Assembly: GCF_024436055.1 (NCBI RefSeq) | Contig: NZ_JANFNH010000026.1 | Coordinates: 1 to 64,000 of the forward strand | DNA: 64,000 bases | Direction: 5' to 3' | DNA from: Streptantibioticus rubrisoli | GTDB lineage: Bacteria; Actinomycetota; Actinomycetes; Streptomycetales; Streptomycetaceae | Part shown: in pieces, positions 1 through 64,000 of the stretch | Numbering within the stretch: the first letter of the stretch is position 1 | How the letters are laid out: every line of letters starts with the position of its first letter | Program-made: the position numbers and the translations under genes | The notes under the pieces: generated by a model | The model's database searches: none | Told to the model about the DNA's origin: nothing | The model's input: only the letters and a program-made list of their open reading frames with translations

Positions 1-165
1 GAGGGCGAGCAGGCGCTGGCGTTCGTCCGTACCCGGCACTCGGTGGGCTTCGGCGGCGACCTCGACCGCATCAAACTCCAGCAGCAGTTCCTGAGTTCGC
101 TGATCCGGAAGATGAAGTCCAGCGGCAATACCGAGCACCGCCGCAGGCGGCGCGAGATACCGTAG
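1..165 (+). pseudogene. LytR-CpsA-Psr (LCP) protein, 3' fragment, cut short
   Basis: The frame is open from base 1 and reads an LCP signature: a GEQALAFVRTRH segment, then a DLDRIKLQQQFLSSLI stretch. LCP enzymes move undecaprenyl-linked glycopolymers onto peptidoglycan, and this block lies in the C-terminal half of the catalytic domain. Family members normally continue for 80 or more residues. Here, soon after the KMKSSGN segment, the reading runs into an arginine-rich tail (HRRRRREIP) and stops at 163-165. That tail is antisense to the glycosyltransferase on the other strand. The 5' part lies outside the window. The call as LCP is secure; whether this is a true truncation or an assembly join is open. 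Confidence 0.7.
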
Positions 166-903
166 GTTGATGGACCCGGAGTGGTACCGCGCGACCACAT
201 GCCGCCAACGCCCGTAGTTCCGGTACTGCTTGGCCAGCTCCCGCACGTTGGGTCGAGGCCGGTAGGACACCTTCAGCTCCGGCGAGAACCAGATCAGCCC
301 ACCCGCCTCGCGGATGCGGAAGTTCAGCTCCCAGTCCTGCGCGCGGATGAACTCCTCGTTGTAACCGCCCTGCCGCTCCAGCACCTCACGCCGGAAGACG
401 CCCAGGTAGACGGTCTCGGCCGGACCGGCCTGCCCACCGGTGTGGAACGCGGCGTTCCCGACGCCGATCTTGGAGGTCATCGCCGCGGCGACCGCCCGCT
501 CCCAGGCGTTCTCGCCCTCCGCGTGCATGATCCCGCCGACGTTGTCGGCCCCGGTTTCCTCCAGCAGCCGCACGGCGGTGGCGATGTAGTTCGCCGAGAG
601 CATTCCGTGCCCGTCCACCCGGACCACGATCGGATGCCGCGACGCCTTGATCGCCGCGTTGAGCGCGGCGGGCGTACGTCCGGTCGGGTTCGGCACCGTG
701 TGCACCCGCGGGTCCTCCGCGACCAGCTCGGCCGCGATCTCGTCGGTGCGGTCGGTGGACGGCCCGAGCGCGATCACCACCTCAAGCTCGCCCGCGTAGT
801 CCTGGGCCAGGATGTGCCGAACGGACTCGCGCAGATGGCGCTCCTCGTTGAGCACCGGCATGATCACGGAGACGGCGGGTGGAGTGGTGTTCACGGCGTT
901 CAT
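1..903 (-). CDS. Family 2 glycosyltransferase, C-terminus disrupted
   Basis: Starts at ATG 903. The N-terminus has the GT-A nucleotide-sugar pattern PAVSVIMPVLNEERHL, then GPSTDRTDEI, a VRVDGHGML metal/acceptor motif and an AQDWELNFRIREAGG motif near residue 200. It probably transfers a sugar to a lipid or cell-wall acceptor, which fits the LCP genes beside it. Recognisable sequence runs to about base 122 (RYLAPPAAVLGIA). Beyond that the open frame continues to the window edge but is only antisense of the LCP fragment, so the usual hydrophobic C-terminal region is missing. No stop occurs before base 1. Confidence 0.75.
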   Translation of the reverse strand, partial: MNAVNTTPPAVSVIMPVLNEERHLRESVRHILAQDYAGELEVVIALGPSTDRTDEIAAELVAEDPRVHTVPNPTGRTPAALNAAIKASRHPIVVRVDGHGMLSANYIATAVRLLEETGADNVGGIMHAEGENAWERAVAAAMTSKIGVGNAAFHTGGQAGPAETVYLGVFRREVLERQGGYNEEFIRAQDWELNFRIREAGGLIWFSPELKVSYRPRPNVRELAKQYRNYGRWRHVVARYHSGSINLRYLAPPAAVLGIAAGLHLPDQRTQELLLEFDAVEVAAEAHRVPGTDERQRLLAL

Positions 904-1052
904 CGGCCGACACGTTACCGCGAACGGCCGAGCCCGGCGCGCGCCGCCCGGGTGGCCCCCGGCTGCGCGGCGGCGTGGACGCCACGGTCACGGCCGCACC
1001 ACACCTAGCGTGAACGGTTCCGCAGGCCGTACCCGGGGAGGTCCCGCCGCCC

Positions 1053-1991
1053 ATGCCCGCCTCAGTCCCCTGGCGCCCGCCGCGCCCGAACCCGTACCGC
1101 CCCTGGCTCCGCGACCGCCGCCTGCTGCGCATCGCCTCGGCGGTATCACTGGCGGTACTGGCCACCAGCGGCCTGGGCTACGGCGTCCACGCCTTCGGCG
1201 GCTTCGGCGATCAGAAGCCGAAGGCAGGCCCGGGCGTGAACACCCTGCTCGTCGGCACGGACCGGGCGTGCCAGTGCGCGGAAACGATCATGTTGGTGCA
1301 CCTGTCCCAGGACCGCTCCCGGATCTCGGTGGTCAGCATCCCGCGCGACTCCTATGTCCCGTTCTCCGAACTCCCGCCGCGCAGGGACCGGTTCAGCGAA
1401 ACGATTCGACCAGGAAGGATCACCGCGGCCTACACGCTCGGCGGACTCCCGCTGACCATCCGCACGGTGGAGCGGATGACCCGCGTCCACATCGATCACT
1501 ACGCGGAACTGGACCATACCGCGCTGGTCAGGACCGTGGACGCGCTCGGCGGCGTCCCCGTCCACATCCGGCACCCACTGCACGACCCCGCATCCGGCCT
1601 CGACCTTCCTGCGGGGACGGCCCTGCTGAACGGCGAGCGTGCGCTGCGGTACGTGCGCTACGCCGATCCCAGCGCCGACATCGGCCGCATGCGCCGCCAA
1701 CGCGACTTCGCCGCGGGCGTACTGGACCGCGTGCGCTCCAGCGATCCCAAGGTCCTCAAGCACACCGTGAACATCATCCGCCACACGATCCGCAGTGACA
1801 CCGTCCTGGCGCCCGTCGACGCGGTGCGCGACCTTCACCCGGCCACGACCGAGTTCGCCCCCGTCCCAACGGCCGACGTCAACTACCAGGTCCCCGGCGT
1901 GGGTTCGACGGTGAAGTGGGACGACGCGAAGGCGTCCGTACTCTTCCGCGCGCTCCGCCGGGACCGCCCGATCCCAGCGGGCGCGCCTTAA
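1053..1991 (+). CDS. LCP family glycopolymer transferase
   Basis: 312 residues. A short basic cytoplasmic tail precedes one transmembrane segment (about residues 24-45), then an extracytoplasmic LCP domain. Visible motifs are VNTLLVGTD, SIPRDSYV with the Arg-Asp that binds pyrophosphate (residues 98-99), HIDHYAELD and VDALGGVPV. This is the core LCP domain of a type II membrane protein that attaches wall polymers to peptidoglycan. It is smaller than many paralogues. A GGAGG lies about 11 nt before the ATG. It is one of three LCP genes within 5.7 kb; the division of labour between them cannot be read from sequence. Confidence 0.88.
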   Translation: MPASVPWRPPRPNPYRPWLRDRRLLRIASAVSLAVLATSGLGYGVHAFGGFGDQKPKAGPGVNTLLVGTDRACQCAETIMLVHLSQDRSRISVVSIPRDSYVPFSELPPRRDRFSETIRPGRITAAYTLGGLPLTIRTVERMTRVHIDHYAELDHTALVRTVDALGGVPVHIRHPLHDPASGLDLPAGTALLNGERALRYVRYADPSADIGRMRRQRDFAAGVLDRVRSSDPKVLKHTVNIIRHTIRSDTVLAPVDAVRDLHPATTEFAPVPTADVNYQVPGVGSTVKWDDAKASVLFRALRRDRPIPAGAP

Positions 1992-2097
1992 AAGGACGCG
2001 GGGCTGTGTTCATGTGCGGCTCCGCCGCGTGGGCGCGACCAGCCACGACGTTGCCGCAGCCGATCGACGGCATCCCGCCGCACTCCCAGCGGACCGC
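1992..2097 (+). repeat. Dispersed gene-end repeat, copy A (partial)
   Basis: Carries the shared core CGCGACCAGCC, GCCGCAG, ATCGACGGCAT, ending in a CCAGCGGA block that runs into the stop codon of the thioesterase on the minus strand. Related copies lie at 10894-11008, 22502-22612 and 48152-48286. The left part (GAAGTCCGC...) is lost in this copy. Confidence 0.6.
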
Positions 2098-2649
2098 TTA
2101 GTCGTCGATCCCGTCGGCCGCCCGGCGGGCGCGCAGTTCCTTGATCGCGCGGCGGCGGGCCAGGCGGTGGGTACGGCGGATCTGGGCCTCTTCGAAGCGG
2201 CGGCGGTCCTTGTCCGTCTCCGGCAGCACGGGCGGCACCGTGCGCGGCTTGCCGTCCGCGTCGACCGCGGCGAACACCAGGTACGCGCTGCCCACGTGTG
2301 TCCTGGGCGTGGACTCGTTCCACCGCTCCGCCAGCACCCGCACCCCGATCTCCATCGAGCTACGGCCGGTCCAGTTGCACTGGGCCTGTACGTGGACCAG
2401 GTCGCCCACGTGCACCGGCTCCAGGAACGCCATCTCGTCCATCGACGCCGTCACCGCCGGGCCGCCGGAGTGCCGACCGGCCACCGCCCCCGCCGCGTCG
2501 TCGACGAGTTTCATGATCACGCCGCCGTGCACGGTGCCCAACAGGTTGGTGTCGGCCGCCGTCATGATGTGCGACAGCGTGGTACGGGACGCGGAGGTCG
2601 GCTTACCCGGAAGGTCACCCTCCGGGCTGTTGGTGACGAGATTGACCAT
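2098..2649 (-). CDS. Acyl-CoA thioesterase (hotdog fold, YciA/BFIT type)
   Basis: 183 residues with a single hotdog domain. The helix motif GTVHGGVIMKLVDDAAG carries the acidic residue typical of catalysis in this family, followed by TASMDEMAFLEPVHVGD. Family members hydrolyse acyl-CoA to free acid and CoA in the cytoplasm. An Arg-rich tail follows the domain. The substrate chain length cannot be told. It is transcribed alone, and its stop codon overlaps the end of dispersed repeat A. Confidence 0.85.
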   Translation of the reverse strand: MVNLVTNSPEGDLPGKPTSASRTTLSHIMTAADTNLLGTVHGGVIMKLVDDAAGAVAGRHSGGPAVTASMDEMAFLEPVHVGDLVHVQAQCNWTGRSSMEIGVRVLAERWNESTPRTHVGSAYLVFAAVDADGKPRTVPPVLPETDKDRRRFEEAQIRRTHRLARRRAIKELRARRAADGIDD

Positions 2650-2660
2650 GCGGCCACCAT

Positions 2661-2685
2661 ACGGCGCCCCCGGTGGGGGCGCCGT
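2661..2685. terminator. Hairpin terminator after the DUF397 gene
   Basis: Perfect 11-bp stem (arms 2661-2671 and 2675-2685) with a GGT loop, ten bases beyond the DUF397 stop on the minus strand. There is no U-run, which is common in this GC range. It also lies just upstream of the thioesterase start. Confidence 0.6.
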
Positions 2686-2695
2686 GGTGGGTGGG

Positions 2696-2950
2696 CTACG
2701 GCTTCCCCACCTCGGCGGCCAGCCGAAGGAAGGCGGACCACTCCGCGGGGGCGAAGGTGAGGGCGGGACCCTCGGGGTCCTTGGAGTCCCGGACGTGGAT
2801 GGCGGTGGGGCATGCGGCGACCTCGACGCACTGGCCGGCGTTGCTGCCGCTGTAACTCGACTTGCGCCAGTCGAGGGCGACCTCGATGCACGCGCCGCCT
2901 TGGCTGCCGCTGTAACTGCTCTTGAACCACACGAGGTTGGCGGTACTCAT
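2696..2950 (-). CDS. DUF397 protein with an internally doubled motif
   Basis: 84 residues. The DUF397 signature appears twice: FKSSYSGSQGGACIEVA (about 9-25) and WRKSSYSGSNAGQCVEVA (about 28-45), followed by the usual IHVRDSKDPEGPALTF and a C-terminal helix. DUF397 proteins are small partners of XRE regulators in Streptomyces (WhiJ/BldB/AbaA-type loci), and some pairs behave like toxin-antitoxin systems. The start codon overlaps the stop of the upstream XRE gene by 4 bp, so the two are translationally coupled. The doubling reads as a tandem duplication of the first half. Biochemical activity is unknown. Confidence 0.88.
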   Translation of the reverse strand: MSTANLVWFKSSYSGSQGGACIEVALDWRKSSYSGSNAGQCVEVAACPTAIHVRDSKDPEGPALTFAPAEWSAFLRLAAEVGKP

Positions 2951-3759
2951 AGCTCTCCTGCCAGGCGTTCGATGAGGCTCGCGGACTCCCCCGTGCTGAG
3001 GGCTTGCGCCCGCAGCGTGCCATATCGCTGTTCGAGCACACTGAGTTCGTTCGACTTCGTGACGAAGGTACTCCCGGCCTGCCCTTCGACGTACCCAACG
3101 TTGCGCCCCTCCGGCGTTTCCAGGAGCGTCAGCGGCCCGTCAAACGCAGCGTGCGACTCGATTTCCAGTGGAAGAACCTGAATGGACACGTTGCGCATCT
3201 CACCGATTTCCAGCAACCGTTGAAGCTGCGCCTTCATCGCAACGCGGCCACCGACAGGGCGCCGCAGCAGCCACTCCTCGATCACGAACCCCAAAGTGGG
3301 CGCAGGCTTGCGGATGTAGAGGGCCTGGCGTTCAAGTCGCGCCTGTACACGCCGCTCCACCTCATCCTCGTCAAGCGTCGGGATGTGAGCGCTGAGGACA
3401 GCGCGTGCGTAAGCCTCCGTCTGATGCAAGCCGTTTAACACGACCGAGTCGTAGGCGTAGAGCTTGACGACCTCTGCCTCTGTCTCCACATACCGGAGGA
3501 ACCAAGCCGGATGCTTCAGCTCCACAATCGGCTCAGCCGCAGCCTTCAACACCCCCTGCGCGCCCAGCGCTTCATCAACGCACCGCACGTACTCGGGCTT
3601 TGGGCGCCGCCGCCCGCTCTCAACCGACCGCACCTGCGATTCCGAGTAGTTGACCCTGCGGGCCAACTCCGCCTGCGTGAAACCCGCCCGCTCCCGCAGC
3701 GCCCGCTGCTGGCAGCCATAGATCAGCAACCCCACCGGCGTGCCGTCGTGTTCGTCCAC
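2947..3759 (-). CDS. XRE-family regulator with DUF5753 domain; contains a TTA codon
   Basis: 270 residues from a GTG start. The N-terminal helix-turn-helix (about 15-65) reads LRERAGFTQAELARRVNYSE then SQVRSVESGRRRP; a DUF5753-type ligand or interaction domain fills about 85-260. This is the WhiJ-like class of developmental regulators that pair with a DUF397 protein, here its 4-bp-overlapping downstream neighbour. An in-frame TTA leucine codon (plus-strand bases 3436-3438, in the VVLNGL segment) makes translation dependent on bldA tRNA, also present in this window at 50 kb. The divergent ATP-binding gene completes the typical triad. Confidence 0.9.
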   Translation of the reverse strand: MDEHDGTPVGLLIYGCQQRALRERAGFTQAELARRVNYSESQVRSVESGRRRPKPEYVRCVDEALGAQGVLKAAAEPIVELKHPAWFLRYVETEAEVVKLYAYDSVVLNGLHQTEAYARAVLSAHIPTLDEDEVERRVQARLERQALYIRKPAPTLGFVIEEWLLRRPVGGRVAMKAQLQRLLEIGEMRNVSIQVLPLEIESHAAFDGPLTLLETPEGRNVGYVEGQAGSTFVTKSNELSVLEQRYGTLRAQALSTGESASLIERLAGEL

Positions 3760-3864
3760 CCCGCACCACCCCTGCTCCGTCCCGCGACGGCGGGTAACCG
3801 CACTAACTGGCCGTACCGTCTGTCGGACTGGTCACGCTAGCCCCAGGCGAGAATCGTTGAGGTC

Positions 3865-4305
3865 ATGAAGCCGGAAGTTCCCCCGATCGCGGCACCCTCC
3901 CAAGTAAGCGGTGCCGAGTGCCAGTTGATGCTGTGTGCGGAGCCGCACGTGTTGGCCGCTGTGCGGCGCTTCGTCGGTGCGCGGCTGCGCGAGTGGGGCC
4001 TGGAGGAGTTGCGGCCCGCGGCGGCGATGTGTGTGACGGAGCTGCTGAGCAACGTGCACAAGCACGCGGCGACGCCGGAGTGCGTGCTGGAGCTGCGCCG
4101 TATTGCGCAGGGCATTCGGGTTTCGGTGCGGGACACCGAGCCGTCGCCGCCGGTGATGCGGGAACCGGATCACATGTCGGAGCGGGGGCGTGGACTGTTC
4201 CTTTTGAGCGAGACGGCGGATGCGTGGGGGTTTGAACCGAAGGCGACCGGTAAGGAGGTGTGGTTCGTGCTGAACGCGTTCAGCGAAGGCGTTCACGGTA
4301 CGTAG
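3865..4305 (+). CDS. ATP-binding anti-sigma-like protein (HATPase_c)
   Basis: 146 residues, a stand-alone GHKL ATPase domain of the RsbW/SpoIIAB kind. The N-box is seen in CVTELLSNVHKHA, the G1 region around VRDTEPSPP, and the G2 box in ERGRGLFLLSETAD. Such proteins bind partner proteins and sometimes phosphorylate STAS antagonists. Lying next to an XRE/DUF397 pair it matches the AbaA/WhiJ triad architecture of Streptomyces, so it probably works with that pair rather than with a sigma factor. A GAGG precedes the ATG. Confidence 0.85.
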   Translation: MKPEVPPIAAPSQVSGAECQLMLCAEPHVLAAVRRFVGARLREWGLEELRPAAAMCVTELLSNVHKHAATPECVLELRRIAQGIRVSVRDTEPSPPVMREPDHMSERGRGLFLLSETADAWGFEPKATGKEVWFVLNAFSEGVHGT

Positions 4306-4315
4306 CCGCACGATT

Positions 4316-4344
4316 CCATGATCACGGAAAGTCCGCGATCATGG
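4316..4344. terminator. Inverted repeat between the ATPase and the LCP gene
   Basis: Arms 4316-4328 and 4332-4344 match at 12 of 13 positions around a 3-nt loop, 11 nt after the ATPase stop. It is most likely the ATPase terminator. No T-run follows, so an operator for the LCP gene downstream is possible. Confidence 0.5.
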
Positions 4345-4428
4345 CAGTCCTGTGACCAATCCATCAGTCCGGCTACAGAATGGTTCCGGCCACAGTTTCT
4401 CGAAGGTCCAGCAGGCACACTGCAAGGC

Positions 4429-5676
4429 ATGAACGGATGGCCCGAGGGTTGGACCGAGGACGGCGAGCCGGAAGGCGCTCGCGTGATGCCGCACGTACAG
4501 CGGCGGCAGGGCGGCTACGGGCCGCCGTCGTACTCTGCCCCGCCCCCGCCGCAGGGGTCGGCCGCCGAGCCGCCGCTGCCGCCCGAGCTGTCGCCGCGCA
4601 GGGCCGCGGCGCGCGGTGGCGTGCCGCAGCAGGCGGGCGGTGACGGGAGCGGCACGTACCGTGCGGGGCGCCGGGCCCAGCCGGGCCGCCCGAAGAACTG
4701 GCGCAAGCGGATCACGTACGGCGTGCTGACGCTGGTGCTCGTGCTGCTCGCCACAACGGTGGGCACGTACTTCTGGGCGGACGGCAAGCTGAACCGGAAG
4801 ATCGACCTCAGCGCGCTGCAGAACCGTCCGCCGCAGGACAAGGGCACGAACTACCTGATCGCGGGTTCCGACAACCGCAGCAACCTCTCCTCCGACCAGC
4901 AGCAGGCGCTGCACGTCGGCAGCGACAACGAGGGTCAGTTCGGCAACAGCGACACGATGATGATCCTGCACGTGGGCTCCAACGGGGACACGCTGATCAG
5001 CCTGCCGCGGGACAGCTATGTGACGATCCCGGCGTTCACCGGGACGTCGGGCAAGCAGTACCCGGCGTCCAAGCACAAGCTGAACGTGGCGTTCTCCTGG
5101 GGCGGCGGGCAGTTGCTGGCGCAGACGGTGGAGTACAACACGGGCCTGCACATCGACCACTACGCGGAGATCGGCTTCGGCGGCTTCGTGAACCTGGTCG
5201 ACGCGCTGGGTGGCGTGAACATGTGCCTGGACAAGCCGCTCAAGGACAAGGACTCGGGCGCGGACTTCAAGGCGGGCTGCCAGACGTTCAATGGCCCGCA
5301 GGCGCTGTCGTTCGTCCGGGAGCGGCACCAGGAGGCCAACCAGGACCTGGGCCGTGAGAAGCACCAGCAGCAGTTCCTGCACGCGGTCGCCCAGCAGACG
5401 GCAACCCCGGGCACGTTGCTGAACCCGTTCAAGCTGTACCCGGTGCTGGGCGCGGGCCTTGAGACGCTGACCGTGGACAAGGGCATGAGCCTGTACGACC
5501 TGACGAAGATGGCACTGGCCATGAAGGACGTCTCCGGCGGCCAGGGCACGTCGACGGTGGTCCCCGTCGCCAACCCCAACTACCCGACGGCGGACGGCGA
5601 CGCGCTGCTGTGGAACAAGTCCGAGGCCAAGATCCTCTTCGACAAGCTCCAGAACGACGAACGCGTGGGCGGCTGA
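4429..5676 (+). CDS. LCP family glycopolymer transferase
   Basis: I take the start as the ATG at 4429, preceded by AAGG; the frame extends 37 codons further up through unlikely sequence. The 415-residue protein has a Pro/Gly/Arg-rich cytoplasmic tail (1-94), a transmembrane helix (about 95-115) and an LCP domain with NYLIAGSDNR, SLPRDSYV (Arg194-Asp195), HIDHYAEIGFGG and LVDALGGVNMC. The C-terminal part with TPGTLLNPFKL and LTVDKGMS is complete, unlike the fragment at base 1. It transfers undecaprenyl-linked glycopolymers to the wall. It ends at a hairpin shared with the convergent acyl-CoA dehydrogenase. Confidence 0.9.
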   Translation: MNGWPEGWTEDGEPEGARVMPHVQRRQGGYGPPSYSAPPPPQGSAAEPPLPPELSPRRAAARGGVPQQAGGDGSGTYRAGRRAQPGRPKNWRKRITYGVLTLVLVLLATTVGTYFWADGKLNRKIDLSALQNRPPQDKGTNYLIAGSDNRSNLSSDQQQALHVGSDNEGQFGNSDTMMILHVGSNGDTLISLPRDSYVTIPAFTGTSGKQYPASKHKLNVAFSWGGGQLLAQTVEYNTGLHIDHYAEIGFGGFVNLVDALGGVNMCLDKPLKDKDSGADFKAGCQTFNGPQALSFVRERHQEANQDLGREKHQQQFLHAVAQQTATPGTLLNPFKLYPVLGAGLETLTVDKGMSLYDLTKMALAMKDVSGGQGTSTVVPVANPNYPTADGDALLWNKSEAKILFDKLQNDERVGG

Positions 5677-5704
5677 CGCCACTTGACGCGCCCGCCTAAC
5701 GCGG

Positions 5705-5731
5705 CGGCCCCCGGCATGACGCCGGGGGCCG
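5705..5731. terminator. Bidirectional hairpin terminator
   Basis: Perfect 11-bp stem (5705-5715 with 5721-5731) and an ATGAC loop, between the convergent LCP and acyl-CoA dehydrogenase genes. Confidence 0.7.
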
Positions 5732-5749
5732 TCGCTCTTGGGTGCCGCC

Positions 5750-6907
5750 TTACGGCAGGTTGCGCGCCATCACTATGCGCTGGACCTGGTTGGTGCCCTC
5801 GTAGATCTGGGTGATCTTGGCGTCGCGCATCATGCGCTCGACCGGGTAGTCGCGGGTGTAGCCATAGCCGCCGAGGAGTTGGACGGCGTCGGTGGTGACC
5901 TCCATGGCCACGTCGGAGGCGTAGCACTTGGCGGCGGCGCCGAAGAACGTCAGGTCGGCCTCGACCCGCTCGGACTTGGCGGCGGCCGCGTAGGTGAGCT
6001 GGCGCGCGGCCTCCAGCTTCATCGCCATGTCGGCGAGCATGAACTGGATGCCCTGGAAGTCGGCGATCGCCTTGCCGAACTGCTTGCGCTCCTTGACGTA
6101 GCCCTTGGCGTAGTCCAGGGCGCCCTGGGCGATGCCGAGGGCCTGGGCGGCGATGGTGATGCGGGTGTGGTCGAGGGTCTTCATCGCGGTGGCGAAGCCG
6201 GTGCCCTCGGCGCCGATCATGCGGTCGGCGGGGATGCGCACGTTGTCGAGGTAGACCTCGCGGGTCGGCGAGCCCTTGATGCCGAGCTTCTTCTCGGGAG
6301 CGCCGAAGGAGACGCCCTCGTCGGACTTCTCCACCACGAAGGCGCTTATGCCCTTGGAGCGCTTCTCCGGGTCGGTGACGGCCATCACCGTGTAGTACTC
6401 GCTGACGCCCGCGTTGGTGATCCAGCGCTTGACGCCGTTGAGCACGTAGTGGTCGCCGTCGCGCACCGCCTTGGTCTTCATGCCCGCGGCGTCGGAACCG
6501 GCGTCCGGCTCGGACAGGCAGTACGAGAACATCGCGTCGCCCTTGGCGAGCGGGCCCAGGTACTTCTTCTTCAGGTCCTCGGAGCCGGAGAGGATGACCG
6601 GCAGCGAGCCGAGCTTGTTGACCGCGGGGATCAGCGAGGAGGAGGCGCAGACCCGGGCGACCTCCTCGATCACCAGGACGGTGGCCAGCGCGTCGGCGCC
6701 GGCGCCGCCGTACTCCTCGGGTACGTGGACCGCGTGCAGGTCGGCGCCGACCAGCGCGTCCAGCGCCTCCTGCGGGAAGCGCGCCTGCTCGTCCACCTCG
6801 GCCGCGAACGGGGCGATCTTCGCCTCGGCGAGCGAGCGCACCGTGTCCCGGAGCATCTGGTGCTCTTCGGACAGCTGGTAGAGATCGAAATCGGTCGAAC
6901 CCGCCAA
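5750..6907 (-). CDS. Acyl-CoA dehydrogenase
   Basis: 385 residues from a TTG start with GGGAG nine bases upstream; no ATG or GTG fits better. The FAD/substrate region has SEPDAGSDAAGMKTKA and ITNAGVSEYY, and the C-terminal helix bundle has QLLGGYGYTRDYPVER followed by QIYEGTNQ with the catalytic Glu near residue 370. It oxidises acyl-CoA to 2-enoyl-CoA with FAD, passing electrons to ETF. Chain-length preference is not evident. It stands alone and converges with the LCP gene. Confidence 0.93.
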   Translation of the reverse strand: MAGSTDFDLYQLSEEHQMLRDTVRSLAEAKIAPFAAEVDEQARFPQEALDALVGADLHAVHVPEEYGGAGADALATVLVIEEVARVCASSSLIPAVNKLGSLPVILSGSEDLKKKYLGPLAKGDAMFSYCLSEPDAGSDAAGMKTKAVRDGDHYVLNGVKRWITNAGVSEYYTVMAVTDPEKRSKGISAFVVEKSDEGVSFGAPEKKLGIKGSPTREVYLDNVRIPADRMIGAEGTGFATAMKTLDHTRITIAAQALGIAQGALDYAKGYVKERKQFGKAIADFQGIQFMLADMAMKLEAARQLTYAAAAKSERVEADLTFFGAAAKCYASDVAMEVTTDAVQLLGGYGYTRDYPVERMMRDAKITQIYEGTNQVQRIVMARNLP

Positions 6908-7107
6908 GGTGTCTCACTCCCAAGATCTGCTGTGCGCCTGCTAACTACCGTTAAGTAACCTAATTCTAGAGCGGCGGCCCGTACCACGGATACGTGAGGT
7001 TGCCGACAGCGGCGGATATTCCCAGCGCTATGCCCGACTATGCTCGGCTGACGCACCTAGCGGCGCCCCGGGCGCGGCACCCAGGCGAACCCCGAAAGGC
7101 AGACCCC

Positions 7108-8448
7108 GTGACGCTGAAGCTCACCGTGATCGGCACCGGCTACCTGGGCGCCACCCACGCCGCCGCCATGGCGGAACTGGGCTTCGAGGTGCTGGGTCTG
7201 GACGTCGATCCGGCGAAGATCGAGGCGCTGTCGGCAGGCCGGGTGCCGATGTACGAGCCGGGGCTCGACGAGCTGCTGGCCCGGCACGTCGCGGGAATCG
7301 AGGGCGCCACCGGGCGGCTGCGGTTCACCACCTCCTGGCAGGAGGCGGCCGAGTTCGGTGATGTGCACTTCGTGTGCGTCAACACCCCGCAGAAGCACGG
7401 CGAGTACGCCTGCGACATGTCCCATGTGGACGCCGCCGTCGAGTCCCTCGCCCCGCATCTGACCCGCCCCGCCCTGGTGGTCGGCAAGTCCACCGTGCCG
7501 GTGGGCAGCGCGGCCCGGCTGGCGGACCGGATCGCCGAGCTGGCCCCGGCCGGGGAAGCCGCGGAGCTGGCCTGGAACCCGGAGTTCCTGCGCGAGGGGT
7601 TCGCGGTGCAGGACACCCTGCACCCGGACCGGATCGTGGTCGGCGTACGGTCCGAGCGGGCGGAAAAGCTGCTGCGCGAGGTTTACGCGACGCCCGTCGC
7701 AGAAGGCACGCCCTTCGTCGTGGCCGACTACGCGACCGCCGAGCTGGTGAAGAACGCGGCGAACTCGTTCCTCTCCACCAAGATCTCGTTCATCAACGCG
7801 ATGGCCGAGGTCTGCGAGGCGGCGGGCGGCGACGTGGTCAAGCTGGCCGAGGCGATCGGCCATGACGAGCGGATCGGCCACAAGTTCCTGCGCGCCGGGA
7901 TCGGCTTCGGCGGCGGTTGCCTGCCCAAGGACATCCGCGCCTTCATGGCCCGGGCCGGAGAGCTCGGCGCCGACCAGGCGCTGACCTTCCTGCGCGAGGT
8001 CGACTCGATCAACATGCGGCGCCGCGGCCACATGGTGGAGCTGGCCCGCGAGGCGTGCGGCGGAGGCTTCCTGGGCAAGCGGATCGCGGTACTGGGCGCC
8101 TCGTTCAAGCCCGACTCCGACGACGTGCGCGACTCGCCCGCGCTCAACGTGGCGGGCCAGATACACCTTCAGGGCGGCCAGGTCACCGTCTACGACCCGA
8201 AGGGCATGGACAACGCCGCCAAGCTCTTCCCGACCCTCGGCTACGCCCCCACCGCCCTGGAGGCAGTCCGCGGCGCCCACGTCGTGCTGCACCTGACCGA
8301 GTGGCGCGAGTTCCGCGACCTGGACCCGACCGCCCTCGGCGAGGTCGCCGCGGAACGGCGGATCCTGGACGGCCGCAACGCCCTGGACCCGATGGCCTGG
8401 CGCTCCGCCGGGTGGACGTTCCGCGCGATGGGGCGGCCGACGGCGTAG
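7108..8448 (+). CDS. UDP-glucose 6-dehydrogenase
   Basis: 446 residues from GTG 7108 (AAAGG upstream); the longer open frame from 6994 lacks family similarity. The N-terminal Rossmann motif is VIGTGYLGATHAA; Lys215 lies in ELVKNAANSF and the catalytic Cys271 in GFGGGCLPKDIRAF; the C-terminal domain has GASFKPDSDDVRDSPA. It makes UDP-glucuronate from UDP-glucose in two NAD-dependent oxidations, supplying uronic acid for surface polymers. That fits the nearby glycosyltransferase and LCP genes. A UDP-ManNAc dehydrogenase role is less likely from the motif set. Confidence 0.9.
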   Translation: MTLKLTVIGTGYLGATHAAAMAELGFEVLGLDVDPAKIEALSAGRVPMYEPGLDELLARHVAGIEGATGRLRFTTSWQEAAEFGDVHFVCVNTPQKHGEYACDMSHVDAAVESLAPHLTRPALVVGKSTVPVGSAARLADRIAELAPAGEAAELAWNPEFLREGFAVQDTLHPDRIVVGVRSERAEKLLREVYATPVAEGTPFVVADYATAELVKNAANSFLSTKISFINAMAEVCEAAGGDVVKLAEAIGHDERIGHKFLRAGIGFGGGCLPKDIRAFMARAGELGADQALTFLREVDSINMRRRGHMVELAREACGGGFLGKRIAVLGASFKPDSDDVRDSPALNVAGQIHLQGGQVTVYDPKGMDNAAKLFPTLGYAPTALEAVRGAHVVLHLTEWREFRDLDPTALGEVAAERRILDGRNALDPMAWRSAGWTFRAMGRPTA

Positions 8449-8568
8449 CGGTTGCCTGACCGGACGCTACGCTGCGGATAGGCGAGGTCGCCGTACGTCT
8501 CAGTGCGGGGAGGTGAGGCGGGGCGCCGCAGCGTGCGTCGCACCGGCTCAGCGGCAGTCCTGGGCTCC

Positions 8569-10695
8569 CTACCCGATCCCCGGTACGAACCGCACCACCA
8601 TGTCGATGGCCTTGATGCCGAGGAACGGCAGGACCAGGCCGCCCAGGCCGTAGAGGGCCAGGTTGCGGCGGAGCAGGTCGTGGGCCGAGGCAGGGGTGTA
8701 GCGCACGCCGCGCAGCGCGAGTGGGATCAGCGCGACGATGATCAGGGCGTTGAAGATGATCGCCGAGGTGATCGCGGACTGCGGGCTGTGCAGGCCCATG
8801 ATGTTGAGCTTGTCCAGGCCCGGATAGACGCCCGCGAACATCGCGGGGATGATCGCGAAGTACTTCGCCACGTCGTTGGTGATCGAGAAGGTCGTCAACG
8901 CCCCCCGGGTGATGAGCAGTTGCTTGCCCACCTGGACGATGTCGATCAGCTTGGTGGGGTTGGAGTCCAGGTCCACCATGTTCCCGGCCTCCTTGGCGGC
9001 CGAGGTGCCGGTGTTCATCGCCACGCCCACGTCCGCCTGGGCGAGGGCGGGCGCGTCGTTGGTGCCGTCGCCGGTCATCGCGACCAGGTTGCCACCCGCC
9101 TGTTCCCGTTTGATCAGCGCCAGCTTCTGTTCAGGTGTGGCCTCGGCCAGGAACTCGTCCACCCCGGCCTCCTGTGCGATGGCACGGGCGGTCAGCGGGT
9201 TGTCGCCGGTGACCATGACGGTCTTGATGCCCATCCGGCGCAGTTGCACGAAGCGTTCCCTGATGCCGTCCTTGACCACGTCCTTGAGGTGGATGACGCC
9301 CAACGCCCTTGCGCCGTAGGCGTCTTCGACCGCTACCAGCAGCGGCGTGCCGCCGGAGGAGGAGACCGCCTGGACCATCTGGCCCAGGCCGTCCGGGACG
9401 GAACCGCCGCGCCGCACGACCCAGTCGGCGACGGCCGCCGCCGCGCCCTTGCGGATCATCCGGCCGTCGGCGAGGTCCACGCCGCTCATCCGCGTCTGCG
9501 CGGTGAACGGCACGAACCGCGCCCCCGGCAACTCCCCCTGATGCCGCTCCCGCAGCCCGTAGCGCTGCTTGGCGAGCACCACCACCGAGCGGCCCTCGGG
9601 CGTCTCGTCGGTCAGTGAGGACAGTTGGGCGATGTCGGCGAGCTGCCAGTCCGCCACGCCGTCCAGCGGCAGGAACTCGGCCGCCTGCCGGTTGCCGAGC
9701 GTGATGGTGCCGGTCTTGTCCAGCAGCAGCGTGGAGACGTCTCCCGCCGCCTCAACCGCCCTGCCGGACATGGCCAGTACGTTGCGCTGCACCAGGCGGT
9801 CCATGCCCGCGATGCCGATCGCCGACAGCAACGCGCCGATGGTCGTCGGGATCAACGTCACCAGCAGCGCCACCAGCACGATCGTGGACTGCTCGGAACC
9901 GGCGTACCGGCCCATCGGCTGCAGGGTGACCACGACCAGGATGAAGACGATGGTCAGCGAGGCCAGCAGGATGTTCAGCGCGATCTCGTTGGGCGTCTTC
10001 TGCCGCTGCGCTCCCTCGACCAGCGCGATCATCCGGTCGATGAAGGTACCGCCCGGCTTTGAGGTGATGCGCATGATGATGCGGTCGGAGAGCACCTTGG
10101 TGCCGCCGGTGACCGACGAACGGTCCCCGCCCGCCTCCCGGATGACCGGGGCGGACTCGCCGGTGATGGCGGACTCGTCGACCGAGGCGATGCCGTGGAT
10201 CACCTCGCCGTCACCGGGGATGATCTCCCCGGCCTCCACCACCACGAAGTCCTGCGGCTTCAACTCCGTTGACGGGACGATCTCTTCGGGACAGTCCTCA
10301 AGACCCACCCGCCAGCGGTGCAGCCGCCGCGCCGTGGTCCGCGTCCGCGTTCTGCGCAGCGACTCGGCCTGCGCCTTGCCGCGGCCCTCCGCCACTGCCT
10401 CGGCAAGGTTGGCGAACACCACCGTCAGCCACAGCCAGACGGTGATCACGCAGGCGAACACGGTGGGCGCCAGCAGCGCGGACAGCGCGGTGAGCGTGGC
10501 CCCCACCTCGACCACGAACAGAACCGGCGTCCTGATCATGCGCCGTGGATGCAGCTTGCGCAGCGCCTCGGGCAGCGCCTCGACCAGTTGCCGGTAATCG
10601 ATCAGCCCCGCGGAGACCCGCGGCGAGCCGGACGCGGAGTGCCGGGCGGGCTGATGTTCAGGGACAACGACTTTCTCGGGCGCCGACAAGGGCAT
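8569..10695 (-). CDS. kdpB: KdpB, P-type ATPase subunit of K+ transport, without kdpA or kdpC
   Basis: 708 residues, full length for KdpB. The actuator motif AITGESAP (about 176-183), the phosphorylation site [10 protein letters not shown] (Asp326), the [10 protein letters not shown] and [16 protein letters not shown] motifs and the membrane helices are intact, so the ATPase cycle should work. KdpB normally operates with KdpA (the K+ channel subunit), KdpC and KdpF. None is encoded on either side: UDP-glucose dehydrogenase follows and a dipeptidase precedes. It either serves a Kdp complex encoded elsewhere or is a displaced extra copy. No clear Shine-Dalgarno is seen before the ATG. Confidence 0.92.
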
Positions 10696-10830
10696 GGCGG
10701 ATCCATCGCTACGTGACGAGGGGAGACTCCGCCCCGCGGCTGACCGCCCCGGCGCGGCACCGGCGGGTACCGGTGCCGTCCAGCCAATCGGCTCCGGGCA
10801 GCGCGCCCGGACGCTCTTTATGCGGCCTTG

Positions 10831-10873
10831 GCGGTGCGGCCGCGCGGTTTGACACGCCCCTTACGCGGCCGCA
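10831..10873. terminator. Hairpin in the dipeptidase-kdpB intergenic region
   Basis: Perfect 12-bp arms (10831-10842 and 10862-10873) around a 19-nt loop. The 313-nt stretch 10696-11008 has no gene. It holds this hairpin, probably the end of the purK-purE-dipeptidase transcript, and a dispersed repeat copy. Confidence 0.5.
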
Positions 10874-10893
10874 CCCGGCGACTCAGCGGGTCG

Positions 10894-11008
10894 TCGGAAG
10901 TCCGCTGCGGCTCGGTAGGGCCGTGAAGGAGCGCGGGGAACTACGCGACCAGCCACAACGGTGCCGCAGAGGATCGACGGCGCATCACCGCACTCCAGCC
11001 GGGAGCGC
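10894..11008 (+). repeat. Dispersed gene-end repeat, copy B
   Basis: Full-length copy: GAAGTCCGCTGCGG, then GAGCGCGGGGAACTACGCGA, CCAGCCACAACGG, ATCGACGGCGC and a final CCAGCCGGGAGCGC directly against the dipeptidase stop codon. Same order and spacing as copies C and D. Confidence 0.65.
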
Positions 11009-12211
11009 TCAGCGCGTTCCGTCCAGCTGTTCGATGGTCGCGTTGGACGGGCCGCGCCTGGCCCGCTCCTCGCGGGCGACCGCCTCCGCGTCGCGCAGCA
11101 CCCGTACCGCGTTGTGCCAGGTCAGCTTGGCCAGGTCAGCGTCCGACCAGCCGCGGCGCAGCAGTTCGGCGATCAGGTTGGGGTAGCCCGCGACATCGTC
11201 CAGGCCCTCCGGCACGAACGCGGTGCCGTCGAAGTCACCGCCGATGCCGATGTGGTCGACGCCCGCGACCTCGCGCATGTGGTCGAGGTGGTCCGCGACG
11301 GTGGCCGCGGTGGCGAGCGGGCGCGGGTTGCGCTCCTCGTAGGCCTGCTGCACCGCCATGCCCTTGGGCGTGGTGTCCAGCGGGTGCAGACCGTGGGCGC
11401 GCATGTTCTCGTCCGCGGCCAGGGTCCACTCGATGGCCTCGGGGAGGATGAACTTCGGTACGAACGTCGCCATCGCCACACCGCCGTTGCCGGGCAGCGA
11501 CTCCAGCACGTCATCGGGGACGTTGCGCGGGTGGTCGCAGACCGCGCGCGCCGAGGAGTGCGAGAAGACCACCGGTGCCGAGGTGACCCGCAGCGCGTCG
11601 CGCATGGTGTCGGCCGAGACGTGGCTGAGATCGACCAGCATGCCGCAGCGGTTCATCTCCCGCACCACCTCCTCGCCGAAGGAGGTGAGTCCGTTCGCCC
11701 GCGGCTCGTCGGTGGCGGAGTCAGCCCACGCCACGTTGCTGTTGTGGGTGAGCGTCATGTACCGCACGCCGAGCGCGTGGAACGCCCGTAGCGTGGCCAG
11801 GGAGTTGTTGACGGAGTGGCCGCCCTCGGCGCCCATCAGCGAGGCGATCCGCCCCTCGGCCCGCGCGGCCTCCATGTCGTCCGCGGTGGTGGCCAGCCGC
11901 AGGTCCGCGGAGTAGCGCTCGGTCAACTGCCGTACGGCATCGATCTGTTCCAGGGTCGCGCTGACCGCGTCGTCACCGGTGAGGTCGGCGCGTACGTACA
12001 CCGACCAGAACTGGGCGCCGACGCCGCCCGCGCGCAGCCGGGGTATGTCGGTGTGCAGCGAGGCGCGTTGGTCGCCCGCGAGGTCGAGCCGGTCGAGGTC
12101 GTAGCGAACCTGTTCGCGCAACGCCCACGGCAGGTCGTTGTGGCCGTCGACCACCGGGTGGGCGGCGAGCAGTTCACGGGCGCGGGCGAGGTGGTCCGGC
12201 GCCGCACTCAC
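11009..12211 (-). CDS. Membrane dipeptidase-like zinc peptidase (M19)
   Basis: 400 residues, an amidohydrolase-fold M19 peptidase. Zinc ligands are visible in DGHNDLPW (His-x-Asp), the bridging Glu in LMGAEGGHS, and His in MLVDLSHVS and [21 protein letters not shown] carries the late Asp. The protein has no signal peptide, so it is cytoplasmic despite the family name. From memory the S. coelicolor counterpart SCO3058 has been studied as a dipeptidase with preference for L-D-type dipeptides. It overlaps purE by 4 bp, so it is the last gene of a purK-purE-dipeptidase operon. Confidence 0.9.
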
Positions 12212-12732
12212 TTCGCGAACCCGAACGAGGCTTGGCCCGCGACCTTGTTGCGCAGCCGCTTGCCCTTCTCGGTGGCCTGCTGGTTGAGGTCCTCCTGGAA
12301 GTGCCGCATCCGCTCGAAGAGTTCCTCGTCGTGCGCGGCCAGCATCCGCACCGCGAGCAGTCCCGCGTTGCGCGCCCCGCCGATGGAGACGGTGGCCACC
12401 GGCACCCCGGCGGGCATCTGCACGATGGACAGCAACGAGTCCATGCCGTCCAGGTACTTCAGCGGTACGGGCACACCGATCACCGGGAGCGGGGTGACCG
12501 AGGCGAGCATGCCGGGCAGATGGGCGGCGCCGCCCGCGCCCGCGATGATCGCCTTCAGGCCGCGCCCGGCCGCCCGCTCCCCGTACCCGACCATCTCGCG
12601 CGGCATGCGGTGCGCCGAGACGACGTCGACCTCGTAGGCGACCTCGAACTCTTCGAGCGCCTTGGCGGCGGCTTCCATTACCGGCCAGTCGGAGTCGGAT
12701 CCCATGACGATGCCGACGAGGGGGGAGTTCAT
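12208..12732 (-). CDS. purE: N5-carboxyaminoimidazole ribonucleotide mutase
   Basis: 174 residues, class I Pur[18 protein letters not shown] at the N-terminus, [11 protein letters not shown] with the catalytic His, and [13 protein letters not shown] are all present. It moves the carboxylate of N5-CAIR to C4, giving CAIR in purine synthesis, and forms an octamer in known homologues. It overlaps purK upstream and the dipeptidase downstream by 4 bp each, which indicates translational coupling. Confidence 0.96.
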
Positions 12733-13922
12733 TCGGTGATCGTTCCTCGCAGGTAGTCGGCGGCGTGCCGGGCGCGCTCGCGCACGTCGGCCAGGTCGTC
12801 GCCGTAGGTGTTGACGTGGCCGACCTTACGGCCCGGCTTCACGTCCTTGCCATACATGTGGATCTTCAGGGCGGGGTCACGGGCCATGCAGTGCAGGTAC
12901 GCGTGGTACATGTCGGGATAGTCGCCGCCGAGCACGTTGGTCATCACGGTCCACCGGGCGCGCGGGCGCGGGTCGCCCAGCGGCAGGTCCAGCACCGCTC
13001 GCAGGTGGTTGGCGAACTGCGAGGTGACGGCGCCGTCCTGGGTCCAGTGGCCGCTGTTGTGCGGACGCATCGCCAGCTCGTTGACCAGGATCCGGCCGTC
13101 GCGGGTCTCGAACAGCTCGACCGCGAGATGGCCGATGACGCCCAGTTCACTGGCGATGCTCAGCGCGAGCCGCTGGGCCTGGGCGGACAGTTCCTCGGAG
13201 AGGTTCGGCGCGGGCGCGATCACGGTGTCGCAGACGCCGTCGACCTGGATCGACTCGACCACCGGGTAGGCGACGGCCTGGCCGTGAGGGGAGCGCACCA
13301 CGTTGGCGGCGAGCTCCCGTACGAAGTCGACCTTCTCCTCGGCCAGCACCGGGACACCGGCCTTGAAGGGTTCAGCCGCCTCTTCCGTGTCGTGGACGAC
13401 CCAAACCCCCTTGCCGTCGTATCCGCCGCGCACGGTCTTCAACACAATGGGGAAGCCCTCGCCCTCCCGTCGCCCGCCACCACCCTCAACCGAGGCGCTG
13501 CGCGCCGCAGCATCGCCTTCGGCGGCGAAGGCCGCCACGTCCTCGGGGTCGGCGACGATCCGGTGCCGCGGGCACGGCACGTCGATCGAGGTCAGCGCGT
13601 CCCGCATCGCCCCCTTGTCCTGGGCGCGCAGCAGCGCGTCGGCGCCCGGTCGAATGACGACGCCCTCGGCCTCCAGCGCCCGCAGATGCTCGGTCGGAAC
13701 GTGTTCGTGGTCGAAGGTGACCACATCGCATCCCTTGGCGAACGCCCGCAGCGTCTCCAGATCGCGGTAGTCACCGACCACCACATCCGAGACGACCTGT
13801 GCCGCGGAGTCCTGCGGTCCGTCACTGAGCAGCTTGAAACGAATGCCGAGCGGGATGCCCGCCTCGTGCGTCATACGGGCGAGTTGTCCGCCCCCCACCA
13901 TGCCGACTACCGGGAATGTCAC
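12729..13922 (-). CDS. purK: N5-carboxyaminoimidazole ribonucleotide synthase, with a repeat-derived insert
   Basis: 397 residues, ATP-grasp fold. [11 protein letters not shown] opens the preATP domain; [17 protein letters not shown] is the ATP-binding loop; the C-terminal half has [16 protein letters not shown]. The enzyme makes N5-CAIR from AIR, bicarbonate and ATP, feeding PurE encoded next. Residues about 138-156 ([17 protein letters not shown] region) form a Gly/Arg-rich insert just before the first ATP-grasp strand. This insert is encoded by the same short palindromic element that occurs in ppx. It probably lies on a surface loop and is tolerated. Confidence 0.94.
13467..13510 (+). repeat. 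Palindromic mini-element inside purK
   Basis: CCGTCGCCCGCCACCACC, CTCAACCGAGG and a GGCGC-TGC-GCGCC dyad (13494-13506). It aligns with the three tandem units in ppx (57857-58001), which carry GGCCC-GAA-GGGCC at the same place. The stem bases differ in a compensatory way. Relative to the coding strand it is in the opposite orientation to the ppx copies, and it keeps the frame. Confidence 0.6.
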
Positions 13923-14064
13923 CAGGCCAGGGTATAGGCGAGGACGTTCGGGACGAATCTACGCGCGTTGCGCCGAGCCGTGCGGGGACACCGCTCAGGT
14001 CCGCTACATTGACTCCCGCAGTTTGACGTGCACCTGCCACGCATGCGGGCAGCCCGAGGGGGAC

Positions 14065-14160
14065 ATGACCGACTTCTCACGTCTGCACACCGGCTACACG
14101 CCGCCGGGCCAGCACGAACGGCCCACCTACTTGGCCGTCTACCACGTGACCGTCGACTAG
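14065..14160 (+). CDS. Possible 31-residue small ORF
   Basis: An ATG preceded by GAGGGGGAC opens a 31-codon frame reading MTDFSRLHTGYTPPGQHERP and ending HVTVD. I do not recognise it. It lies in the 558-nt stretch 13923-14480 between divergent purK and the GtrA gene, which holds no other convincing gene. The good ribosome-binding site is the only support; it may be chance. Confidence 0.25.
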   Translation: MTDFSRLHTGYTPPGQHERPTYLAVYHVTVD

Positions 14161-14480
14161 ACATCCCCGCGTCGCCGGGCTAGACGCGCCCGGGCATGCG
14201 ATCATCCCAAGAATGTAAGACGAATTTAAGACGCCCGCACCGAACCCGGTGACCAGCGGTCCGTCCTACTGATAGGAGGCCCGCCTTTACCGACACATGG
14301 GCACAAGTTGGCGGCTACCTACCCTTGGGCACGGCCCGTTACACCTCGACGGGAGGCGGGCGTTCACCCTTGGTGGTTAGCATGAAGCCTCGGGGGAGCA
14401 GCCGAACAGCCCAATGAACCGGCACCGGCACAACAGCACCGGCAACCGACGATCACCGACAGACAGGGTCTAGCGACATC

Positions 14481-14987
14481 ATGAGTCGACTGAGCGCGCT
14501 GAACACTCGATTGAGGCTCCTCTACCGCGAGATCGCCAAGTTCGGCGTCGTCGGCATCGCCGGCATCGTCGTGAACCTCGTGGTGTTCAACCTGCTACGC
14601 AGCGCGACCCACCTGCAGACCGTGCGGGCCAGTGTGGTGGCGACCATCGTCGCGATCGCCTTCAACTACGTCGGCTTCCGCTACTTCACCTACCGCGACG
14701 CGGACAAGAGCGGGCGCGGCAAGGAGATGGGCCTGTTCGTGTTCTTCAGCGCGATCGGCCTGGTGATCGAGAACGGCGTGCTGTACGGCGCCACCTACGG
14801 CATGGGCTGGGACGGCCCGCTGGCCAACAACTTCTGGAAGTTCACCGGCATCGGTGTCGCCACCTTGTTCCGTTTCTGGTCCTACCGCACCTGGGTGTTC
14901 CGCTCGCTGCCCGCGCAGGCGGTCGAGCAGGCCGAGGCCATCCTCAGCGACGCGGAGCGCTCCCGGGTCAACGCGGCGCGCAAGTAG
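14481..14987 (+). CDS. GtrA family membrane protein
   Basis: 168 residues with four predicted transmembrane helices (about 21-41, 48-66, 86-106, 114-134) and the GtrA start motif EIAKFGVVGIAGIVVN. GtrA proteins are thought to help flip or transfer polyprenyl-linked sugars during cell-surface glycosylation. It stands alone between purK and the two-component system. The 5' leader is AT-richer than its surroundings and is probably the promoter region. Confidence 0.85.
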   Translation: MSRLSALNTRLRLLYREIAKFGVVGIAGIVVNLVVFNLLRSATHLQTVRASVVATIVAIAFNYVGFRYFTYRDADKSGRGKEMGLFVFFSAIGLVIENGVLYGATYGMGWDGPLANNFWKFTGIGVATLFRFWSYRTWVFRSLPAQAVEQAEAILSDAERSRVNAARK

Positions 14988-15003
14988 TCACCCCGCGCAC
15001 ACT

Positions 15004-16305
15004 TCAGCGAACCGGAGGGTCGTCCTGTTCAGGGCGGCCCTTCGGCGTTTCCGCGCGGCCCGCGGCGGACTCGCCGCTCTCCCTGGCGAGGAACAGCGCG
15101 AACACCGGCGGACGCTGCTGCAGCAGCTCCAGACGGCCGCCGTCGGCCTCCGCCAGGTCGCGGGCGACGGCGAGGCCCAGGCCGGTGGAGTTGCGGCCGC
15201 TGACGGTGCGCTCGAAGACCCGGGAGCCGAGGTCGGGCGGTACGCCCTGGCCCTCGTCGGTGACCTCGGCGACGGCCTGGTTGCCGGTGACCCGGGTGTG
15301 GATGACCACCGAGCCCGAGCCGTGCATCAGCGCGTTCTCGATCAGCGTGGCGAGCACCTGGGCGACCGCGCCGGGCGTGCCGACCGCGCGCAGCCCTCGG
15401 GTGCCGGTGCTGGAGATGCTGCGGCCCTCACCGCGGTAGGCCGGTCGCCACTCCTCCAACTGCTGCTTGATCACCTCGTCCAGGTCGAAGGCGACCGCGG
15501 ATCCGGTGCGCGGGTCACGGGAGTTGGTCAGCAGCCGCTGGACCACGTCGGTGAGCCGTTCGACCTGGCTGAGCGCGATGGTCGCCTCCTCCTTGACCGT
15601 GTCGTGGTCGTCGGTGGCGATGATCTCCTCAAGGCGCATCGACAGCGCGGTCAGCGGGGTGCGCAGTTGGTGCGAGGCGTCGGCGGCCAGCCGCCGCTCG
15701 GCGGTGAGCATCTTGGCGATCCGCTCCGCGCTGGCGTCCAGCACGTCGGCCACCCGGTCCAGCTCCGGCACTCCGTAGCGGCGGTGCCGGGGGCGCGGAT
15801 CACCGGAGCCCAGCCGCTCGGCGGTCTCGGCCAGGTCGATCAGCGGGGAGGTCAGCCGTCTTGCCTGCTGCACGGCGAGCACCACGGCCGCGGCGATGGC
15901 CAGCAGCGCCACCGCCAGGATCACCAGCAGGGTCCGGCCGATCTCCTGGCTGATCACCGAGCGGGACTCCTGGACCAGCACCGACTCGCCGTGCACCCCG
16001 GTCTGCAGCGACTGGACGACATTGCCCTGCGGGGGCGTGCCCAGGGTGATCGGCGCCTGGCCGGGGATCCTGATCACGGCATACCGCTGCGAGGTGATCT
16101 GCCGGGTCAGGGCGGGCGGTGAGACCTTCTCCCCCGCGGCGATGCGGTTCTCCACGACGCCGATCAGCTGGACGGCGTCGGACTGCACGCTCTCCTTGGC
16201 GCTGCTCTCGATCGTCCGGCTCTCCACGATCACCAGCGAGATCCCGAAGACGGCGATCACGACGAGGACCACGGCGAGCGTGGAGTTGATCAGACGGCGG
16301 CGCAT
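15004..16305 (-). CDS. Sensor histidine kinase
   Basis: 433 residues. Two transmembrane helices (about 7-27 and 125-147) enclose an extracellular sensing segment of about 95 residues; a HAMP linker follows. The dimerisation helix has DASHQLRTPLTAL with the phospho-acceptor His212. ATP-binding boxes are LIENALMHGSG (N), DEGQGVPPD (G1) and STGLGLAVARDLAEADGG (G2). The gene follows its response regulator by 18 nt on the same strand, so the pair is an operon. The signal is unknown. Confidence 0.93.
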   Translation of the reverse strand: MRRRLINSTLAVVLVVIAVFGISLVIVESRTIESSAKESVQSDAVQLIGVVENRIAAGEKVSPPALTRQITSQRYAVIRIPGQAPITLGTPPQGNVVQSLQTGVHGESVLVQESRSVISQEIGRTLLVILAVALLAIAAAVVLAVQQARRLTSPLIDLAETAERLGSGDPRPRHRRYGVPELDRVADVLDASAERIAKMLTAERRLAADASHQLRTPLTALSMRLEEIIATDDHDTVKEEATIALSQVERLTDVVQRLLTNSRDPRTGSAVAFDLDEVIKQQLEEWRPAYRGEGRSISSTGTRGLRAVGTPGAVAQVLATLIENALMHGSGSVVIHTRVTGNQAVAEVTDEGQGVPPDLGSRVFERTVSGRNSTGLGLAVARDLAEADGGRLELLQQRPPVFALFLARESGESAAGRAETPKGRPEQDDPPVR

Positions 16306-16323
16306 GGGAGCTCAGTCGTTCTG

Positions 16324-16995
16324 CTAGTTCTTCTCGAAACGGAAGCCGACGCCCCGGACGGTGGAGATGTAGCGGGGATTGGCGGCATCGTCGCCGAGCT
16401 TCTTGCGCAGCCAGGAGATGTGCATGTCGAGGGTCTTGGTCGAGGACCACCACGTGGTGTCCCACACCTCGCGCATCAGCTGGTCACGGGTGACGACCCG
16501 GCCCGCGTCCCGTACCAGTACGCGCAGCAGGTCGAACTCCTTGGCGGTGAGGGAGAGTTCCTCCTCACCGATCCAGGCGCGGTGCGACTCGACGTCGATC
16601 CGCACGCCCTGGGTGGTCGGCTGGGCCTCGGCGCTACCGCGCCGCAGCAGCGCCCGTACCCGGGCGAGCAGTTCGGCCAGCCGGAACGGCTTGGTCACGT
16701 AGTCGTCGGCACCGGCGTCCAGGCCGACCACCGTGTCGACCTCGTCGGCGCGGGCGGTGAGCACCAGCACCGGGAAACCATGGCCCTCGGTGCGCAGCCG
16801 TCGGCACACCTCGAGGCCGTCCATGCCGGGCAGGCCCAGGTCCAGAACGAGCAGGTCCACGGCACCCTGTAGTCCGGCGTCGAGTGCCGTGGGTCCGTCT
16901 TCGCGCACCTCGACCTCGTAGCCTTCGCGGCGAAGTGCGCGAGCGAGCGGTTCCGAGATTGAAGCATCGTCCTCGGCGAGCAGTACGCGGGTCAT
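16324..16995 (-). CDS. OmpR-family response regulator
   Basis: 223 residues. The receiver domain has the acidic pocket LAEDDASI, phospho-acceptor Asp52 in VLDLGLPGMDG and the conserved Lys in DDYVTKPF. The C-terminal winged helix contains ELSLTAKEFDLLRVL and SWLRKKLGDDAANPRYI, ending in TVRGVGFRFEKN. It should be phosphorylated by the kinase encoded next. It is first in the operon; its promoter must lie in the 456-nt region shared with the divergent POT transporter. Confidence 0.94.
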   Translation of the reverse strand: MTRVLLAEDDASISEPLARALRREGYEVEVREDGPTALDAGLQGAVDLLVLDLGLPGMDGLEVCRRLRTEGHGFPVLVLTARADEVDTVVGLDAGADDYVTKPFRLAELLARVRALLRRGSAEAQPTTQGVRIDVESHRAWIGEEELSLTAKEFDLLRVLVRDAGRVVTRDQLMREVWDTTWWSSTKTLDMHISWLRKKLGDDAANPRYISTVRGVGFRFEKN

Positions 16996-17451
16996 GGGCT
17001 GATGGTAGTCCGCGTAGCTGGCCAGGGGGGCGCGCGGGCGGACGCCACCGGATCATCGATGGGGCTCGGCGCGCCGCGTAGTGGATCAGGTGACCTTTCA
17101 CGCCCCCCTGTGACGTATGTCTCAAGACGGTGCAATAGCCGACACTCTTGACCTACCTTGGGGCGAACGTCCGTTAGCACGACCAAGAGACTCTGGGCCG
17201 AACGACGCGCCAAGGGTCTCTTTCTGTGCGGGGGCGGCTGACCGCCACCCCCACCAGTGAACGACCTGTCGGCCGGGCCCATACCGCGAAGGATGGGCGT
17301 GGATCCCGGCGTGCGGCCGCTCTGCCGCTCTCGATCAACGGGAGCGAACCCCCTGGGCGTTGGGGGCGGGCGGTGCACACGGCGGTGCCGGCCAACCCCC
17401 ACCGGGTGTGCGTTCCCCCCGACGCACTCTCTGAGCACCCAAGGAACGACC
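16996..17451. promoter_or_regulatory. Divergent regulatory region with a leader hairpin
   Basis: No convincing gene in these 456 nt. A stem of 8 of 9 matches (17185-17193 with 17214-17222) is followed by a short T-rich stretch and lies about 230 nt before the POT start. A TTGACC at about 17150 could be a -35 box. Together this could be an attenuated leader for the peptide transporter. Evidence is weak. Confidence 0.3.
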
Positions 17452-18957
17452 ATGGCGTCCAGCCTGACGAAGGATGCCGCAGCGCAGGCGACCCCTGCGA
17501 ACGGCGGCAAGACCTTCTTCGGCCACCCCCGCGGCCTGGCCACCCTCTTCATGACCGAGATGTGGGAGCGGTTCAGCTTCTACGGCATGCGCGCACTGCT
17601 CGTGCTGTATCTGGTCGCCCCGGCTTCCAAGGGCGGTCTCGCTTTCGCCGCCGCCACCGGCGCCGCCATCTACTCCGTCTACAACGCGACGGTGTACCTG
17701 CTCGCGATGCCGGGCGGTTGGATCGCGGACCGCTTGTGGGGCCCGCGCAAGACCGTCGCCGTCGCGGGCACCATCATCATGATCGGCCACTTCCTGCTGG
17801 CCGTGCCGTTCGAGGCCTCGTTCTTCGTGGGCCTGGTCTTCATCGCGGTCGGCTCCGGTCTGCTGAAGGCCAACATCTCCACGATGGTGGGCCACCTGTA
17901 CCCGGACCGGAACGACCCGCGTCGCGACGGTGCGTTCACGATCTTCTACATGGGCATCAACCTCGGTGCCTTCGCCGCGCCGCTGGTCATCGGAACGGTG
18001 GGCCAGAGCGTCAACTGGCACCTGGGCTTCGCGCTCGCCGGTGTCGGCATGGCGCTGGGCCTCGGCCAGTTCCTGCTCGGCACCCGTCACCTCGCTGAGG
18101 AGAGCCACCGGGTCCCGGCTCCGCTGCGCGCCGAGGAGCGCTCGGCGCTGCTGAAGAAGTCCGGCATGTGGGCCGGTGCCGCGGTGGTCTTCTACGCCAT
18201 CGTGGTCGCCACCGGTTCGTTCACCATCAACTGGGCCCTGTGGCCGCTGTCGCTGGCCGGTCTGGCGCTGCCCGCGCTGTACTTCGTGAAGATCCGCCGC
18301 GACAAGGAGATCACGACCGACGAGCGGTCCAAGGTCACTGGGTACATCTGGTTCTTCATCGCGGCCGCGGTGTTCTGGATGATCTACGACCAGTCCGGTT
18401 CCACCCTGACGGTCTTCGCCAGCGACAACACCGCGTCGAAGCTGTTCGGCTTCGACTTCCCGAGCAGCTGGTTCCAGTCGCTCAACCCGCTCTACATCAT
18501 GGCGCTGGCGCCGTTCGTCGCGATGCTGTGGGTGAGGCTGAAGGACCGCAACCCCAGCACCACGGTGAAGTTCGCCTACGGTCTGATCGGCATCGGCCTC
18601 TCCTTCGGCGTGATGATGCTGGCGCAGGCCGCCGCCGCGGGCGGCGCCAAGGTCACCCCGCTGTGGCTGGCCATGGTCTACCTGGTGCAGACGGTCGCGG
18701 AGCTGTGCCTGTCGCCGGTCGGTCTGTCGGTCACCACCAAGCTGGCTCCGGCCAAGTACGCGGGCCAGATGATGGGTCTGTGGTTCCTGGCCGTGACGGC
18801 GGGTGACTGCACCGCCGCGATCATCCAGCTGGTGGCGGGCAACGCGTTCCTGTCGGAGGCGTCGTTCGCGATCCAGGGCGCGGTCGCCGCGCTCGCCGGT
18901 GTGGCGGTCATCGTCTACCGCAAGCGGATCATCGCGCTCATGGGCGACGTGCACTGA
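17452..18957 (+). CDS. POT/PTR family proton-coupled peptide transporter
   Basis: 501 residues from ATG 17452 (AAGGA upstream). The signature EMWERFSFYGMRALLVLYLV is near the N-terminus and carries the ExxERFxxYG proton-coupling motif. About twelve to fourteen hydrophobic helices follow, with GGWIADRLWGPRKT after helix 2 and FTIFYMGINLGAF, the second PTR signature. It imports di- and tripeptides with protons. The frame opens earlier (17257), but that extension is leader sequence. A strong terminator follows. Confidence 0.93.
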   Translation: MASSLTKDAAAQATPANGGKTFFGHPRGLATLFMTEMWERFSFYGMRALLVLYLVAPASKGGLAFAAATGAAIYSVYNATVYLLAMPGGWIADRLWGPRKTVAVAGTIIMIGHFLLAVPFEASFFVGLVFIAVGSGLLKANISTMVGHLYPDRNDPRRDGAFTIFYMGINLGAFAAPLVIGTVGQSVNWHLGFALAGVGMALGLGQFLLGTRHLAEESHRVPAPLRAEERSALLKKSGMWAGAAVVFYAIVVATGSFTINWALWPLSLAGLALPALYFVKIRRDKEITTDERSKVTGYIWFFIAAAVFWMIYDQSGSTLTVFASDNTASKLFGFDFPSSWFQSLNPLYIMALAPFVAMLWVRLKDRNPSTTVKFAYGLIGIGLSFGVMMLAQAAAAGGAKVTPLWLAMVYLVQTVAELCLSPVGLSVTTKLAPAKYAGQMMGLWFLAVTAGDCTAAIIQLVAGNAFLSEASFAIQGAVAALAGVAVIVYRKRIIALMGDVH

Positions 18958-18978
18958 CGCCGCGCTGAGCATCTGCGC

Positions 18979-19013
18979 CGAAGACCCCCGGGACCAAGTC
19001 CCGGGGGTCTTCG
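18979..19013 (+). terminator. Rho-independent terminator of the POT gene
   Basis: Perfect 16-bp stem (18979-18994 with 18998-19013), a CAA loop, then GGGTTTT. It also serves the convergent surface-protein operon ending at 19020. Confidence 0.85.
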
Positions 19014-19019
19014 GGGTTT

Positions 19020-20456
19020 TCACCGGCGCAGCCAGCGCCGGGGGGTGAAGGCGAAGACCGCGCAACCCAGCAGGATGACGGTGCCCGCCACCAGCGCCAA
19101 GGCGTGCAGCGCGCCGATGTCACCGGCACCGGTCGCCGCCAGGCTTCCGGAGGAACCCGAACCGGAGGCGTTCCCGGCACCGCTGGTGTCACCGGTGCCG
19201 CCGGTACCGGCCGAGGTGCCGCCGGAACCGCTCGTGCCGCCGCCGCTGGTGCCGCCCGGCTGGCCGGAGGTGTCCAGTGTCAGCGAGGCGCCCGGGTCCT
19301 TGGCCGGGGTGCAGGTGGTCGTGGTGCCCAGCGCGTTGACGGTGAGCACGCCCGGGGTGAGCGTGGACTTCCCCGTGGCGCCGGGCTTGTAGGTGCCGGT
19401 CAGGTCGGGGATGGCGATGGGGTCACCGGCCTTGATGGGCTTGGGGTTGGTCGGCCCCGAGACCGGGACCGTGCCGTGGTCCGCGCCACCGACCGCCACC
19501 TTCATCGACGGCTTGACGGAGTTGGCCGGGATGTCGGCCGGGCTGTTCATCACGCTCTTGCCGAAGTGCACGGTCAGGCCGTAGTCGCCGCCGTTCTTGG
19601 TGGCGTTGATCTGCACCGGGGAGACCGCGCTCTTGTTGCCGATGGGGGTCACGCACTGGTAGTCGACGTCAACCGGCTTGCCGGTGAAGGAGGTTCCGCC
19701 GCCGGAGCCGCCGGTGGTGCCACCACCGCTGCTGGTGCCGCCGCTTGTGGTACCACCGCTTGTGGTGCCACTCGTGGTGCCACCGCTGCTGGTGCCGCTC
19801 GTGGTGCCTCCGGAACCGCTCGTTCCGCCACCGGTGGTGCCCCCGGAGCCGGTGGTGCCGCCGCTGCTGGTGCCGCCCGAAGTGCCGCCGCCCGTCGTCA
19901 CCTTGATGGTGACGGCGGGCGGAACGGCGGCCGTCGCCTTGCACTTGGTGTCGGTCGAGATCGGCTGGCTGACGTTGATGTCGTAGTCGGCGGGGGCCAG
20001 CGTCACGTCCCCCGGCGCGGTGAGCTTGAGCTTGCCGCTCATGTCGGACAGCACCATGGGGCTGTTCTTGGGGATCGGCGGGTTGGAGCGCGGCCCCTGG
20101 ACCGCCAGGGTGCCGGTCTGCGCGCCGCCGACCGTCAGGTCGCCGCTCGGCTGCACGGTGTCCTTGCCGAGGTCGATGATGCCGGGGTTGTTGGACGCCG
20201 CCTGGAGCGTCTTCCAGACAACCGTGACCTCGTCGCCGACCTTCGCGGTGGCCGGTGCGGTGATGTCGGCCTTGGTGGTGCCGTTCACCGGCGGCAGACC
20301 GGAGATCGGCGGCGGCACGCACTGGGTGGCGAAGTCCGACTCGGCGGCGTGCGCCGGTCCCGCGGCCCAGACCAGTGACGCCCCGCCGAGCAGCAGCGCG
20401 GCGCAGACCGCGCCGGCGGCCCGGCTCGCGGGTGGTCGTGTTCGGGTACGTATCAC
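19020..20456 (-). CDS. Sortase-anchored surface protein, two domains joined by a Gly/Thr/Ser linker
   Basis: 478 residues. A twin-arginine-free signal peptide ends in AHA (about residue 37). An N-terminal beta-type domain with CVPPPISGLPPVNGTT is followed by a long GGT/SGG repeat linker (about 190-260). A second domain from VDYQCVTPIGNKSAVSP closely resembles the protein encoded at 22613-23344. A second Gly-rich stretch leads to LAATG, a transmembrane helix and RRWLRR: an LAXTG class-E-like sorting signal. It should be covalently linked to peptidoglycan. It is last in a four-gene operon (4-bp overlap with the gene before). The folded domains look DUF6801-like; their ligand is unknown. Confidence 0.75.
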   Translation of the reverse strand: MIRTRTRPPASRAAGAVCAALLLGGASLVWAAGPAHAAESDFATQCVPPPISGLPPVNGTTKADITAPATAKVGDEVTVVWKTLQAASNNPGIIDLGKDTVQPSGDLTVGGAQTGTLAVQGPRSNPPIPKNSPMVLSDMSGKLKLTAPGDVTLAPADYDINVSQPISTDTKCKATAAVPPAVTIKVTTGGGTSGGTSSGGTTGSGGTTGGGTSGSGGTTSGTSSGGTTSGTTSGGTTSGGTSSGGGTTGGSGGGTSFTGKPVDVDYQCVTPIGNKSAVSPVQINATKNGGDYGLTVHFGKSVMNSPADIPANSVKPSMKVAVGGADHGTVPVSGPTNPKPIKAGDPIAIPDLTGTYKPGATGKSTLTPGVLTVNALGTTTTCTPAKDPGASLTLDTSGQPGGTSGGGTSGSGGTSAGTGGTGDTSGAGNASGSGSSGSLAATGAGDIGALHALALVAGTVILLGCAVFAFTPRRWLRR

Positions 20457-21538
20457 GTGCTTCCCTTCGCGGTGGGGTGGTCATCCGTCGACGGTGCGGA
20501 GGGTGCGCCGAGGTCCCCCGGACGGTTGTCGGGGGCGAACCACGGCAGGCTTGCCGGGCGGTGCGTCGTGGCGGGCGCCGGAGCGGCGGTGGTGCCACGT
20601 CGAGCGGGAGTGCCGCGTCGAGCGGGAGTGCCACGTCGAGCGGGAGTGCCGCGCCGAGCAGGAGTGCCGCGCCGAGCGGGGGTGGCCGTCGCGGGGCGCA
20701 GGTGGTCGACGATCGCCATGCCGATCCGGAACACCCCGGTCGGCACCACGGCGAACAGCAGGATCCAAAACAGCGTCACGCCCCACGGCCGCGAGACGCT
20801 CCACGGCTGCTCGACCAGCACCTTGCCGCCGTACTCCAGCGTCACCCGGTAGTCGCCGTGCGCCCCGGCGGCCAGCTCGACCGGCAGGCTGACCCGCGCC
20901 TTCGCGCCGGGGTTCACGGTGCCCCGCCAGCGCTGGTCCTGCCATTGCGGGGCGTAGACGCCGTGTGAGACGCCGATCTTGAAGACCGGGTCCTTGGCCG
21001 GGTCGGAGCCCACATTGCCCACGGTGACCACGAGTCGGCGCTGCGCGGGGGCACCGAACCAGGTGAGCAGTCCGCTGCTGCCGTCCAGCCGGGCGGCCAG
21101 CGCGGCCAGCCGCCCGCCACCGGTGTCCGGCGGCAGCGGCGCCACCGGATGCCCGGCCACGCTGAACCCGGCGTCCACGATGACCGGATCGCCCATCACC
21201 GTGGCGACGTGCACCACGCACGGGCACGGTTTGGGCGGGTCGGCGACCGGGAGGCGCTCACTGAACGCGCCGGAGCTGGTCGTCGTAACCGCCCTACCGG
21301 TGGCGTTCGCACAGGAGTTGGTGCCGCCGATCGCGTTCTGGCCGCAGATGAGCACCGTCAGCAGGGAGTTCGGCCGCCAGCCGGTCCCGGTCACCGTGAT
21401 CGTGCCGCCCGCGCCCGCTTGTTGGGCGGAGAGCTTCACGGCCGGGCCGTCGGCGCTCGCCTGAACAGGTGCGGCCAGCACAAGCAGGGGCAGCAGCAGG
21501 GCGAGTACGGCCGCCGGGCACCGGCTCCGCCGCGTCAT
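20453..21538 (-). CDS. Surface protein with C-terminal membrane helix and PARRGT repeat tail
   Basis: 361 residues from ATG 21538, which overlaps the stop of the upstream gene. A signal peptide (about 1-30) precedes an Ig-like domain resembling neocarzinostatin-type folds (GTGWRPNSLLTVLICGQNAI, CPCVVHVATV). A second beta domain (RLVVTVGNVGSDPAKDPVF) comes next, then one transmembrane helix (about 255-275). The cytoplasmic tail has five 6-residue PARRGT-type repeats encoded by 18-bp tandem DNA. It is probably the membrane-tethered scaffold for the sortase-anchored partners of the operon. Function is inferred from context only. Confidence 0.65.
   Translation of the reverse strand: MTRRSRCPAAVLALLLPLLVLAAPVQASADGPAVKLSAQQAGAGGTITVTGTGWRPNSLLTVLICGQNAIGGTNSCANATGRAVTTTSSGAFSERLPVADPPKPCPCVVHVATVMGDPVIVDAGFSVAGHPVAPLPPDTGGGRLAALAARLDGSSGLLTWFGAPAQRRLVVTVGNVGSDPAKDPVFKIGVSHGVYAPQWQDQRWRGTVNPGAKARVSLPVELAAGAHGDYRVTLEYGGKVLVEQPWSVSRPWGVTLFWILLFAVVPTGVFRIGMAIVDHLRPATATPARRGTPARRGTPARRGTPARRGTPARRGTTAAPAPATTHRPASLPWFAPDNRPGDLGAPSAPSTDDHPTAKGST
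20592..20681. repeat. Five tandem 18-bp units coding the PARRGT tail
   Basis: Units GTGCCRCGYCGAGCGGGA at 20592, 20610, 20628, 20646 and 20664. They vary at few positions and keep the frame, giving a basic cytoplasmic repeat. Confidence 0.85.
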
Positions 21539-22461
21539 GTCGCCGCTCCGGCCAACTGCCCTGAACCGGCCCCCTGTTGTCCGTCCTCTGCGGCCCCGTC
21601 GGGCACCCGTCGGCGGCGTACCAGGAGCGCCGCGCCAGCGCAGCCGACGCCCGCGCACACCGCGCCGAGCGGTGCCCAGGGCACGGCCGCGTAACCCGCG
21701 GTGCCCACCGCCGTCACGCCGCCCGCGGTGGCGGTCACCCGGATCCTGGTGCGGTCCAGCGCGGGCGGACGCGGCCACGGCTCGGCGAGTCGGATCCGCT
21801 GGCCGGGCGGGAGTACGGTCGGCGGTCGCCCCTGGCGGTGCAGTGACGTGCCCAGCAGTCCGTCGGCGGTCACGGTGACGCTCGGCGTCAACGGGGTGTT
21901 GCCGCGGTTGGCCAGGACGTAGCGGATCTCGGTGCCGTGCGCGGTGCGGGCCACGGCCACGTCCTCCACGCCGAGCGCGGCCAGCGGGTGGCCGGTGACC
22001 CGTAGCCGGACCGGCACGATGGTGCGCCTGCCGGTGCCGTCCTCGACCACGATGGCGGCCGGATGGTCACCGGGCGGTGCGGTGCCGGGCACCGTGACGG
22101 TGAACGGGATGTCGGCGCGGGTCCTGGCCGGTACCCGGATCGAGGACGCGGCGAAGCGCGTCCAGGTGCCGGAGTCGGAGCTGTCGGCTGCGTCACGCAC
22201 CGCGATGGCGCCGTGCGCGGTGAGGTGCGCGTCGACACCTTGGAGGGTGAACCGCTCCGGTTCCTCGGAGGAGTTGGCCACCGAGACGGTGTCCCGGGCG
22301 ACCGTTCCCGGCCCGGTCTCCAGGTAGAAGTACGGCCGGTCACCCGCGGGCGCCGCGGTCCAGCCGCCGAGGGCGACGCACGCCGCGAGCACGGCGATGA
22401 CGGCACCGACCATCCGCCGTGCCGTGGCCGGGGGCTCGGGGGCCGGGCTGGGGGACGCCAT
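21535..22461 (-). CDS. DUF916-like (WxL-associated peptidoglycan-binding type) membrane protein
   Basis: 308 residues from ATG 22461, chosen for the GGAAGGAG eight bases upstream; a GTG three codons earlier is possible. A signal helix (about 15-40) is followed by a beta-rich domain with YFYLETGPGTVARDTVSVAN and SSIRVPARTRADIPFTV. This pattern recalls the DUF916/DUF3324 partner proteins of WxL surface clusters in Firmicutes. A second beta domain and one C-terminal transmembrane helix (about 264-284) with a short basic tail follow. It overlaps the next operon gene by 4 bp. The likely job is holding the anchored partners at the wall. Confidence 0.65.
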   Translation of the reverse strand: MASPSPAPEPPATARRMVGAVIAVLAACVALGGWTAAPAGDRPYFYLETGPGTVARDTVSVANSSEEPERFTLQGVDAHLTAHGAIAVRDAADSSDSGTWTRFAASSIRVPARTRADIPFTVTVPGTAPPGDHPAAIVVEDGTGRRTIVPVRLRVTGHPLAALGVEDVAVARTAHGTEIRYVLANRGNTPLTPSVTVTADGLLGTSLHRQGRPPTVLPPGQRIRLAEPWPRPPALDRTRIRVTATAGGVTAVGTAGYAAVPWAPLGAVCAGVGCAGAALLVRRRRVPDGAAEDGQQGAGSGQLAGAAT

Positions 22462-22501
22462 GAGCCGCACTCCTTCCGCCGTACCGGGCCTGGGGCGTGT
22501 C

Positions 22502-22612
22502 CTGAGCAGGTGCGGGCGAAGTCCGCTGCGGTTCGGCAGCGCCTGGAGGGGGTGGGGGAACCGGGCAACCAGCCGCGATCGACGGCATATCGCCGCACCC
22601 CCAGCGCAGCGC
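22502..22612 (+). repeat. Dispersed gene-end repeat, copy C
   Basis: CTGAGCAGG, GCGAAGTCCGCTGCGG, GGGGGAACCGGGCAACCAGC and ATCGACGGCATATCGCCGC, ending in CCAGCGCAGCGCC against the stop codon of the LPXTG protein gene. It separates the first and second genes of the surface operon. Confidence 0.65.
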
Positions 22613-23344
22613 CTAGCGCGGCTGCTTCCTCCGGTTCAGCCACAGCACGCCGCCCGCGCCCAGCAGCAGCACCGTCCCGCCGAGCGTGCCCAGCGCGACC
22701 GTGGAGTCGTCGGGACCGGTCTGCGGCAACTGCCCGCCGGATCCCGAACCGGAGGCGGAACCGGAACCAGGGGCGGAACCCGAGCCGGAACCCGAGCTGG
22801 AGGAACCGCCTGATCCGCTGGCCGCGGTGACGTCGAGGGTGAGCGAGGGCCCGGGGTTGTTGCTGGCGTTGCACGTCGTGGTGGTGCCGAGCGCCTTGAT
22901 GGTGAGGGTGCCCGCGGTGAAGGTGACCTTGCCGGTGGCGCGCGGGGTGTACGTACCCGTCAGGTCGTTGATCTTTATCGGGGTGTTGGCGGGGATCGGC
23001 GCGTCGTTGGGTGGTCCGGAGACGTTGACGGTGCCCGAGTCGGCGCCGCCGACCTTGATGACGGCGCTGGGGTTCATCGCGCCCTTGCCGAGTTCGATGG
23101 GGCTGGACGAGACGCCCTTCTCGAAGGACATGGTGAGCTTGTAGTCGGAGCCGCTGCGCGCGGCCTTGATGTCGATGGGCGAGACGGCGCCCTTGCTGCC
23201 GATCGGGGTCTGGCACTGGTAGTCGACGGGCACCGTGGTGGCGTAGGCGGCCGGGGCGGCGCCCAGCGCCACTCCCACCACCACCGCCGCGGCCAGGGCG
23301 AGCGCTCCGCCCCGGACCGTGGTCCCGCTCCCGGCGTACGACAT
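22613..23344 (-). CDS. LPXTG-anchored surface protein
   Basis: 243 residues from ATG 23344 (GGGAG six bases upstream). Signal peptide to about residue 36. The folded domain starts VDYQCQTPIGSKGAVSP and includes KVGGADSGTVNVSGP and GTYTPRATGKVTF; it matches the second domain of the 478-residue protein of this operon. A Ser/Gly linker leads to LPQTG, a hydrophobic helix and NRRKQPR, a canonical sortase signal. It is first in the operon. The domain looks DUF6801-like; its role is unknown. Confidence 0.75.
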   Translation of the reverse strand: MSYAGSGTTVRGGALALAAAVVVGVALGAAPAAYATTVPVDYQCQTPIGSKGAVSPIDIKAARSGSDYKLTMSFEKGVSSSPIELGKGAMNPSAVIKVGGADSGTVNVSGPPNDAPIPANTPIKINDLTGTYTPRATGKVTFTAGTLTIKALGTTTTCNASNNPGPSLTLDVTAASGSGGSSSSGSGSGSAPGSGSASGSGSGGQLPQTGPDDSTVALGTLGGTVLLLGAGGVLWLNRRKQPR

Positions 23345-23809
23345 CGCCAACTCCCTTCGGCCGAAAAGTTACTGACGGAACATCAGATTCGGGGATCCGA
23401 CGGTACGCCGGGGCCCTTGCCAAGGGAAGAGGGTTCACTCACGCCACCGTGCCGGTTTTTCACCTGCCCCCGGACTCAGCCGCCCGCCACCGGCGCCGGG
23501 CGCCCCGGCTCGACGTCCTCGGTGGCGCCCAGCGCGTCCCCCAGCACGCACACCAACAGCGCGCGCGGTTCTCCCGGCGCGCTTCCTGGTGGTCCAGCCA
23601 GTCGAGGGTCACGTCCTCCGCCGCCGACATCCAGCCGATCAGCGCCACATCCAGCCGACATCCAGCCGATCAGCGCGAGCCAGGCCACCAACGGAATCTC
23701 GCCAACGCCCCCACGCCTCCGCACCCGTGCTCGATTACGGCGCACGGGCAATTCCTGATCAAAAGGCGGCGACCGGCGCGGGCACGGCCGTACCGGTCCT
23801 CGCTGGGCG
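23345..23809. other. 465-nt stretch with a 22-bp direct duplication, possible decayed ORF
   Basis: A 22-bp segment CCGACATCCAGCCGATCAGC plus GC is repeated at 23624-23645 and 23655-23676. On the minus strand two different frames read ALIGWMSA near the two copies, as if a short coding sequence had been duplicated out of frame. I see no intact gene. The surface-operon promoter must lie near 23350-23400. Confidence 0.4.
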
Positions 23810-24310
23810 TCAGCCCGGCCAGGCGACCTCTGCCCAAACGGTTTTCCCGGGACCAACCGGATCCCGCACCACGCCCCAGTCCAGGCAGAGCCGCTCCACG
23901 ATGAACATCCCGTGCCCGCCGGGGCGGCCCGCCCGGTGCGGGGTACGGGGCGCGGGGTCGCCGGGGCTGCTGTCGGACACCTCCAGCCGCAGCAGTCTGT
24001 GGGCGCCGTGCAGCCGCAGTTCCTGGGGTCCGCCGCCGTGCAGGCAGGCGTTGGTGACCAGCTCGGAGACGACCAGCAGGATGTCCTCCGCGCTCGCCCG
24101 CCGGTCGGCGGTGGTGGCGGGCAGCCAGCCCCAGTCGTACAGCGCCTGGCGGGTGAAGTCGCGGGCGAGCGGAACGACGCCGCTGGCGTCGGCGAGGGTG
24201 AGGTTGCGCACCTGGTACCCCGACATACCCGTCATGGGCATGGCTGATTCGCCGACGTCGCCGTGATTACGATCACGGTCGTCCGGCGCAAAGGGCCGGG
24301 TGGTGCTCAT
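23810..24310 (-). CDS. ATP-binding anti-sigma-factor-like protein
   Basis: 166 residues, a single HATPase domain of the RsbW type. Motifs are ILLVVSELVTNACLHGG (N-box), EVSDSSPGDPAP (G1) and GRPGGHGMFIVERLC (G2). It probably binds and inhibits the SigB-type sigma factor encoded at 25077 and phosphorylates the STAS protein encoded just upstream on the same strand. The gene order matches the sigI locus of S. coelicolor (from memory). The start may lie a little further in; the first 30 residues are poorly conserved-looking. Confidence 0.82.
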   Translation of the reverse strand: MSTTRPFAPDDRDRNHGDVGESAMPMTGMSGYQVRNLTLADASGVVPLARDFTRQALYDWGWLPATTADRRASAEDILLVVSELVTNACLHGGGPQELRLHGAHRLLRLEVSDSSPGDPAPRTPHRAGRPGGHGMFIVERLCLDWGVVRDPVGPGKTVWAEVAWPG

Positions 24311-24444
24311 CAGCGCTTCACCTCACCGATGTCCGACAGTTCGAGGACTCTCCTGCCCGACGGAACCCGGGCAACACCCCCGGATTCTCGCGAGCCGGTG
24401 TGGCGCTGGTCGCCCTCGCAGAAGGGCGCCCGCCACGGTTCACG

Positions 24445-24813
24445 TCACTCGTTCAACGCGTCGGCGAGAGTGTCATGGACGGTGAAGACGGCTTCCGCGC
24501 CGGTGATCTCAAACACCCGCGCCACCACCGGAAGCAGTCCGGCGAGGTGCACCCCGCCACCGACGGCCTCGGCCTTCAGCCGGGCGCCGAGCAACACGTT
24601 CAGGCCGGTGGAGTCGCAGAACTCAAGCTGCGAGCAGTCCACGACGAGCTTGCTGCACCCCTCGTCGACACTGCTCTCCATCGGTTCCCGCAGGAGTTCG
24701 GCTGTGTGGTGATCCAGCTCACCTGCGGGGGTGAAGATCGCACAGGGGCCGCGCCGCTGCACGGCGACACTGAGACGGTCCCGGCCGGCGGTCCCGACCA
24801 ACCCGCGGTCCAT
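24445..24813 (-). CDS. STAS-domain anti-anti-sigma factor
   Basis: 122 residues from ATG 24813 with GGAGG six bases upstream; the longer frame upstream is rejected. STAS fold: IFTPAGELDHHTAELL, then VVDCSQLEFCDSTGLNVLLG with the conserved Ser that is the usual phosphorylation site, and a C-terminal VHDTLADALNE. Unphosphorylated STAS proteins sequester the ATP-binding anti-sigma factor and free the sigma factor. It is transcribed divergently from the sigma gene. Confidence 0.9.
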   Translation of the reverse strand: MDRGLVGTAGRDRLSVAVQRRGPCAIFTPAGELDHHTAELLREPMESSVDEGCSKLVVDCSQLEFCDSTGLNVLLGARLKAEAVGGGVHLAGLLPVVARVFEITGAEAVFTVHDTLADALNE

Positions 24814-24948
24814 GCCGTTCCTCCTGGTTACCTTGACTGCGCCCTCGAACCTTACGCCGTCCGAGAACCCGACGGTAGTCGGTACAACGGCCACGGAGGG
24901 TGATCGTCACCGCTCGTAAGAGCTGTGTGAGGACTTCCACGCAAACTT

Positions 24949-24973
24949 GCAACTCGGATACGAAAGCGGGTAG
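24949..24973 (+). promoter_or_regulatory. Possible SigB-type promoter of the sigma gene
   Basis: GCAACT, 13 nt, GGGTAG, about 100 nt before the sigma start. It resembles the GNNT/GGGTAY pattern of SigB-class promoters, so the sigma factor may drive its own gene. The match is partial. Confidence 0.35.
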
Positions 24974-25076
24974 GGCTGGATAGGAGATGTCCGCACACGG
25001 CCGGTGGGAGGCGCCGCAACAGCAGTACGCCAAGCATTGGCAGCGGCAGCCTTCGGCCCGCCCGAGGGAGGAGATC

Positions 25077-26000
25077 ATGGCATCCCAGCTCGACGCACAG
25101 ACGCTTCAGGAGACGGACGACGGATCCGCTGTGGAGCCGGAGACCGGAACCTTGGAGACGCCAGACGCGTCGACGCCGCTCCCCGACCCGGAGGGACTGG
25201 CCGATCTACCGGTGATCCCGCCGTTCGACGAGGTGGCGCCGCTGGACGCGCGGGCCCTGTCGAAGACGCTCTTCCAGCGCCTGGAGACGTTGGAGGAGGG
25301 CACCCACGAGTACGCGTACGTCCGCAACACCCTGGTCGAGCTGAACCTCGCACTCGTGAAGTTCGCGGCCTCCCGCTTCCGCTCGCGCAGCGAGCCGATG
25401 GAGGACATCGTCCAGGTCGGCACGATCGGGTTGATCAAGGCGATCGACCGGTTCGAACTGAGCCGCGGTGTGGAGTTCCCCACCTTCGCCATGCCGACGA
25501 TCATCGGCGAGATCAAGCGATTCTTCCGGGACACCAGCTGGTCGGTACGGGTGCCGCGACGGCTCCAGGAACTGCGGCTCGACCTGGCCAAGGCGGGCGA
25601 CGAGCTCGCCCAGCGCCTGGACCGCTCCCCCACCGTGGCGGAGCTGGCCGAACGGCTCGGCCTCAGTGAGGACGAGGTCGTCGAGGGCATGGCGGCGAGC
25701 AACGCCTACACCGCCAGCTCGCTGGACGCCCAGCCGGAGGAGGACGACTCCGAGGCCGCGCTGTCCGACCGCATCGGCTACGAGGACCACGGCCTGGAGG
25801 GCATCGAGTACGTCGAGTCGCTCAAGCCGCTGATCGCGGAGCTCTCCGCGCGGGACCGCAAGATCCTCTCACTGCGGTTCGTCGGCAACCTCACCCAGTC
25901 GGAGATCGGCGAGGAGCTCGGCATCTCCCAGATGCACGTCTCGCGACTGCTGTCCCGCACCCTGTCCCGCCTGCGACGGGGGCTGCTGGTCGAGGAGTAA
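25077..26000 (+). CDS. SigB/SigF-family RNA polymerase sigma factor
   Basis: 307 residues from ATG 25077 (GGGAGGAG upstream). Region 2 has EDIVQVGTIGLIKAIDRFEL and VEFPTFAMPTIIGEIKRFF, region 3 SVRVPRRLQELRLDLAK, and region 4 LSLRFVGNLTQSEIGEELGI then SQMHVSRLLSRTLSRL. This is the Group 3 class controlled by partner switching in Bacillus and used for stress and development in Streptomyces. The anti-sigma and anti-anti-sigma genes lie divergently just upstream. An acidic N-terminal extension of about 60 residues precedes the core. Confidence 0.93.
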   Translation: MASQLDAQTLQETDDGSAVEPETGTLETPDASTPLPDPEGLADLPVIPPFDEVAPLDARALSKTLFQRLETLEEGTHEYAYVRNTLVELNLALVKFAASRFRSRSEPMEDIVQVGTIGLIKAIDRFELSRGVEFPTFAMPTIIGEIKRFFRDTSWSVRVPRRLQELRLDLAKAGDELAQRLDRSPTVAELAERLGLSEDEVVEGMAASNAYTASSLDAQPEEDDSEAALSDRIGYEDHGLEGIEYVESLKPLIAELSARDRKILSLRFVGNLTQSEIGEELGISQMHVSRLLSRTLSRLRRGLLVEE

Positions 26001-26113
26001 CGGGGCCGCTGAGGAGTCACGGGCTGCGGGTCGAGGAACACGGCGCGGCGCGGCCGCGCGGAGCGTCTCCGCCGCGACAGCGGGCAGCCGCGACGGCGGA
26101 GACCGGAGGTCCC

Positions 26114-26230
26114 GAACTCACAGAAAGCGGGCGCACGTCACGGAACCGGCACGCACGTCACAGAGCCCGGACGCAACTGCGACTCACGGAACCCGCGCAC
26201 AACTCACACAGCCCAGGCGCGACTCACAGG
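26114..26230. repeat. Six degenerate ~20-bp tandem units after hutI
   Basis: Units of the form CTCACRGARCCCGGRCGC run back to back; the last unit includes the hutI stop codon. They fill most of the gap between the sigma gene and hutI. Confidence 0.6.
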
Positions 26231-27423
26231 ACCCGGGCGCCCGCGCGCCACACGGCCGCGGTCAGCGGCACACCCGGCCGGTAGGCCAGGTGCACGTGCG
26301 AGGGGGCGTCCAGCAGCACCAGGTCTGCCCGCGCGCCGACGGCGACGCGGCCGACGTCCGTGCGCCGCAACGCCCGCGCCCCGCCGAAGGTGGCGGCGCG
26401 GACCGCCTCATCCGGCGTCATGCCCATCTCCCGTACCGCCAGCGCGACGCAGAACGCCATGGAGCTGGTGAAGGACGAACCGGGGTTGCAGTCGGTGGAC
26501 AGCGCGACCGTGGCTCCAGCGTCCAACAGCCGCCGCGCGTCGGGGTATTGGGAGCGGGTGGAGAACTCCGCGCCGGGCAACAGGGTTGCCACGGTTTCCC
26601 CGCTGGCCAGCGCGTCCACGTCCGCGTCGGTGAGGTGCGTGCAGTGGTCGGCGGACGCCGCACCGAGTTCCACGGCGAGTTGGACACCGGGGCCGTGTCC
26701 GAGCTGGTTGGCGTGGACGCGCGGCGTCAGCCCGCGCGCGGCCCCCGCGGTGAGGATCGCCCGGGCCTGGTCGCCGTCGAACGCGCCACGTTCGCAGAAG
26801 ACGTCGATCCAGCGGGCGTGCGGGGCACACGCCTCCAGCATCGGCCCGGTCACCAACTCGACGTATCCGGCCGGGTCTTCGGCGTACTCGGGGGCGACGA
26901 TGTGCGCACCCAGAAACGTCACTTCGTCGGTGTGCCGGGCCGCGACGCGTAGCGCCCGCTCCTCGTCCTCAACGGTGAGCCCGTAGCCGGACTTGGTCTC
27001 GAAGGTCGTCGTGCCCTGGCGCAGCGCCTCGGCCACGTAGCGGGCCACGTTGGCGTCGAGTTCGGCGTCGGAGGCGGCGCGGGTGGCGGCGACGGTGGTG
27101 CGGATGCCGCCCGCGGAGTAGGGGCGGCCCTCCATACGGGCGTTGAACTCGGCGGTGCGGTCACCCGCGAAGACCAGGTGGGAGTGGGAGTCGACGAAGC
27201 CCGGGAGCACCGCCCGGCCCTCGGCGTCGAGGTGACTGTCAGTGGCGGGTGCTTTGCTGTTGGTGCCGACCCAGGCGATGCGGTCGCCGTCGATGACGAC
27301 GGCCGCGCTGTCGATGATGCCCAGTGGGCCATGACCGAGGGAGGGATCGTTGGTGACGAGGCTGCTGATGTTGGTGATCGCGGTCGCCATCGGTGTGGTG
27401 GTGTCCTTCGGCTGCGGGGTCAT
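26224..27423 (-). CDS. hutI: Imidazolonepropionase
   Basis: 399 residues from ATG 27423, which overlaps the hutF stop by 4 bp; the open frame upstream is only a shadow of hutF. Metal ligands in [29 protein letters not shown] and [10 protein letters not shown] mark an amidohydrolase of the HutI type. It opens the ring of imidazolone-5-propionate to N-formimino-glutamate, the third step of histidine breakdown. It is last in the hut operon. A second Met at residue 12 is a possible start. Confidence 0.93.
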
Positions 27424-28835
27424 GGGGTGCGTACGGCGGCGATGGCGTCGGCGAGCGCTCCGGAGACGTTCTGGACCAGTTGGTGGTGCCCGTTGCGCAC
27501 GATATGCCGCCCCGCGACCACGGTGTGCCGCACGTCCGCGTTGGAGGCGGCGAATACGGCCGTCTCGGCGCCCAGTCGCGCCGGGGTGCCCGCGGTACGG
27601 ACCGAGTCCAGCGCGATCGTGGTGAGGTCGGCGAGGTAGCCGGGCTCGATGCGGCCCGCGTCGGACCAGCCGAGGCAGGCGTGTCCGTCCTCGGTGGCGG
27701 CGCTCAGCAGTTCGGCCGCCGTCCAGTGGCCGCGCGCGCCCGTGCGCAGCCGCTCGTCCAGTTCCATCGCGCGGGCCTCTTCCAGCAGGTCGATGACCGC
27801 GTGGCTGTCGCTGCCCAGGCTCAACGGGCTGCCCGCGCGCTGCAGTTGGACGGCCGGGCCGATGCCGTCCGCCAGGTCCCGCTCGGTGGTGGGGCACATG
27901 CACACGGTCGCCGAGGCGCCGCCGATCAGCCGGATGTCCTCGTCGGTCAGATGCGTCGCGTGGACGGCGGTGGTGCGCGGCCCCAACGCGCCGTGGTCGG
28001 CGACCAGTTGGGTGGGGGTGCGGCCGTGCGCGCGCAGGCACGCCTCGTTCTCCGCGGGCTGCTCGGACAGGTGGACGTGCAGCGGTGCGTGCCGCTCGTC
28101 GGCCCAGCGCACCACGGTGGCGAGCTGCTCGGCGGGCACCGCCCGCACCGAGTGGATGGCCGCGCCGATCCTGGCGTGCTCGCCGTCGGTCTTGATCGCG
28201 GCGGCGCGGGCCGCCCAGGCGTCCGCGTCGCCGTCGCTGAAGCGCAGTTGGCGCGGCTGGGGGGCGGCGCCGAAACCGGAGGAGAGGTAGCAGGTGTCGA
28301 GCAGGGTGATGCGGATACCGGCGTCCGCCGCGGCGGCGATCAGCGCGTCGCCCATCGCGTTGGGCTCGTCGTAGGGAGTGCCGTCGGGCTGGTGGTGCAC
28401 ATAGTGGAACTCGCCGACGCAGGTGATTCCGGCCAGCGCCATCTCCGCGTAGACGGCGCGGGCGAGGTCGAGGTACCGCTCGGGGGTGAGGTTCTGGGCG
28501 ACGGCGTACATCACCTCGCGCCAGGTCCAGAACGAGTCCGGCGCCCGCTCGCCGTCCGCGGCGGCCGCCCCCTGGCCCGGCGGCTGCGGCACGGCGGCGC
28601 CGTACTGGGCCTGGACGGTGCCGCGCAGGGCGCGGTGGAAGGCGTGCGAGTGGGCGTTGGCCAGGCCGGGCAGGGTGAGCCCGGCCAGCCGTACCGCGCC
28701 CGCGGGCGGGGTGTGGACCGAGGAGCGCACGGCGGCGATCCGTCCGTCAGGCGCGGACTCGATCACCACCTCGTCCTCGACCCGCCCGTCGATCCAGGCG
28801 AACTCCGCCCAGTAGGTCTGCGGCGTCAGCGACAC
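27420..28835 (-). CDS. hutF: Formimidoylglutamate deiminase
   Basis: 471 residues from a GTG start that overlaps the upstream gene by 10 bp. Amidohydrolase motifs: [15 protein letters not shown] (HxH), the late His in [26 protein letters not shown], and the Asp in [16 protein letters not shown]. HutF removes ammonia from N-formimino-glutamate to give N-formylglutamate, so this organism uses the five-step histidine route rather than direct formamide release. The M20 enzyme encoded next to it may take the following step. Confidence 0.88.
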
Positions 28836-30280
28836 GCCAGGCCCTCCAGTACGTCGGCGAGCGCGAGCACTCCGGCGAGGCAGTCGTCCTCGGCGGCACG
28901 CTCGGCCGGGGAGTGCGAAACCCCGGTCGGGTTCCGTACGAACAGCATGGCGGTGGGAACGGAGGCGGACAAAATACCCGCGTCGTGTCCGGCGCCGGTC
29001 GGCAGCACCGGAACCGGACGGTCCGCGGCGGACAGCAGGCTGGCGACCTCGTCGCGCAGCGCGTGCTCGAACTCCACCACCGGGGTGAAGGACTCCCGGG
29101 TGACCCGGACCTGGACGCCGTCCCGCTCGCCGCGTTCGGTGGCCGCCCGCTCGATCTCCTCGACCACGGCGGCCAGCGTCGGCTCGTCGGCGGCGCGGGA
29201 GTCCAGCCAGCCACGGACCAGGGAGGGGATGGCGTTGACGCCGTTGGGTTCCACCGCGACCTTGCCGAAGGTGGCCAGGGCACCGGCCAGCCGCGCCTTC
29301 TTGCGGGCGGCCAGCACGGTGTTGGCGTACGTCAGCATCGGGTCGCGGCGGTCCTCCAGCCGGGTGGTCCCGGCGTGGTTGGCCTCGCCGTGGAAGTCGA
29401 ACCGCCAGCGGCCGTGCGGCCAGATCGCGGACGCCACGCCGACCGGGTCACCGCTCAGGTCGAGCGCCCGGCCCTGTTCGACGTGGAGTTCGACGAACGC
29501 GCCGATCCGGGCGAGCCGTTCCGGGTCCGGGCCGATGGCCTCGGGATCGTGTCCGGCGCGCTCCATGGCCTGCGGCAGGCTGATGCCGTCCGCATCCCGC
29601 AGTTCGGCGGCCTGGGCGGGGGTGAGCTGGCCCGCGGTCAGCCGGGAGCCGACGCAGGCCAGGCCGAACCGGGCGCCCTCCTCGTCGCCGAAGTTGACGA
29701 TCGCCAGCGGGCGGGTGGGGACGGCGCCGCGGGTCCGCAGTTCGTCGAGGGCGGCGAAGGACGAGACCACGCCGAGCGGGCCGTCGAACGCGCCGCCATC
29801 GGGCACGGAGTCCAGGTGCGAGCCGGTGACGACGGCGTCCCCGGCGGCCGGATCGCCGAGCCAGGCCCACTGGTTGCCGTTCCGGTCGACCTCGTACGTC
29901 AGGCCCCGTGACGCGGCCTGCGCGCGGAACCACTCCCGGCACTCGGCGTCAGCCCCGGTCCAGGCGAACCGGCGGTACCCGCCCGATCGTGCGTCCCGCC
30001 CGATCGGGAGCAGTTCCCGCCACATCTCGTGGAATCCGGCCCCCGACTGCGGGCAGTCCTCCTGCCCCGGCTGTGGGCAGTCGTCCCGCTGGGCGGAGGG
30101 GACACCTGACCGCGGTAGCTGGGGGACGGTGGGCGCAGCCGGACCCGCAGACGGCGAGGGTTCGTCTGTCCCTACCCGCCGTCTCCCGGGTGCGGGGCGC
30201 GTTGCGCCCGCCCTCTCCCAGCTACCGCTGGGAGGTGCCCCCTCCGCTCCGGCGGAACGACCGCCCGCAGCGTTGCTCAC
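28826..30280 (-). CDS. M20 amidohydrolase (allantoate/N-carbamoyl amidohydrolase type) with an N-terminal repeat insert
   Basis: 484 residues. Zinc-site motifs are [30 protein letters not shown] and [29 protein letters not shown] belongs to the dimer domain. Annotated relatives are called allantoate amidohydrolase, but its place inside a hut operon with hutF suggests it hydrolyses N-formylglutamate to glutamate and formate; that is inference. Family similarity begins at [14 protein letters not shown] (about residue 82). Before that lies a Pro/Gly/Arg-rich extension containing a 117-bp foldback element (39 codons, about residues 18-56). Start overlaps hutU by 4 bp. Confidence 0.82.
30112..30228. 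mobile_element. MITE-like 117-bp foldback element inside the M20 gene
   Basis: 15-bp terminal inverted repeats, GCGGTAGCTGGGGGA at 30112-30126 and its complement with one mismatch at 30214-30228. The interior is self-complementary as well (for example AGACGGCGAGGG against the CCGCCGTCT region, and GGGCGCA against TGCGCCC), so the whole element can fold into one long imperfect hairpin. Length 117 is a multiple of three and the frame stays open. Confidence 0.6.
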
Positions 30281-31956
30281 GCCTCCTCCCGCATGGGAAC
30301 CCGGACCCCGCGCTCCGCCGCGACCGCGTCAGCGATGTCGTACCCGGCGTCCACGTGCCGGATGACGCCCATCCCAGGGTCGTTGGTCAGCACACGCCGG
30401 ATCTTCTCGCCCGCGAGCGCGGTGCCGTCCGCGACGGTGACCTGGCCCGCGTGGATCGAGCGCCCCATGCCGACTCCACCGCCGTGGTGGATGGAGACCC
30501 ACGAGGCGCCGGAGGCCACGTTGACCATGGCGTTGAGCAGCGGCCAGTCGGCGATCGCGTCGGAGCCGTCCAGCATCGCCTCGGTCTCCCGGTACGGGGA
30601 GGCCACCGAACCGCAGTCGAGGTGGTCGCGGCCGATGACGACGGGCGCGGTCAACTCACCGCTGGCCACCATGTCGTTGAAGCGCTCACCGGCCTTGTCC
30701 CGCTCACCGTAGCCGAGCCAGCAGATGCGGGCGGGCAGGCCCTGGAAGTGGACGCGTTCCCCGGCCATCCGGATCCAGCGGGCGAGGGACTCGTTCTCCG
30801 GGAACAGGTCGAGGATCGCCCGGTCGGTGGCCGCGATGTCCTTCGGGTCACCGGACAGCGCCGCCCACCGGAACGGCCCCTTGCCCTCGCAGAACAGCGG
30901 CCGGATGTACGCGGGCACGAAGCCGGGGAAGGCGAACGCCCGCTCGTAACCGGCGAGTTGGGCCTCACCGCGGATGGAGTTGCCGTAGTCGAAGACCTCG
31001 GCGCCCGCGTCCAGGAAGCCGACCATCGCCTCGACGTGCCTGGCCATGGACTCCCGGGCCCGCTGGGTGAAGTCGGCGGGCTTCTCCCGCGCGAACTCCG
31101 CCATGTCCTCGAAGGCCACGCCCAGCGGCAGATAGCTCAGCGGGTCGTGGGCGCTGGTCTGGTCGGTGACGATGTCGATGGGCGCGCCCATCTCCAGCAT
31201 GCGCGGCAGGAGTTCGGCCGCGTTGCCGAGCAGGCCGATGGACAGGGCCTTGCGCTGGTCGCGGGCCTCGGTGGCCAACTGGAGCGCGTGGTCGAGGGAG
31301 TCGGCCTTCACGTCCAGGTAGCGGTGGCCGATGCGCCGTTCGATGGCGCGCGGGTCGCAGTCGATACAGATCGCCACGCCGCCGTTCATGGTGACGGCGA
31401 GCGGCTGGGCGCCGCCCATGCCGCCGAGTCCGGCGGTCAGCGTGATGGTTCCGGCCAGCGAGCCGCCGAACCGCTTGGCCGCCACCGCCGCGAAGGTCTC
31501 GTAGGTGCCCTGGAGGATGCCCTGGGTACCGATGTAGATCCACGACCCGGCGGTCATCTGCCCGTACATCGTCAGGCCGAGCGCCTCCAGGCGGCGGAAC
31601 TCCTCCCAGTTCGCCCAGTCCCCGACCAGGTTGGAGTTGGCGATCAGCACCCGCGGCGCCCACTCGTGGGTGGTCATCACGCCTACCGGGCGGCCGGACT
31701 GGACGAGCATCGTCTCGTCCTGCTTCAGCCCCTTGAGGGTGCGCACCATGGCGTCGAACGAGCGCCAGTCGCGGGCCGCCTTGCCGGTGCCGCCGTAGAC
31801 GACCAGCTTGTCGGGGTGCTCCGCGACCTCGGGGTCGAGGTTGTTCTGGAGCATCCGCAGCGCGGCCTCCTGCTGCCAGCCGAGGGCACTGAGCTGGGTG
31901 CCTCGCGGGGCGCGGACCGGTCGGGGGCCGGGTTCACCTACGGCCGTCGCGGACAT
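30277..31956 (-). CDS. hutU: Urocanate hydratase
   Basis: 559 residues from ATG 31956 with GGAGG eight bases upstream; the frame opens 17 codons earlier but without that signal. [11 protein letters not shown] and [14 protein letters not shown] line the NAD site; [12 protein letters not shown] carries the catalytic Cys. Urocanase adds water across urocanate using tightly bound NAD, giving imidazolonepropionate for HutI. It is the first gene of the hutU-M20-hutF-hutI operon. No hutH (histidase) is in the window. Confidence 0.96.
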
Positions 31957-32104
31957 GCGGGTCGCCTCCTCACGCATCGTCTCCCGACCAGGACTGGATC
32001 GGGTCATTCACATACTTGCCGCGTGAATAGTTCCAGTCAACAGGTGGCGCGGCCGGTGTTCGCGGCTACTGGCGGGCGGACGCCGCCGGTGGTGGAGTGG
32101 GGCC

Positions 32105-33445
32105 ATGGCATCCGCGGAGTTCCAGCCTGACCCGGCGACCCGCCGGGCGCACGCCCTGCGCGCCGCGGTGGAGCAGGGGGTGTTGGGCGCGGAGCTGCCG
32201 GTCGTCGGACTGCTGGACGTCCAGGGCATCAGGCAGTCGGCCCGCGAACTGCGCGCCGCGTTCGCCACTCCTAGGGTGAGCGTCAGCCACGCCTTCGCGG
32301 TGAAGGCGGCGTCCCTGGTCCCGGTGCTGCGGCTGCTGTATGCCGAGGGCATCGGGTGTGAGGTGGCCAGCCCCGGCGAGCTGGCGCTGGCCCGGGCGGC
32401 CGGGGTGGCCGCGCACCACATCGTGCTGGACTCCCCCGCCAAGACCGGCACCGAACTGCGCGCGGCCCTGGCGCTCGGGGTCGCCGTCAACGCCGACAAC
32501 CCGCAGGAGCTGGACCGCCTGGACGCGCTGCTCGCCGGCCGCGACACCGCGTCCCCGGTGGGCCTGCGGGTCAACCCGCAGATCGGCGGCGGCAGCATCG
32601 CCGCCACCAGCACCGCCACCGACCGGTCCAAGTTCGGCCTGCCGCTACGCGATCCGGGCGTGGTGGACTGGCTGGTGGACGCCTGCGCGCGGCGCCCCTG
32701 GCTCACCCGGTTGCACGCGCACACCGGCTCCCAGGGCTGCCCGCTGGAGCTGATGGCCGAAGGCGTGCGGGTCACATACGAACTCGCCGAGCGGATCAAC
32801 GCGACCGTCGGACGGCGGCAGATCGACACCCTGGACATCGGCGGCGGCCTGCCGGTGAACTTCGCCTCCGACGACACGAAGCCGACGCACCACGAGTACG
32901 CCCGGCTGCTGAGGGCCACCGTGCCAGGCCTGTTCGACGGCCGCTACGGCATCGTCACCGAGTTCGGGCGCTCGCTGCTGGCCAAGCACGGCACGATCCT
33001 GGCCCGCGTGGAGTACGCCAAGACCGCGGGCGGCCGTCGGATCGCGGTCACCCACGCGGGCGCCCAGCTCGCCACCCGTACCGTCTACGCGCCCGGCGCC
33101 TGGCCGATCCGGGTCACCGCGCTGGACGCCAGGGGCCACCCCAAGGGCGGCGCGCCGGTCGCCCAGGACGTCGCCGGGCCGTGCTGCTTCGCGGGCGACA
33201 TCGTGGCCGAGGCCCGCGAGCTGCCGCCGCTGCGGGAGGGCGACCTGGTGGCGCTGCTGGACACCGGCGCGTACTACTTCTCCAACCACTACCAGTACAA
33301 CTCGCTGCCCAGGCCCGGGATTTACGGGTACGTGTGCGACGGCGACAGGGTGCGGTTCGCGACCGTACGGGCGCCGCAGACGCTCGACGAGATCGTCGCG
33401 GAGAGCGGCGGCGCCCAGCCGGAGGCGCTCAGCGCACTGAGCTGA
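32105..33445 (+). CDS. PLP-dependent decarboxylase, diaminopimelate decarboxylase (LysA)-like
   Basis: 446 residues, fold type III. Lys67 in SHAFAVKAAS is the PLP lysine; HAHTGSQG, LDIGGGLPVNF and TEFGRSLLAKHG bind cofactor; the C-terminal domain has PCCFAGDIVA and LLDTGAYYFSNHYQYNS, the LysA-type Cys-Asp and Gly-Ala-Tyr motifs. It may act on meso-diaminopimelate or a related diamino acid; a housekeeping lysA is normally found elsewhere in these genomes. It is divergent from hutU and its 3' end overlaps the next gene by 17 bp, convergently. Confidence 0.82.
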   Translation: MASAEFQPDPATRRAHALRAAVEQGVLGAELPVVGLLDVQGIRQSARELRAAFATPRVSVSHAFAVKAASLVPVLRLLYAEGIGCEVASPGELALARAAGVAAHHIVLDSPAKTGTELRAALALGVAVNADNPQELDRLDALLAGRDTASPVGLRVNPQIGGGSIAATSTATDRSKFGLPLRDPGVVDWLVDACARRPWLTRLHAHTGSQGCPLELMAEGVRVTYELAERINATVGRRQIDTLDIGGGLPVNFASDDTKPTHHEYARLLRATVPGLFDGRYGIVTEFGRSLLAKHGTILARVEYAKTAGGRRIAVTHAGAQLATRTVYAPGAWPIRVTALDARGHPKGGAPVAQDVAGPCCFAGDIVAEARELPPLREGDLVALLDTGAYYFSNHYQYNSLPRPGIYGYVCDGDRVRFATVRAPQTLDEIVAESGGAQPEALSALS

Positions 33446-34037
33446 CCACCCGTCGGGCGCCGCCCGGCCGGGCGTCTCCGGCGGCCGGACCGGTGGTCAG
33501 GTACGCGCGTACGTCCCGGCCCGCGGGTCCGCGGCGCATCGCCTGCTCAGGGCGCACCCACAGCAACGCCTCGTGCGACCGCTCCCAGCGGCCCAGCCAG
33601 AGCGCCTTCGCCCACAGTCCGGCCCCCACCCCGGCCAGCAGCATGCCGCCCGCCGCGGAAGCCGCCGCCGAACTGCCGACCGCCAGCGCGAACGCCAGCA
33701 GCAGCCACCAGCCGCGCGGCCGCAGCCACTGGCGGGCGGTGACCGAACGGTCCTGCAGGAACGCCGACTTGGCGGCGTGCGTCGCGGCACCCGCCAGCGC
33801 GGTGTACCGCCCGCGCCGGGTGAGGAACGCGGCCACCGCGGCGACAAGGAACACCACGGCGCCGCCCAGCGCCCCGATCCGGCGCCCGGTGAAGCCCGGC
33901 ACGAAGGCTCCGGCGACCGCCGCCAGCACCCCCAGCCACCAGCACCACCGAGCCGCCATCCGTACCATCACCGCCACCCGAGCCAGCGCATACGCCCCGC
34001 GCCCCACGACCGTCCTCCTCCGATCCGTAATCGACAC
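33429..34037 (-). CDS. Small integral membrane protein, unknown function
   Basis: Up to 202 residues with four hydrophobic segments (about 31-48, 53-72, 109-128, 130-146), Trp-rich (ARWCWWLGVL, LRPRGWWLLLAF). I do not recognise the family. The start is uncertain: GTG 34037 lacks a clear ribosome-binding site, and an ATG 23 codons in is possible. It overlaps the 3' end of the decarboxylase gene tail to tail. Confidence 0.6.
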   Translation of the reverse strand: MSITDRRRTVVGRGAYALARVAVMVRMAARWCWWLGVLAAVAGAFVPGFTGRRIGALGGAVVFLVAAVAAFLTRRGRYTALAGAATHAAKSAFLQDRSVTARQWLRPRGWWLLLAFALAVGSSAAASAAGGMLLAGVGAGLWAKALWLGRWERSHEALLWVRPEQAMRRGPAGRDVRAYLTTGPAAGDARPGGARRVVSSVR

Positions 34038-34123
34038 TTTCCGGTCGGGAGATTACTCAGCGAACCTCAAAACAGCGTGAGGAACAGGGCGAGGAGCAGC
34101 GTGCGGACGTAAACCGGACACCA

Positions 34124-34966
34124 TCAGTCGACGAACAGCCCACGGGTCGCGGCCCGCGCGTCGAACTCCTCAAGCCGGGCCTGTGCGTCCGGCAGGTTGT
34201 CGCACATCGCCTCGAGCAGCACCCGGCCCAGCATCATAGGCGCGCACGGCGTGTCGAAGACCAGCCCGGTGCCGACCGCGGCGGGCAGCAGCAGGTCGGA
34301 GTCCTTGGCGACCGGCGCGAACGAGCTGTCGGCGACGGTGACGACGGTCAGCCCGGCCTGCTTGGCGTACCCCAGGGCGTCCACCACCTCGCGCGGGTGG
34401 CGCGGCAGCGCGAAGCACAGCAGCGCGCTGGCGCCCGCCCGCCGGGCGGCGTCAATGCGGTCGGCCAGCGCGCTGCCGCCCTCGTCCAGCACTCGTACGT
34501 CAGGGTGCACCTTGGCCGCGAAGTACCCGAAGCCGCGCGCCTGTGCCCCGGCCGCCCGCAGTCCCAGGACCAGCAGCGGCCGGGAGGCGGCCAGCAGCCG
34601 TCCGGCCCGGGCCACCGGTTCCGGATCGGCCAGCAGCGCGCGCAGCTGCCGCAGGTTCTCCATCTCGTCGTCCACGGCCTGCTGGTACTCGTTGTGGCGC
34701 TCGCTCCGCTCGGCCTGCGGCGCGGGAGCGACCTCGCGCAGATGGCGGCGCAGCGCTGGATACCCGTCGAAGCCCAGCGCCACCGCGAACCGGGTCACCG
34801 ACGGCTGGCTCACCCCGGCCAGTTCGGCGACCTCAACGGAGGACAGGAACGGTGCGTCGGCGGCCCTGCGCACCAGGCAGTGCGCGATCCGCCGCTGGGT
34901 GGGCGTCAGCCGATGCCCGTCGAACAGCCGCATCAGCCGCGCCGCTCCCCCGTCCTGCGTCGCCAT
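34124..34966 (-). CDS. MurR/RpiR-family transcriptional regulator
   Basis: 280 residues from ATG 34966 (GGAGGGG upstream). N-terminal helix-turn-helix with LTPTQRRIAHCLVRRAADA and VEVAELAGVSQPSVTRFAVA; C-terminal SIS sugar-phosphate-binding fold (about 115-255) with ASALLCFALPRHPREVVDA and TVVTVADSS. Such proteins sense phosphosugars or amino-acid breakdown products. Being close to the hut operon and the PLP decarboxylase it may control either; no operator could be identified. Confidence 0.85.
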   Translation of the reverse strand: MATQDGGAARLMRLFDGHRLTPTQRRIAHCLVRRAADAPFLSSVEVAELAGVSQPSVTRFAVALGFDGYPALRRHLREVAPAPQAERSERHNEYQQAVDDEMENLRQLRALLADPEPVARAGRLLAASRPLLVLGLRAAGAQARGFGYFAAKVHPDVRVLDEGGSALADRIDAARRAGASALLCFALPRHPREVVDALGYAKQAGLTVVTVADSSFAPVAKDSDLLLPAAVGTGLVFDTPCAPMMLGRVLLEAMCDNLPDAQARLEEFDARAATRGLFVD

Positions 34967-35089
34967 CGCCCCTCCTGGCCTGGTCCCGTCCACCGCCCGA
35001 GCAGACTAGCGCCCGCGCATGGCCCCCCATTCAGCCTGCCATGACCTGCATGGATCCATGCAGGGCGCGGGTCCGCGGACGGGGCGGGG

Positions 35090-35701
35090 CTACTCGGCTT
35101 CGGGGGGCGCGGGGGCTTCCGCCGCCTCCTCGGCGGCCACCTCCTCCTCGGGGACCTCCTCCGCCTGGGCCGCGACCACCTGCAGCAGGGCCGTGTCGCC
35201 GTCGACGGCCAGCGCGGTGCCCTTGGGCAGTGGGACGTCCTTGGCGTAGATGGCGTGCCCGGCGTCCAGGCCCGCGATGGAGACGGTGAGCGTCTCCGGG
35301 ATCGCGGTGGCCTCGGCCTCCACCGGCAGGGCGTCCAGCAGGTGCTCGATCAGGTTGCCGCCCGGGGCCAGGTCGCCCTCGGTCTGGATCGGCACCTCGA
35401 CGGTGACCTTCTCACCGCGCTTCACCTCCAGCAGGTCCACGTGGACCAGGAAGCGCCGGACTGCCTCCCGCTGCACGGACTTGGGGATGACCAGCTGCTT
35501 CTTGCCCTCGATGTCCAGGTTGATCAGCACGTTGGGGGTCTTCAGCGCCATCATCAGCTCATGGCTGTCGATCAGCACATGTCTGGGCTCGGCACCGTGC
35601 CCGTAGACGACGGCCGGGACCTTGTTCTCCCGGCGGGCCCGGCGGGCCGCGCCCTTGCCGTACTCATTGCGCAGCTCAGCGCTCAGCCGCACCTCAGCCA
35701 T
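35090..35701 (-). CDS. rplY: 50S ribosomal protein L25, Ctc/TL5 type
   Basis: 203 residues from ATG 35701 with GAGGAG upstream. The N-terminal L25 domain reads AELRNEYGKGAARRARRENK with VPAVVYGHGAEPRHVLIDSH; the C-terminal beta domain (about 95-180) marks the long Ctc/TL5 form that binds 5S rRNA. The tail is very acidic (EEVPEEEVAAEEAAEAPAPP), typical of actinobacteria. It helps assemble the central protuberance and is linked to stress in Bacillus. It is monocistronic here. Confidence 0.94.
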   Translation of the reverse strand: MAEVRLSAELRNEYGKGAARRARRENKVPAVVYGHGAEPRHVLIDSHELMMALKTPNVLINLDIEGKKQLVIPKSVQREAVRRFLVHVDLLEVKRGEKVTVEVPIQTEGDLAPGGNLIEHLLDALPVEAEATAIPETLTVSIAGLDAGHAIYAKDVPLPKGTALAVDGDTALLQVVAAQAEEVPEEEVAAEEAAEAPAPPEAE

Positions 35702-35815
35702 GACTGCACTCCTCGTGTTCCGACGATCCGGTGGCCCGACGATCCGCTGGCGAGGGTATCCACCCAAACCACCCGAAAACCCGCCTTACCTACAGGTGTC
35801 GCCCGAACCACCCGG

Positions 35816-36274
35816 TTACGTCAGGAACGCCAGCACGCCATGAACGACGGTCGTGCCTCCGCAGTCGCCGTTCCCCGACGGGTCGGCGTCGCTCGGATCC
35901 CAGGCCAGGAACAACTCCAGCATGACGGGCAGAACGCCGAGCCCGGCCGCGACAAGACCGAGCGACCCCTGCCACACCGAACTGGCCGTCCACCCCCGGC
36001 GGCGCGATCCCAGCCACAGCGCCCAACCCAGCACAACGCCACCCAACCCGCAAGCCAGGCCCAGGTAATCGGTGACGTACATCGTCCATGGCGCGGCGTG
36101 CTCGCTACACCAGTTCCGGCGGTATGCGTTGTCTGCGGAGATGTATGCGGAAGCAAACAGCACACCCGCAACGACGAGGCTCGGCACCAGCATCGCCCAG
36201 CGGCGCCACGCCCGTGAGGGCGGTCGTACACCTACTACGTCAACAGCGACAGCACGCTGTGGATGATCCCCCAT
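35816..36274 (-). CDS. Small membrane protein, paralogue of its neighbour
   Basis: About 153 residues if the ATG at 36274 is used, which follows GCGAGGG and overlaps the upstream gene by about 40 bp; other starts are possible. Four hydrophobic segments, with WRRWAMLVPSLVVAGVLFAS, SAEHAAPWTMYV-type and WDPSDADPSGNGDC blocks. It aligns along its length with the 154-residue protein encoded just upstream: WRRA/MLVPG, APWTMYV/TPWTVYA, RRRGW and the DPSG...NC...HG/SVL ending. A tandem duplicate placed behind an effector-like gene fits immunity proteins; that is inference. Confidence 0.6.
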   Translation of the reverse strand: MGDHPQRAVAVDVVGVRPPSRAWRRWAMLVPSLVVAGVLFASAYISADNAYRRNWCSEHAAPWTMYVTDYLGLACGLGGVVLGWALWLGSRRRGWTASSVWQGSLGLVAAGLGVLPVMLELFLAWDPSDADPSGNGDCGGTTVVHGVLAFLT

Positions 36275-36699
36275 CCCTCGCAATTCACCCCACCAGAAGG
36301 ATCCGGCCGATAAAGGAAATAGATGTTCAGCGCTTCCGTCGCCAACGGCACCCATCCCACAAGCGCCGTCAGAGAGCTGACTCTCCCCTGCCAGGCCGAA
36401 GCGAGCACCCATCCTCGCCGCCGGACACCGCGCGACAACACGAAATGCAGCCCGAACCCCGCCAGGCCACACATAAGTGCCGCGTAAGCACTGGCGTATA
36501 CCGTCCACGGAGTGCCGATCACCACACAAGCCGCCGCCTGCTCAGCCGCATGCGCGTCGGAAGCGATCCAGTAGACGGCGAACAAGCCGATACTCAAGGC
36601 CACTAGCCCGGGCACCAGCAACAGCGCCCGCCGCCACACCACTGGCATGGGACCCGCCTCGCCGGGAGCGGCCGAATCCATGATGTCCGCGATCTTCAA
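36235..36699 (-). CDS. Small membrane protein next to the amidase effector
   Basis: 154 residues with four hydrophobic segments: LLLVPGLVALSIGLFAVYW, VYASAYAALMCGLAGFGLHF, a third near VSSLTALVGWVPLAT, and a weak C-terminal one. It has a conserved-looking RRRGWVLASAWQG loop and a PDPSGGVNCEGW stretch. I do not recognise the family. It starts 4 nt after the amidase-domain gene stop on the same strand, so it is cotranscribed. Its position suggests an immunity or companion role. Confidence 0.65.
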   Translation of the reverse strand: MKIADIMDSAAPGEAGPMPVVWRRALLLVPGLVALSIGLFAVYWIASDAHAAEQAAACVVIGTPWTVYASAYAALMCGLAGFGLHFVLSRGVRRRGWVLASAWQGRVSSLTALVGWVPLATEALNIYFLYRPDPSGGVNCEGWGIIHSVLSLLT

Positions 36700-36702
36700 G
36701 GT

Positions 36703-37962
36703 TCAGTACCAGTTCGGCATCGGACGCACTATCCGGATTCGCTGAGCACCCTTCGATTCGACGAAGGAAGGCAGGTGCCCGTCCAGACTGACGTTCTTGT
36801 AGTCGGCATTGTGTTGTGTGTATTTGATATCGCCATCGGGGGTCACCGAGGTGATGACCGCCGCATGGTGAGCCTCGCCGTGCTGGACACCGTCTCTCGG
36901 ACCGTCCTGGTCGTAGAAGATGATGTCCCCGGGCTGCGCCTGCGATGGCGGGACTTCCTTACCGCCGTTGTTCAAGAGAAAGCCCTGAAGGCCGTCGGCG
37001 TAGGCCCATGTCCTGGAGTAGGACAACGACGCTGCCCACGAGTCGGGAAGAAGCGAGGGGTCGTCCGACCGGCCCCAGGCGTTGTCACCATGGATCCCCA
37101 GCAGCCAGTCGCTCTTGGGCCGCATACCGCTTCGCCAGAGCGCCTCGGACACGAAGTTGGTGCAGTTGTCCTCGAAGTGCGTGAGTCCGGTGAGTTCCAG
37201 TTGTCCAGTGCCCACTGCACCAGCTTGACGCGGTTGTACTTCCCGTCCCCGTACAGCTCCTGTTTCACGGAGTCGGGAATCCCGTCGAGGTTCGCCAGAG
37301 CCACCGGCTCGGCGCGCATGAGGTCATACCGCTGCTTGTCTGTTAGGCCGTTCCACCACTCCTTGACCAGCGCTGGATTCCTTCCATCGGGGATGTCGCT
37401 GGCCAGCAAGTCTGCCTCGGTCTGCGACGCATCGTTCTGCAACTGCAGAGCCTTGTACGGCTCGGTGATGTTCACCGCCGCGGTGAGCCGGTCCAACTCC
37501 GGCCACGCCTTGTTGTCCGCGTCCGTGGCCTGGCGGAGGGCCTCGGTGATCAGGCCGGATATTTCGGAGCGGAGGCGCTGCTCGTCCGGGGAGTAGATGT
37601 GGTCCGGGTTCGGCAGCAAGTTGCCGTTGTCGTCCAGTCCGATGCCGTTGTCGCGGGCGATGTCATAAGCGGTCTTCAGGGTTTGCTGGGCGAGTTGCAT
37701 CGACTCGGTGAGGCCGTCCAGCACCATCGTCACGCCGCGCATGATGTCGGCACCGGCCTCCAACTCGTCGGCCAGCGCGGCGAGTTTCCTCCCGGCGTCC
37801 TGGCCGACCTTGTTGGTCCAGTTCTTGGCGAGCGGAGCCGTGCCCTGGTCCCGAATGTCGTGGGCGGCCTGCAGCGCCCACTTCGACAGGTTGAGCCATT
37901 CGTCGGCGGCGTCCTGCCAGGGCTTGATCCTGAGGTTGTTCAGGCTCGCGTAGTCGACCCAC
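36703..37962 (-). pseudogene. Type VII-secretion-like effector with C-terminal putative amidase domain, frameshifted
   Basis: The gene is split over frames. The 5' part reads VDYASLNNLRIKPWQDAADE right after the preceding gene, then a helical region and the linker NPALVKEWWNGLTDKQRYDL with EPVALANLDGIPD, a hallmark of actinobacterial secreted polymorphic effectors. It continues to YNRVKLVQWALDNW. The frame then shifts near 37190 into FEDNCTNFVSEALWRSGM, a Cys-containing amidase_6-type domain with HGEAHHAAVITSV (His). No proper start lies in the first frame; one extra G in the GGG near 37958 would explain that. Two single-base lesions mean a pseudogene or sequencing errors. The intact protein would have about 420 residues. 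Confidence 0.65.
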
Positions 37963-37964
37963 GT

Positions 37965-38330
37965 TCAGCCCTTCCCCAGGTCGCCCAGCGCCAGCCGCAT
38001 GCGGCGCGCAGCCTCCGCGTCCGTGACGTCGTACGCCTTGGCGGCGTCGCTGAGGTCCTTCGCGGTCTGCCCGACCCGGTTGACGAGGTCGACCATGTGG
38101 TCCTCCCACGTCCGGGCGCAGACGTTCAGATACGTACCGGACTGCCAGCCCCACTGGCTGTCGCCCACGTCGTAGCTGGCGTCCACTGCATGGGACACGT
38201 GCTTGTTCGCGGCGTCCGCGAGGGCGCCGACATCGCCGCCCGCCTTGGCGACGCCCGCCGTGTTTATCCCGATGTCGGGCGTGTCAGTCAATCCCGTTCG
38301 CCCCAAAGGCAATTGACCACCGGTCGGCAC
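37965..38330 (-). CDS. EspC/WXG100-like small secreted helical protein
   Basis: Up to 121 residues; the true start may be TTG 38291 (about 108 residues, beginning LTDTPDIGINTAG). Mostly helical, with a turn motif SQWGWQSG in the middle, the usual layout of EspC/ESX-type substrates or partners of type VII secretion. It lies immediately before the large effector-like gene, its stop codon adjoining that coding region. It is likely the co-secreted or chaperone partner. Confidence 0.65.
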   Translation of the reverse strand: MPTGGQLPLGRTGLTDTPDIGINTAGVAKAGGDVGALADAANKHVSHAVDASYDVGDSQWGWQSGTYLNVCARTWEDHMVDLVNRVGQTAKDLSDAAKAYDVTDAEAARRMRLALGDLGKG

Positions 38331-38343
38331 AGCTTAAGCGAAA

Positions 38344-38374
38344 AGGCCGGGTGCGCGGTGTGCGCACCCGGCCT
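38344..38374 (-). terminator. Rho-independent terminator of the MMPL gene
   Basis: Perfect 13-bp stem (38344-38356 with 38362-38374), a 5-nt loop, and TTTT following on the minus strand. Confidence 0.85.
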
Positions 38375-38386
38375 CCTGACGTACTG

Positions 38387-40525
38387 TCAGACCAGCTCGC
38401 GGGCCTCCTCGCGGCCCGGAGCGGGCTGCTTGGCCGCCGCTCGGTCGCCGTGGCCCGGCCACCAGGCCGCGTGGCCGATCAGTGCGGTGAGGCTCGGCGT
38501 GAAGAACATCGCCATGACGAACGCGGCGACGATGATGCCGAAGGAGACGGCGAAGCCCATCTCGGACAGCATCGCGTTGCCCGCGAGCATCATCGTGGCG
38601 AAGGTCGCCGCCAGGATGAAGCCCGCCGCGGCCACCGTCGGGCCCGCGTGCCGCAGGGCCTGGCCCGCCGCCTCGCGCGGCTCGCGGCCCTCGCGGGCCT
38701 CCTCGCGCAGCCGGGCGATCATCAGGATGTTGTAGTCGGTGCCGATGGCGACCACGAAGAGGTACATGATCACCGGCAGCATGAACATCAGGCCAGAGTG
38801 CCCCTCGCCCTTCTGGAAGATCAGCACCGTGGCGCCGAGGGTGGCGCCGAAGCCGAGGCCGACCGAGGCCATCAGGTACCAGGGGGCGACCACGCTGCGC
38901 AGCAGCAGGCCCAGGATCACCATGATCAGCACCGCGGCGACCGGGAAGACCGTCTTGTAGTCGTGGTCGACGGCGGTGTTGATGTCCTTGTAGATCGACG
39001 ACATGCCGCCGACCAGGGCCTTCGTGCCCGAAGGCGCGTCCGCGTGCGCGGTGTCGCGGACGGTGCCGACGGTGCTGATCGCCTTGTCGCTGGCCGCGTC
39101 GTACTTGAGGGTGACGGTGATGTTGGCCGTCATCCCGTCCTTGCTGAGCGCGGTCAGCCGGGAGTCGGCGACACCGTCGACGCCCTGGAGCTGCTTGGCG
39201 AACCCGGGCAGCGCCGCCTTGTCCAGCGGCTTGCCGTCGGTGCTGGTCACGAAGACGCTGGTGGGCTCGGCGGCACCGGCGGAGTACGCGTTCTGCATCT
39301 CGGTCTGGACGACCATCGACTCCTTGGTCTTGGGCATCGAGCCCGAGGCCATGTCGAAGGTGGCCTTGAAGCCGAATGTGCCCAGCGCCAGCGCGACCAT
39401 CAGCACACCGGACACGGCAGCGACCAGGCCGGGACGCTTGCGCACCATGCCGCCGAGCGCCGCGAACCGGGCGTTGTCCGGCTCCTTCTGCCACGACTTC
39501 GACGGCCAGAAGACCTTCGGGCCGATCAGCGAGACCACCGCCGGGATCAGCGTGAGGCCCGCCACCAGCGTGGCACCGACGGCGATGGCCAGCGCCGGAC
39601 CCATCTGCCGCAGGAAGCCGAGGGTGGACAAGGTGAGCGCGAGGAACGCGATGATGACGGCGCCCGCGGCCGAGGCGATGGCCTCGCCGACCCGGCCGAC
39701 CGCGTTGATCATCGCTTCCTTGGGCTCGTCACCCGCCCGCAGCCGTTCCCGGTAGCGGAACATCAGGAACAGGAAGTAGTCCGTACCGACGCCGAACAGC
39801 ACCACGATCAGCATTTCCGAGATCGAGCTGTTGGCCTGGAGGTCGAACAGCTTGGTGGCATAAGAGATCAGCCCGTTGGCGACGGCCGAGACCAGACCGA
39901 TCAGCACCAGTGGCAGCACCGCCAGGATCGGCGCCCGGAAGATGATCAGCAAGGTGACCAGGATGATCACGAAGGTGCCGATCCCGATCAGCGCGGAACC
40001 CTTCTGGGAGGCGTCCTGCTGGTCCAGGGCCTGTGCGGCGGAACCGCCGACCTTCACGTCCAGATGGGTACCGGCGGCCAGTTGCTTGGCGTCCGCGCGC
40101 AGCGTCTTGGCCGCGTCGGACTGCTTGGGCTGGCCCGCGTTCTTGGCGTCCATCTGAACCAGCGCCAGGTCGTACTTGCCGTCCTTCGACGGAGGTCCGG
40201 GGATGACCTTCTGTACCTGGTCGATGCCCTTGGCACCCAGCTCACCGGTGATGTGCTGAGCGTCCTTCAGGTCCGCGGGCGTCAGCTTCTGGCCGTCGGT
40301 ACGGCTGTAGAGCACGATCGCGGACGGGGTGAAGGCGCTGGGGAACGCCTTCGACTGGAGGTCGGCGGCCTGAATGGACTCGTAGCTCTTGGGGAGGAAG
40401 CTACTTTCGTCGCTGTTGGAGGGAAGGCTCGGTGCGGTGGCGACGATCGCGACGGCGGCTATGATCCACGCCACGATCGTCCATATCGGATGCCGGACGA
40501 CTGTGCGTCCTATGCGGTGAAACAT
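38387..40525 (-). CDS. MMPL/RND-family membrane transporter
   Basis: 712 residues with twelve predicted helices in two repeats. Each half starts with one helix and a large extracellular loop (about 35-170 and 390-520). Motifs include GVGTDYFLFLMFRYRERLR in the first half and AIGTDYNILMIARLREEAR in the second, the paired GxDY proton-relay motifs of MmpL proteins. Actinobacterial MMPLs export lipids or natural products. No adaptor or TetR regulator is adjacent. A good promoter lies about 110 nt upstream of the start. Confidence 0.92.
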   Translation of the reverse strand: MFHRIGRTVVRHPIWTIVAWIIAAVAIVATAPSLPSNSDESSFLPKSYESIQAADLQSKAFPSAFTPSAIVLYSRTDGQKLTPADLKDAQHITGELGAKGIDQVQKVIPGPPSKDGKYDLALVQMDAKNAGQPKQSDAAKTLRADAKQLAAGTHLDVKVGGSAAQALDQQDASQKGSALIGIGTFVIILVTLLIIFRAPILAVLPLVLIGLVSAVANGLISYATKLFDLQANSSISEMLIVVLFGVGTDYFLFLMFRYRERLRAGDEPKEAMINAVGRVGEAIASAAGAVIIAFLALTLSTLGFLRQMGPALAIAVGATLVAGLTLIPAVVSLIGPKVFWPSKSWQKEPDNARFAALGGMVRKRPGLVAAVSGVLMVALALGTFGFKATFDMASGSMPKTKESMVVQTEMQNAYSAGAAEPTSVFVTSTDGKPLDKAALPGFAKQLQGVDGVADSRLTALSKDGMTANITVTLKYDAASDKAISTVGTVRDTAHADAPSGTKALVGGMSSIYKDINTAVDHDYKTVFPVAAVLIMVILGLLLRSVVAPWYLMASVGLGFGATLGATVLIFQKGEGHSGLMFMLPVIMYLFVVAIGTDYNILMIARLREEAREGREPREAAGQALRHAGPTVAAAGFILAATFATMMLAGNAMLSEMGFAVSFGIIVAAFVMAMFFTPSLTALIGHAAWWPGHGDRAAAKQPAPGREEARELV

Positions 40526-40593
40526 GCGGTGTTGTCCCCCATTGCAGGAAAAATCACCGCCACCCTTTGGAGCGGAACCCGGGCAGGGGCGAC

Positions 40594-40615
40594 CCGGCCG
40601 TCACTGACCGGCCGG
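40594..40615. promoter_or_regulatory. Dyad upstream of the MMPL gene
   Basis: CCGGCCG, 8-nt TCACTGAC loop, CGGCCGG, lying between the MMPL start and its promoter. It could be a regulator site in the leader or the end of the MatB-like transcript. Confidence 0.35.
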
Positions 40616-40634
40616 TAGGTAGTTGGGCTAGTGC

Positions 40635-40663
40635 ATCGTAAGAAGCATATTTGAGTCTGCCAA
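40635..40663 (-). promoter_or_regulatory. Sigma-70 type promoter of the MMPL gene
   Basis: On the minus strand: TTGGCA, exactly 17 nt, TACGAT, in a locally AT-rich patch. It would give a leader of about 100 nt before ATG 40525. Confidence 0.6.
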
Positions 40664-40694
40664 ATCGGTTTTCTCCGCCCCCCGCCAACTCCCG

Positions 40695-42092
40695 TTAGAA
40701 CGGGGGCAGTAGCTTCTTCTGCGGCTTGCCCATCGCATTACGCGGCAGCGCCTCCAGAAAGCGGATTATGCGCGGCCGTTTGTGAACGGACAGATGACCC
40801 GCGACGAAATCGATCAGCTCGCGCTCGGTCACTCCGTCCGCGACCACATAGGCCACGATCTGCTGCCCGAGGTCGTCGTGCGGCACGCCCACCACCGCCG
40901 CCTCCCGTACCGCGGGATGGTCCAGCAGCGCGTTCTCCACCTCGCCCGCGCCGATGCGGTAGCCGCCGGACTTGATCAGGTCGGTGGAGGCCCGGCCGAC
41001 GATCCGGTGCATGCCGTCCGGCTCCACCACCGCCATGTCACCGGTGCGGAACCAGCCGTCCGCGGTCAGCGCGGCGGCGGTCGCCTCAGGGCGGCCAAGA
41101 TAACCGTCGAACAGCGTCGGCCCGCTGACCTGGAGTTCGCCGACCGTGGCGCCGTCGTACGGGACCGGCGACCCGTCCTCGCCCACCAGCCGGGTGGTCA
41201 CCCCGGCCACCGGCAGCCCCACCGAGCCCGGTCGCCGCTCGCCGTCCGCCCGGGTACTGACGGTGATCAGCGTCTCGGTCATCCCGTACCGCTCCACCGG
41301 GCGCTGCCCGGTCAGCGCCTCCAGGTCGCGGAAGACCGGCGCGGGCAGTGGCGCGCTGCCGGAGACCAGCAGCCGCGCCGCCGACAGTTCCTTCGCGGCG
41401 GACGGCTCCCGTACCACCCGCGACCAGACCGTCGGCACCCCGAAGTACAGCGTGCCGCCAGCCGCCGCGTAGGCGGCGGGGGCCGGGCGGCCGGTGTGCA
41501 CCAGGCGGCTTCCGGTGCGCAGCGCGCCGAGCACGCCCAGCACCAGGCCGTGCACATGGAACAGCGGCAGCCCGTGCACCAGCGTGTCCTCGGCCGTCCA
41601 GGACCAGGCCGCGGCCAGCGCGTCCAGGTCGGCGGCGATCGCCCGGCGGGAGACCAGTACGCCCTTGGGCGCGCCCGTCGTTCCCGAGGTGTAGAGCACC
41701 AACGCGGTGGAGTCGGCGGCCGGTTCGGCGCCGGTGAAGTCCGCTCGCTCGGCGGCGGAGACCTCGATGGTCTCCAACTCCGCGGCCTCCCGCGGCTGGG
41801 CGGCGAGCAGTAGAGCGGCGCCGGAGTCGCGCAGGATGTGCTGGCGTTCCGCCGGTCCGGCGTCCGGCGGTACGGGCACCACCGGCACTCCGGCGAGCAG
41901 CCCGGCCACCACGGCGACCACCGTCTCCAGTACGGGCGCGGCGTGCACGGCGACCGCCGGTGCCCCCGCGATCCGGGCGGCGACCGCACCGGCCGCGCCG
42001 AGCAGCGCCTCGCGGTCCAACGCGCGGCCATCGATCGTGACGGCGTCCGGGCGGTCCCGGTCCGGCGCGTCCAGCGCGGTCAACAGTTCCAT
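40695..42092 (-). CDS. AMP-forming acyl-CoA synthetase, malonyl-CoA synthetase (MatB)-like
   Basis: 465 residues from ATG 42092 (GGGGAGG upstream). ANL-superfamily motifs: VLYTSGTTGAPKGVLVSRRA (P-loop), VERYGMTETL, GWFRTGDMAV, and LIKSGGYRIGAGEVENAL with a C-terminal RNAMGKPQKKLL carrying the catalytic Lys. The VHGLPLFHVHGLVLGVLG and FGVPTVWSRV segments closely follow the MatB pattern, where the Arg contacts the dicarboxylate, so malonate or methylmalonate is a likely substrate. Short-chain fatty acids cannot be excluded. It stands alone. Confidence 0.85.
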   Translation of the reverse strand: MELLTALDAPDRDRPDAVTIDGRALDREALLGAAGAVAARIAGAPAVAVHAAPVLETVVAVVAGLLAGVPVVPVPPDAGPAERQHILRDSGAALLLAAQPREAAELETIEVSAAERADFTGAEPAADSTALVLYTSGTTGAPKGVLVSRRAIAADLDALAAAWSWTAEDTLVHGLPLFHVHGLVLGVLGALRTGSRLVHTGRPAPAAYAAAGGTLYFGVPTVWSRVVREPSAAKELSAARLLVSGSAPLPAPVFRDLEALTGQRPVERYGMTETLITVSTRADGERRPGSVGLPVAGVTTRLVGEDGSPVPYDGATVGELQVSGPTLFDGYLGRPEATAAALTADGWFRTGDMAVVEPDGMHRIVGRASTDLIKSGGYRIGAGEVENALLDHPAVREAAVVGVPHDDLGQQIVAYVVADGVTERELIDFVAGHLSVHKRPRIIRFLEALPRNAMGKPQKKLLPPF

Positions 42093-42216
42093 CAACGCCT
42101 CCCCTTCGCGGTCCATCCGTGACCGTACACACCTGCCCAAGGAGGAGAGCGCCCCTGACAAGATTCGGGGGCTAACCCCACTCACACAGCGGGCGGCCGG
42201 TTCTACCGTGAATGGC

Positions 42217-42651
42217 ATGAGTGTGTCTGACCCCGAGCTCAAGAAAGAGCTCAACGCCACGCTGCAGACGCGTAAGGACCTCGGTCCCGAATACGAGGCG
42301 GAGTTGATCGACTCGTTCCTGGAAAAGGTGGACCAGCGGCTCGACAGCCAAGTGGAGCGCAGGGTCCGCCGTGAACTCGCCGAGCAGCGGATGGCGGGGG
42401 CACGGGTCGCCCCCGCGGGTTCCCGCGGGGGCCGACGTTCGCCTGCCGATCCGGAGAACCGGAATCGCCGCTTCGGCCTCGCGGGCATATCCATGGTCCT
42501 CGCGGTGCCGTTGTCCGCCATCGGCGTGGTGAACGCCCATCTTCCGGGCCTGCTGATCACTTGGGCGGGCATCGTGGGCGTGAACGTCGCCCATTCCCTC
42601 TCCGTCAGCAGGGGCAACTCCCGTAGCGGCAACGACGAGTGGGACGGCTAG
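42217..42651 (+). CDS. Small membrane protein of unknown function, conserved type
   Basis: 144 residues from ATG 42217. A charged helical N-terminus (about 1-60, with TRKDLGPEYEAELIDSFLEK), a Gly/Arg-rich link, then two transmembrane helices (about 87-105 and 109-126). The layout resembles the DUF1707/SHOCT-like integral membrane family seen across actinobacteria, but I cannot name it. It is divergent from the MatB-like gene. Confidence 0.7.
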   Translation: MSVSDPELKKELNATLQTRKDLGPEYEAELIDSFLEKVDQRLDSQVERRVRRELAEQRMAGARVAPAGSRGGRRSPADPENRNRRFGLAGISMVLAVPLSAIGVVNAHLPGLLITWAGIVGVNVAHSLSVSRGNSRSGNDEWDG

Positions 42652-43088
42652 CGGGATGGCCAGGCGCCGTCCAGCGGGGCTGGTTGCGGTGAGTTCGAGG
42701 CCGCCGGACTGAGTCGTCGCGGTAACTCGCGGTCGCGGGGCAGCAGTTGTCGCCGCCTCCCGCCGGGCAGCAGCCCAACCGTGATGGCACGCGGAGCGAA
42801 CACAAAAAACGGGGGACCGCCGCACCCCGGCTTGGCCGCCAGGGGCGGGACGACGGCGGTCCCCCGTGGGACGCGGGACCGGGTCAGGGCCGGGCATCGC
42901 GTCCGGGGCAACCCAGGAGGTCCGGGAGCCGCTCCGTCGTTCCTGGCTGCCGCATCGGTGGGGTCGGTTTCCCGACGCCCACCAATGTGCCGGACGCGTG
43001 TTAAGCGCGTGCTGCGCACGCGTGTCACGCGCGTACCGTTTCCGCGAAATCCGGCCAATCGCCCAGCCATCCGGGCCAGTCGCCGTGC
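42652..43088. other. 437-nt stretch without a gene; long 3' leader of the CBS gene
   Basis: Open frames here are short and on both strands, with no family similarity. Bases 42868-43088 lie between the cystathionine beta-synthase stop and its terminator and contain several ACGCGCGTG/CACGCGT dyads (about 42990-43040). A small RNA in the 3' untranslated region is possible. Confidence 0.4.
42809..42867 (-). terminator. Terminator of the cystathionine beta-synthase transcript
   Basis: 14-bp perfect arms (42809-42822 with 42854-42867), a 31-nt loop, followed on the minus strand by GTTTTTTG. It lies 220 nt beyond the CBS stop. Confidence 0.75.
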
Positions 43089-44474
43089 TTACCTGCCGAC
43101 CTTGGCGAGGTAGGTGAGCAGGTCCTGACGGCTCACCACACCCGTCGGCTTCCCTTCCACCAGCACGATCGCCGCGTCGGCGCCCTGCAGCACCTCCATC
43201 AGGTCGCCGATCGGCTCGCCGGAGCCGACCAGCGGCAGCGGCGCGGACATGTGCTTCTCCAGCGGGTCGTCCAACTGCGCGCGCTTGGTGAACAGCGCGT
43301 CCAGCAACTCGCGTTCCACCACCGAGCCGACCACCTCGGCGGCCATCACGTCCGGGTGCCCGGCGCCCGGCTTGACGATCGGCATCTGCGAGACGCCGTA
43401 CTCGCGCAGCACGTCGATCGCCTCACCGACGGTCTCCTCCGGGTGCATGTGGACCAGCTCCGGGATGCCGCCGCTGCGGTACGTCAGCACGTCGGCGACC
43501 CGGGACTGCTGGCCGCCCTCCTCCAGGAAGCCGTAGTCGGCCATCCACTCGTCGTTGAAGATCTTGCTGAGGTAGCCGCGGCCGCTGTCCGGCAGCAGCA
43601 CCACCACGACGTCATCGGGACCGAGCCGCTCGGCGACCCGCAGCGCCGCGACCACGGCCATGCCGCAGGAGCCGCCGACCAGCAGGCCCTCCTCCTTGGC
43701 CAGGCGGCGGGTCATCTGGAACGAGTCCTTGTCGGAGACCGCGACGATCTCGTCCGTGATGTCCCGGTCGTACGCGGTCGGCCAGAAGTCCTCACCGACG
43801 CCCTCGACCAGGTACGGGCGGCCGGAGCCGCCGGAGTAGACCGAGCCCTCCGGGTCGGCGCCGACGACCTTGACCTTGCCGTCGGAGATCTCCTTCAGAT
43901 ACCGGCCGGTGCCGGAGATCGTGCCGCCGGTGCCGATGCCCGCCACGAAGTGGGTGATCTTGCCGTCGGTCTGCTGCCACAGCTCGGGACCGGTGGAGTG
44001 GTAGTGCGACAGCGGGTTGTTCGGGTTGCTGTACTGGTCGGGCTTCCAGGCACCCGGCGTCTCGCGCACCAGCCGGTCGGAGACGTTGTAGTACGAGTCC
44101 GGGTGCTCGGGGTCGACGGCGGTCGGGCAGACCACGACCTCGGCGCCGTAGGCCCGCAGCACGTTGATCTTGTCCGTCGACACCTTGTCCGGGCAGACGA
44201 AGATGCACTTGTAGCCCTTCTGCTGCGCCACGATGGCCAGGCCCACGCCGGTGTTGCCCGAGGTGGGCTCGACGATGGTGCCGCCCGGCTTCAGCTCGCC
44301 GGACTTCTCCGCCGCTTCGATCATGCGCAGGGCGATGCGGTCCTTGACCGAACCGCCGGGATTGAAGTACTCGACCTTGGCCAGCACCGTGGCCTGTATC
44401 CCGGCCGTGACGCTGTTGAGCCTCACCAGCGGGGTGTTGCCGACGAGACTGATCATCGAGTCGTGGAACTGCAC
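43089..44474 (-). CDS. Cystathionine beta-synthase with CBS-domain pair
   Basis: 461 residues. PLP domain: Lys44 in GGSVKDRIALR binds PLP; VEPTSGNTGVGLAIVAQQKG and AGIGTGGTISGTGRYLKE hold substrate and phosphate. Residues about 330-461 form a pair of CBS domains (AIDVLREYGVSQMPIV and the final VVSRQDLLTYLAKVG), as in the eukaryotic-type enzyme that condenses serine and homocysteine. It has no N-terminal heme domain. The C-terminal pair may bind adenosyl ligands. A cysteine synthase activity is possible. Confidence 0.92.
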   Translation of the reverse strand: MQFHDSMISLVGNTPLVRLNSVTAGIQATVLAKVEYFNPGGSVKDRIALRMIEAAEKSGELKPGGTIVEPTSGNTGVGLAIVAQQKGYKCIFVCPDKVSTDKINVLRAYGAEVVVCPTAVDPEHPDSYYNVSDRLVRETPGAWKPDQYSNPNNPLSHYHSTGPELWQQTDGKITHFVAGIGTGGTISGTGRYLKEISDGKVKVVGADPEGSVYSGGSGRPYLVEGVGEDFWPTAYDRDITDEIVAVSDKDSFQMTRRLAKEEGLLVGGSCGMAVVAALRVAERLGPDDVVVVLLPDSGRGYLSKIFNDEWMADYGFLEEGGQQSRVADVLTYRSGGIPELVHMHPEETVGEAIDVLREYGVSQMPIVKPGAGHPDVMAAEVVGSVVERELLDALFTKRAQLDDPLEKHMSAPLPLVGSGEPIGDLMEVLQGADAAIVLVEGKPTGVVSRQDLLTYLAKVGR

Positions 44475-44594
44475 GACGTCCTCCGGATGTTTCCCTGTGT
44501 GTGGTCAGAGCCTATGCGCAAGCGCCCCCGAACGGTCGCGTTGCGCAGGGCTCGGTAACGGGCAACAACCTGTTACGGGACCGAGTGAACGGGG

Positions 44595-45629
44595 ATGCCG
44601 ATGTCGAGGGCGAGGGTGGCACGGCGGATCGCGGCCGCCGCTGCGTACGGCGGCGGCGGGGTGGGTCTGCTCGGCGGGGCGGTGATCGGACTGCTGCTCA
44701 CCGAGGTGCGGTTGGCCCGCAGGACCGTGGGCGGCTCGGAGGCCGCGCCACCGACCGCTGACGGGCGCTACGGGGCGGCTTTCGCCGCCTACGGTGACGG
44801 CGGTGCCCAGCCGGTGCGGCTGGCGTTCCTTGGTGACTCGACGGCGGCCGGGCAGGGCGTGCACCGGGTGGGCGAGACACCGGGGGCGATACTCGCCTCC
44901 GGGCTGGCGGCGGTGGCCGAGCGCCCGGTGGACCTGGTGAACGTGGCCCTGCCGGGCGCCTGCTCCGACGACCTGGCACGCCAGGTGGGCCTGCTGCTGG
45001 ACGGCCCGGGCCCGGCGCCCGACGTCAGCGTGATCATGATCGGCGCCAACGACGTGACGCACCGCATGCCGCCCGCCGACTCGGTGCGGCACCTGGCGGC
45101 GGCGGTGCGCCGACTGCGCGACGCGGGCACCGAGGTGGTGGTCGGGACCTGTCCCGACCTGGGCACGATCGAGCCGGTCTACCAGCCGCTGCGCTGGGTG
45201 GCCCGGCGGCTGAGCCGCCAGCTCGCCGCCGCGCAGACCATCGCGGTGATCGAGCTGGGCGGCCGCACGGTGTCGCTCGGGCAGCTGCTCGGGCCGGAGT
45301 TCGCGGCCAACCCGCGGGAGATGTTCGGCCCGGACAACTACCACCCGTCGGCCACGGGGTACGCGACGGCGGCGATGGCGGTGCTGCCCACGCTGTGCGC
45401 CGCCTTGGGCGTCTGGCCGGACGCGGACGCGGACGAGAGCGTGCTTCCGGTCGCCGACGCGGCGGCGGCCGCCGCGGGCGCGTCCGGTACCGAGGTCGCC
45501 GCCGCGGAGGCGGCCGGTACCGGGGCCACCGCCGCGGACGGGCACCGGGGGCCGTGGGCGTTGCTGCGGCGGCGGGTCGCCTTCGGCGGTGGACGGCGCA
45601 CCGAGGCGGGCGTCTCCGCGCTCACGTAG
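44595..45629 (+). CDS. SGNH/GDSL-family hydrolase, membrane anchored
   Basis: 344 residues from ATG 44595 (a second ATG is two codons in). An N-terminal hydrophobic helix (about 12-36) acts as signal or anchor. SGNH blocks: AFLGDSTAAGQGV (Ser), NVALPGACSDDL (Gly), MIGANDVTHR (Asn) and PDNYHPSATGYAT (Asp-x-x-His). It should hydrolyse an ester at the outer face of the membrane. The tail is Ala/Glu-rich low complexity. Substrate unknown. Confidence 0.85.
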   Translation: MPMSRARVARRIAAAAAYGGGGVGLLGGAVIGLLLTEVRLARRTVGGSEAAPPTADGRYGAAFAAYGDGGAQPVRLAFLGDSTAAGQGVHRVGETPGAILASGLAAVAERPVDLVNVALPGACSDDLARQVGLLLDGPGPAPDVSVIMIGANDVTHRMPPADSVRHLAAAVRRLRDAGTEVVVGTCPDLGTIEPVYQPLRWVARRLSRQLAAAQTIAVIELGGRTVSLGQLLGPEFAANPREMFGPDNYHPSATGYATAAMAVLPTLCAALGVWPDADADESVLPVADAAAAAAGASGTEVAAAEAAGTGATAADGHRGPWALLRRRVAFGGGRRTEAGVSALT

Positions 45630-45787
45630 GCCTCCGTCCCGGGCACCCCTGACCGGTGGGCGGGCGGGAAAACTACTCTGGCCGCAGAGCGCGAGCGCAA
45701 CGTCACAGCACCAGCCCCGTGACTCCCGCCCTACCTACCGGTAACTTCCAGCTGAGCCCGTCACGTCTCCGGAGGAGAGATCTCGCG

Positions 45788-47008
45788 ATGCCAGAAGCCG
45801 TAATAGTCTCTGCCGCCCGCTCGCCCATCGGGCGCGCCTTCAAGGGATCGCTGAAGGAGCTGCGTCCGGACGACCTGACGGCCACGATCATCCAGGCCGC
45901 GCTGGCGAAGATCCCCGAGCTCGACCCGCGCGATATCGACGACCTGATGCTCGGCTGCGGTCTGCCCGGCGGCGAGCAGGGGCACAACCTGGGCCGGATC
46001 GTCGCCGTGCAGATGGGCATGGACCACCTGCCCGGCTGCACCATCACGCGTTACTGCTCCTCGTCGCTGCAGACGTCCCGGATGGCGCTGCACGCCATCA
46101 AGGCAGGCGAGGGCGACGTGTTCATCTCGGCCGGTGTCGAGATGGTCTCGCGCAGCGTCAAGGGCACCTCGGACGGCCTGCCGGACACCCACAACCCGCT
46201 GTTCTCGGACGCCGAGGCGCGTACCGCCACCCGCGCGGAGAGCGAGGGCGCCGACTGGCACGACCCGCGCGAGGACGGCCTGCTGCCCGACCCGTACATC
46301 GCGATGGGCCAGACCGCCGAGAACCTGGCCCGGCTCAAGGGCATCACCCGCCAGGAGATGGACGAGTTCGGCGTACGGTCCCAGAACCTCGCCGAGAAGG
46401 CGATCGCCGACGGCTTCTGGCAGCGCGAGATCACCCCGGTCACGCTGCCGGACGGCACCGTGGTCAGCACGGACGACGGTCCGCGCCCGGGCGTGACGAT
46501 GGAGGGCGTCGCCGGTCTCAAGCCGGTCTTCCGCCCCGACGGCCTGGTCACGGCGGGCAACTGCTGCCCGCTCAACGACGGTGCCGCGGCGCTGGTGATC
46601 ATGTCCGACACCAAGGCGCGTGAGCTGGGCCTGACCCCGCTGGCCCGGATCGTGTCCACCGGGGTGTCCGGGCTGTCCCCGGAGATCATGGGGTACGGCC
46701 CGGTGGAGGCGTCCAAGCAGGCGCTCAAGCGGGCGGGCCTGACGATCGACGACATCGACCTGGTGGAGATCAACGAGGCGTTCGCCGCGCAGGTCATCCC
46801 GTCCTACCGGGACCTGGGCATCGACCTGGACAAGCTGAACGTCAACGGCGGCGCGATCGCGGTCGGCCACCCGTTCGGCATGACCGGCGCCCGGATCACC
46901 ACCACGCTGATCAACTCCCTGCAGTGGCACGACAAGCAGTTCGGCCTGGAGACGATGTGCGTCGGCGGCGGCCAGGGCATGGCGATGGTCATCGAGCGGC
47001 TGAGCTGA
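45788..47008 (+). CDS. Acetyl-CoA acetyltransferase (thiolase)
   Basis: 406 residues from ATG 45788 (GGAGGAG upstream). Cys90 in [11 protein letters not shown] is the acyl-accepting residue; [30 protein letters not shown] (His) and [15 protein letters not shown]-type Cys complete the site. It catalyses reversible Claisen condensation of acetyl-CoA or thiolysis of 3-oxoacyl-CoA. It stands alone. The 26 bp around the stop codon are duplicated 106 bp downstream. Confidence 0.93.
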
Positions 47009-47124
47009 GCCGCAGCGGAGGGTGGGGGTCGCCTCCCGACGAAGGAGGGAGGCGGCACCCGCCCGCAGCGGAGGCGAAGCGCAGCGCGACCAAGAGCACG
47101 AGCGGCTGAGCTGAGCCGCAGCGG
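46993..47124. repeat. 26-bp direct repeat covering the thiolase stop
   Basis: CGAGCGGCTGAGCTGAGCCG plus CAGCGG occurs at 46993-47018 (end of the gene) and again at 47099-47124; a shorter third match lies at about 47146. The 47009-47404 stretch has no gene. Confidence 0.7.
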
Positions 47125-47190
47125 GCGCAGCGCGCGCCGGCCTCGTGGCTGAGCTGAACCTGGTGGCGCTGGGTTGACTGTTTTCGGCGT

Positions 47191-47221
47191 TCCCCCGGGA
47201 TGTGTCCAACATCCCGGGGGA
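47191..47221 (+). terminator. Terminator of the thiolase gene
   Basis: Perfect 13-bp stem (47191-47203 with 47209-47221), 5-nt loop, then TCCTCTTTT. Confidence 0.85.
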
Positions 47222-47404
47222 TCCTCTTTTGCGCAGGTCACAGTCTGGTCAGCGGGCGAATTCAAGCGGCGACATGTCCCTTTCGTGACATTCCGCACTG
47301 CGCAGGCCAACGGTTTCAGTGCAGAGTGTCCGTGGGGGAGAAACAGTTCCGCTGCAAGCCGTCGCAAACCGCCGTAGGGCCCCCACCCGCCAGGAGTTAC
47401 GTCA

Positions 47405-48151
47405 GTGAGCGCCATCAACCCCGTCGCCCTCGTCTCGCTGCTCGTCGCGGCCGCCGCCGTGGCCGCGGCGGCCGTCACCGCGTTCGCCGTGCGCACGCTA
47501 CGCGGTGAGCTGGGGGCACTGCGCCGTGAACTCACCGTGCGCCAGGCCCAGGCCGTCGTACCGGGCGCCCGCACGGCACCGGCCGTGGAGGAGATACGCA
47601 CCGCCGTGGCCGCGGCGCTGGCCGACGAGCGGGAGCGGGAGCTGGCCGACGCCCGGGCGTTCTGGGCCGCGCAGGAAGCACGGGAGGCCGCCGACGCGGC
47701 GCTCTTCGACGGTCACGGCATCGAGTTCCCGGAGATCGAGGCGCTGCCCTACGTGCCCCGCCAGGCGGACTGGTCGGGCTTCGAGCCGCAGCCGCAGCTG
47801 CCGCACCGGCGCCACCCCTCCGACCCCGACTTCGTACCGTCCCCGGTGGTCGCCGACCCCGAGGAGACGGTGGCCCGGCTGGCCGCGCTGGCCGACGCGC
47901 GCACCCCGCTGGCCGACGTCCGCCCCGGGCCGCTGGGCACCTTGGACCTGTACGTCTTCGCGGACGGTACGACGCTGTGCCTGACCCCCGGGCACCGGGA
48001 GACGGCGGAGCAACTGGCCGCCGCACTGGAGCGCGGCGAGGCTCCTGCGCTGCTCGGCGGGTCCGCGGTCTCCGGCGCGTTCGCGCTGACCTTCAGCTAC
48101 GGCGAGGAGAGCGTGTTCGTGCTCGCCGACCGGGTCGTCGCCTCGCTGTGA
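47405..48151 (+). CDS. Membrane-anchored protein of unknown function
   Basis: 248 residues from GTG 47405 (AGGAG upstream). A single N-terminal helix (about 7-29) is followed by a charged, probably coiled-coil segment ([30 protein letters not shown]) and a C-terminal globular part with [20 protein letters not shown] and [17 protein letters not shown] do not recognise the family. The topology suggests a cytoplasmic domain tethered to the membrane or exported; the charge pattern cannot decide. Confidence 0.65.
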
Positions 48152-48286
48152 GCGGCTAAGCGCTCCGCCGGGAGGGCGCCGATCGTGCCGTTGTTCGTCT
48201 GCGGCGCCACTGCGGCTGGTCGGGCGGTTCCCCGCGCCCCTTCAGGGCGCTACAGAACCGCGGCGGACTTCGCCTGACCTGTTCAG
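48152..48286 (-). repeat. Dispersed gene-end repeat, copy D (inverted)
   Basis: Read on the minus strand it gives CTGAACAGGTCAGGCGAAGT, then CCGCCGCGG, GAAGGGGCGCGGGGAACC and CGACCAGCCGCAG. The final CGGCGGAGCGCTTAGCC lies against the stop of the membrane-anchored gene. It fills the gap between two convergent stop codons (48151 and 48283). Confidence 0.65.
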
Positions 48287-48597
48287 AGGAGCTCCTCCAC
48301 CTTCGCCACGCCGCGTAGCGCCTCCTCCAGCACATCGTGGCGGCCGGGGTGTCCGGCGAGGGCCACCACGAGGTCATGGCCCGCCACGGCGATCTGGTCG
48401 CCGAGCGCGAAGATCCCGTTGTCCGGCATCAACAGCGGTTCGCGGCCGGGCAGTTCAAGCCGTTGCGCGGCGCAGGACAGTTCACGCGCGAGGGTCAGCC
48501 CGGCCTCAGCGACACCGTGCAGGCGGCTCTGCGGCAGGGCACGGAAGCGGTCGGCGAGCCGCTCCACGGCGGTCACCAGGGGCGCGCAGTCGAGCAT
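48283..48597 (-). CDS. Hypothetical protein, 104 residues
   Basis: All-alpha sequence starting MLDCAPLVTAVERLADRFRA with LTLARELSCAAQRLE and a C-terminal LEEALRGVAKVEELL. No membrane segment or signal. I do not recognise a family. The frame, GC bias and defined ends support a real gene; its stop overlaps repeat copy D. Confidence 0.6.
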   Translation of the reverse strand: MLDCAPLVTAVERLADRFRALPQSRLHGVAEAGLTLARELSCAAQRLELPGREPLLMPDNGIFALGDQIAVAGHDLVVALAGHPGRHDVLEEALRGVAKVEELL

Positions 48598-48704
48598 GCG
48601 GTGACTTTATACGGCCGCCCGCGCCGTCTCGTAGGTCCGGGACGGTTGCCAACGCCCAACGGCTAAGGCACGGTGGGGTAACGGAACGCACACTGGAGGC
48701 GCCG

Positions 48705-48941
48705 ATGTCCCAGATGATCTTCTCTGAAGAAACCCACCGGAACCTGCTGTCCCGCATCCCCGAGCGCACCGGCCGGAGCGTCTCCGACTGGCTCCGCGAA
48801 TTCGACAACGGCCCCGCGCTCCTTCGTTTCGAAGAGAAGGTGGACTGGCTCCGCCGCGAGCACTCGGACCTGTCGCACGGCTACGCCAAGGCCCTCGTCC
48901 ACGAGTACGACCTCAGGCGGGCCGCCCGCAAACTCGGGTAG
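48705..48941 (+). CDS. DUF4287-like small protein
   Basis: 78 residues: MSQMIFSEETHRNLLSRIPE, then TGRSVSDWLREFDNG, EEKVDWLRREHSDLSHGYAK and an ALVHEYDLRRAARKLG end. The TGRSxxxW and LxxEHxLxHGYA pattern is that of DUF4287 proteins, helical and of unknown function. Monocistronic. Confidence 0.75.
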   Translation: MSQMIFSEETHRNLLSRIPERTGRSVSDWLREFDNGPALLRFEEKVDWLRREHSDLSHGYAKALVHEYDLRRAARKLG

Positions 48942-49060
48942 TCCCGCAGCCCGTTGATCCACAGGCCCCACAAGGCTGCCGAAGGGCTTCCAGGAGCGAC
49001 ACCGCCGCCCCCGGAGGCCCGTCGGCGCGTCCGCGCGGACCGGTCGTGCGGGGCCGCGGA

Positions 49061-49909
49061 TCAGTCCCGCAGGATGGAGATCAGCCGCAGCATCTCCAGG
49101 TAGATCCACACCAGCGAGACCGTCAGGCCGAACGCGGCCAGCCAGGACTCGCGCTGCGGGGCACCGTGCCGGATGCCGTCCTCGACGCACCTGAACTCCA
49201 GCGACAGGAAGAACGCGCCGAGCAGCACGCCGACGATGCCGACGACCACGCCGAGCCCGCCGCTGCGCAGGCCGAGCCCGTCGCCGCCGCCGAAGGCCGC
49301 GAACAGCAGGTTGGCGAAGGTCAGCAGCACGAACCCGATGGCGATCGCCATCCCGACCCGCTTGTACCGGTCGGTGACCTTCACCAGCCCCGTGCGGTAC
49401 GCGATGAGCATGCCCGCGGAAACGGCCATCGTGCCCAGTACCGCCTGCACCGGGGCGCCCGCCCAGGCCGCGTTGAACATCTTGCTGACGACGCCGAGGA
49501 AGATGCCCTCGAAGGCCGCGTAGCCGAGGATGAGCGCCGGTTTGGGGGCCGCCTTGAACGTCTGCACCATGCCCAGCACGAAGGCGACCAGCGCCGCCAC
49601 CATGGCCACCCCGTAGCTGGTGCGGCTCACCGGCAGCACGACCCATGCGAGCAGTGCGCCGACGAGGACCGTGCCCAGCGTCATCGCGGTGCGCATGACG
49701 ACGTCGTCGATGGTCATCCGGCCGCTCTGCGCCGGGCTGGCGGCAGGCGCCTGGTACATCCGCCGCAGCTCCTCGGCCGTGAGGTCCTGCGGCGCGCCCT
49801 GGGCGTACGGGTGTCCGGCGGTGGGCGCGGGGCCGTACCCGAAGCCCGCGTAGCCGTTGTCCCGGCTGAAGCCCCGCCGCGAGAAGACCGGGTTGCTGCT
49901 GCTCCTCAT
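49061..49909 (-). CDS. Bax inhibitor-1/YccA family membrane protein
   Basis: 282 residues from ATG 49909 with GGAGGAG upstream. A Gly/Tyr/Pro-rich cytoplasmic N-terminus (about 1-65) precedes seven transmembrane helices. Family features: GYAAFEGIFLGVVSKMFN in the middle and the final EFRCVEDGIRHGAPQRESWL loop before the last helix. BI-1 proteins such as BsYetJ are pH-sensitive calcium leak channels; the bacterial role is poorly defined. Confidence 0.9.
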   Translation of the reverse strand: MRSSSNPVFSRRGFSRDNGYAGFGYGPAPTAGHPYAQGAPQDLTAEELRRMYQAPAASPAQSGRMTIDDVVMRTAMTLGTVLVGALLAWVVLPVSRTSYGVAMVAALVAFVLGMVQTFKAAPKPALILGYAAFEGIFLGVVSKMFNAAWAGAPVQAVLGTMAVSAGMLIAYRTGLVKVTDRYKRVGMAIAIGFVLLTFANLLFAAFGGGDGLGLRSGGLGVVVGIVGVLLGAFFLSLEFRCVEDGIRHGAPQRESWLAAFGLTVSLVWIYLEMLRLISILRD

Positions 49910-50088
49910 CTCACTCCTCCATGGCCGCACGGTACGGCTCCGCCCCACCGTAATGGATTGGCAAAGTACCGCGACTGCTACCAGAGGAGGATCTTCCCGC
50001 GCCGATTCGTACGCCGATCTGATTAATTGAAGAATTAACCAGGGTTCCGCCGGACCTCTCCCGGGGAAGGCTCACCACGGGAGGAGAG

Positions 50089-50170
50089 TGCCCGGAGCCG
50101 GACTCGAACCGGCACGACCCGTAGGTCAGTGAGGTTTAAGCTCACCGTGTCTACATTCCACCACCCGGGC
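50089..50170 (-). tRNA. bldA: tRNA-Leu(UAA), the bldA tRNA
   Basis: Class II tRNA on the minus strand starting GCCCGGGTGGTGGAATGTAG. The anticodon loop CTTAAAC gives anticodon UAA, which reads UUA; stem GTGAG/CTCAC; long variable arm; T arm GCCGGTTCGAGTCCGGC; acceptor 3' strand TCCGGGC with discriminator A. CCA is not encoded. In Streptomyces this is the only tRNA that reads the rare TTA codon and it controls development and secondary metabolism. Its promoter should lie just above 50200; an AGCCTA at 50219-50224 (TAGGCT on the minus strand) is a possible -10. Confidence 0.95.
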
Positions 50171-50610
50171 ATGGGAACACGCCGCGGGCACAGCGGGCGA
50201 CCCCCATGAACTAGCAAGAGCCTATCCGGAACTGACCCCCGAACAGGTGAAAATCCGCCTGGCGTTGTCCGATTTTATGGGCAGCTGAAAGACCGTCAAA
50301 ACCGGGCGATTGCCCGGGTTTATGCCCCCACCGGCGCGCATTCCGCAAGAGGCCGCGCTAACCCGTGCATGCACCACTCGAAGTGATTGACGGGAATTCG
50401 CTGAGTCGTGTCATGCCACAGCACGCGCGCCCCCGTGCGCCCCCTCGCGGACCCAATGCGCCCCTCGTCTCATCTCCTACCTGAGGATGACGCGCCTGCC
50501 GTTCGTACCTCCCAAGGAGCCCCGCGGAACCACGACAGGGGCTGATCCGGCCGGAGCTGGGCACAGGAAGGATGGAGTGGACACCGCCGCACACGACAGG
50601 AGCCCCACCC
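50171..50610. other. 440-nt intergenic region between bldA and the ABC exporter
   Basis: No gene found. It contains the bldA upstream region, a short hairpin at about 50298-50321 (AAACCGGGC against GCCCGGGTTT with one bulge) and the presumed exporter promoter. Confidence 0.5.
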
Positions 50611-51426
50611 GTGACCACCACCACCCAGACCGGCACCCGCGCCGACGACCGTGCCACCGCGGTGGCCGCCCGCGCGACAGATCTCACCAAGGTCTACGGC
50701 CAGGGCGAGACACGCGTGGTCGCACTCGACAATGTCTCCACGGAGTTCCGCAAGGGCGAGTTCACCGCGATCATGGGGCCGTCCGGCTCCGGCAAGTCGA
50801 CGCTCATGCACTGCATGGCGGGGCTCGACTCGGTCTCCTCCGGATCCGCTCGAATAGGCGACACCGAGCTGTCGGCGCTGAAGGACAAACAGCTCACCCG
50901 CCTGCGCCGGGACAAGATCGGCTTCATCTTCCAGGCGTTCAACCTGCTGCCCACCCTGACCGCCGCCGAGAACATCACCCTGCCGATGGACATCGCGGGC
51001 CGCAGGCCGGACCAGCCGTGGCTGTCCAAGGTCATCGAGACCGTCGGCCTGTCCGGGCGGCTGGCGCACCGGCCCGCCCAGCTCTCCGGCGGCCAGCAGC
51101 AGCGCGTCGCGGTGGCCCGGGCGCTCGCCGCCAAGCCCGAGATCATCTTCGCCGACGAGCCCACCGGAAACCTCGACTCGCGCTCCGGCGCCGAGGTGCT
51201 GGGCTTCCTGCGCAACTCGGTACGGGAGTTGGGGCAGACCGTGGTGATGGTCACCCACGACCCGGTGGCCGCCTCGTACGCGGACCGCGTCATCTTCCTC
51301 GCCGACGGCCGGATCGTGGACGAACTGCGCGACCCGACCGCCGACGACGTACTGGAGCGGATGCGGCGCCTTCCCGGGGGAAACCCCCGGACCCCCGGCT
51401 TCGACGCCACGGCCCGCACCAGCTGA
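50611..51426 (+). CDS. ABC transporter ATP-binding protein, MacB/LolD type
   Basis: 271 residues from GTG 50611 with AGGAG eight bases upstream; an ATG at 50572 is an alternative but its AGGAAGG is too close. Walker A GPSGSGKST, signature LSGGQQQRVAVARALA, Walker B IIFADEPTGNLD and the H-loop VMVTHDPVAASYADR are intact. It powers the FtsX-type permease encoded 61 nt downstream. Such pairs export peptides, antibiotics or lipoproteins, or relay mechanical signals. Confidence 0.93.
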   Translation: MTTTTQTGTRADDRATAVAARATDLTKVYGQGETRVVALDNVSTEFRKGEFTAIMGPSGSGKSTLMHCMAGLDSVSSGSARIGDTELSALKDKQLTRLRRDKIGFIFQAFNLLPTLTAAENITLPMDIAGRRPDQPWLSKVIETVGLSGRLAHRPAQLSGGQQQRVAVARALAAKPEIIFADEPTGNLDSRSGAEVLGFLRNSVRELGQTVVMVTHDPVAASYADRVIFLADGRIVDELRDPTADDVLERMRRLPGGNPRTPGFDATARTS

Positions 51427-51487
51427 GCGCACGCCCAGCCGCCGCCCGTCCACGCCGATCCGCACCCGTATCCCCCAGGACTGAACC

Positions 51488-54034
51488 ATGTTCCGTACCG
51501 CCCTGCGCAATGTGCTCGCGCACAAGGCCAGACTGCTGATGACCGTGCTCGCCGTACTGCTCGGCGTGGCCTTCGTCTCCGGCACCCTGGTGTTCACCGA
51601 CACCCTCGGCAACGCCTACAAGAACCAGTCGGCCAAGTCGTACGACAACGTCGCCGTCGCCATCACCAGTTACGGCAGCCCCTCCGGCCAGCACGGCAAG
51701 CAGCAGGACGAGGGCATCAGCCAGCAGACCCTCGACCGGATCGGCAAGCTGCCCGGCGTCGCCTCCACCACCGGGCGGGTCTCCGGATTCGCCGGAGTCG
51801 CCGACGCCAAGGGCAAGTTGATCGGCAACGGCTGGACCAACTCCGGTGCCAACTTCGCGCCCGGCAAGAACGGCAAGGACCCGCGCTACACGTTCACCTC
51901 CGGCCACGGCCCGGCGCAGACCGGTGAGGTCGCACTCGACAAGGACACCGCGGACAAGGGCGGCTTCCACGTCGGCGACCCGGCGCGGATCGCGACCAAC
52001 GGGCCGGTCAAGACGTACACCGTCACCGGCATCTTCACCACCGACGACGGCGCGGTCAGCGCCGGTGGGTCGCTGGTGCTGTTCGACACCGCCAGCGCCC
52101 AGGCGCTCTACCTGACCCCCGGTCACTTCTCGGACGTGACCGTCACCGCCGACAAGGGCACCGCGCAGCAGAAGATCCTCGACGAGATCACCCCGCTGCT
52201 GCCCAAGGGCGGCAACGTCGACGCCCAGACCGGCAAGCAACTCGCCGACGAGCAGGCCAGGCAGATCGAGCAGCAGTTCAACTCGATGAGCACCATGCTG
52301 CTGGTGTTCGCCGCCATCGCGCTGTTCGTCGGGATCTTCCTGATCGCCAACACCTTCACCATGCTGGTCGCGCAGCGCACCAAGGAGCTGGCGCTGCTGC
52401 GGGCGCTGGGCGCCAGCCGCCGCCAGGTGACCCGGTCGGTGCTGACCGAGGCGCTGATCGTGGGCGCCACCGCCTCGCTGGCCGGTTTCGTGGCCGGTAT
52501 CGGCATCGCGGTGGGGCTGCGCTCCGCCATGGCCTCCTTCGGCGCCAAGGTGCCCTCCGGCCCGCTGGTGGTCGCGCCGACGACGGTGATCGCGGCGTTC
52601 GCGGTGGGTGTGCTGATCACCATGTTCGCCGCCTGGCTGCCCGCTCGCCGGGCCGCGAAGATCCCGCCGGTCGCCGCGATGAGCAGTGCGGAACTGCCGG
52701 CGCCCACCAAGTCCCTGGTGCTGCGCAACACCTTCGGCGTGCTGCTGGCCGCGCTGGGTGCGGCGCTGGTCGTACTGGGCGGGGCGACGGGCGGCGACAC
52801 CGGGCGCTGGGAGGTCGGCGTCGGGGCGTTCCTGCTGGTGATCGGCGTGATCGTGCTGACGCCGCTGCTGTCGCAGCCGGTCATCGCGGCGGTACGGCCG
52901 CTGCTGGCGCGGGCGTTCGGGGTGTCCGGCAACCTGGCGGCGCGCAACGCGCGGCGCAACCCGCGGCGTACCGCGGCCACCGCCTCGGCGCTTGCCATCG
53001 GGCTGACGCTGATCACCGGGCTTTCGGTGCTGGGGGTCTCCATCGGGCGGACGATCGACAAGGCCACCGTGGACAACCTGTCGGCGGACTACATGGTCCG
53101 GATGGCGAACGGCATGCCGCTGGACGACTCCGTCGCGGGCGAGATCTCCAAGGTGCCGGGGGTCACCGCGGCCACCGCGTTGCAGAGCTCGTACTTCGAC
53201 GTGGACGGCAGGTTCTCGTCGGTCACCGCGGCCGATCCGGCCGGGCTGGCCAGGACCGTCAAGATCACGATGGTGCACGGTTCGCGGTCCGCGCTGGCCG
53301 ACGGCAAGGTCCTGGTCTCCGACAAGACCGCCAAGAGCCACGGCTGGCGGGTCGGTGACTCGGTCCAGGCCAGCTACCCGGACGGTACGAAGGCTGAGGT
53401 GACGGTGGGTGGGACGTTCGCCGACAACCTGGTGCTGTCGGACGTCGTCATGCCCGACCGGATGCTGACGCCGCACGTCGACAAGCCCGAGGTACGGCAG
53501 GTGCTGGTCTCCGTCTCCGGCGGCGCCACGCCCACCGCGACGCAGGCCATCACCGACGGGCTGGGAGACAACCCCGCGATCTCGGTGATGGATCGTCAGG
53601 GGATCCGGGACACGTTCGGCGGCCTGATCAACAACATGCTCTACATCATGTACGGGCTGCTGGGGATGTCCCTGATCATCGCGGTGCTCGGGGTGGTCAA
53701 CACGCTGGCGATGTCGGTCTTCGAGCGGCGCCGTGAGATCGGCATGCTGCGCGCGGTCGGGCTGGACCGCGGGCGGGTGAAGCGGATGATCCGCCTGGAG
53801 GCGGTGGTCATCTCCCTGTTCGGCGCGGTCACCGGCGTCGTCCTCGGCCTGTTCATCGCCTGGGCCACGGGTGACTCCATCAGCGCCGACCTCCAGGGTT
53901 ACGTGATGGTTCTGCCCTGGACCCGCATCGCCGTCTTCCTGGCCCTGGCCGCCCTGGTGGGCATCCTGGCCGCGGTATGGCCCGCGAGGCGGGCGGCGAA
54001 GCTGGACGTTCTGGACGCGATCAAGACGGAGTAA
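51488..54034 (+). CDS. ABC transporter permease, FtsX/MacB type, two-domain
   Basis: 848 residues. An N-terminal helix and extracellular MacB-type periplasmic core domain (about 40-230) are followed by an FtsX block of three helices (about 265-385). A second helix pair, a second extracellular domain (about 500-700) and a second FtsX block (ERRREIGMLRAVGLDRGRVK) end the protein. This duplicated form is common in actinobacteria and usually works as a monomer or dimer with one ATPase. Substrate unknown. Confidence 0.92.
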   Translation: MFRTALRNVLAHKARLLMTVLAVLLGVAFVSGTLVFTDTLGNAYKNQSAKSYDNVAVAITSYGSPSGQHGKQQDEGISQQTLDRIGKLPGVASTTGRVSGFAGVADAKGKLIGNGWTNSGANFAPGKNGKDPRYTFTSGHGPAQTGEVALDKDTADKGGFHVGDPARIATNGPVKTYTVTGIFTTDDGAVSAGGSLVLFDTASAQALYLTPGHFSDVTVTADKGTAQQKILDEITPLLPKGGNVDAQTGKQLADEQARQIEQQFNSMSTMLLVFAAIALFVGIFLIANTFTMLVAQRTKELALLRALGASRRQVTRSVLTEALIVGATASLAGFVAGIGIAVGLRSAMASFGAKVPSGPLVVAPTTVIAAFAVGVLITMFAAWLPARRAAKIPPVAAMSSAELPAPTKSLVLRNTFGVLLAALGAALVVLGGATGGDTGRWEVGVGAFLLVIGVIVLTPLLSQPVIAAVRPLLARAFGVSGNLAARNARRNPRRTAATASALAIGLTLITGLSVLGVSIGRTIDKATVDNLSADYMVRMANGMPLDDSVAGEISKVPGVTAATALQSSYFDVDGRFSSVTAADPAGLARTVKITMVHGSRSALADGKVLVSDKTAKSHGWRVGDSVQASYPDGTKAEVTVGGTFADNLVLSDVVMPDRMLTPHVDKPEVRQVLVSVSGGATPTATQAITDGLGDNPAISVMDRQGIRDTFGGLINNMLYIMYGLLGMSLIIAVLGVVNTLAMSVFERRREIGMLRAVGLDRGRVKRMIRLEAVVISLFGAVTGVVLGLFIAWATGDSISADLQGYVMVLPWTRIAVFLALAALVGILAAVWPARRAAKLDVLDAIKTE

Positions 54035-54035
54035 T

Positions 54036-54115
54036 CCTGTCCGCCCACCCGCCTTTTTTCCGGGGGCTCCGCCCCGGGGCGGAGCCCCCGGAAAAAAGGC
54101 GGGTGGGCGGACAGG
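54036..54115. terminator. Perfect 80-bp palindrome between convergent genes
   Basis: Arms 54036-54075 and 54076-54115 are exact inverted copies with no loop. Its inner half is the familiar Streptomyces CCGGGGGCTCCGCCCC type, flanked by T6 on the left and A6 on the right. It begins 2 nt after the permease stop and ends 1 nt before the cyclopropane synthase stop. Confidence 0.8.
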
Positions 54116-54116
54116 G

Positions 54117-55433
54117 TCAGCGAGGTGTCAGCCAGCCCTCCCTGGTACGGGGGAAGGACGCGTCCCCGGTCGTGGTGGTCTTGACCGCCACGACCTGGTT
54201 GACGCCGATGCGGTTGTGTTCGAAGGCCAGAGCGGACGCGGCCATGTAAAGGCGCCAGACCCGGGCGCGGCCGGGGCTGGTGAGGCGGACGGCCTCCGGC
54301 CAGTGGGTCTCCAGGTTGGCGACCCAGGCGCGCAGGGTGCGCGCGTAGTGCTCGCGGAGCGCCTCCACGTCCCGCACCTCGAATCCCGCCTCCTCCAGCA
54401 GCGCGACTGTGGTGCCGACCGGCGCCAACTCCCCGTCGGGGAAGACGTAGCGGTCGATGAACTCGTCCACCCGGTAGGCGTCCTCGCGCTCCACCGGCCG
54501 CCGCGCGATCTGGTGGTTGAGCAGTCGGCCGCCGGGCCGCAACAACCCGTACAGCACCGAGGCGTACGCCCGGTACTGCGCGGCGCCCACGTGCTCGGCC
54601 ATGCCGATGGACGAGATAGCGTCGTACGGCCCGTCCGCCACCTCGCGGTAGTCCTGCACCCGGATCTCCACCCGGTCGGTCAGCCCGGCGTCCGCCACCC
54701 GCTTACGGGCGTACGCCGCCTGCTCGGTGGAGAGGGTGACGCCCACCGCCCGCACCCCGTACCGCTGGGCCGCGTGCAGCACCATCGAGCCCCAACCGCA
54801 GCCGACATCCAGCAGCCGCTGGCCCTCGGTCAGCGACAGCTTGCGGCAGATCAGGTCGAGCTTGGCCTCCTGCGCGTCCTCCAGGGTGCCGCCCGGCTGC
54901 CGCCAGTACGCGCACGAGTAGACCATCGAGGGCCCCAGCACCCGCTCGTAGAAGGTGTTGCCGACGTCGTAGTGGTGGTGGATCGCCTCGCGGTCCCGGC
55001 TGAGCGTGTGCCGTACCCCGCCCCGCCTCGGCGTCTCCTCGGCGGGCGGCGCGGGCGGCAGCCCCGGCCCGGCCAGCAGGAGCGCCTCCCGGGCCAGTCG
55101 GCGCAGCTCGGGGTCGCGCAGCGACCGTACAGCGTCCAGCGCACGCATCCCGCCGCCCGGCTCCGCCCGCTCCCAGATCAGCCCGGAGAGGCGGTCCAGC
55201 GCCTCGTACAGGTCGCCCTCGACCTCGATCTCCCCGGCCACCCAGGCCCGGGCGAGCCCCAACTCCCCCGGTTTCCACAGCAGTCGGCGCAGCGCGCGCC
55301 GGTGCCGCAGCACCAGTACCGGTGCGTCCGGCGGGCCCGCCTCGGTGCCGTCCCAGGCGCGGATCCGGAGCGGAAGCGGGGCGCCCAGAGCGCCCTCGGC
55401 GAGCGCGAGGAGCCGTACGGCTGCGTCGGCCAT
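54117..55433 (-). CDS. Cyclopropane-fatty-acyl-phospholipid synthase
   Basis: 438 residues from ATG 55433 (GGAGG nine bases upstream). An N-terminal lipid-binding segment is followed by the SAM methyltransferase domain: RDREAIHHHYDVGNTFYERV, LLDVGCGWGSMVLHAAQR, SIGMAEHVG and YVFPDGELAPVG. It methylenates the double bonds of membrane phospholipid acyl chains using SAM, usually in stationary phase or acid stress. It stands alone. Confidence 0.92.
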   Translation of the reverse strand: MADAAVRLLALAEGALGAPLPLRIRAWDGTEAGPPDAPVLVLRHRRALRRLLWKPGELGLARAWVAGEIEVEGDLYEALDRLSGLIWERAEPGGGMRALDAVRSLRDPELRRLAREALLLAGPGLPPAPPAEETPRRGGVRHTLSRDREAIHHHYDVGNTFYERVLGPSMVYSCAYWRQPGGTLEDAQEAKLDLICRKLSLTEGQRLLDVGCGWGSMVLHAAQRYGVRAVGVTLSTEQAAYARKRVADAGLTDRVEIRVQDYREVADGPYDAISSIGMAEHVGAAQYRAYASVLYGLLRPGGRLLNHQIARRPVEREDAYRVDEFIDRYVFPDGELAPVGTTVALLEEAGFEVRDVEALREHYARTLRAWVANLETHWPEAVRLTSPGRARVWRLYMAASALAFEHNRIGVNQVVAVKTTTTGDASFPRTREGWLTPR

Positions 55434-55627
55434 GGTGCAAAACCTCCGTGATGGTGCGTCAACCGACAGACCTGGACAAGGTCCTTGCATCACGAAAACA
55501 GATTTGCGACCCAATCGTAGTCCCGAATCGGGAACCAAGCGCGGGAAAATCCCGTAGGCGAAAGCGCCGAGGGCGTCCGCCCCACGGATGGCGGACGCCC
55601 TCGGCGTCGATCAGAACCGGCTGGAGG

Positions 55628-57001
55628 TCAGGAGGCCTTGGCCTTCTCAGCCTCCGGCGCACTGGTCTTGGCGGCGGCCGCCGCCGTCACCGGAGCCGCG
55701 GCCTCGTAGAACTCGTCGCGCGGGTTCTCCAGCGCGCCGAGCGCCACCACGTCGCGCTTGAGGAACATCGCCAGCGTCCAGTCGGCGAGCACCCGGAACT
55801 TGCGGTTGAAGGTCGGCACCGCCATGCCGTGGTAGCCACGGTGGCAGTACCAGGCCAGCCGCCCACGCAGCTTGACCTTGCCGAACAGCAGGGCGACGCC
55901 CTTGTGCAGGCCGAGACCGGCGACCGCGCCCATGTTCTTGTGCTTGTACTCGTGCTGCGGGAAGCCGCGCATCCCGGCCACCACGTTGTCGCCGAGCACC
56001 TTGGCCTGGCGCAGCGCGTGCTGGGCGTTCGGCGGGCACCAGGCGCCCTCGCCCGAGGCGAGGTCCGGCACCTGGGCGTTGTCACCGGCCGCCCACACGT
56101 AGTCCATGCCCTGGACCTGCAGGGTGGGGGCGGTGTCGACGTGGCCGCGCGGGCCGAGCGGCAGGCCGAAGTTGGCCAGCGCCGGGTTCGGCTTGACGCC
56201 CGCGGTCCACACGATGGTGGAGGCGTCGACCTCCAGCCCGTTGGCGAGCACCACGTGCTTGTCGACGCAGGACTTCATCGAGGTCTCCAGGTAGACCTCG
56301 ATGCCGCGCTCGCGCAGGTGCTCAAGGCCCCACGTGCCGAGCTCCGGGCCGACCTCGGGGAGGATCCGGTTGGCAGCCTCGACGAGGATGAACCGCATGT
56401 CCTCGCGCTTGACGTTGGTGTAGTACTTGCACGCGTCGCGGGCCATGTCCTCGACCTCGCCGATGGTCTCCGCGCCCGCGAAGCCACCGCCGACGAAGAC
56501 GAAGGTCAGCGCCTTGCGGCGGACCTCCTCGTCGGTCGTGGAGTCGGCCAGGTCGAGCTGCTCCAGCACGTGGTTGCGCAGGTCGACGGCCTCCTCGACG
56601 CCCTTCATGCCGATGCCGTTCTCGGCCAGGCCGGGGATCGGGAAGGTGCGGGAGACGGCGCCGAGGGCGACGACGAGGTAGTCGAAGGGCAGCTCGTAGG
56701 ACTCGCCGACGAGCGGCTCGATGACGGCCACCTTGCGGTCCTGGTCGACCGAGGTGACGCGGCCGGTGAGGACCTCCGCCTTGGGCAGCACGCGTCGCAG
56801 CGGGACCACGACGTGGCGCGGGGAGATGCTGCCGGCGGCAGTCTCAGGGAGGAAGGGCTGGTACGTCATGTACGACCGGGGGTCGACGACCGTGACGGTC
56901 GCCTCGCCGTACCGCATCTTCTTCAGGATGCGGCGCGCCGCGTACAGGCCGACGTAACCGCCGCCTACTACGAGGATCCGTGGACGCTCCGTGGTGCTCA
57001 T
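55628..57001 (-). CDS. ndh: Type II NADH dehydrogenase
   Basis: 457 residues from ATG 57001. FAD motif VVGGGYVGLYAARRILKKM at the N-terminus; NADH motif FVFVGGGFAGAETIGE at about 165-180; FAD-binding YVWAAGDNAQVPD and a C-terminal membrane-associating helix. It passes electrons from NADH to menaquinone without pumping protons. The tail is Ala/Lys-rich. Two Rex-like operators lie upstream, so repression by Rex at low NADH/NAD+ is likely. Confidence 0.92.
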   Translation of the reverse strand: MSTTERPRILVVGGGYVGLYAARRILKKMRYGEATVTVVDPRSYMTYQPFLPETAAGSISPRHVVVPLRRVLPKAEVLTGRVTSVDQDRKVAVIEPLVGESYELPFDYLVVALGAVSRTFPIPGLAENGIGMKGVEEAVDLRNHVLEQLDLADSTTDEEVRRKALTFVFVGGGFAGAETIGEVEDMARDACKYYTNVKREDMRFILVEAANRILPEVGPELGTWGLEHLRERGIEVYLETSMKSCVDKHVVLANGLEVDASTIVWTAGVKPNPALANFGLPLGPRGHVDTAPTLQVQGMDYVWAAGDNAQVPDLASGEGAWCPPNAQHALRQAKVLGDNVVAGMRGFPQHEYKHKNMGAVAGLGLHKGVALLFGKVKLRGRLAWYCHRGYHGMAVPTFNRKFRVLADWTLAMFLKRDVVALGALENPRDEFYEAAAPVTAAAAAKTSAPEAEKAKAS

Positions 57002-57035
57002 GAAGATGAGTATCCAGCACCCGGATGGCCGCCCT

Positions 57036-57053
57036 TCGTGAGCCCCTTCACAA
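57036..57053 (-). promoter_or_regulatory. Rex-type operator, proximal to ndh
   Basis: On the minus strand TTGTGAA-GGGG-CTCACGA: the first half is a perfect match to the Rex consensus TTGTGAA-N4-TTCACAA, the second matches 5 of 7. It lies 35-52 nt upstream of the ndh ATG. Confidence 0.7.
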
Positions 57054-57284
57054 GGTTCTTGCAGGCCTCTGCTACACTGCGCGGTTTCGTGATCGACGCC
57101 ACAGCGGCGGCTGGAACCGGACGCGCCCTGGACACGTTGAGCCACCGCGCTGAGCAGCCACGATCCGCTTTCGCTCCGGGTGTGCGGCTAGCTGTCCACC
57201 GGCCGTGGAACACCGTCGAGGCAGCAGTCCGGCGCGCGGGGGGCGCGGAACCTCAACTCCACCCCAACAAAAGCCCGGTTCTTC

Positions 57285-57302
57285 ATGTGAAGAAATTCAC
57301 GA
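57285..57302 (-). promoter_or_regulatory. Rex-type operator, distal
   Basis: Plus-strand ATGTGAA-GAAA-TTCACGA, 6 of 7 matches in each half with the exact 4-nt spacer. It lies in the 374-nt gene-free stretch 57002-57375, about 285 nt above ndh and 75 nt beyond the ppx stop. Confidence 0.5.
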
Positions 57303-57375
57303 AGCAGTTTCCCGGTCCCCCGCGCGAGGCCGCCATACCCCCGCTCAACTGATGTTCGCCCTGCTCAGACGACGC

Positions 57376-58470
57376 TCAGAGCACGCTCCACGCGATCCCG
57401 TCGAGGATGTCGTGCTCGCTCACCACGACCTGCTCGGCCCCCACCCGCTCCATGATCATCAGCAGTACGAGGGCGCCCGCGCCGATCACGTCGACCCGGC
57501 CCGGGTGCAGCACCGGGATCGCGGCGCGCTCGGCGTGCGTCGAGGCGAGCAGACGGCCGGTGATCTCCCGGACCTGGTCGATGCCGATCCGCGAGTGGTG
57601 GATCGCCGACGAGTCGTACTCCCGCAGCCCCAGCGCGATGGCGGCCACCGTGGTGACCGAACCGGCCAGGCCGACCAGGGTACGGGCCCGCTCCAACGGC
57701 ACCGTCTCGGCGGCGAGGTCCAGCGCGGCGGCGATGTCCGCCCTCATCGCCGCGATCTGATCGGGCGTCGGCGGATCGCTGACCCGGCCGTCGCGGACCA
57801 GGTGCCGCTCGGTCATCCGGACACAGCCGATGTCCACCGAGCGGGCCGCGAAAACGTGGCCGCGGCCCGAAGGGCCTCCGTTGAGGGTGGTGGGCGACGG
57901 TACTTGGCCGCGGCCCGAAGGGCCTCCGTTGAGGGTGGTGGTGGGCGACGATACTTGGCCGCGGCCCGAAGGGCCTCCGTTGAGGGTGGTGGTGGGCGAC
58001 GGGTGGGCGTGCTGCGAGCCGACCACGAACTCGGTCGAGCCCCCACCGATGTCCACCACGAGGTACGGCTGGTCAAGGTCGTCCCGGCCAGCCAACTCCT
58101 TCGTCGCCCCGGTGAACGAGAACTCCGCCTCGTCGTCCCCGGAGATCACCTCGGGCTCGACGCCCAGAACGTCCCGCACACCGCGCACGAACTCGGCGCG
58201 GTTCTCCGCGTCGCGGGAGGCCGACGTGGCCACGAACCGCACCTTCTCGGCGCCGAGTTCACGGATCACCTCGGCGTACTCGCGGCACGCGGCGAAGGTG
58301 CGCTCCAGCGCCTCGGGCGCCAGCCGACCGGTGCGGTCCACGTCCTGGCCGAGCCGCACGATCTTCATCCGCCGGTCGAGGTCCTTGATCTCACCGGTCT
58401 CCCGGTTGGCCTCCGCGACCAGCAGCCGGATGGAGTTCGTACCGCAGTCGATGGCGGCGACCCTCGTCAC
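57376..58470 (-). CDS. Ppx/GppA family exopolyphosphatase, with a tandem-repeat insert
   Basis: 364 residues from GTG 58470, overlapping the upstream stop by 4 bp. AIDCGTNSIRLLV and LVVDIGGGSTEFVVG are the two phosphate-binding loops of the ASKHA fold; LVGLAGSVTTVAAIALG is conserved in the C-terminal half. Normal members run straight from the second loop into AARSVDIGCVRMTERH. Here about 50 residues of three near-identical units (SPTTTLNGGPSGRG) lie between them (about 153-206), encoded by tandem copies of a palindromic element. The insert borders the active-site cleft, so activity could be altered. It hydrolyses polyphosphate or pppGpp. Confidence 0.92.
   Translation of the reverse strand: MTRVAAIDCGTNSIRLLVAEANRETGEIKDLDRRMKIVRLGQDVDRTGRLAPEALERTFAACREYAEVIRELGAEKVRFVATSASRDAENRAEFVRGVRDVLGVEPEVISGDDEAEFSFTGATKELAGRDDLDQPYLVVDIGGGSTEFVVGSQHAHPSPTTTLNGGPSGRGQVSSPTTTLNGGPSGRGQVPSPTTLNGGPSGRGHVFAARSVDIGCVRMTERHLVRDGRVSDPPTPDQIAAMRADIAAALDLAAETVPLERARTLVGLAGSVTTVAAIALGLREYDSSAIHHSRIGIDQVREITGRLLASTHAERAAIPVLHPGRVDVIGAGALVLLMIMERVGAEQVVVSEHDILDGIAWSVL
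57857..58001. repeat. Three tandem copies of a palindromic mini-element in ppx
   Basis: Units begin at 57857 (48 bp), 57905 (51 bp) and 57956 (about 46 bp). Each carries GGCCC-GAA-GGGCC and GTTGAGGGTGGTG. Lengths are multiples of three, so the ppx frame is kept. A single related copy lies in purK (13467-13510). Confidence 0.9.
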
Positions 58471-58994
58471 TTGGCCTCCTCCTCCGCGCACACGCACGGT
58501 CCCTTGCGCCACCACTCCGGCAGCATCGCGATCGCCTCGTCGCCCAGCGGGTTCACCCCGGCACCGGCCGCCAGCGAGTGGCCGACCAGCACGTGCAGGC
58601 ACTTGACCCGATCCGGCATACCGCCCGCGCTCGGGAAGTTCTCCAGCACCTCGATGGCGTCCCGGCGCGCGATGTAGTCCTCGTGCGCCGCCCGGTACGC
58701 GGCGGCCAGCTCCTCGTCCTCGGCGAGCCGCGCCGTCATCTCCTTCATCACGCCCTCCGCCTCCAGCGTGCCGATGGCCGAGGCGGCACGCGGGCAGGTC
58801 AGGTAGTACAGCGTGGGGAACGGTGTGCCGTCCTCCAGCCGGGGCGCGGTCTCCACCACGTCCGGCAGCCCGCACGGGCAGCGGTGCGCGACGGCCCGCA
58901 GCCCGCGCGGCACGCGGCCGAGCTGCTCGCCGATGGCGGCGACGTCGGCGTCGGTGGGCGGGGCGGGTTCGGTGCGGGGCGGCGGGTTCTTCAC
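58467..58994 (-). CDS. DUF501 family protein
   Basis: 175 residues. It shows the DUF501 pattern: AIGEQLGRVPRGLRAVAHRC, CGLPDVVETAPRLEDGTPFP and TLYYLTCPRAASAIGTLE, with a C-terminal CVCAEEEAK. Cys-rich ends suggest metal or redox binding. Function unknown; across actinobacteria it neighbours enolase, the DivIC-like gene and ppx, as here. It couples by a 4-bp overlap to ppx. Confidence 0.88.
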   Translation of the reverse strand: MKNPPPRTEPAPPTDADVAAIGEQLGRVPRGLRAVAHRCPCGLPDVVETAPRLEDGTPFPTLYYLTCPRAASAIGTLEAEGVMKEMTARLAEDEELAAAYRAAHEDYIARRDAIEVLENFPSAGGMPDRVKCLHVLVGHSLAAGAGVNPLGDEAIAMLPEWWRKGPCVCAEEEAK

Positions 58995-59009
58995 GGGCGG
59001 CTTTCTGGT

Positions 59010-59095
59010 TCGGCGGTGGCTCGATGGTGGTGCGGGGCTCGATGGTGGTGGTGCGGGAGCTCGCCGGTGGTGCGGGCTCGTTGGTGGTGCGGGTG
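59010..59095. repeat. Degenerate ~18-bp tandem repeats between the DivIC-like and DUF501 genes
   Basis: About five units of GGCTCGATGGTGGTGCGG with substitutions and small gaps fill most of the 115-nt intergenic gap. Confidence 0.6.
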
Positions 59096-59109
59096 CCGGG
59101 CGGGCCCGG

Positions 59110-59589
59110 TCAGTGGCTGGCGTCGGAGGAGTTCACTCCGTTCCACAGATTGTCGTACCAGGCGCGGTTGGCCACCGTCCCCGAGGCGCTGTCGCCCTGG
59201 TCGGCGTCCCTTTCGCGCTGGCCGGACATGGTGTAGCCGGTCTCGCCCGGCATGACGTAGTGCAAGTGCTCGCGGGCCTGCGCCTTGACGTACTCCGGAT
59301 CGGCCCAGCGGGCCTTCTCCTCCTGTAGCCGCTCCACCCGCTGTCGCGCCTGGCGGGCCTGTTCGCGCTGGTCGGCGATCTGCGAGCGCTGGGCCACGTA
59401 CTGCCGCATGGGGTAGGCGAGCGCGACGACCAGCGCGCAGACGGTCAGCGCGAGCAGCGCGGCGCGGCCGGTGAGCCTGCCGCGCCGCGGGGTACGGCCG
59501 GTGGCCCGGTAGACGCGCGCCTGCGCCTGCGCGCCCAGGGCCTTGAGCCTCGTTGCGGTCGAGAAGCGGTCCGCTGGCACGTCGCTCAC
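59110..59589 (-). CDS. FtsB/DivIC-type septum formation initiator protein
   Basis: 159 residues. Basic cytoplasmic N-terminus, one transmembrane helix (about 43-61, AALLALTVCALVVALAYP), an extracellular coiled coil (about 70-95, QREQARQARQRVERLQEEKA) and the conserved WADPEYVKAQAREHLHYVMP segment. It should complex with FtsL and DivIB/FtsQ at the division septum. It precedes DUF501 and ppx on the same strand and follows enolase. Confidence 0.9.
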   Translation of the reverse strand: MSDVPADRFSTATRLKALGAQAQARVYRATGRTPRRGRLTGRAALLALTVCALVVALAYPMRQYVAQRSQIADQREQARQARQRVERLQEEKARWADPEYVKAQAREHLHYVMPGETGYTMSGQRERDADQGDSASGTVANRAWYDNLWNGVNSSDASH

Positions 59590-59642
59590 CCCTCAGCACG
59601 TACGTAGTTGTGTTTCGGGGGCCTCGCCCTCGAACCCCCCGG

Positions 59643-59667
59643 GGCCCGGGGGCGCTGCCCCCGGGCC
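59643..59667 (-). terminator. Hairpin terminator after enolase
   Basis: Perfect 11-bp stem (59643-59653 with 59657-59667) and GCT loop, 13 nt beyond the eno stop. Confidence 0.7.
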
Positions 59668-59679
59668 GTCACAGGACCT

Positions 59680-61847
<2,168 letters not shown>

Positions 61848-61861
61848 GGAGATTTCCTCAC

Positions 61862-62052
61862 CGACGCCTACGAGGTCAGCTGTCGGGTTCGGGCCGAGTG
61901 AGTTGCCCGGTCGCGGCGGCGCGACTTAACCCCTAGCCGGTCCGGCCAGTTGGCCGGCCCGGCGGAGAACCTTGGGTCCCCCGCTCCTGCCTACGGCGCT
62001 TTCGCGTCGACTGATCCCGTCGGTCGGCGGCAGGACTCGGCGTACCTGACCG
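61862..62052 (-). ncRNA. c-di-AMP (ydaO/yuaA) riboswitch upstream of the Rpf-like gene
   Basis: Minus strand, ending about 15 nt before the gene. In order it has CGCCGAGTCCTGCCGCC, GCAGGAGCGGGGGACCCAAG, GGGGTTAAGTCG, GGGCAACTC, then CCGAACCCGACAGCTGACCT and CGTAGGCGTC. The two ends (CGCCGAGTCC... and ...GTAGGCG) and the GGGGACCCA and CCGAACCCGACAGCT blocks are the hallmarks of the ydaO class. High c-di-AMP should terminate transcription or block it. Confidence 0.85.
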
Positions 62053-62094
62053 ACAGGGCTCGCGGTGGCGAGCGGTCACGACCATAAACACACC

Positions 62095-62124
62095 TCCCGG
62101 GCGGCTGACAAACACCGCCCGGGA
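62095..62124 (-). terminator. Hairpin between the two Rpf-like genes
   Basis: 10-bp stem (62095-62104 with 62115-62124). It is followed on the minus strand by GGTGTGTTTATGG, where the riboswitch promoter probably begins. Confidence 0.55.
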
Positions 62125-62137
62125 ACCCCGAATTGCT

Positions 62138-62206
62138 GACGCGCCGTCAGTGGAACGTCAGATCCGCAGGTCGGAACCGGGATAAGCGGACGCCTGACGG
62201 CGCGTC
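62138..62206. repeat. Spaced 13-bp inverted repeat
   Basis: GACGCGCCGTCAG (62138-62150) and its exact complement (62194-62206) 43 nt apart, just beyond the stop of the long Rpf-like gene. The left arm lies in its own CTGACG-CGC-CGTCAG dyad. Probably the transcript end of that gene. Confidence 0.6.
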
Positions 62207-62239
62207 GCCCCAACGGACCGGGAGAGGTATGTCACAGGT

Positions 62240-63340
62240 TTAACCGAGAGTGAGGTGCTGTCCGGGCAGGATCAGGTCGGGGTTGGAGCCCACCACGGAC
62301 TTGTTGGCCTCGTAGAGCGACGGCCAGCCACCAGGCACCGAGTGGTCTGTCGCGATTTGCGAGAGGTTGTCGCCCGGCTGAACGGTGTAGGACCCACTCC
62401 CCTGCCCGTCCGTCCCCAGGCCCTGCTGGCGTGCGTCGTCGCCGCCGCGTGAGGCACGGTCACCACCGCGGTCACCGGGCGTAGTCGGCGCCGGGTCGCT
62501 GGGCGAGGCCGACGGCGCGCCGGAAGGCGCCCCGGGCGCCGTGGGGTCGGCGCTGGCCGAACCGGAAGCGGAAGGACCGGACGCGGAAGGAGACGGCTTG
62601 GCGTGCCGCCCGCCGCCGGAGCCGCCCGAGGGCGACGGCGCGCTGCTGGCCGAGGCGGAGGGAGCCGACGAAGCGGAGGAAGAGGGCGACGGGCTGGCGG
62701 ACGGCGTGCCCGACGCGTCCACCGAACCGGGCGAGGACGCGTCCACCGAGCCGGACGAATCAGAGGATCCACTCGGCACGGGCGAAGCCGACGAACCGGA
62801 GGTTCCAGAAGGACCGGAAGAACCGGAGGAGTCCGTCACACCGGACCCGTTCCCGAGCACCGGCACGTTGGACAGGCCGGATCCACCGGAGGCGCCGGAG
62901 TCGTTCCACGAACCGTCCGTCGACGGGTTGAGCGTTCCCGGGTCCACGTCCGCCGAGGCGCCGCCCTTGGCCAGGCCCGCGTCCACCGCGCAACCGCCCC
63001 AGGTGTCCGCCCCCTGGGCGGCCAGCACCTTCTCGGCGATGACTATCTGCTGCTGGCGGCTGGCCAGGTCGGGCCGCTCGGCGTAGGCCGTGCCGCCGAA
63101 CCGCTCCCAGGTGTCCTGGGTCATCTGCAGCCCGCCGTACGCGCCGTTGCCGCTGTCCGCGCTCCACATGCCGCCGCTCTCGCACTGCGCCACCTTGTCC
63201 CAGGTGCTGGCGGTCGCGGCGTGCGCACCTGTCGCCCCGAGCAGCGGTAGCGCGATCCCGGCGCCGGTGACTCCGGCGGTGACGACGAACGCGGGCGCCT
63301 GACGCGGCTTGCGATGCTGACCGTTGCCCGACCTGAGCAT
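62240..63340 (-). CDS. Rpf-like transglycosylase with long Ser/Pro linker and LysM
   Basis: 366 residues from ATG 63340. Signal peptide to about residue 41 (AHA). Rpf domain (about 42-120): TWDKVAQCESGGMWSADSGN, YGGLQMTQDTWERFGG. A very long Ser/Gly/Pro/Ala/Asp linker (about 150-310) ends in a LysM (about 318-364, SYTVQPGDNLSQIATD). It is a secreted muralytic enzyme, probably paralogous to the neighbour. No riboswitch is evident upstream of this one. Confidence 0.9.
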   Translation of the reverse strand: MLRSGNGQHRKPRQAPAFVVTAGVTGAGIALPLLGATGAHAATASTWDKVAQCESGGMWSADSGNGAYGGLQMTQDTWERFGGTAYAERPDLASRQQQIVIAEKVLAAQGADTWGGCAVDAGLAKGGASADVDPGTLNPSTDGSWNDSGASGGSGLSNVPVLGNGSGVTDSSGSSGPSGTSGSSASPVPSGSSDSSGSVDASSPGSVDASGTPSASPSPSSSASSAPSASASSAPSPSGGSGGGRHAKPSPSASGPSASGSASADPTAPGAPSGAPSASPSDPAPTTPGDRGGDRASRGGDDARQQGLGTDGQGSGSYTVQPGDNLSQIATDHSVPGGWPSLYEANKSVVGSNPDLILPGQHLTLG

Positions 63341-63479
63341 GTGAGGCCTTTCTCCGACGGCTGGGACGAGCGCAGAGCGTAGCCGGTAACGGCGTCGGTC
63401 ACGGGTGGATGTAGTGGAGATCACGTGGAGGTCACGCTCGGCCGACATCCCGTCAGGTGTCTGTATTCACCATGCGTTA

Positions 63480-64000
63480 TCACCCGTTGGAGACATCTTG
63501 GACAGCGGTGAAGGAGACCGGAAGGGTGCGCAGCCCGCGCATGATCAGCCCTCCGCGCCAGCGCAACTCCCCCGGCTCTACCGCGAGTTGGAGGTCGGGC
63601 AGCCGGGTGAGCAACGCGCCCAGCGCGGTCTGGCCTTCGAGCCGGGCGAGCGGGGCGCCCAGGCAGTAGTGGATGCCGTGCCCGAAGCCAAGGTGCGGAT
63701 TGTCCCGGCGGGCCAGGTCGAGGATGTCGGGACCATCGAAGCGTTCCGGGTCGCGGTCGGCGGCGGCCAGTACCACCAGCACCGGGTCGCCGGTGCCGAT
63801 CAACTGGCCGCCGATGCTGAGCGGTTCGGTGGCGAACCGCCACGTCGCCAACTCAACCGGCCCGTCATAGCGCAGCAGTTCCTCGACCGCTGTGGCCAGC
63901 AGCCCCGCCTCGCCGCGGCCCACCGACTCCTGCAGCAGCCGCCGCTGCTCCGGGTTGCGCAGCAGCGCGTAGGTGCCGTTGCCGATCAGGTTGACCGTGG
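63480..64000 (-). CDS. Cytochrome P450, C-terminal part
   Basis: Runs off the right edge; the visible part is about 173 residues. EELLRYDGPVE (ExxR helix K), FGHGIHYCLGAPLARLEG (heme-binding loop, axial Cys) and GLIMRGLRTLPVSF are clear. NLIGNGTYALLRNPEQRRLL near the edge is the end of helix I. Class I bacterial P450 (CYP105/107-like); substrate unknown. Confidence 0.9.
   Translation of the reverse strand, partial: TVNLIGNGTYALLRNPEQRRLLQESVGRGEAGLLATAVEELLRYDGPVELATWRFATEPLSIGGQLIGTGDPVLVVLAAADRDPERFDGPDILDLARRDNPHLGFGHGIHYCLGAPLARLEGQTALGALLTRLPDLQLAVEPGELRWRGGLIMRGLRTLPVSFTAVQDVSNG

Follow-up and report, generated by a model that had tools for sequence, protein, structure and literature searches.

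The window, which is the whole stretch of 64,000 nucleotides of Streptantibioticus rubrisoli DNA that we analysed, carries a cluster of three genes, an intergenic region with a candidate operator, and a tRNA gene further along. The features are the following.

2696..2950, minus strand: DUF397 (BldB-like) protein, 84 aa, ATG start (PF04149, 6.2e-34, 116 bits).
2947..3759, minus strand: XRE (HTH_31) plus DUF5753 regulator, WhiJ-like, 270 aa, GTG start (Pfam).
3436..3438, minus strand: in-frame TTA, codon 108 of the XRE gene (271-codon frame, stop included; located by script).
3760..3864, no strand: divergent intergenic region, strongly conserved with Streptomyces sp. RPT161 (genome G002; alignments).
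3798..3816, minus strand: operator-like direct repeat GTACGG-N7-GTGCGG, a lead only (sequence pattern).
3865..4305, plus strand: AbaA-like stand-alone HATPase_c_2 protein, 146 aa (PF13581, 9.3e-11).
50088..50170, minus strand: tRNA-Leu with anticodon UAA, decoding TTA (ARAGORN), the gene known as bldA.

The XRE protein combines an N-terminal HTH_XRE domain with DUF5753 (PF19054, 6.9e-48; PF13560, HTH_31, 1.2e-14) and belongs to the WhiJ-like class, with PF13560/PF01381 and PF19054 above cut-off. It also aligns with the NF058600 Sco1979 family regulator over residues 9-270, but its 155 bits stay below the cut-off of 350, which leaves it outside that equivalog. The DUF397 gene adjoins the XRE gene, and its translation shows KSSYSG, CVEVA and VRDSK, the motifs named for BldB-like DUF397 proteins (PMC10294661). 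An N-terminal unit of about 20 residues is present in duplicate: PF04149 aligns as two stretches, and there is a separate match to profile positions 1-21 at 2876-2935, inside the gene. The duplication recurs in several paralogues and in the syntenic copies. Among the paralogues in which the KSSYSG...EVA unit is duplicated, the one at G000 C82:112421-112696, in the same genome, has two extra copies. The ATPase is of the AbaA-like class, with a single HATPase_c-type domain (PF13581, 42 bits against a cut-off of 27.4) and an orientation divergent from the XRE gene. A thioesterase gene (2098-2649, minus strand) and a LytR-CpsA-Psr (LCP) gene (4429-5676, plus strand) flank the triad.

The XRE stop and the DUF397 ATG have 4 bp in common (2947-2950), so the two genes are likely coupled in translation. 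Overlap in this order also fits an earlier comparative proposal, reported in PMC10364602, which views such pairs as type II toxin-antitoxin modules, with DUF397 as the toxin and XRE as the antitoxin. The same source describes, however, no clear toxicity when 14 other DUF397 proteins were overexpressed in S. coelicolor, and we hold this explanation to be highly improbable for the pair described here.

We surveyed 128 loci with DUF397 (120 plus 8 chosen) in seven genomes of four genera, among the matches listed; two listed G017 loci were left out, and 7 of 122 XRE matches were dropped as partial, leaving 115. The same architecture appears in 45 full triads of these seven genomes, and the ATPase gene is divergent from the linked XRE gene in 52/52 cases, both counts being among the matches listed. 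The iosA/abaA-whiJ-bldB loci of S. venezuelae (WhiJ9-BldB9-IosA; abaA6) are alike in that an output gene lies beside the XRE and DUF397 genes and shares an intergenic region with them, and the output gene of the S. venezuelae paralogue loci is of the HATPase type in five, as it is in the window (PMC10294661). The sequence-only reading had recognised a WhiJ/AbaA-type triad of XRE-DUF5753, DUF397 and a stand-alone ATPase, and both the Pfam matches and the 45 surveyed triads agree with it. It had also called the triad classical and developmental; the WhiJ/BldB/AbaA type stands, but "developmental" is generous, since most WhiJ paralogues have no developmental role shown in the consulted parts of PMC4255298 and PMC10364602. 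We did not find this particular triad in the published literature that we searched.

The intergenic direct repeats of the S. venezuelae locus are bound by WhiJ9. When BldB is missing, the divergent gene iosA is activated, and this activation requires WhiJ9; BldB itself pairs with BldB9 (PMC10294661). By analogy with WhiJ9 and BldB, the XRE protein would bind the shared intergenic region and control both the ATPase gene and itself, and the DUF397 protein would restrain the XRE protein, either by itself or together with BldB. The ATPase may be an anti-sigma-type switch protein acting on a sigma or anti-sigma partner. The candidate operator is of a different kind from that of WhiJ9. Whereas the WhiJ9 site consists of three direct repeats CGNNCTCAAC, the intergenic region of the window lacks such a triple and has one copy with a single mismatch, at the ATPase start (3856-3865), together with another type of repeat. 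Copies of the WhiJ9 consensus with one mismatch occur at 118 places in the window against 76 expected, and single copies therefore mean little. We found no direct repeats of length at least 7 in the intergenic region. The other repeat, of the GTACGG type, is present in all five full triads at this site. The generalised pattern GTACGS-N7-9-GTRCGG gives 14 matches upstream of XRE genes against 0.77 expected, the pattern having been picked after viewing the same loci; a held-out set of 40 XRE genes, mostly of other subfamilies, gives one match. Across 12 whole genomes the pattern has 43 to 258 occurrences in each, 1.3 to 10 times as many as the reversed pattern used as a control. The repeat is thus a possible operator and a candidate only. 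A family-wide TTGAG motif just upstream of the ATPase start was considered and rejected: it appears in 4/52 cases among the matches listed, all at the syntenic site, and the automatic starts are wrong in some rows.

The in-frame TTA of the XRE gene, a rare leucine codon, falls in the middle third of the gene. The window's 55 other gene models (17,316 codons), made by a codon-usage script that shortens some 5' ends, have no TTA. The XRE gene, whose codon bias is poor (score -3.0), was not among the script's own models and was identified by homology instead. In a second count, we collected all frames 40 aa or longer that contain an in-frame TTA when read from the longest start (n=39), and ran Pfam on the XRE gene and nine others. 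Six of the nine have no match, and three are 5' over-extensions (enolase, AMP-binding and neocarzinostatin-like) in which the TTA lies upstream of both the matched domain and the script's start. The remaining frames were set aside for a negative codon score or for overlap with a called gene. The recount thus upholds the sequence-only reading on the point that the XRE gene alone has an in-frame TTA, at 3436-3438. If 56 genes carried TTA as often as the neighbouring genes of the survey do (12/575, among the matches listed), at least one TTA gene would be present with a probability of 0.69, so that one such gene is to be expected.

The tRNA-Leu(UAA) gene, overlooked in the sequence-only reading, is the only tRNA in the 64 kb (ARAGORN). 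A generic pattern occurs at two places in the whole genome, of which 50088-50170 is the only one called as a tRNA. Since this tRNA reads UUA and is encoded in the same window, normal reading of the XRE UUA should need bldA in this species, and translation of XRE, and probably of DUF397 by coupling, is predicted to depend on it. The tRNA gene lies 46 kb from the triad. The passages that we consulted on mistranslation in bldA mutants state no rule about which base follows the TTA.

The TTA is poorly conserved. We searched 394 genomes of the family for homologues of the XRE protein (E<=1e-80), which yields nine non-self matches in seven genomes besides its own. Eight of the nine are without TTA, and the ninth (L013) has one at another codon (174). 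The best match is Streptomyces sp. RPT161, 88% identical and with the same neighbours, where the column of the window's TTA holds TTG, still Leu. Against this genome, dN/dS is 0.14 for XRE, 0.18 for DUF397 and 0.22 for the ATPase, with similar values for the flanking genes (LCP 0.21, thioesterase 0.10); purifying selection keeps the function of the triad. We mapped the site in 14 genomes, a non-random choice from which G022 was left out, as its contig ends at the LCP gene. The full triad is present in five (its own, G002, G009, G017 and G028), the ATPase alone in two (G007 and G018), and none of the three genes in seven (G001, G005, G010, G011, G014, G016 and G102). G001 belongs to the same genus as the window, and there the LCP gene directly adjoins the thioesterase gene, with no triad between them. 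The XRE genes of G009, G017 and G028 have no TTA, so that the codon is found in 1/5 XRE genes at the site, the window's own. At its column G028 has GTG (Val), and with TTG in G002 the shortest path is GTG-TTG-TTA, in which TTG to TTA would be the last step. Orthologues lacking the TTA had been named beforehand in the sequence-only reading as what would refute its bldA proposal, and they are what the site and the homologue search both return. With no TTA in near relatives, the codon looks like something that changed recently in this species rather than a fixed developmental switch of the cassette. TTA genes are known from print in similar WhiJ-like and AbaA-like genes, as in the SCO1242, SCO1979-1980 and SCO3423-type whiJ-like clusters (PMC4255298, table 2). 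In those clusters, however, the TTA recurs in 9/11, 9/14 and 12/14 orthologues, unlike in the window, where the nearest orthologue is without it.

Within the class, a TTA is common. Among the matches listed, 24/115 full-length XRE genes have at least one, about 1 in 5, compared to 12/575 neighbouring genes outside the triads (Fisher 5e-12), the neighbour models being script-made with TTA scored as neutral. ATPase genes have a TTA in 4/62 cases and DUF397 genes in 1/151, again among the matches listed, and in the window's own genome there are 5 TTA genes among 22 DUF5753 genes. XRE genes also use leucine codons loosely. With TTAs estimated as TTG x CTA/CTG, the XRE genes have 28 observed against about 37 expected and the neighbours 12 against 12.3, for the matches listed, so codon usage suffices to account for the excess in XRE genes. 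On its own, one TTA in a gene of the WhiJ-like class is weak evidence of bldA control, as about 1 in 5 of those listed have one at near the codon-usage rate.

Loose codon usage could also have come from outside, if the XRE gene was imported by exchange at the site and the TTA arrived with a foreign codon usage. Its GC3 is 0.78, where most window genes have at least 0.84, and exchange at the site does occur: between G017 and G028, of one genus, protein identity is 97% for LCP, 95% for the ATPase, 78% for DUF397 and 44% for XRE. The low GC3 is, however, the norm of the class (median 0.83, among the matches listed), and the G002 orthologue is equally loose and has the same Leu as TTG, which places the change to TTA or TTG after any arrival. 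We find import a very unlikely source of the codon. An XRE-DUF5753 paralogue elsewhere in the genome (L151, G000 C82:54000-60100) has three TTA codons and a GC3 of 0.63, and bldA dependence is more plausible for it than for the XRE gene of the window.

The G017/G028 comparison suggests that the XRE gene was replaced under a kept ATPase. Within the compared stretch the two DNAs are identical through the 5' end of the ATPase gene and for 27 bp before it, and then diverge. We compared 25 cross-genome triad pairs whose ATPases share at least 70% identity; among the matches listed, G017/G028 is the single pair that combines an ATPase above 85% with an XRE below 60%. Each of the two loci (L093 in G017, L095 in G028) has two tandem DUF397 genes. 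In both genomes a TTA also precedes the homologous ATPase start by four codons, and this TTA is inside the gene only with an upstream GTG start. Of the seven ATPase genes at the site, one has a TTA. This is the lone AbaA-like ATPase of G018, of another genus (L267:5161-5583), with the TTA at codon 60 in a TELLSN stretch. Its presence at the same site suggests that one gene of the cassette could take over bldA control from another. It is conceivable, but we think quite unlikely, that bldA control of this site is real and mobile, acting through a UUA in XRE here and in the ATPase in G018, with an exchangeable regulator under a fixed ATPase. If true, single codon changes and cassette swaps would let species re-wire one developmental brake, at a distance of 46 kb from bldA.

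TTAs tend to lie early in XRE genes. By thirds of the gene, we count 20/8/0 for TTA, 126/175/146 for TTG and 28/61/71 for CTA, among the matches listed. Counting each 60%-identity cluster by alignment column once (25 TTA events), which lowers but does not remove the dependence of related genes, TTA is 17/8/0 against 101/136/107 for TTG (Fisher 1.8e-4) and 25/58/52 for CTA (1.8e-6), for the same listed matches. A 5' bias of streptomycete TTAs is already published (PMC4255298). This strong bias to the 5' third suggests that selection on TTA position is at work in the class, with late TTAs removed or early ones kept, and the early-in-gene bias (25 cluster-by-column events among the matches listed) is a better handle on which triads bldA gates. 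A TTA at the same column in the nearest gene of another genome is found in G017/G028 pairs only, among the matches listed.

These observations bear on whether the window's TTA is a selected switch that delays XRE, and the coupled DUF397, until the late build-up of the bldA tRNA, making the triad a true bldA target. The bldA tRNA gene is present, WhiJ/AbaA-type clusters often have a TTA in print (PMC4255298), and the 5' bias of the class and the TTA in the G018 ATPase both point the same way. Against it are the TTG of the 88% orthologue and the TTA-less XRE genes at the site, the middle-third position of codon 108, a TTA rate accounted for by leucine codon usage, and a survey of 213 species in which most TTA codons are poorly conserved and TTA genes vary strongly between species (PMC10327506). 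We judge a selected switch unlikely, while giving it some weight. The sequence-only proposal of a likely direct bldA target is thus supported in part, by the type of triad and by the tRNA-Leu(UAA) in the window; the TTA as the mark of a dedicated target is the part that lacks support, because the 88% orthologue has TTG, the other XRE genes at the site have no TTA, and the class rate is that of codon usage.

We consider it probable that the triad, a kind of regulatory cassette that is common in Streptomyces-type bacteria, is an ordinary member of the large WhiJ-BldB-AbaA paralogue family with a recent TTA that is a passive feature of the species rather than a selected switch. The codon would have come from TTG by one transition in a loosely coded gene, most simply after the split from Streptomyces sp. 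RPT161, and translation of XRE, with DUF397 by coupling, would all the same need the bldA tRNA in this species. The 5' bias of the class, the TTA in the G018 ATPase and the TTAs common to G017/G028 pairs count against a passive TTA. Elsewhere in the window, a c-di-AMP riboswitch (RF00379, 68.8 bits) lies at 61850-62008 on the minus strand, upstream of the gene model at 61188-61847 on the same strand.
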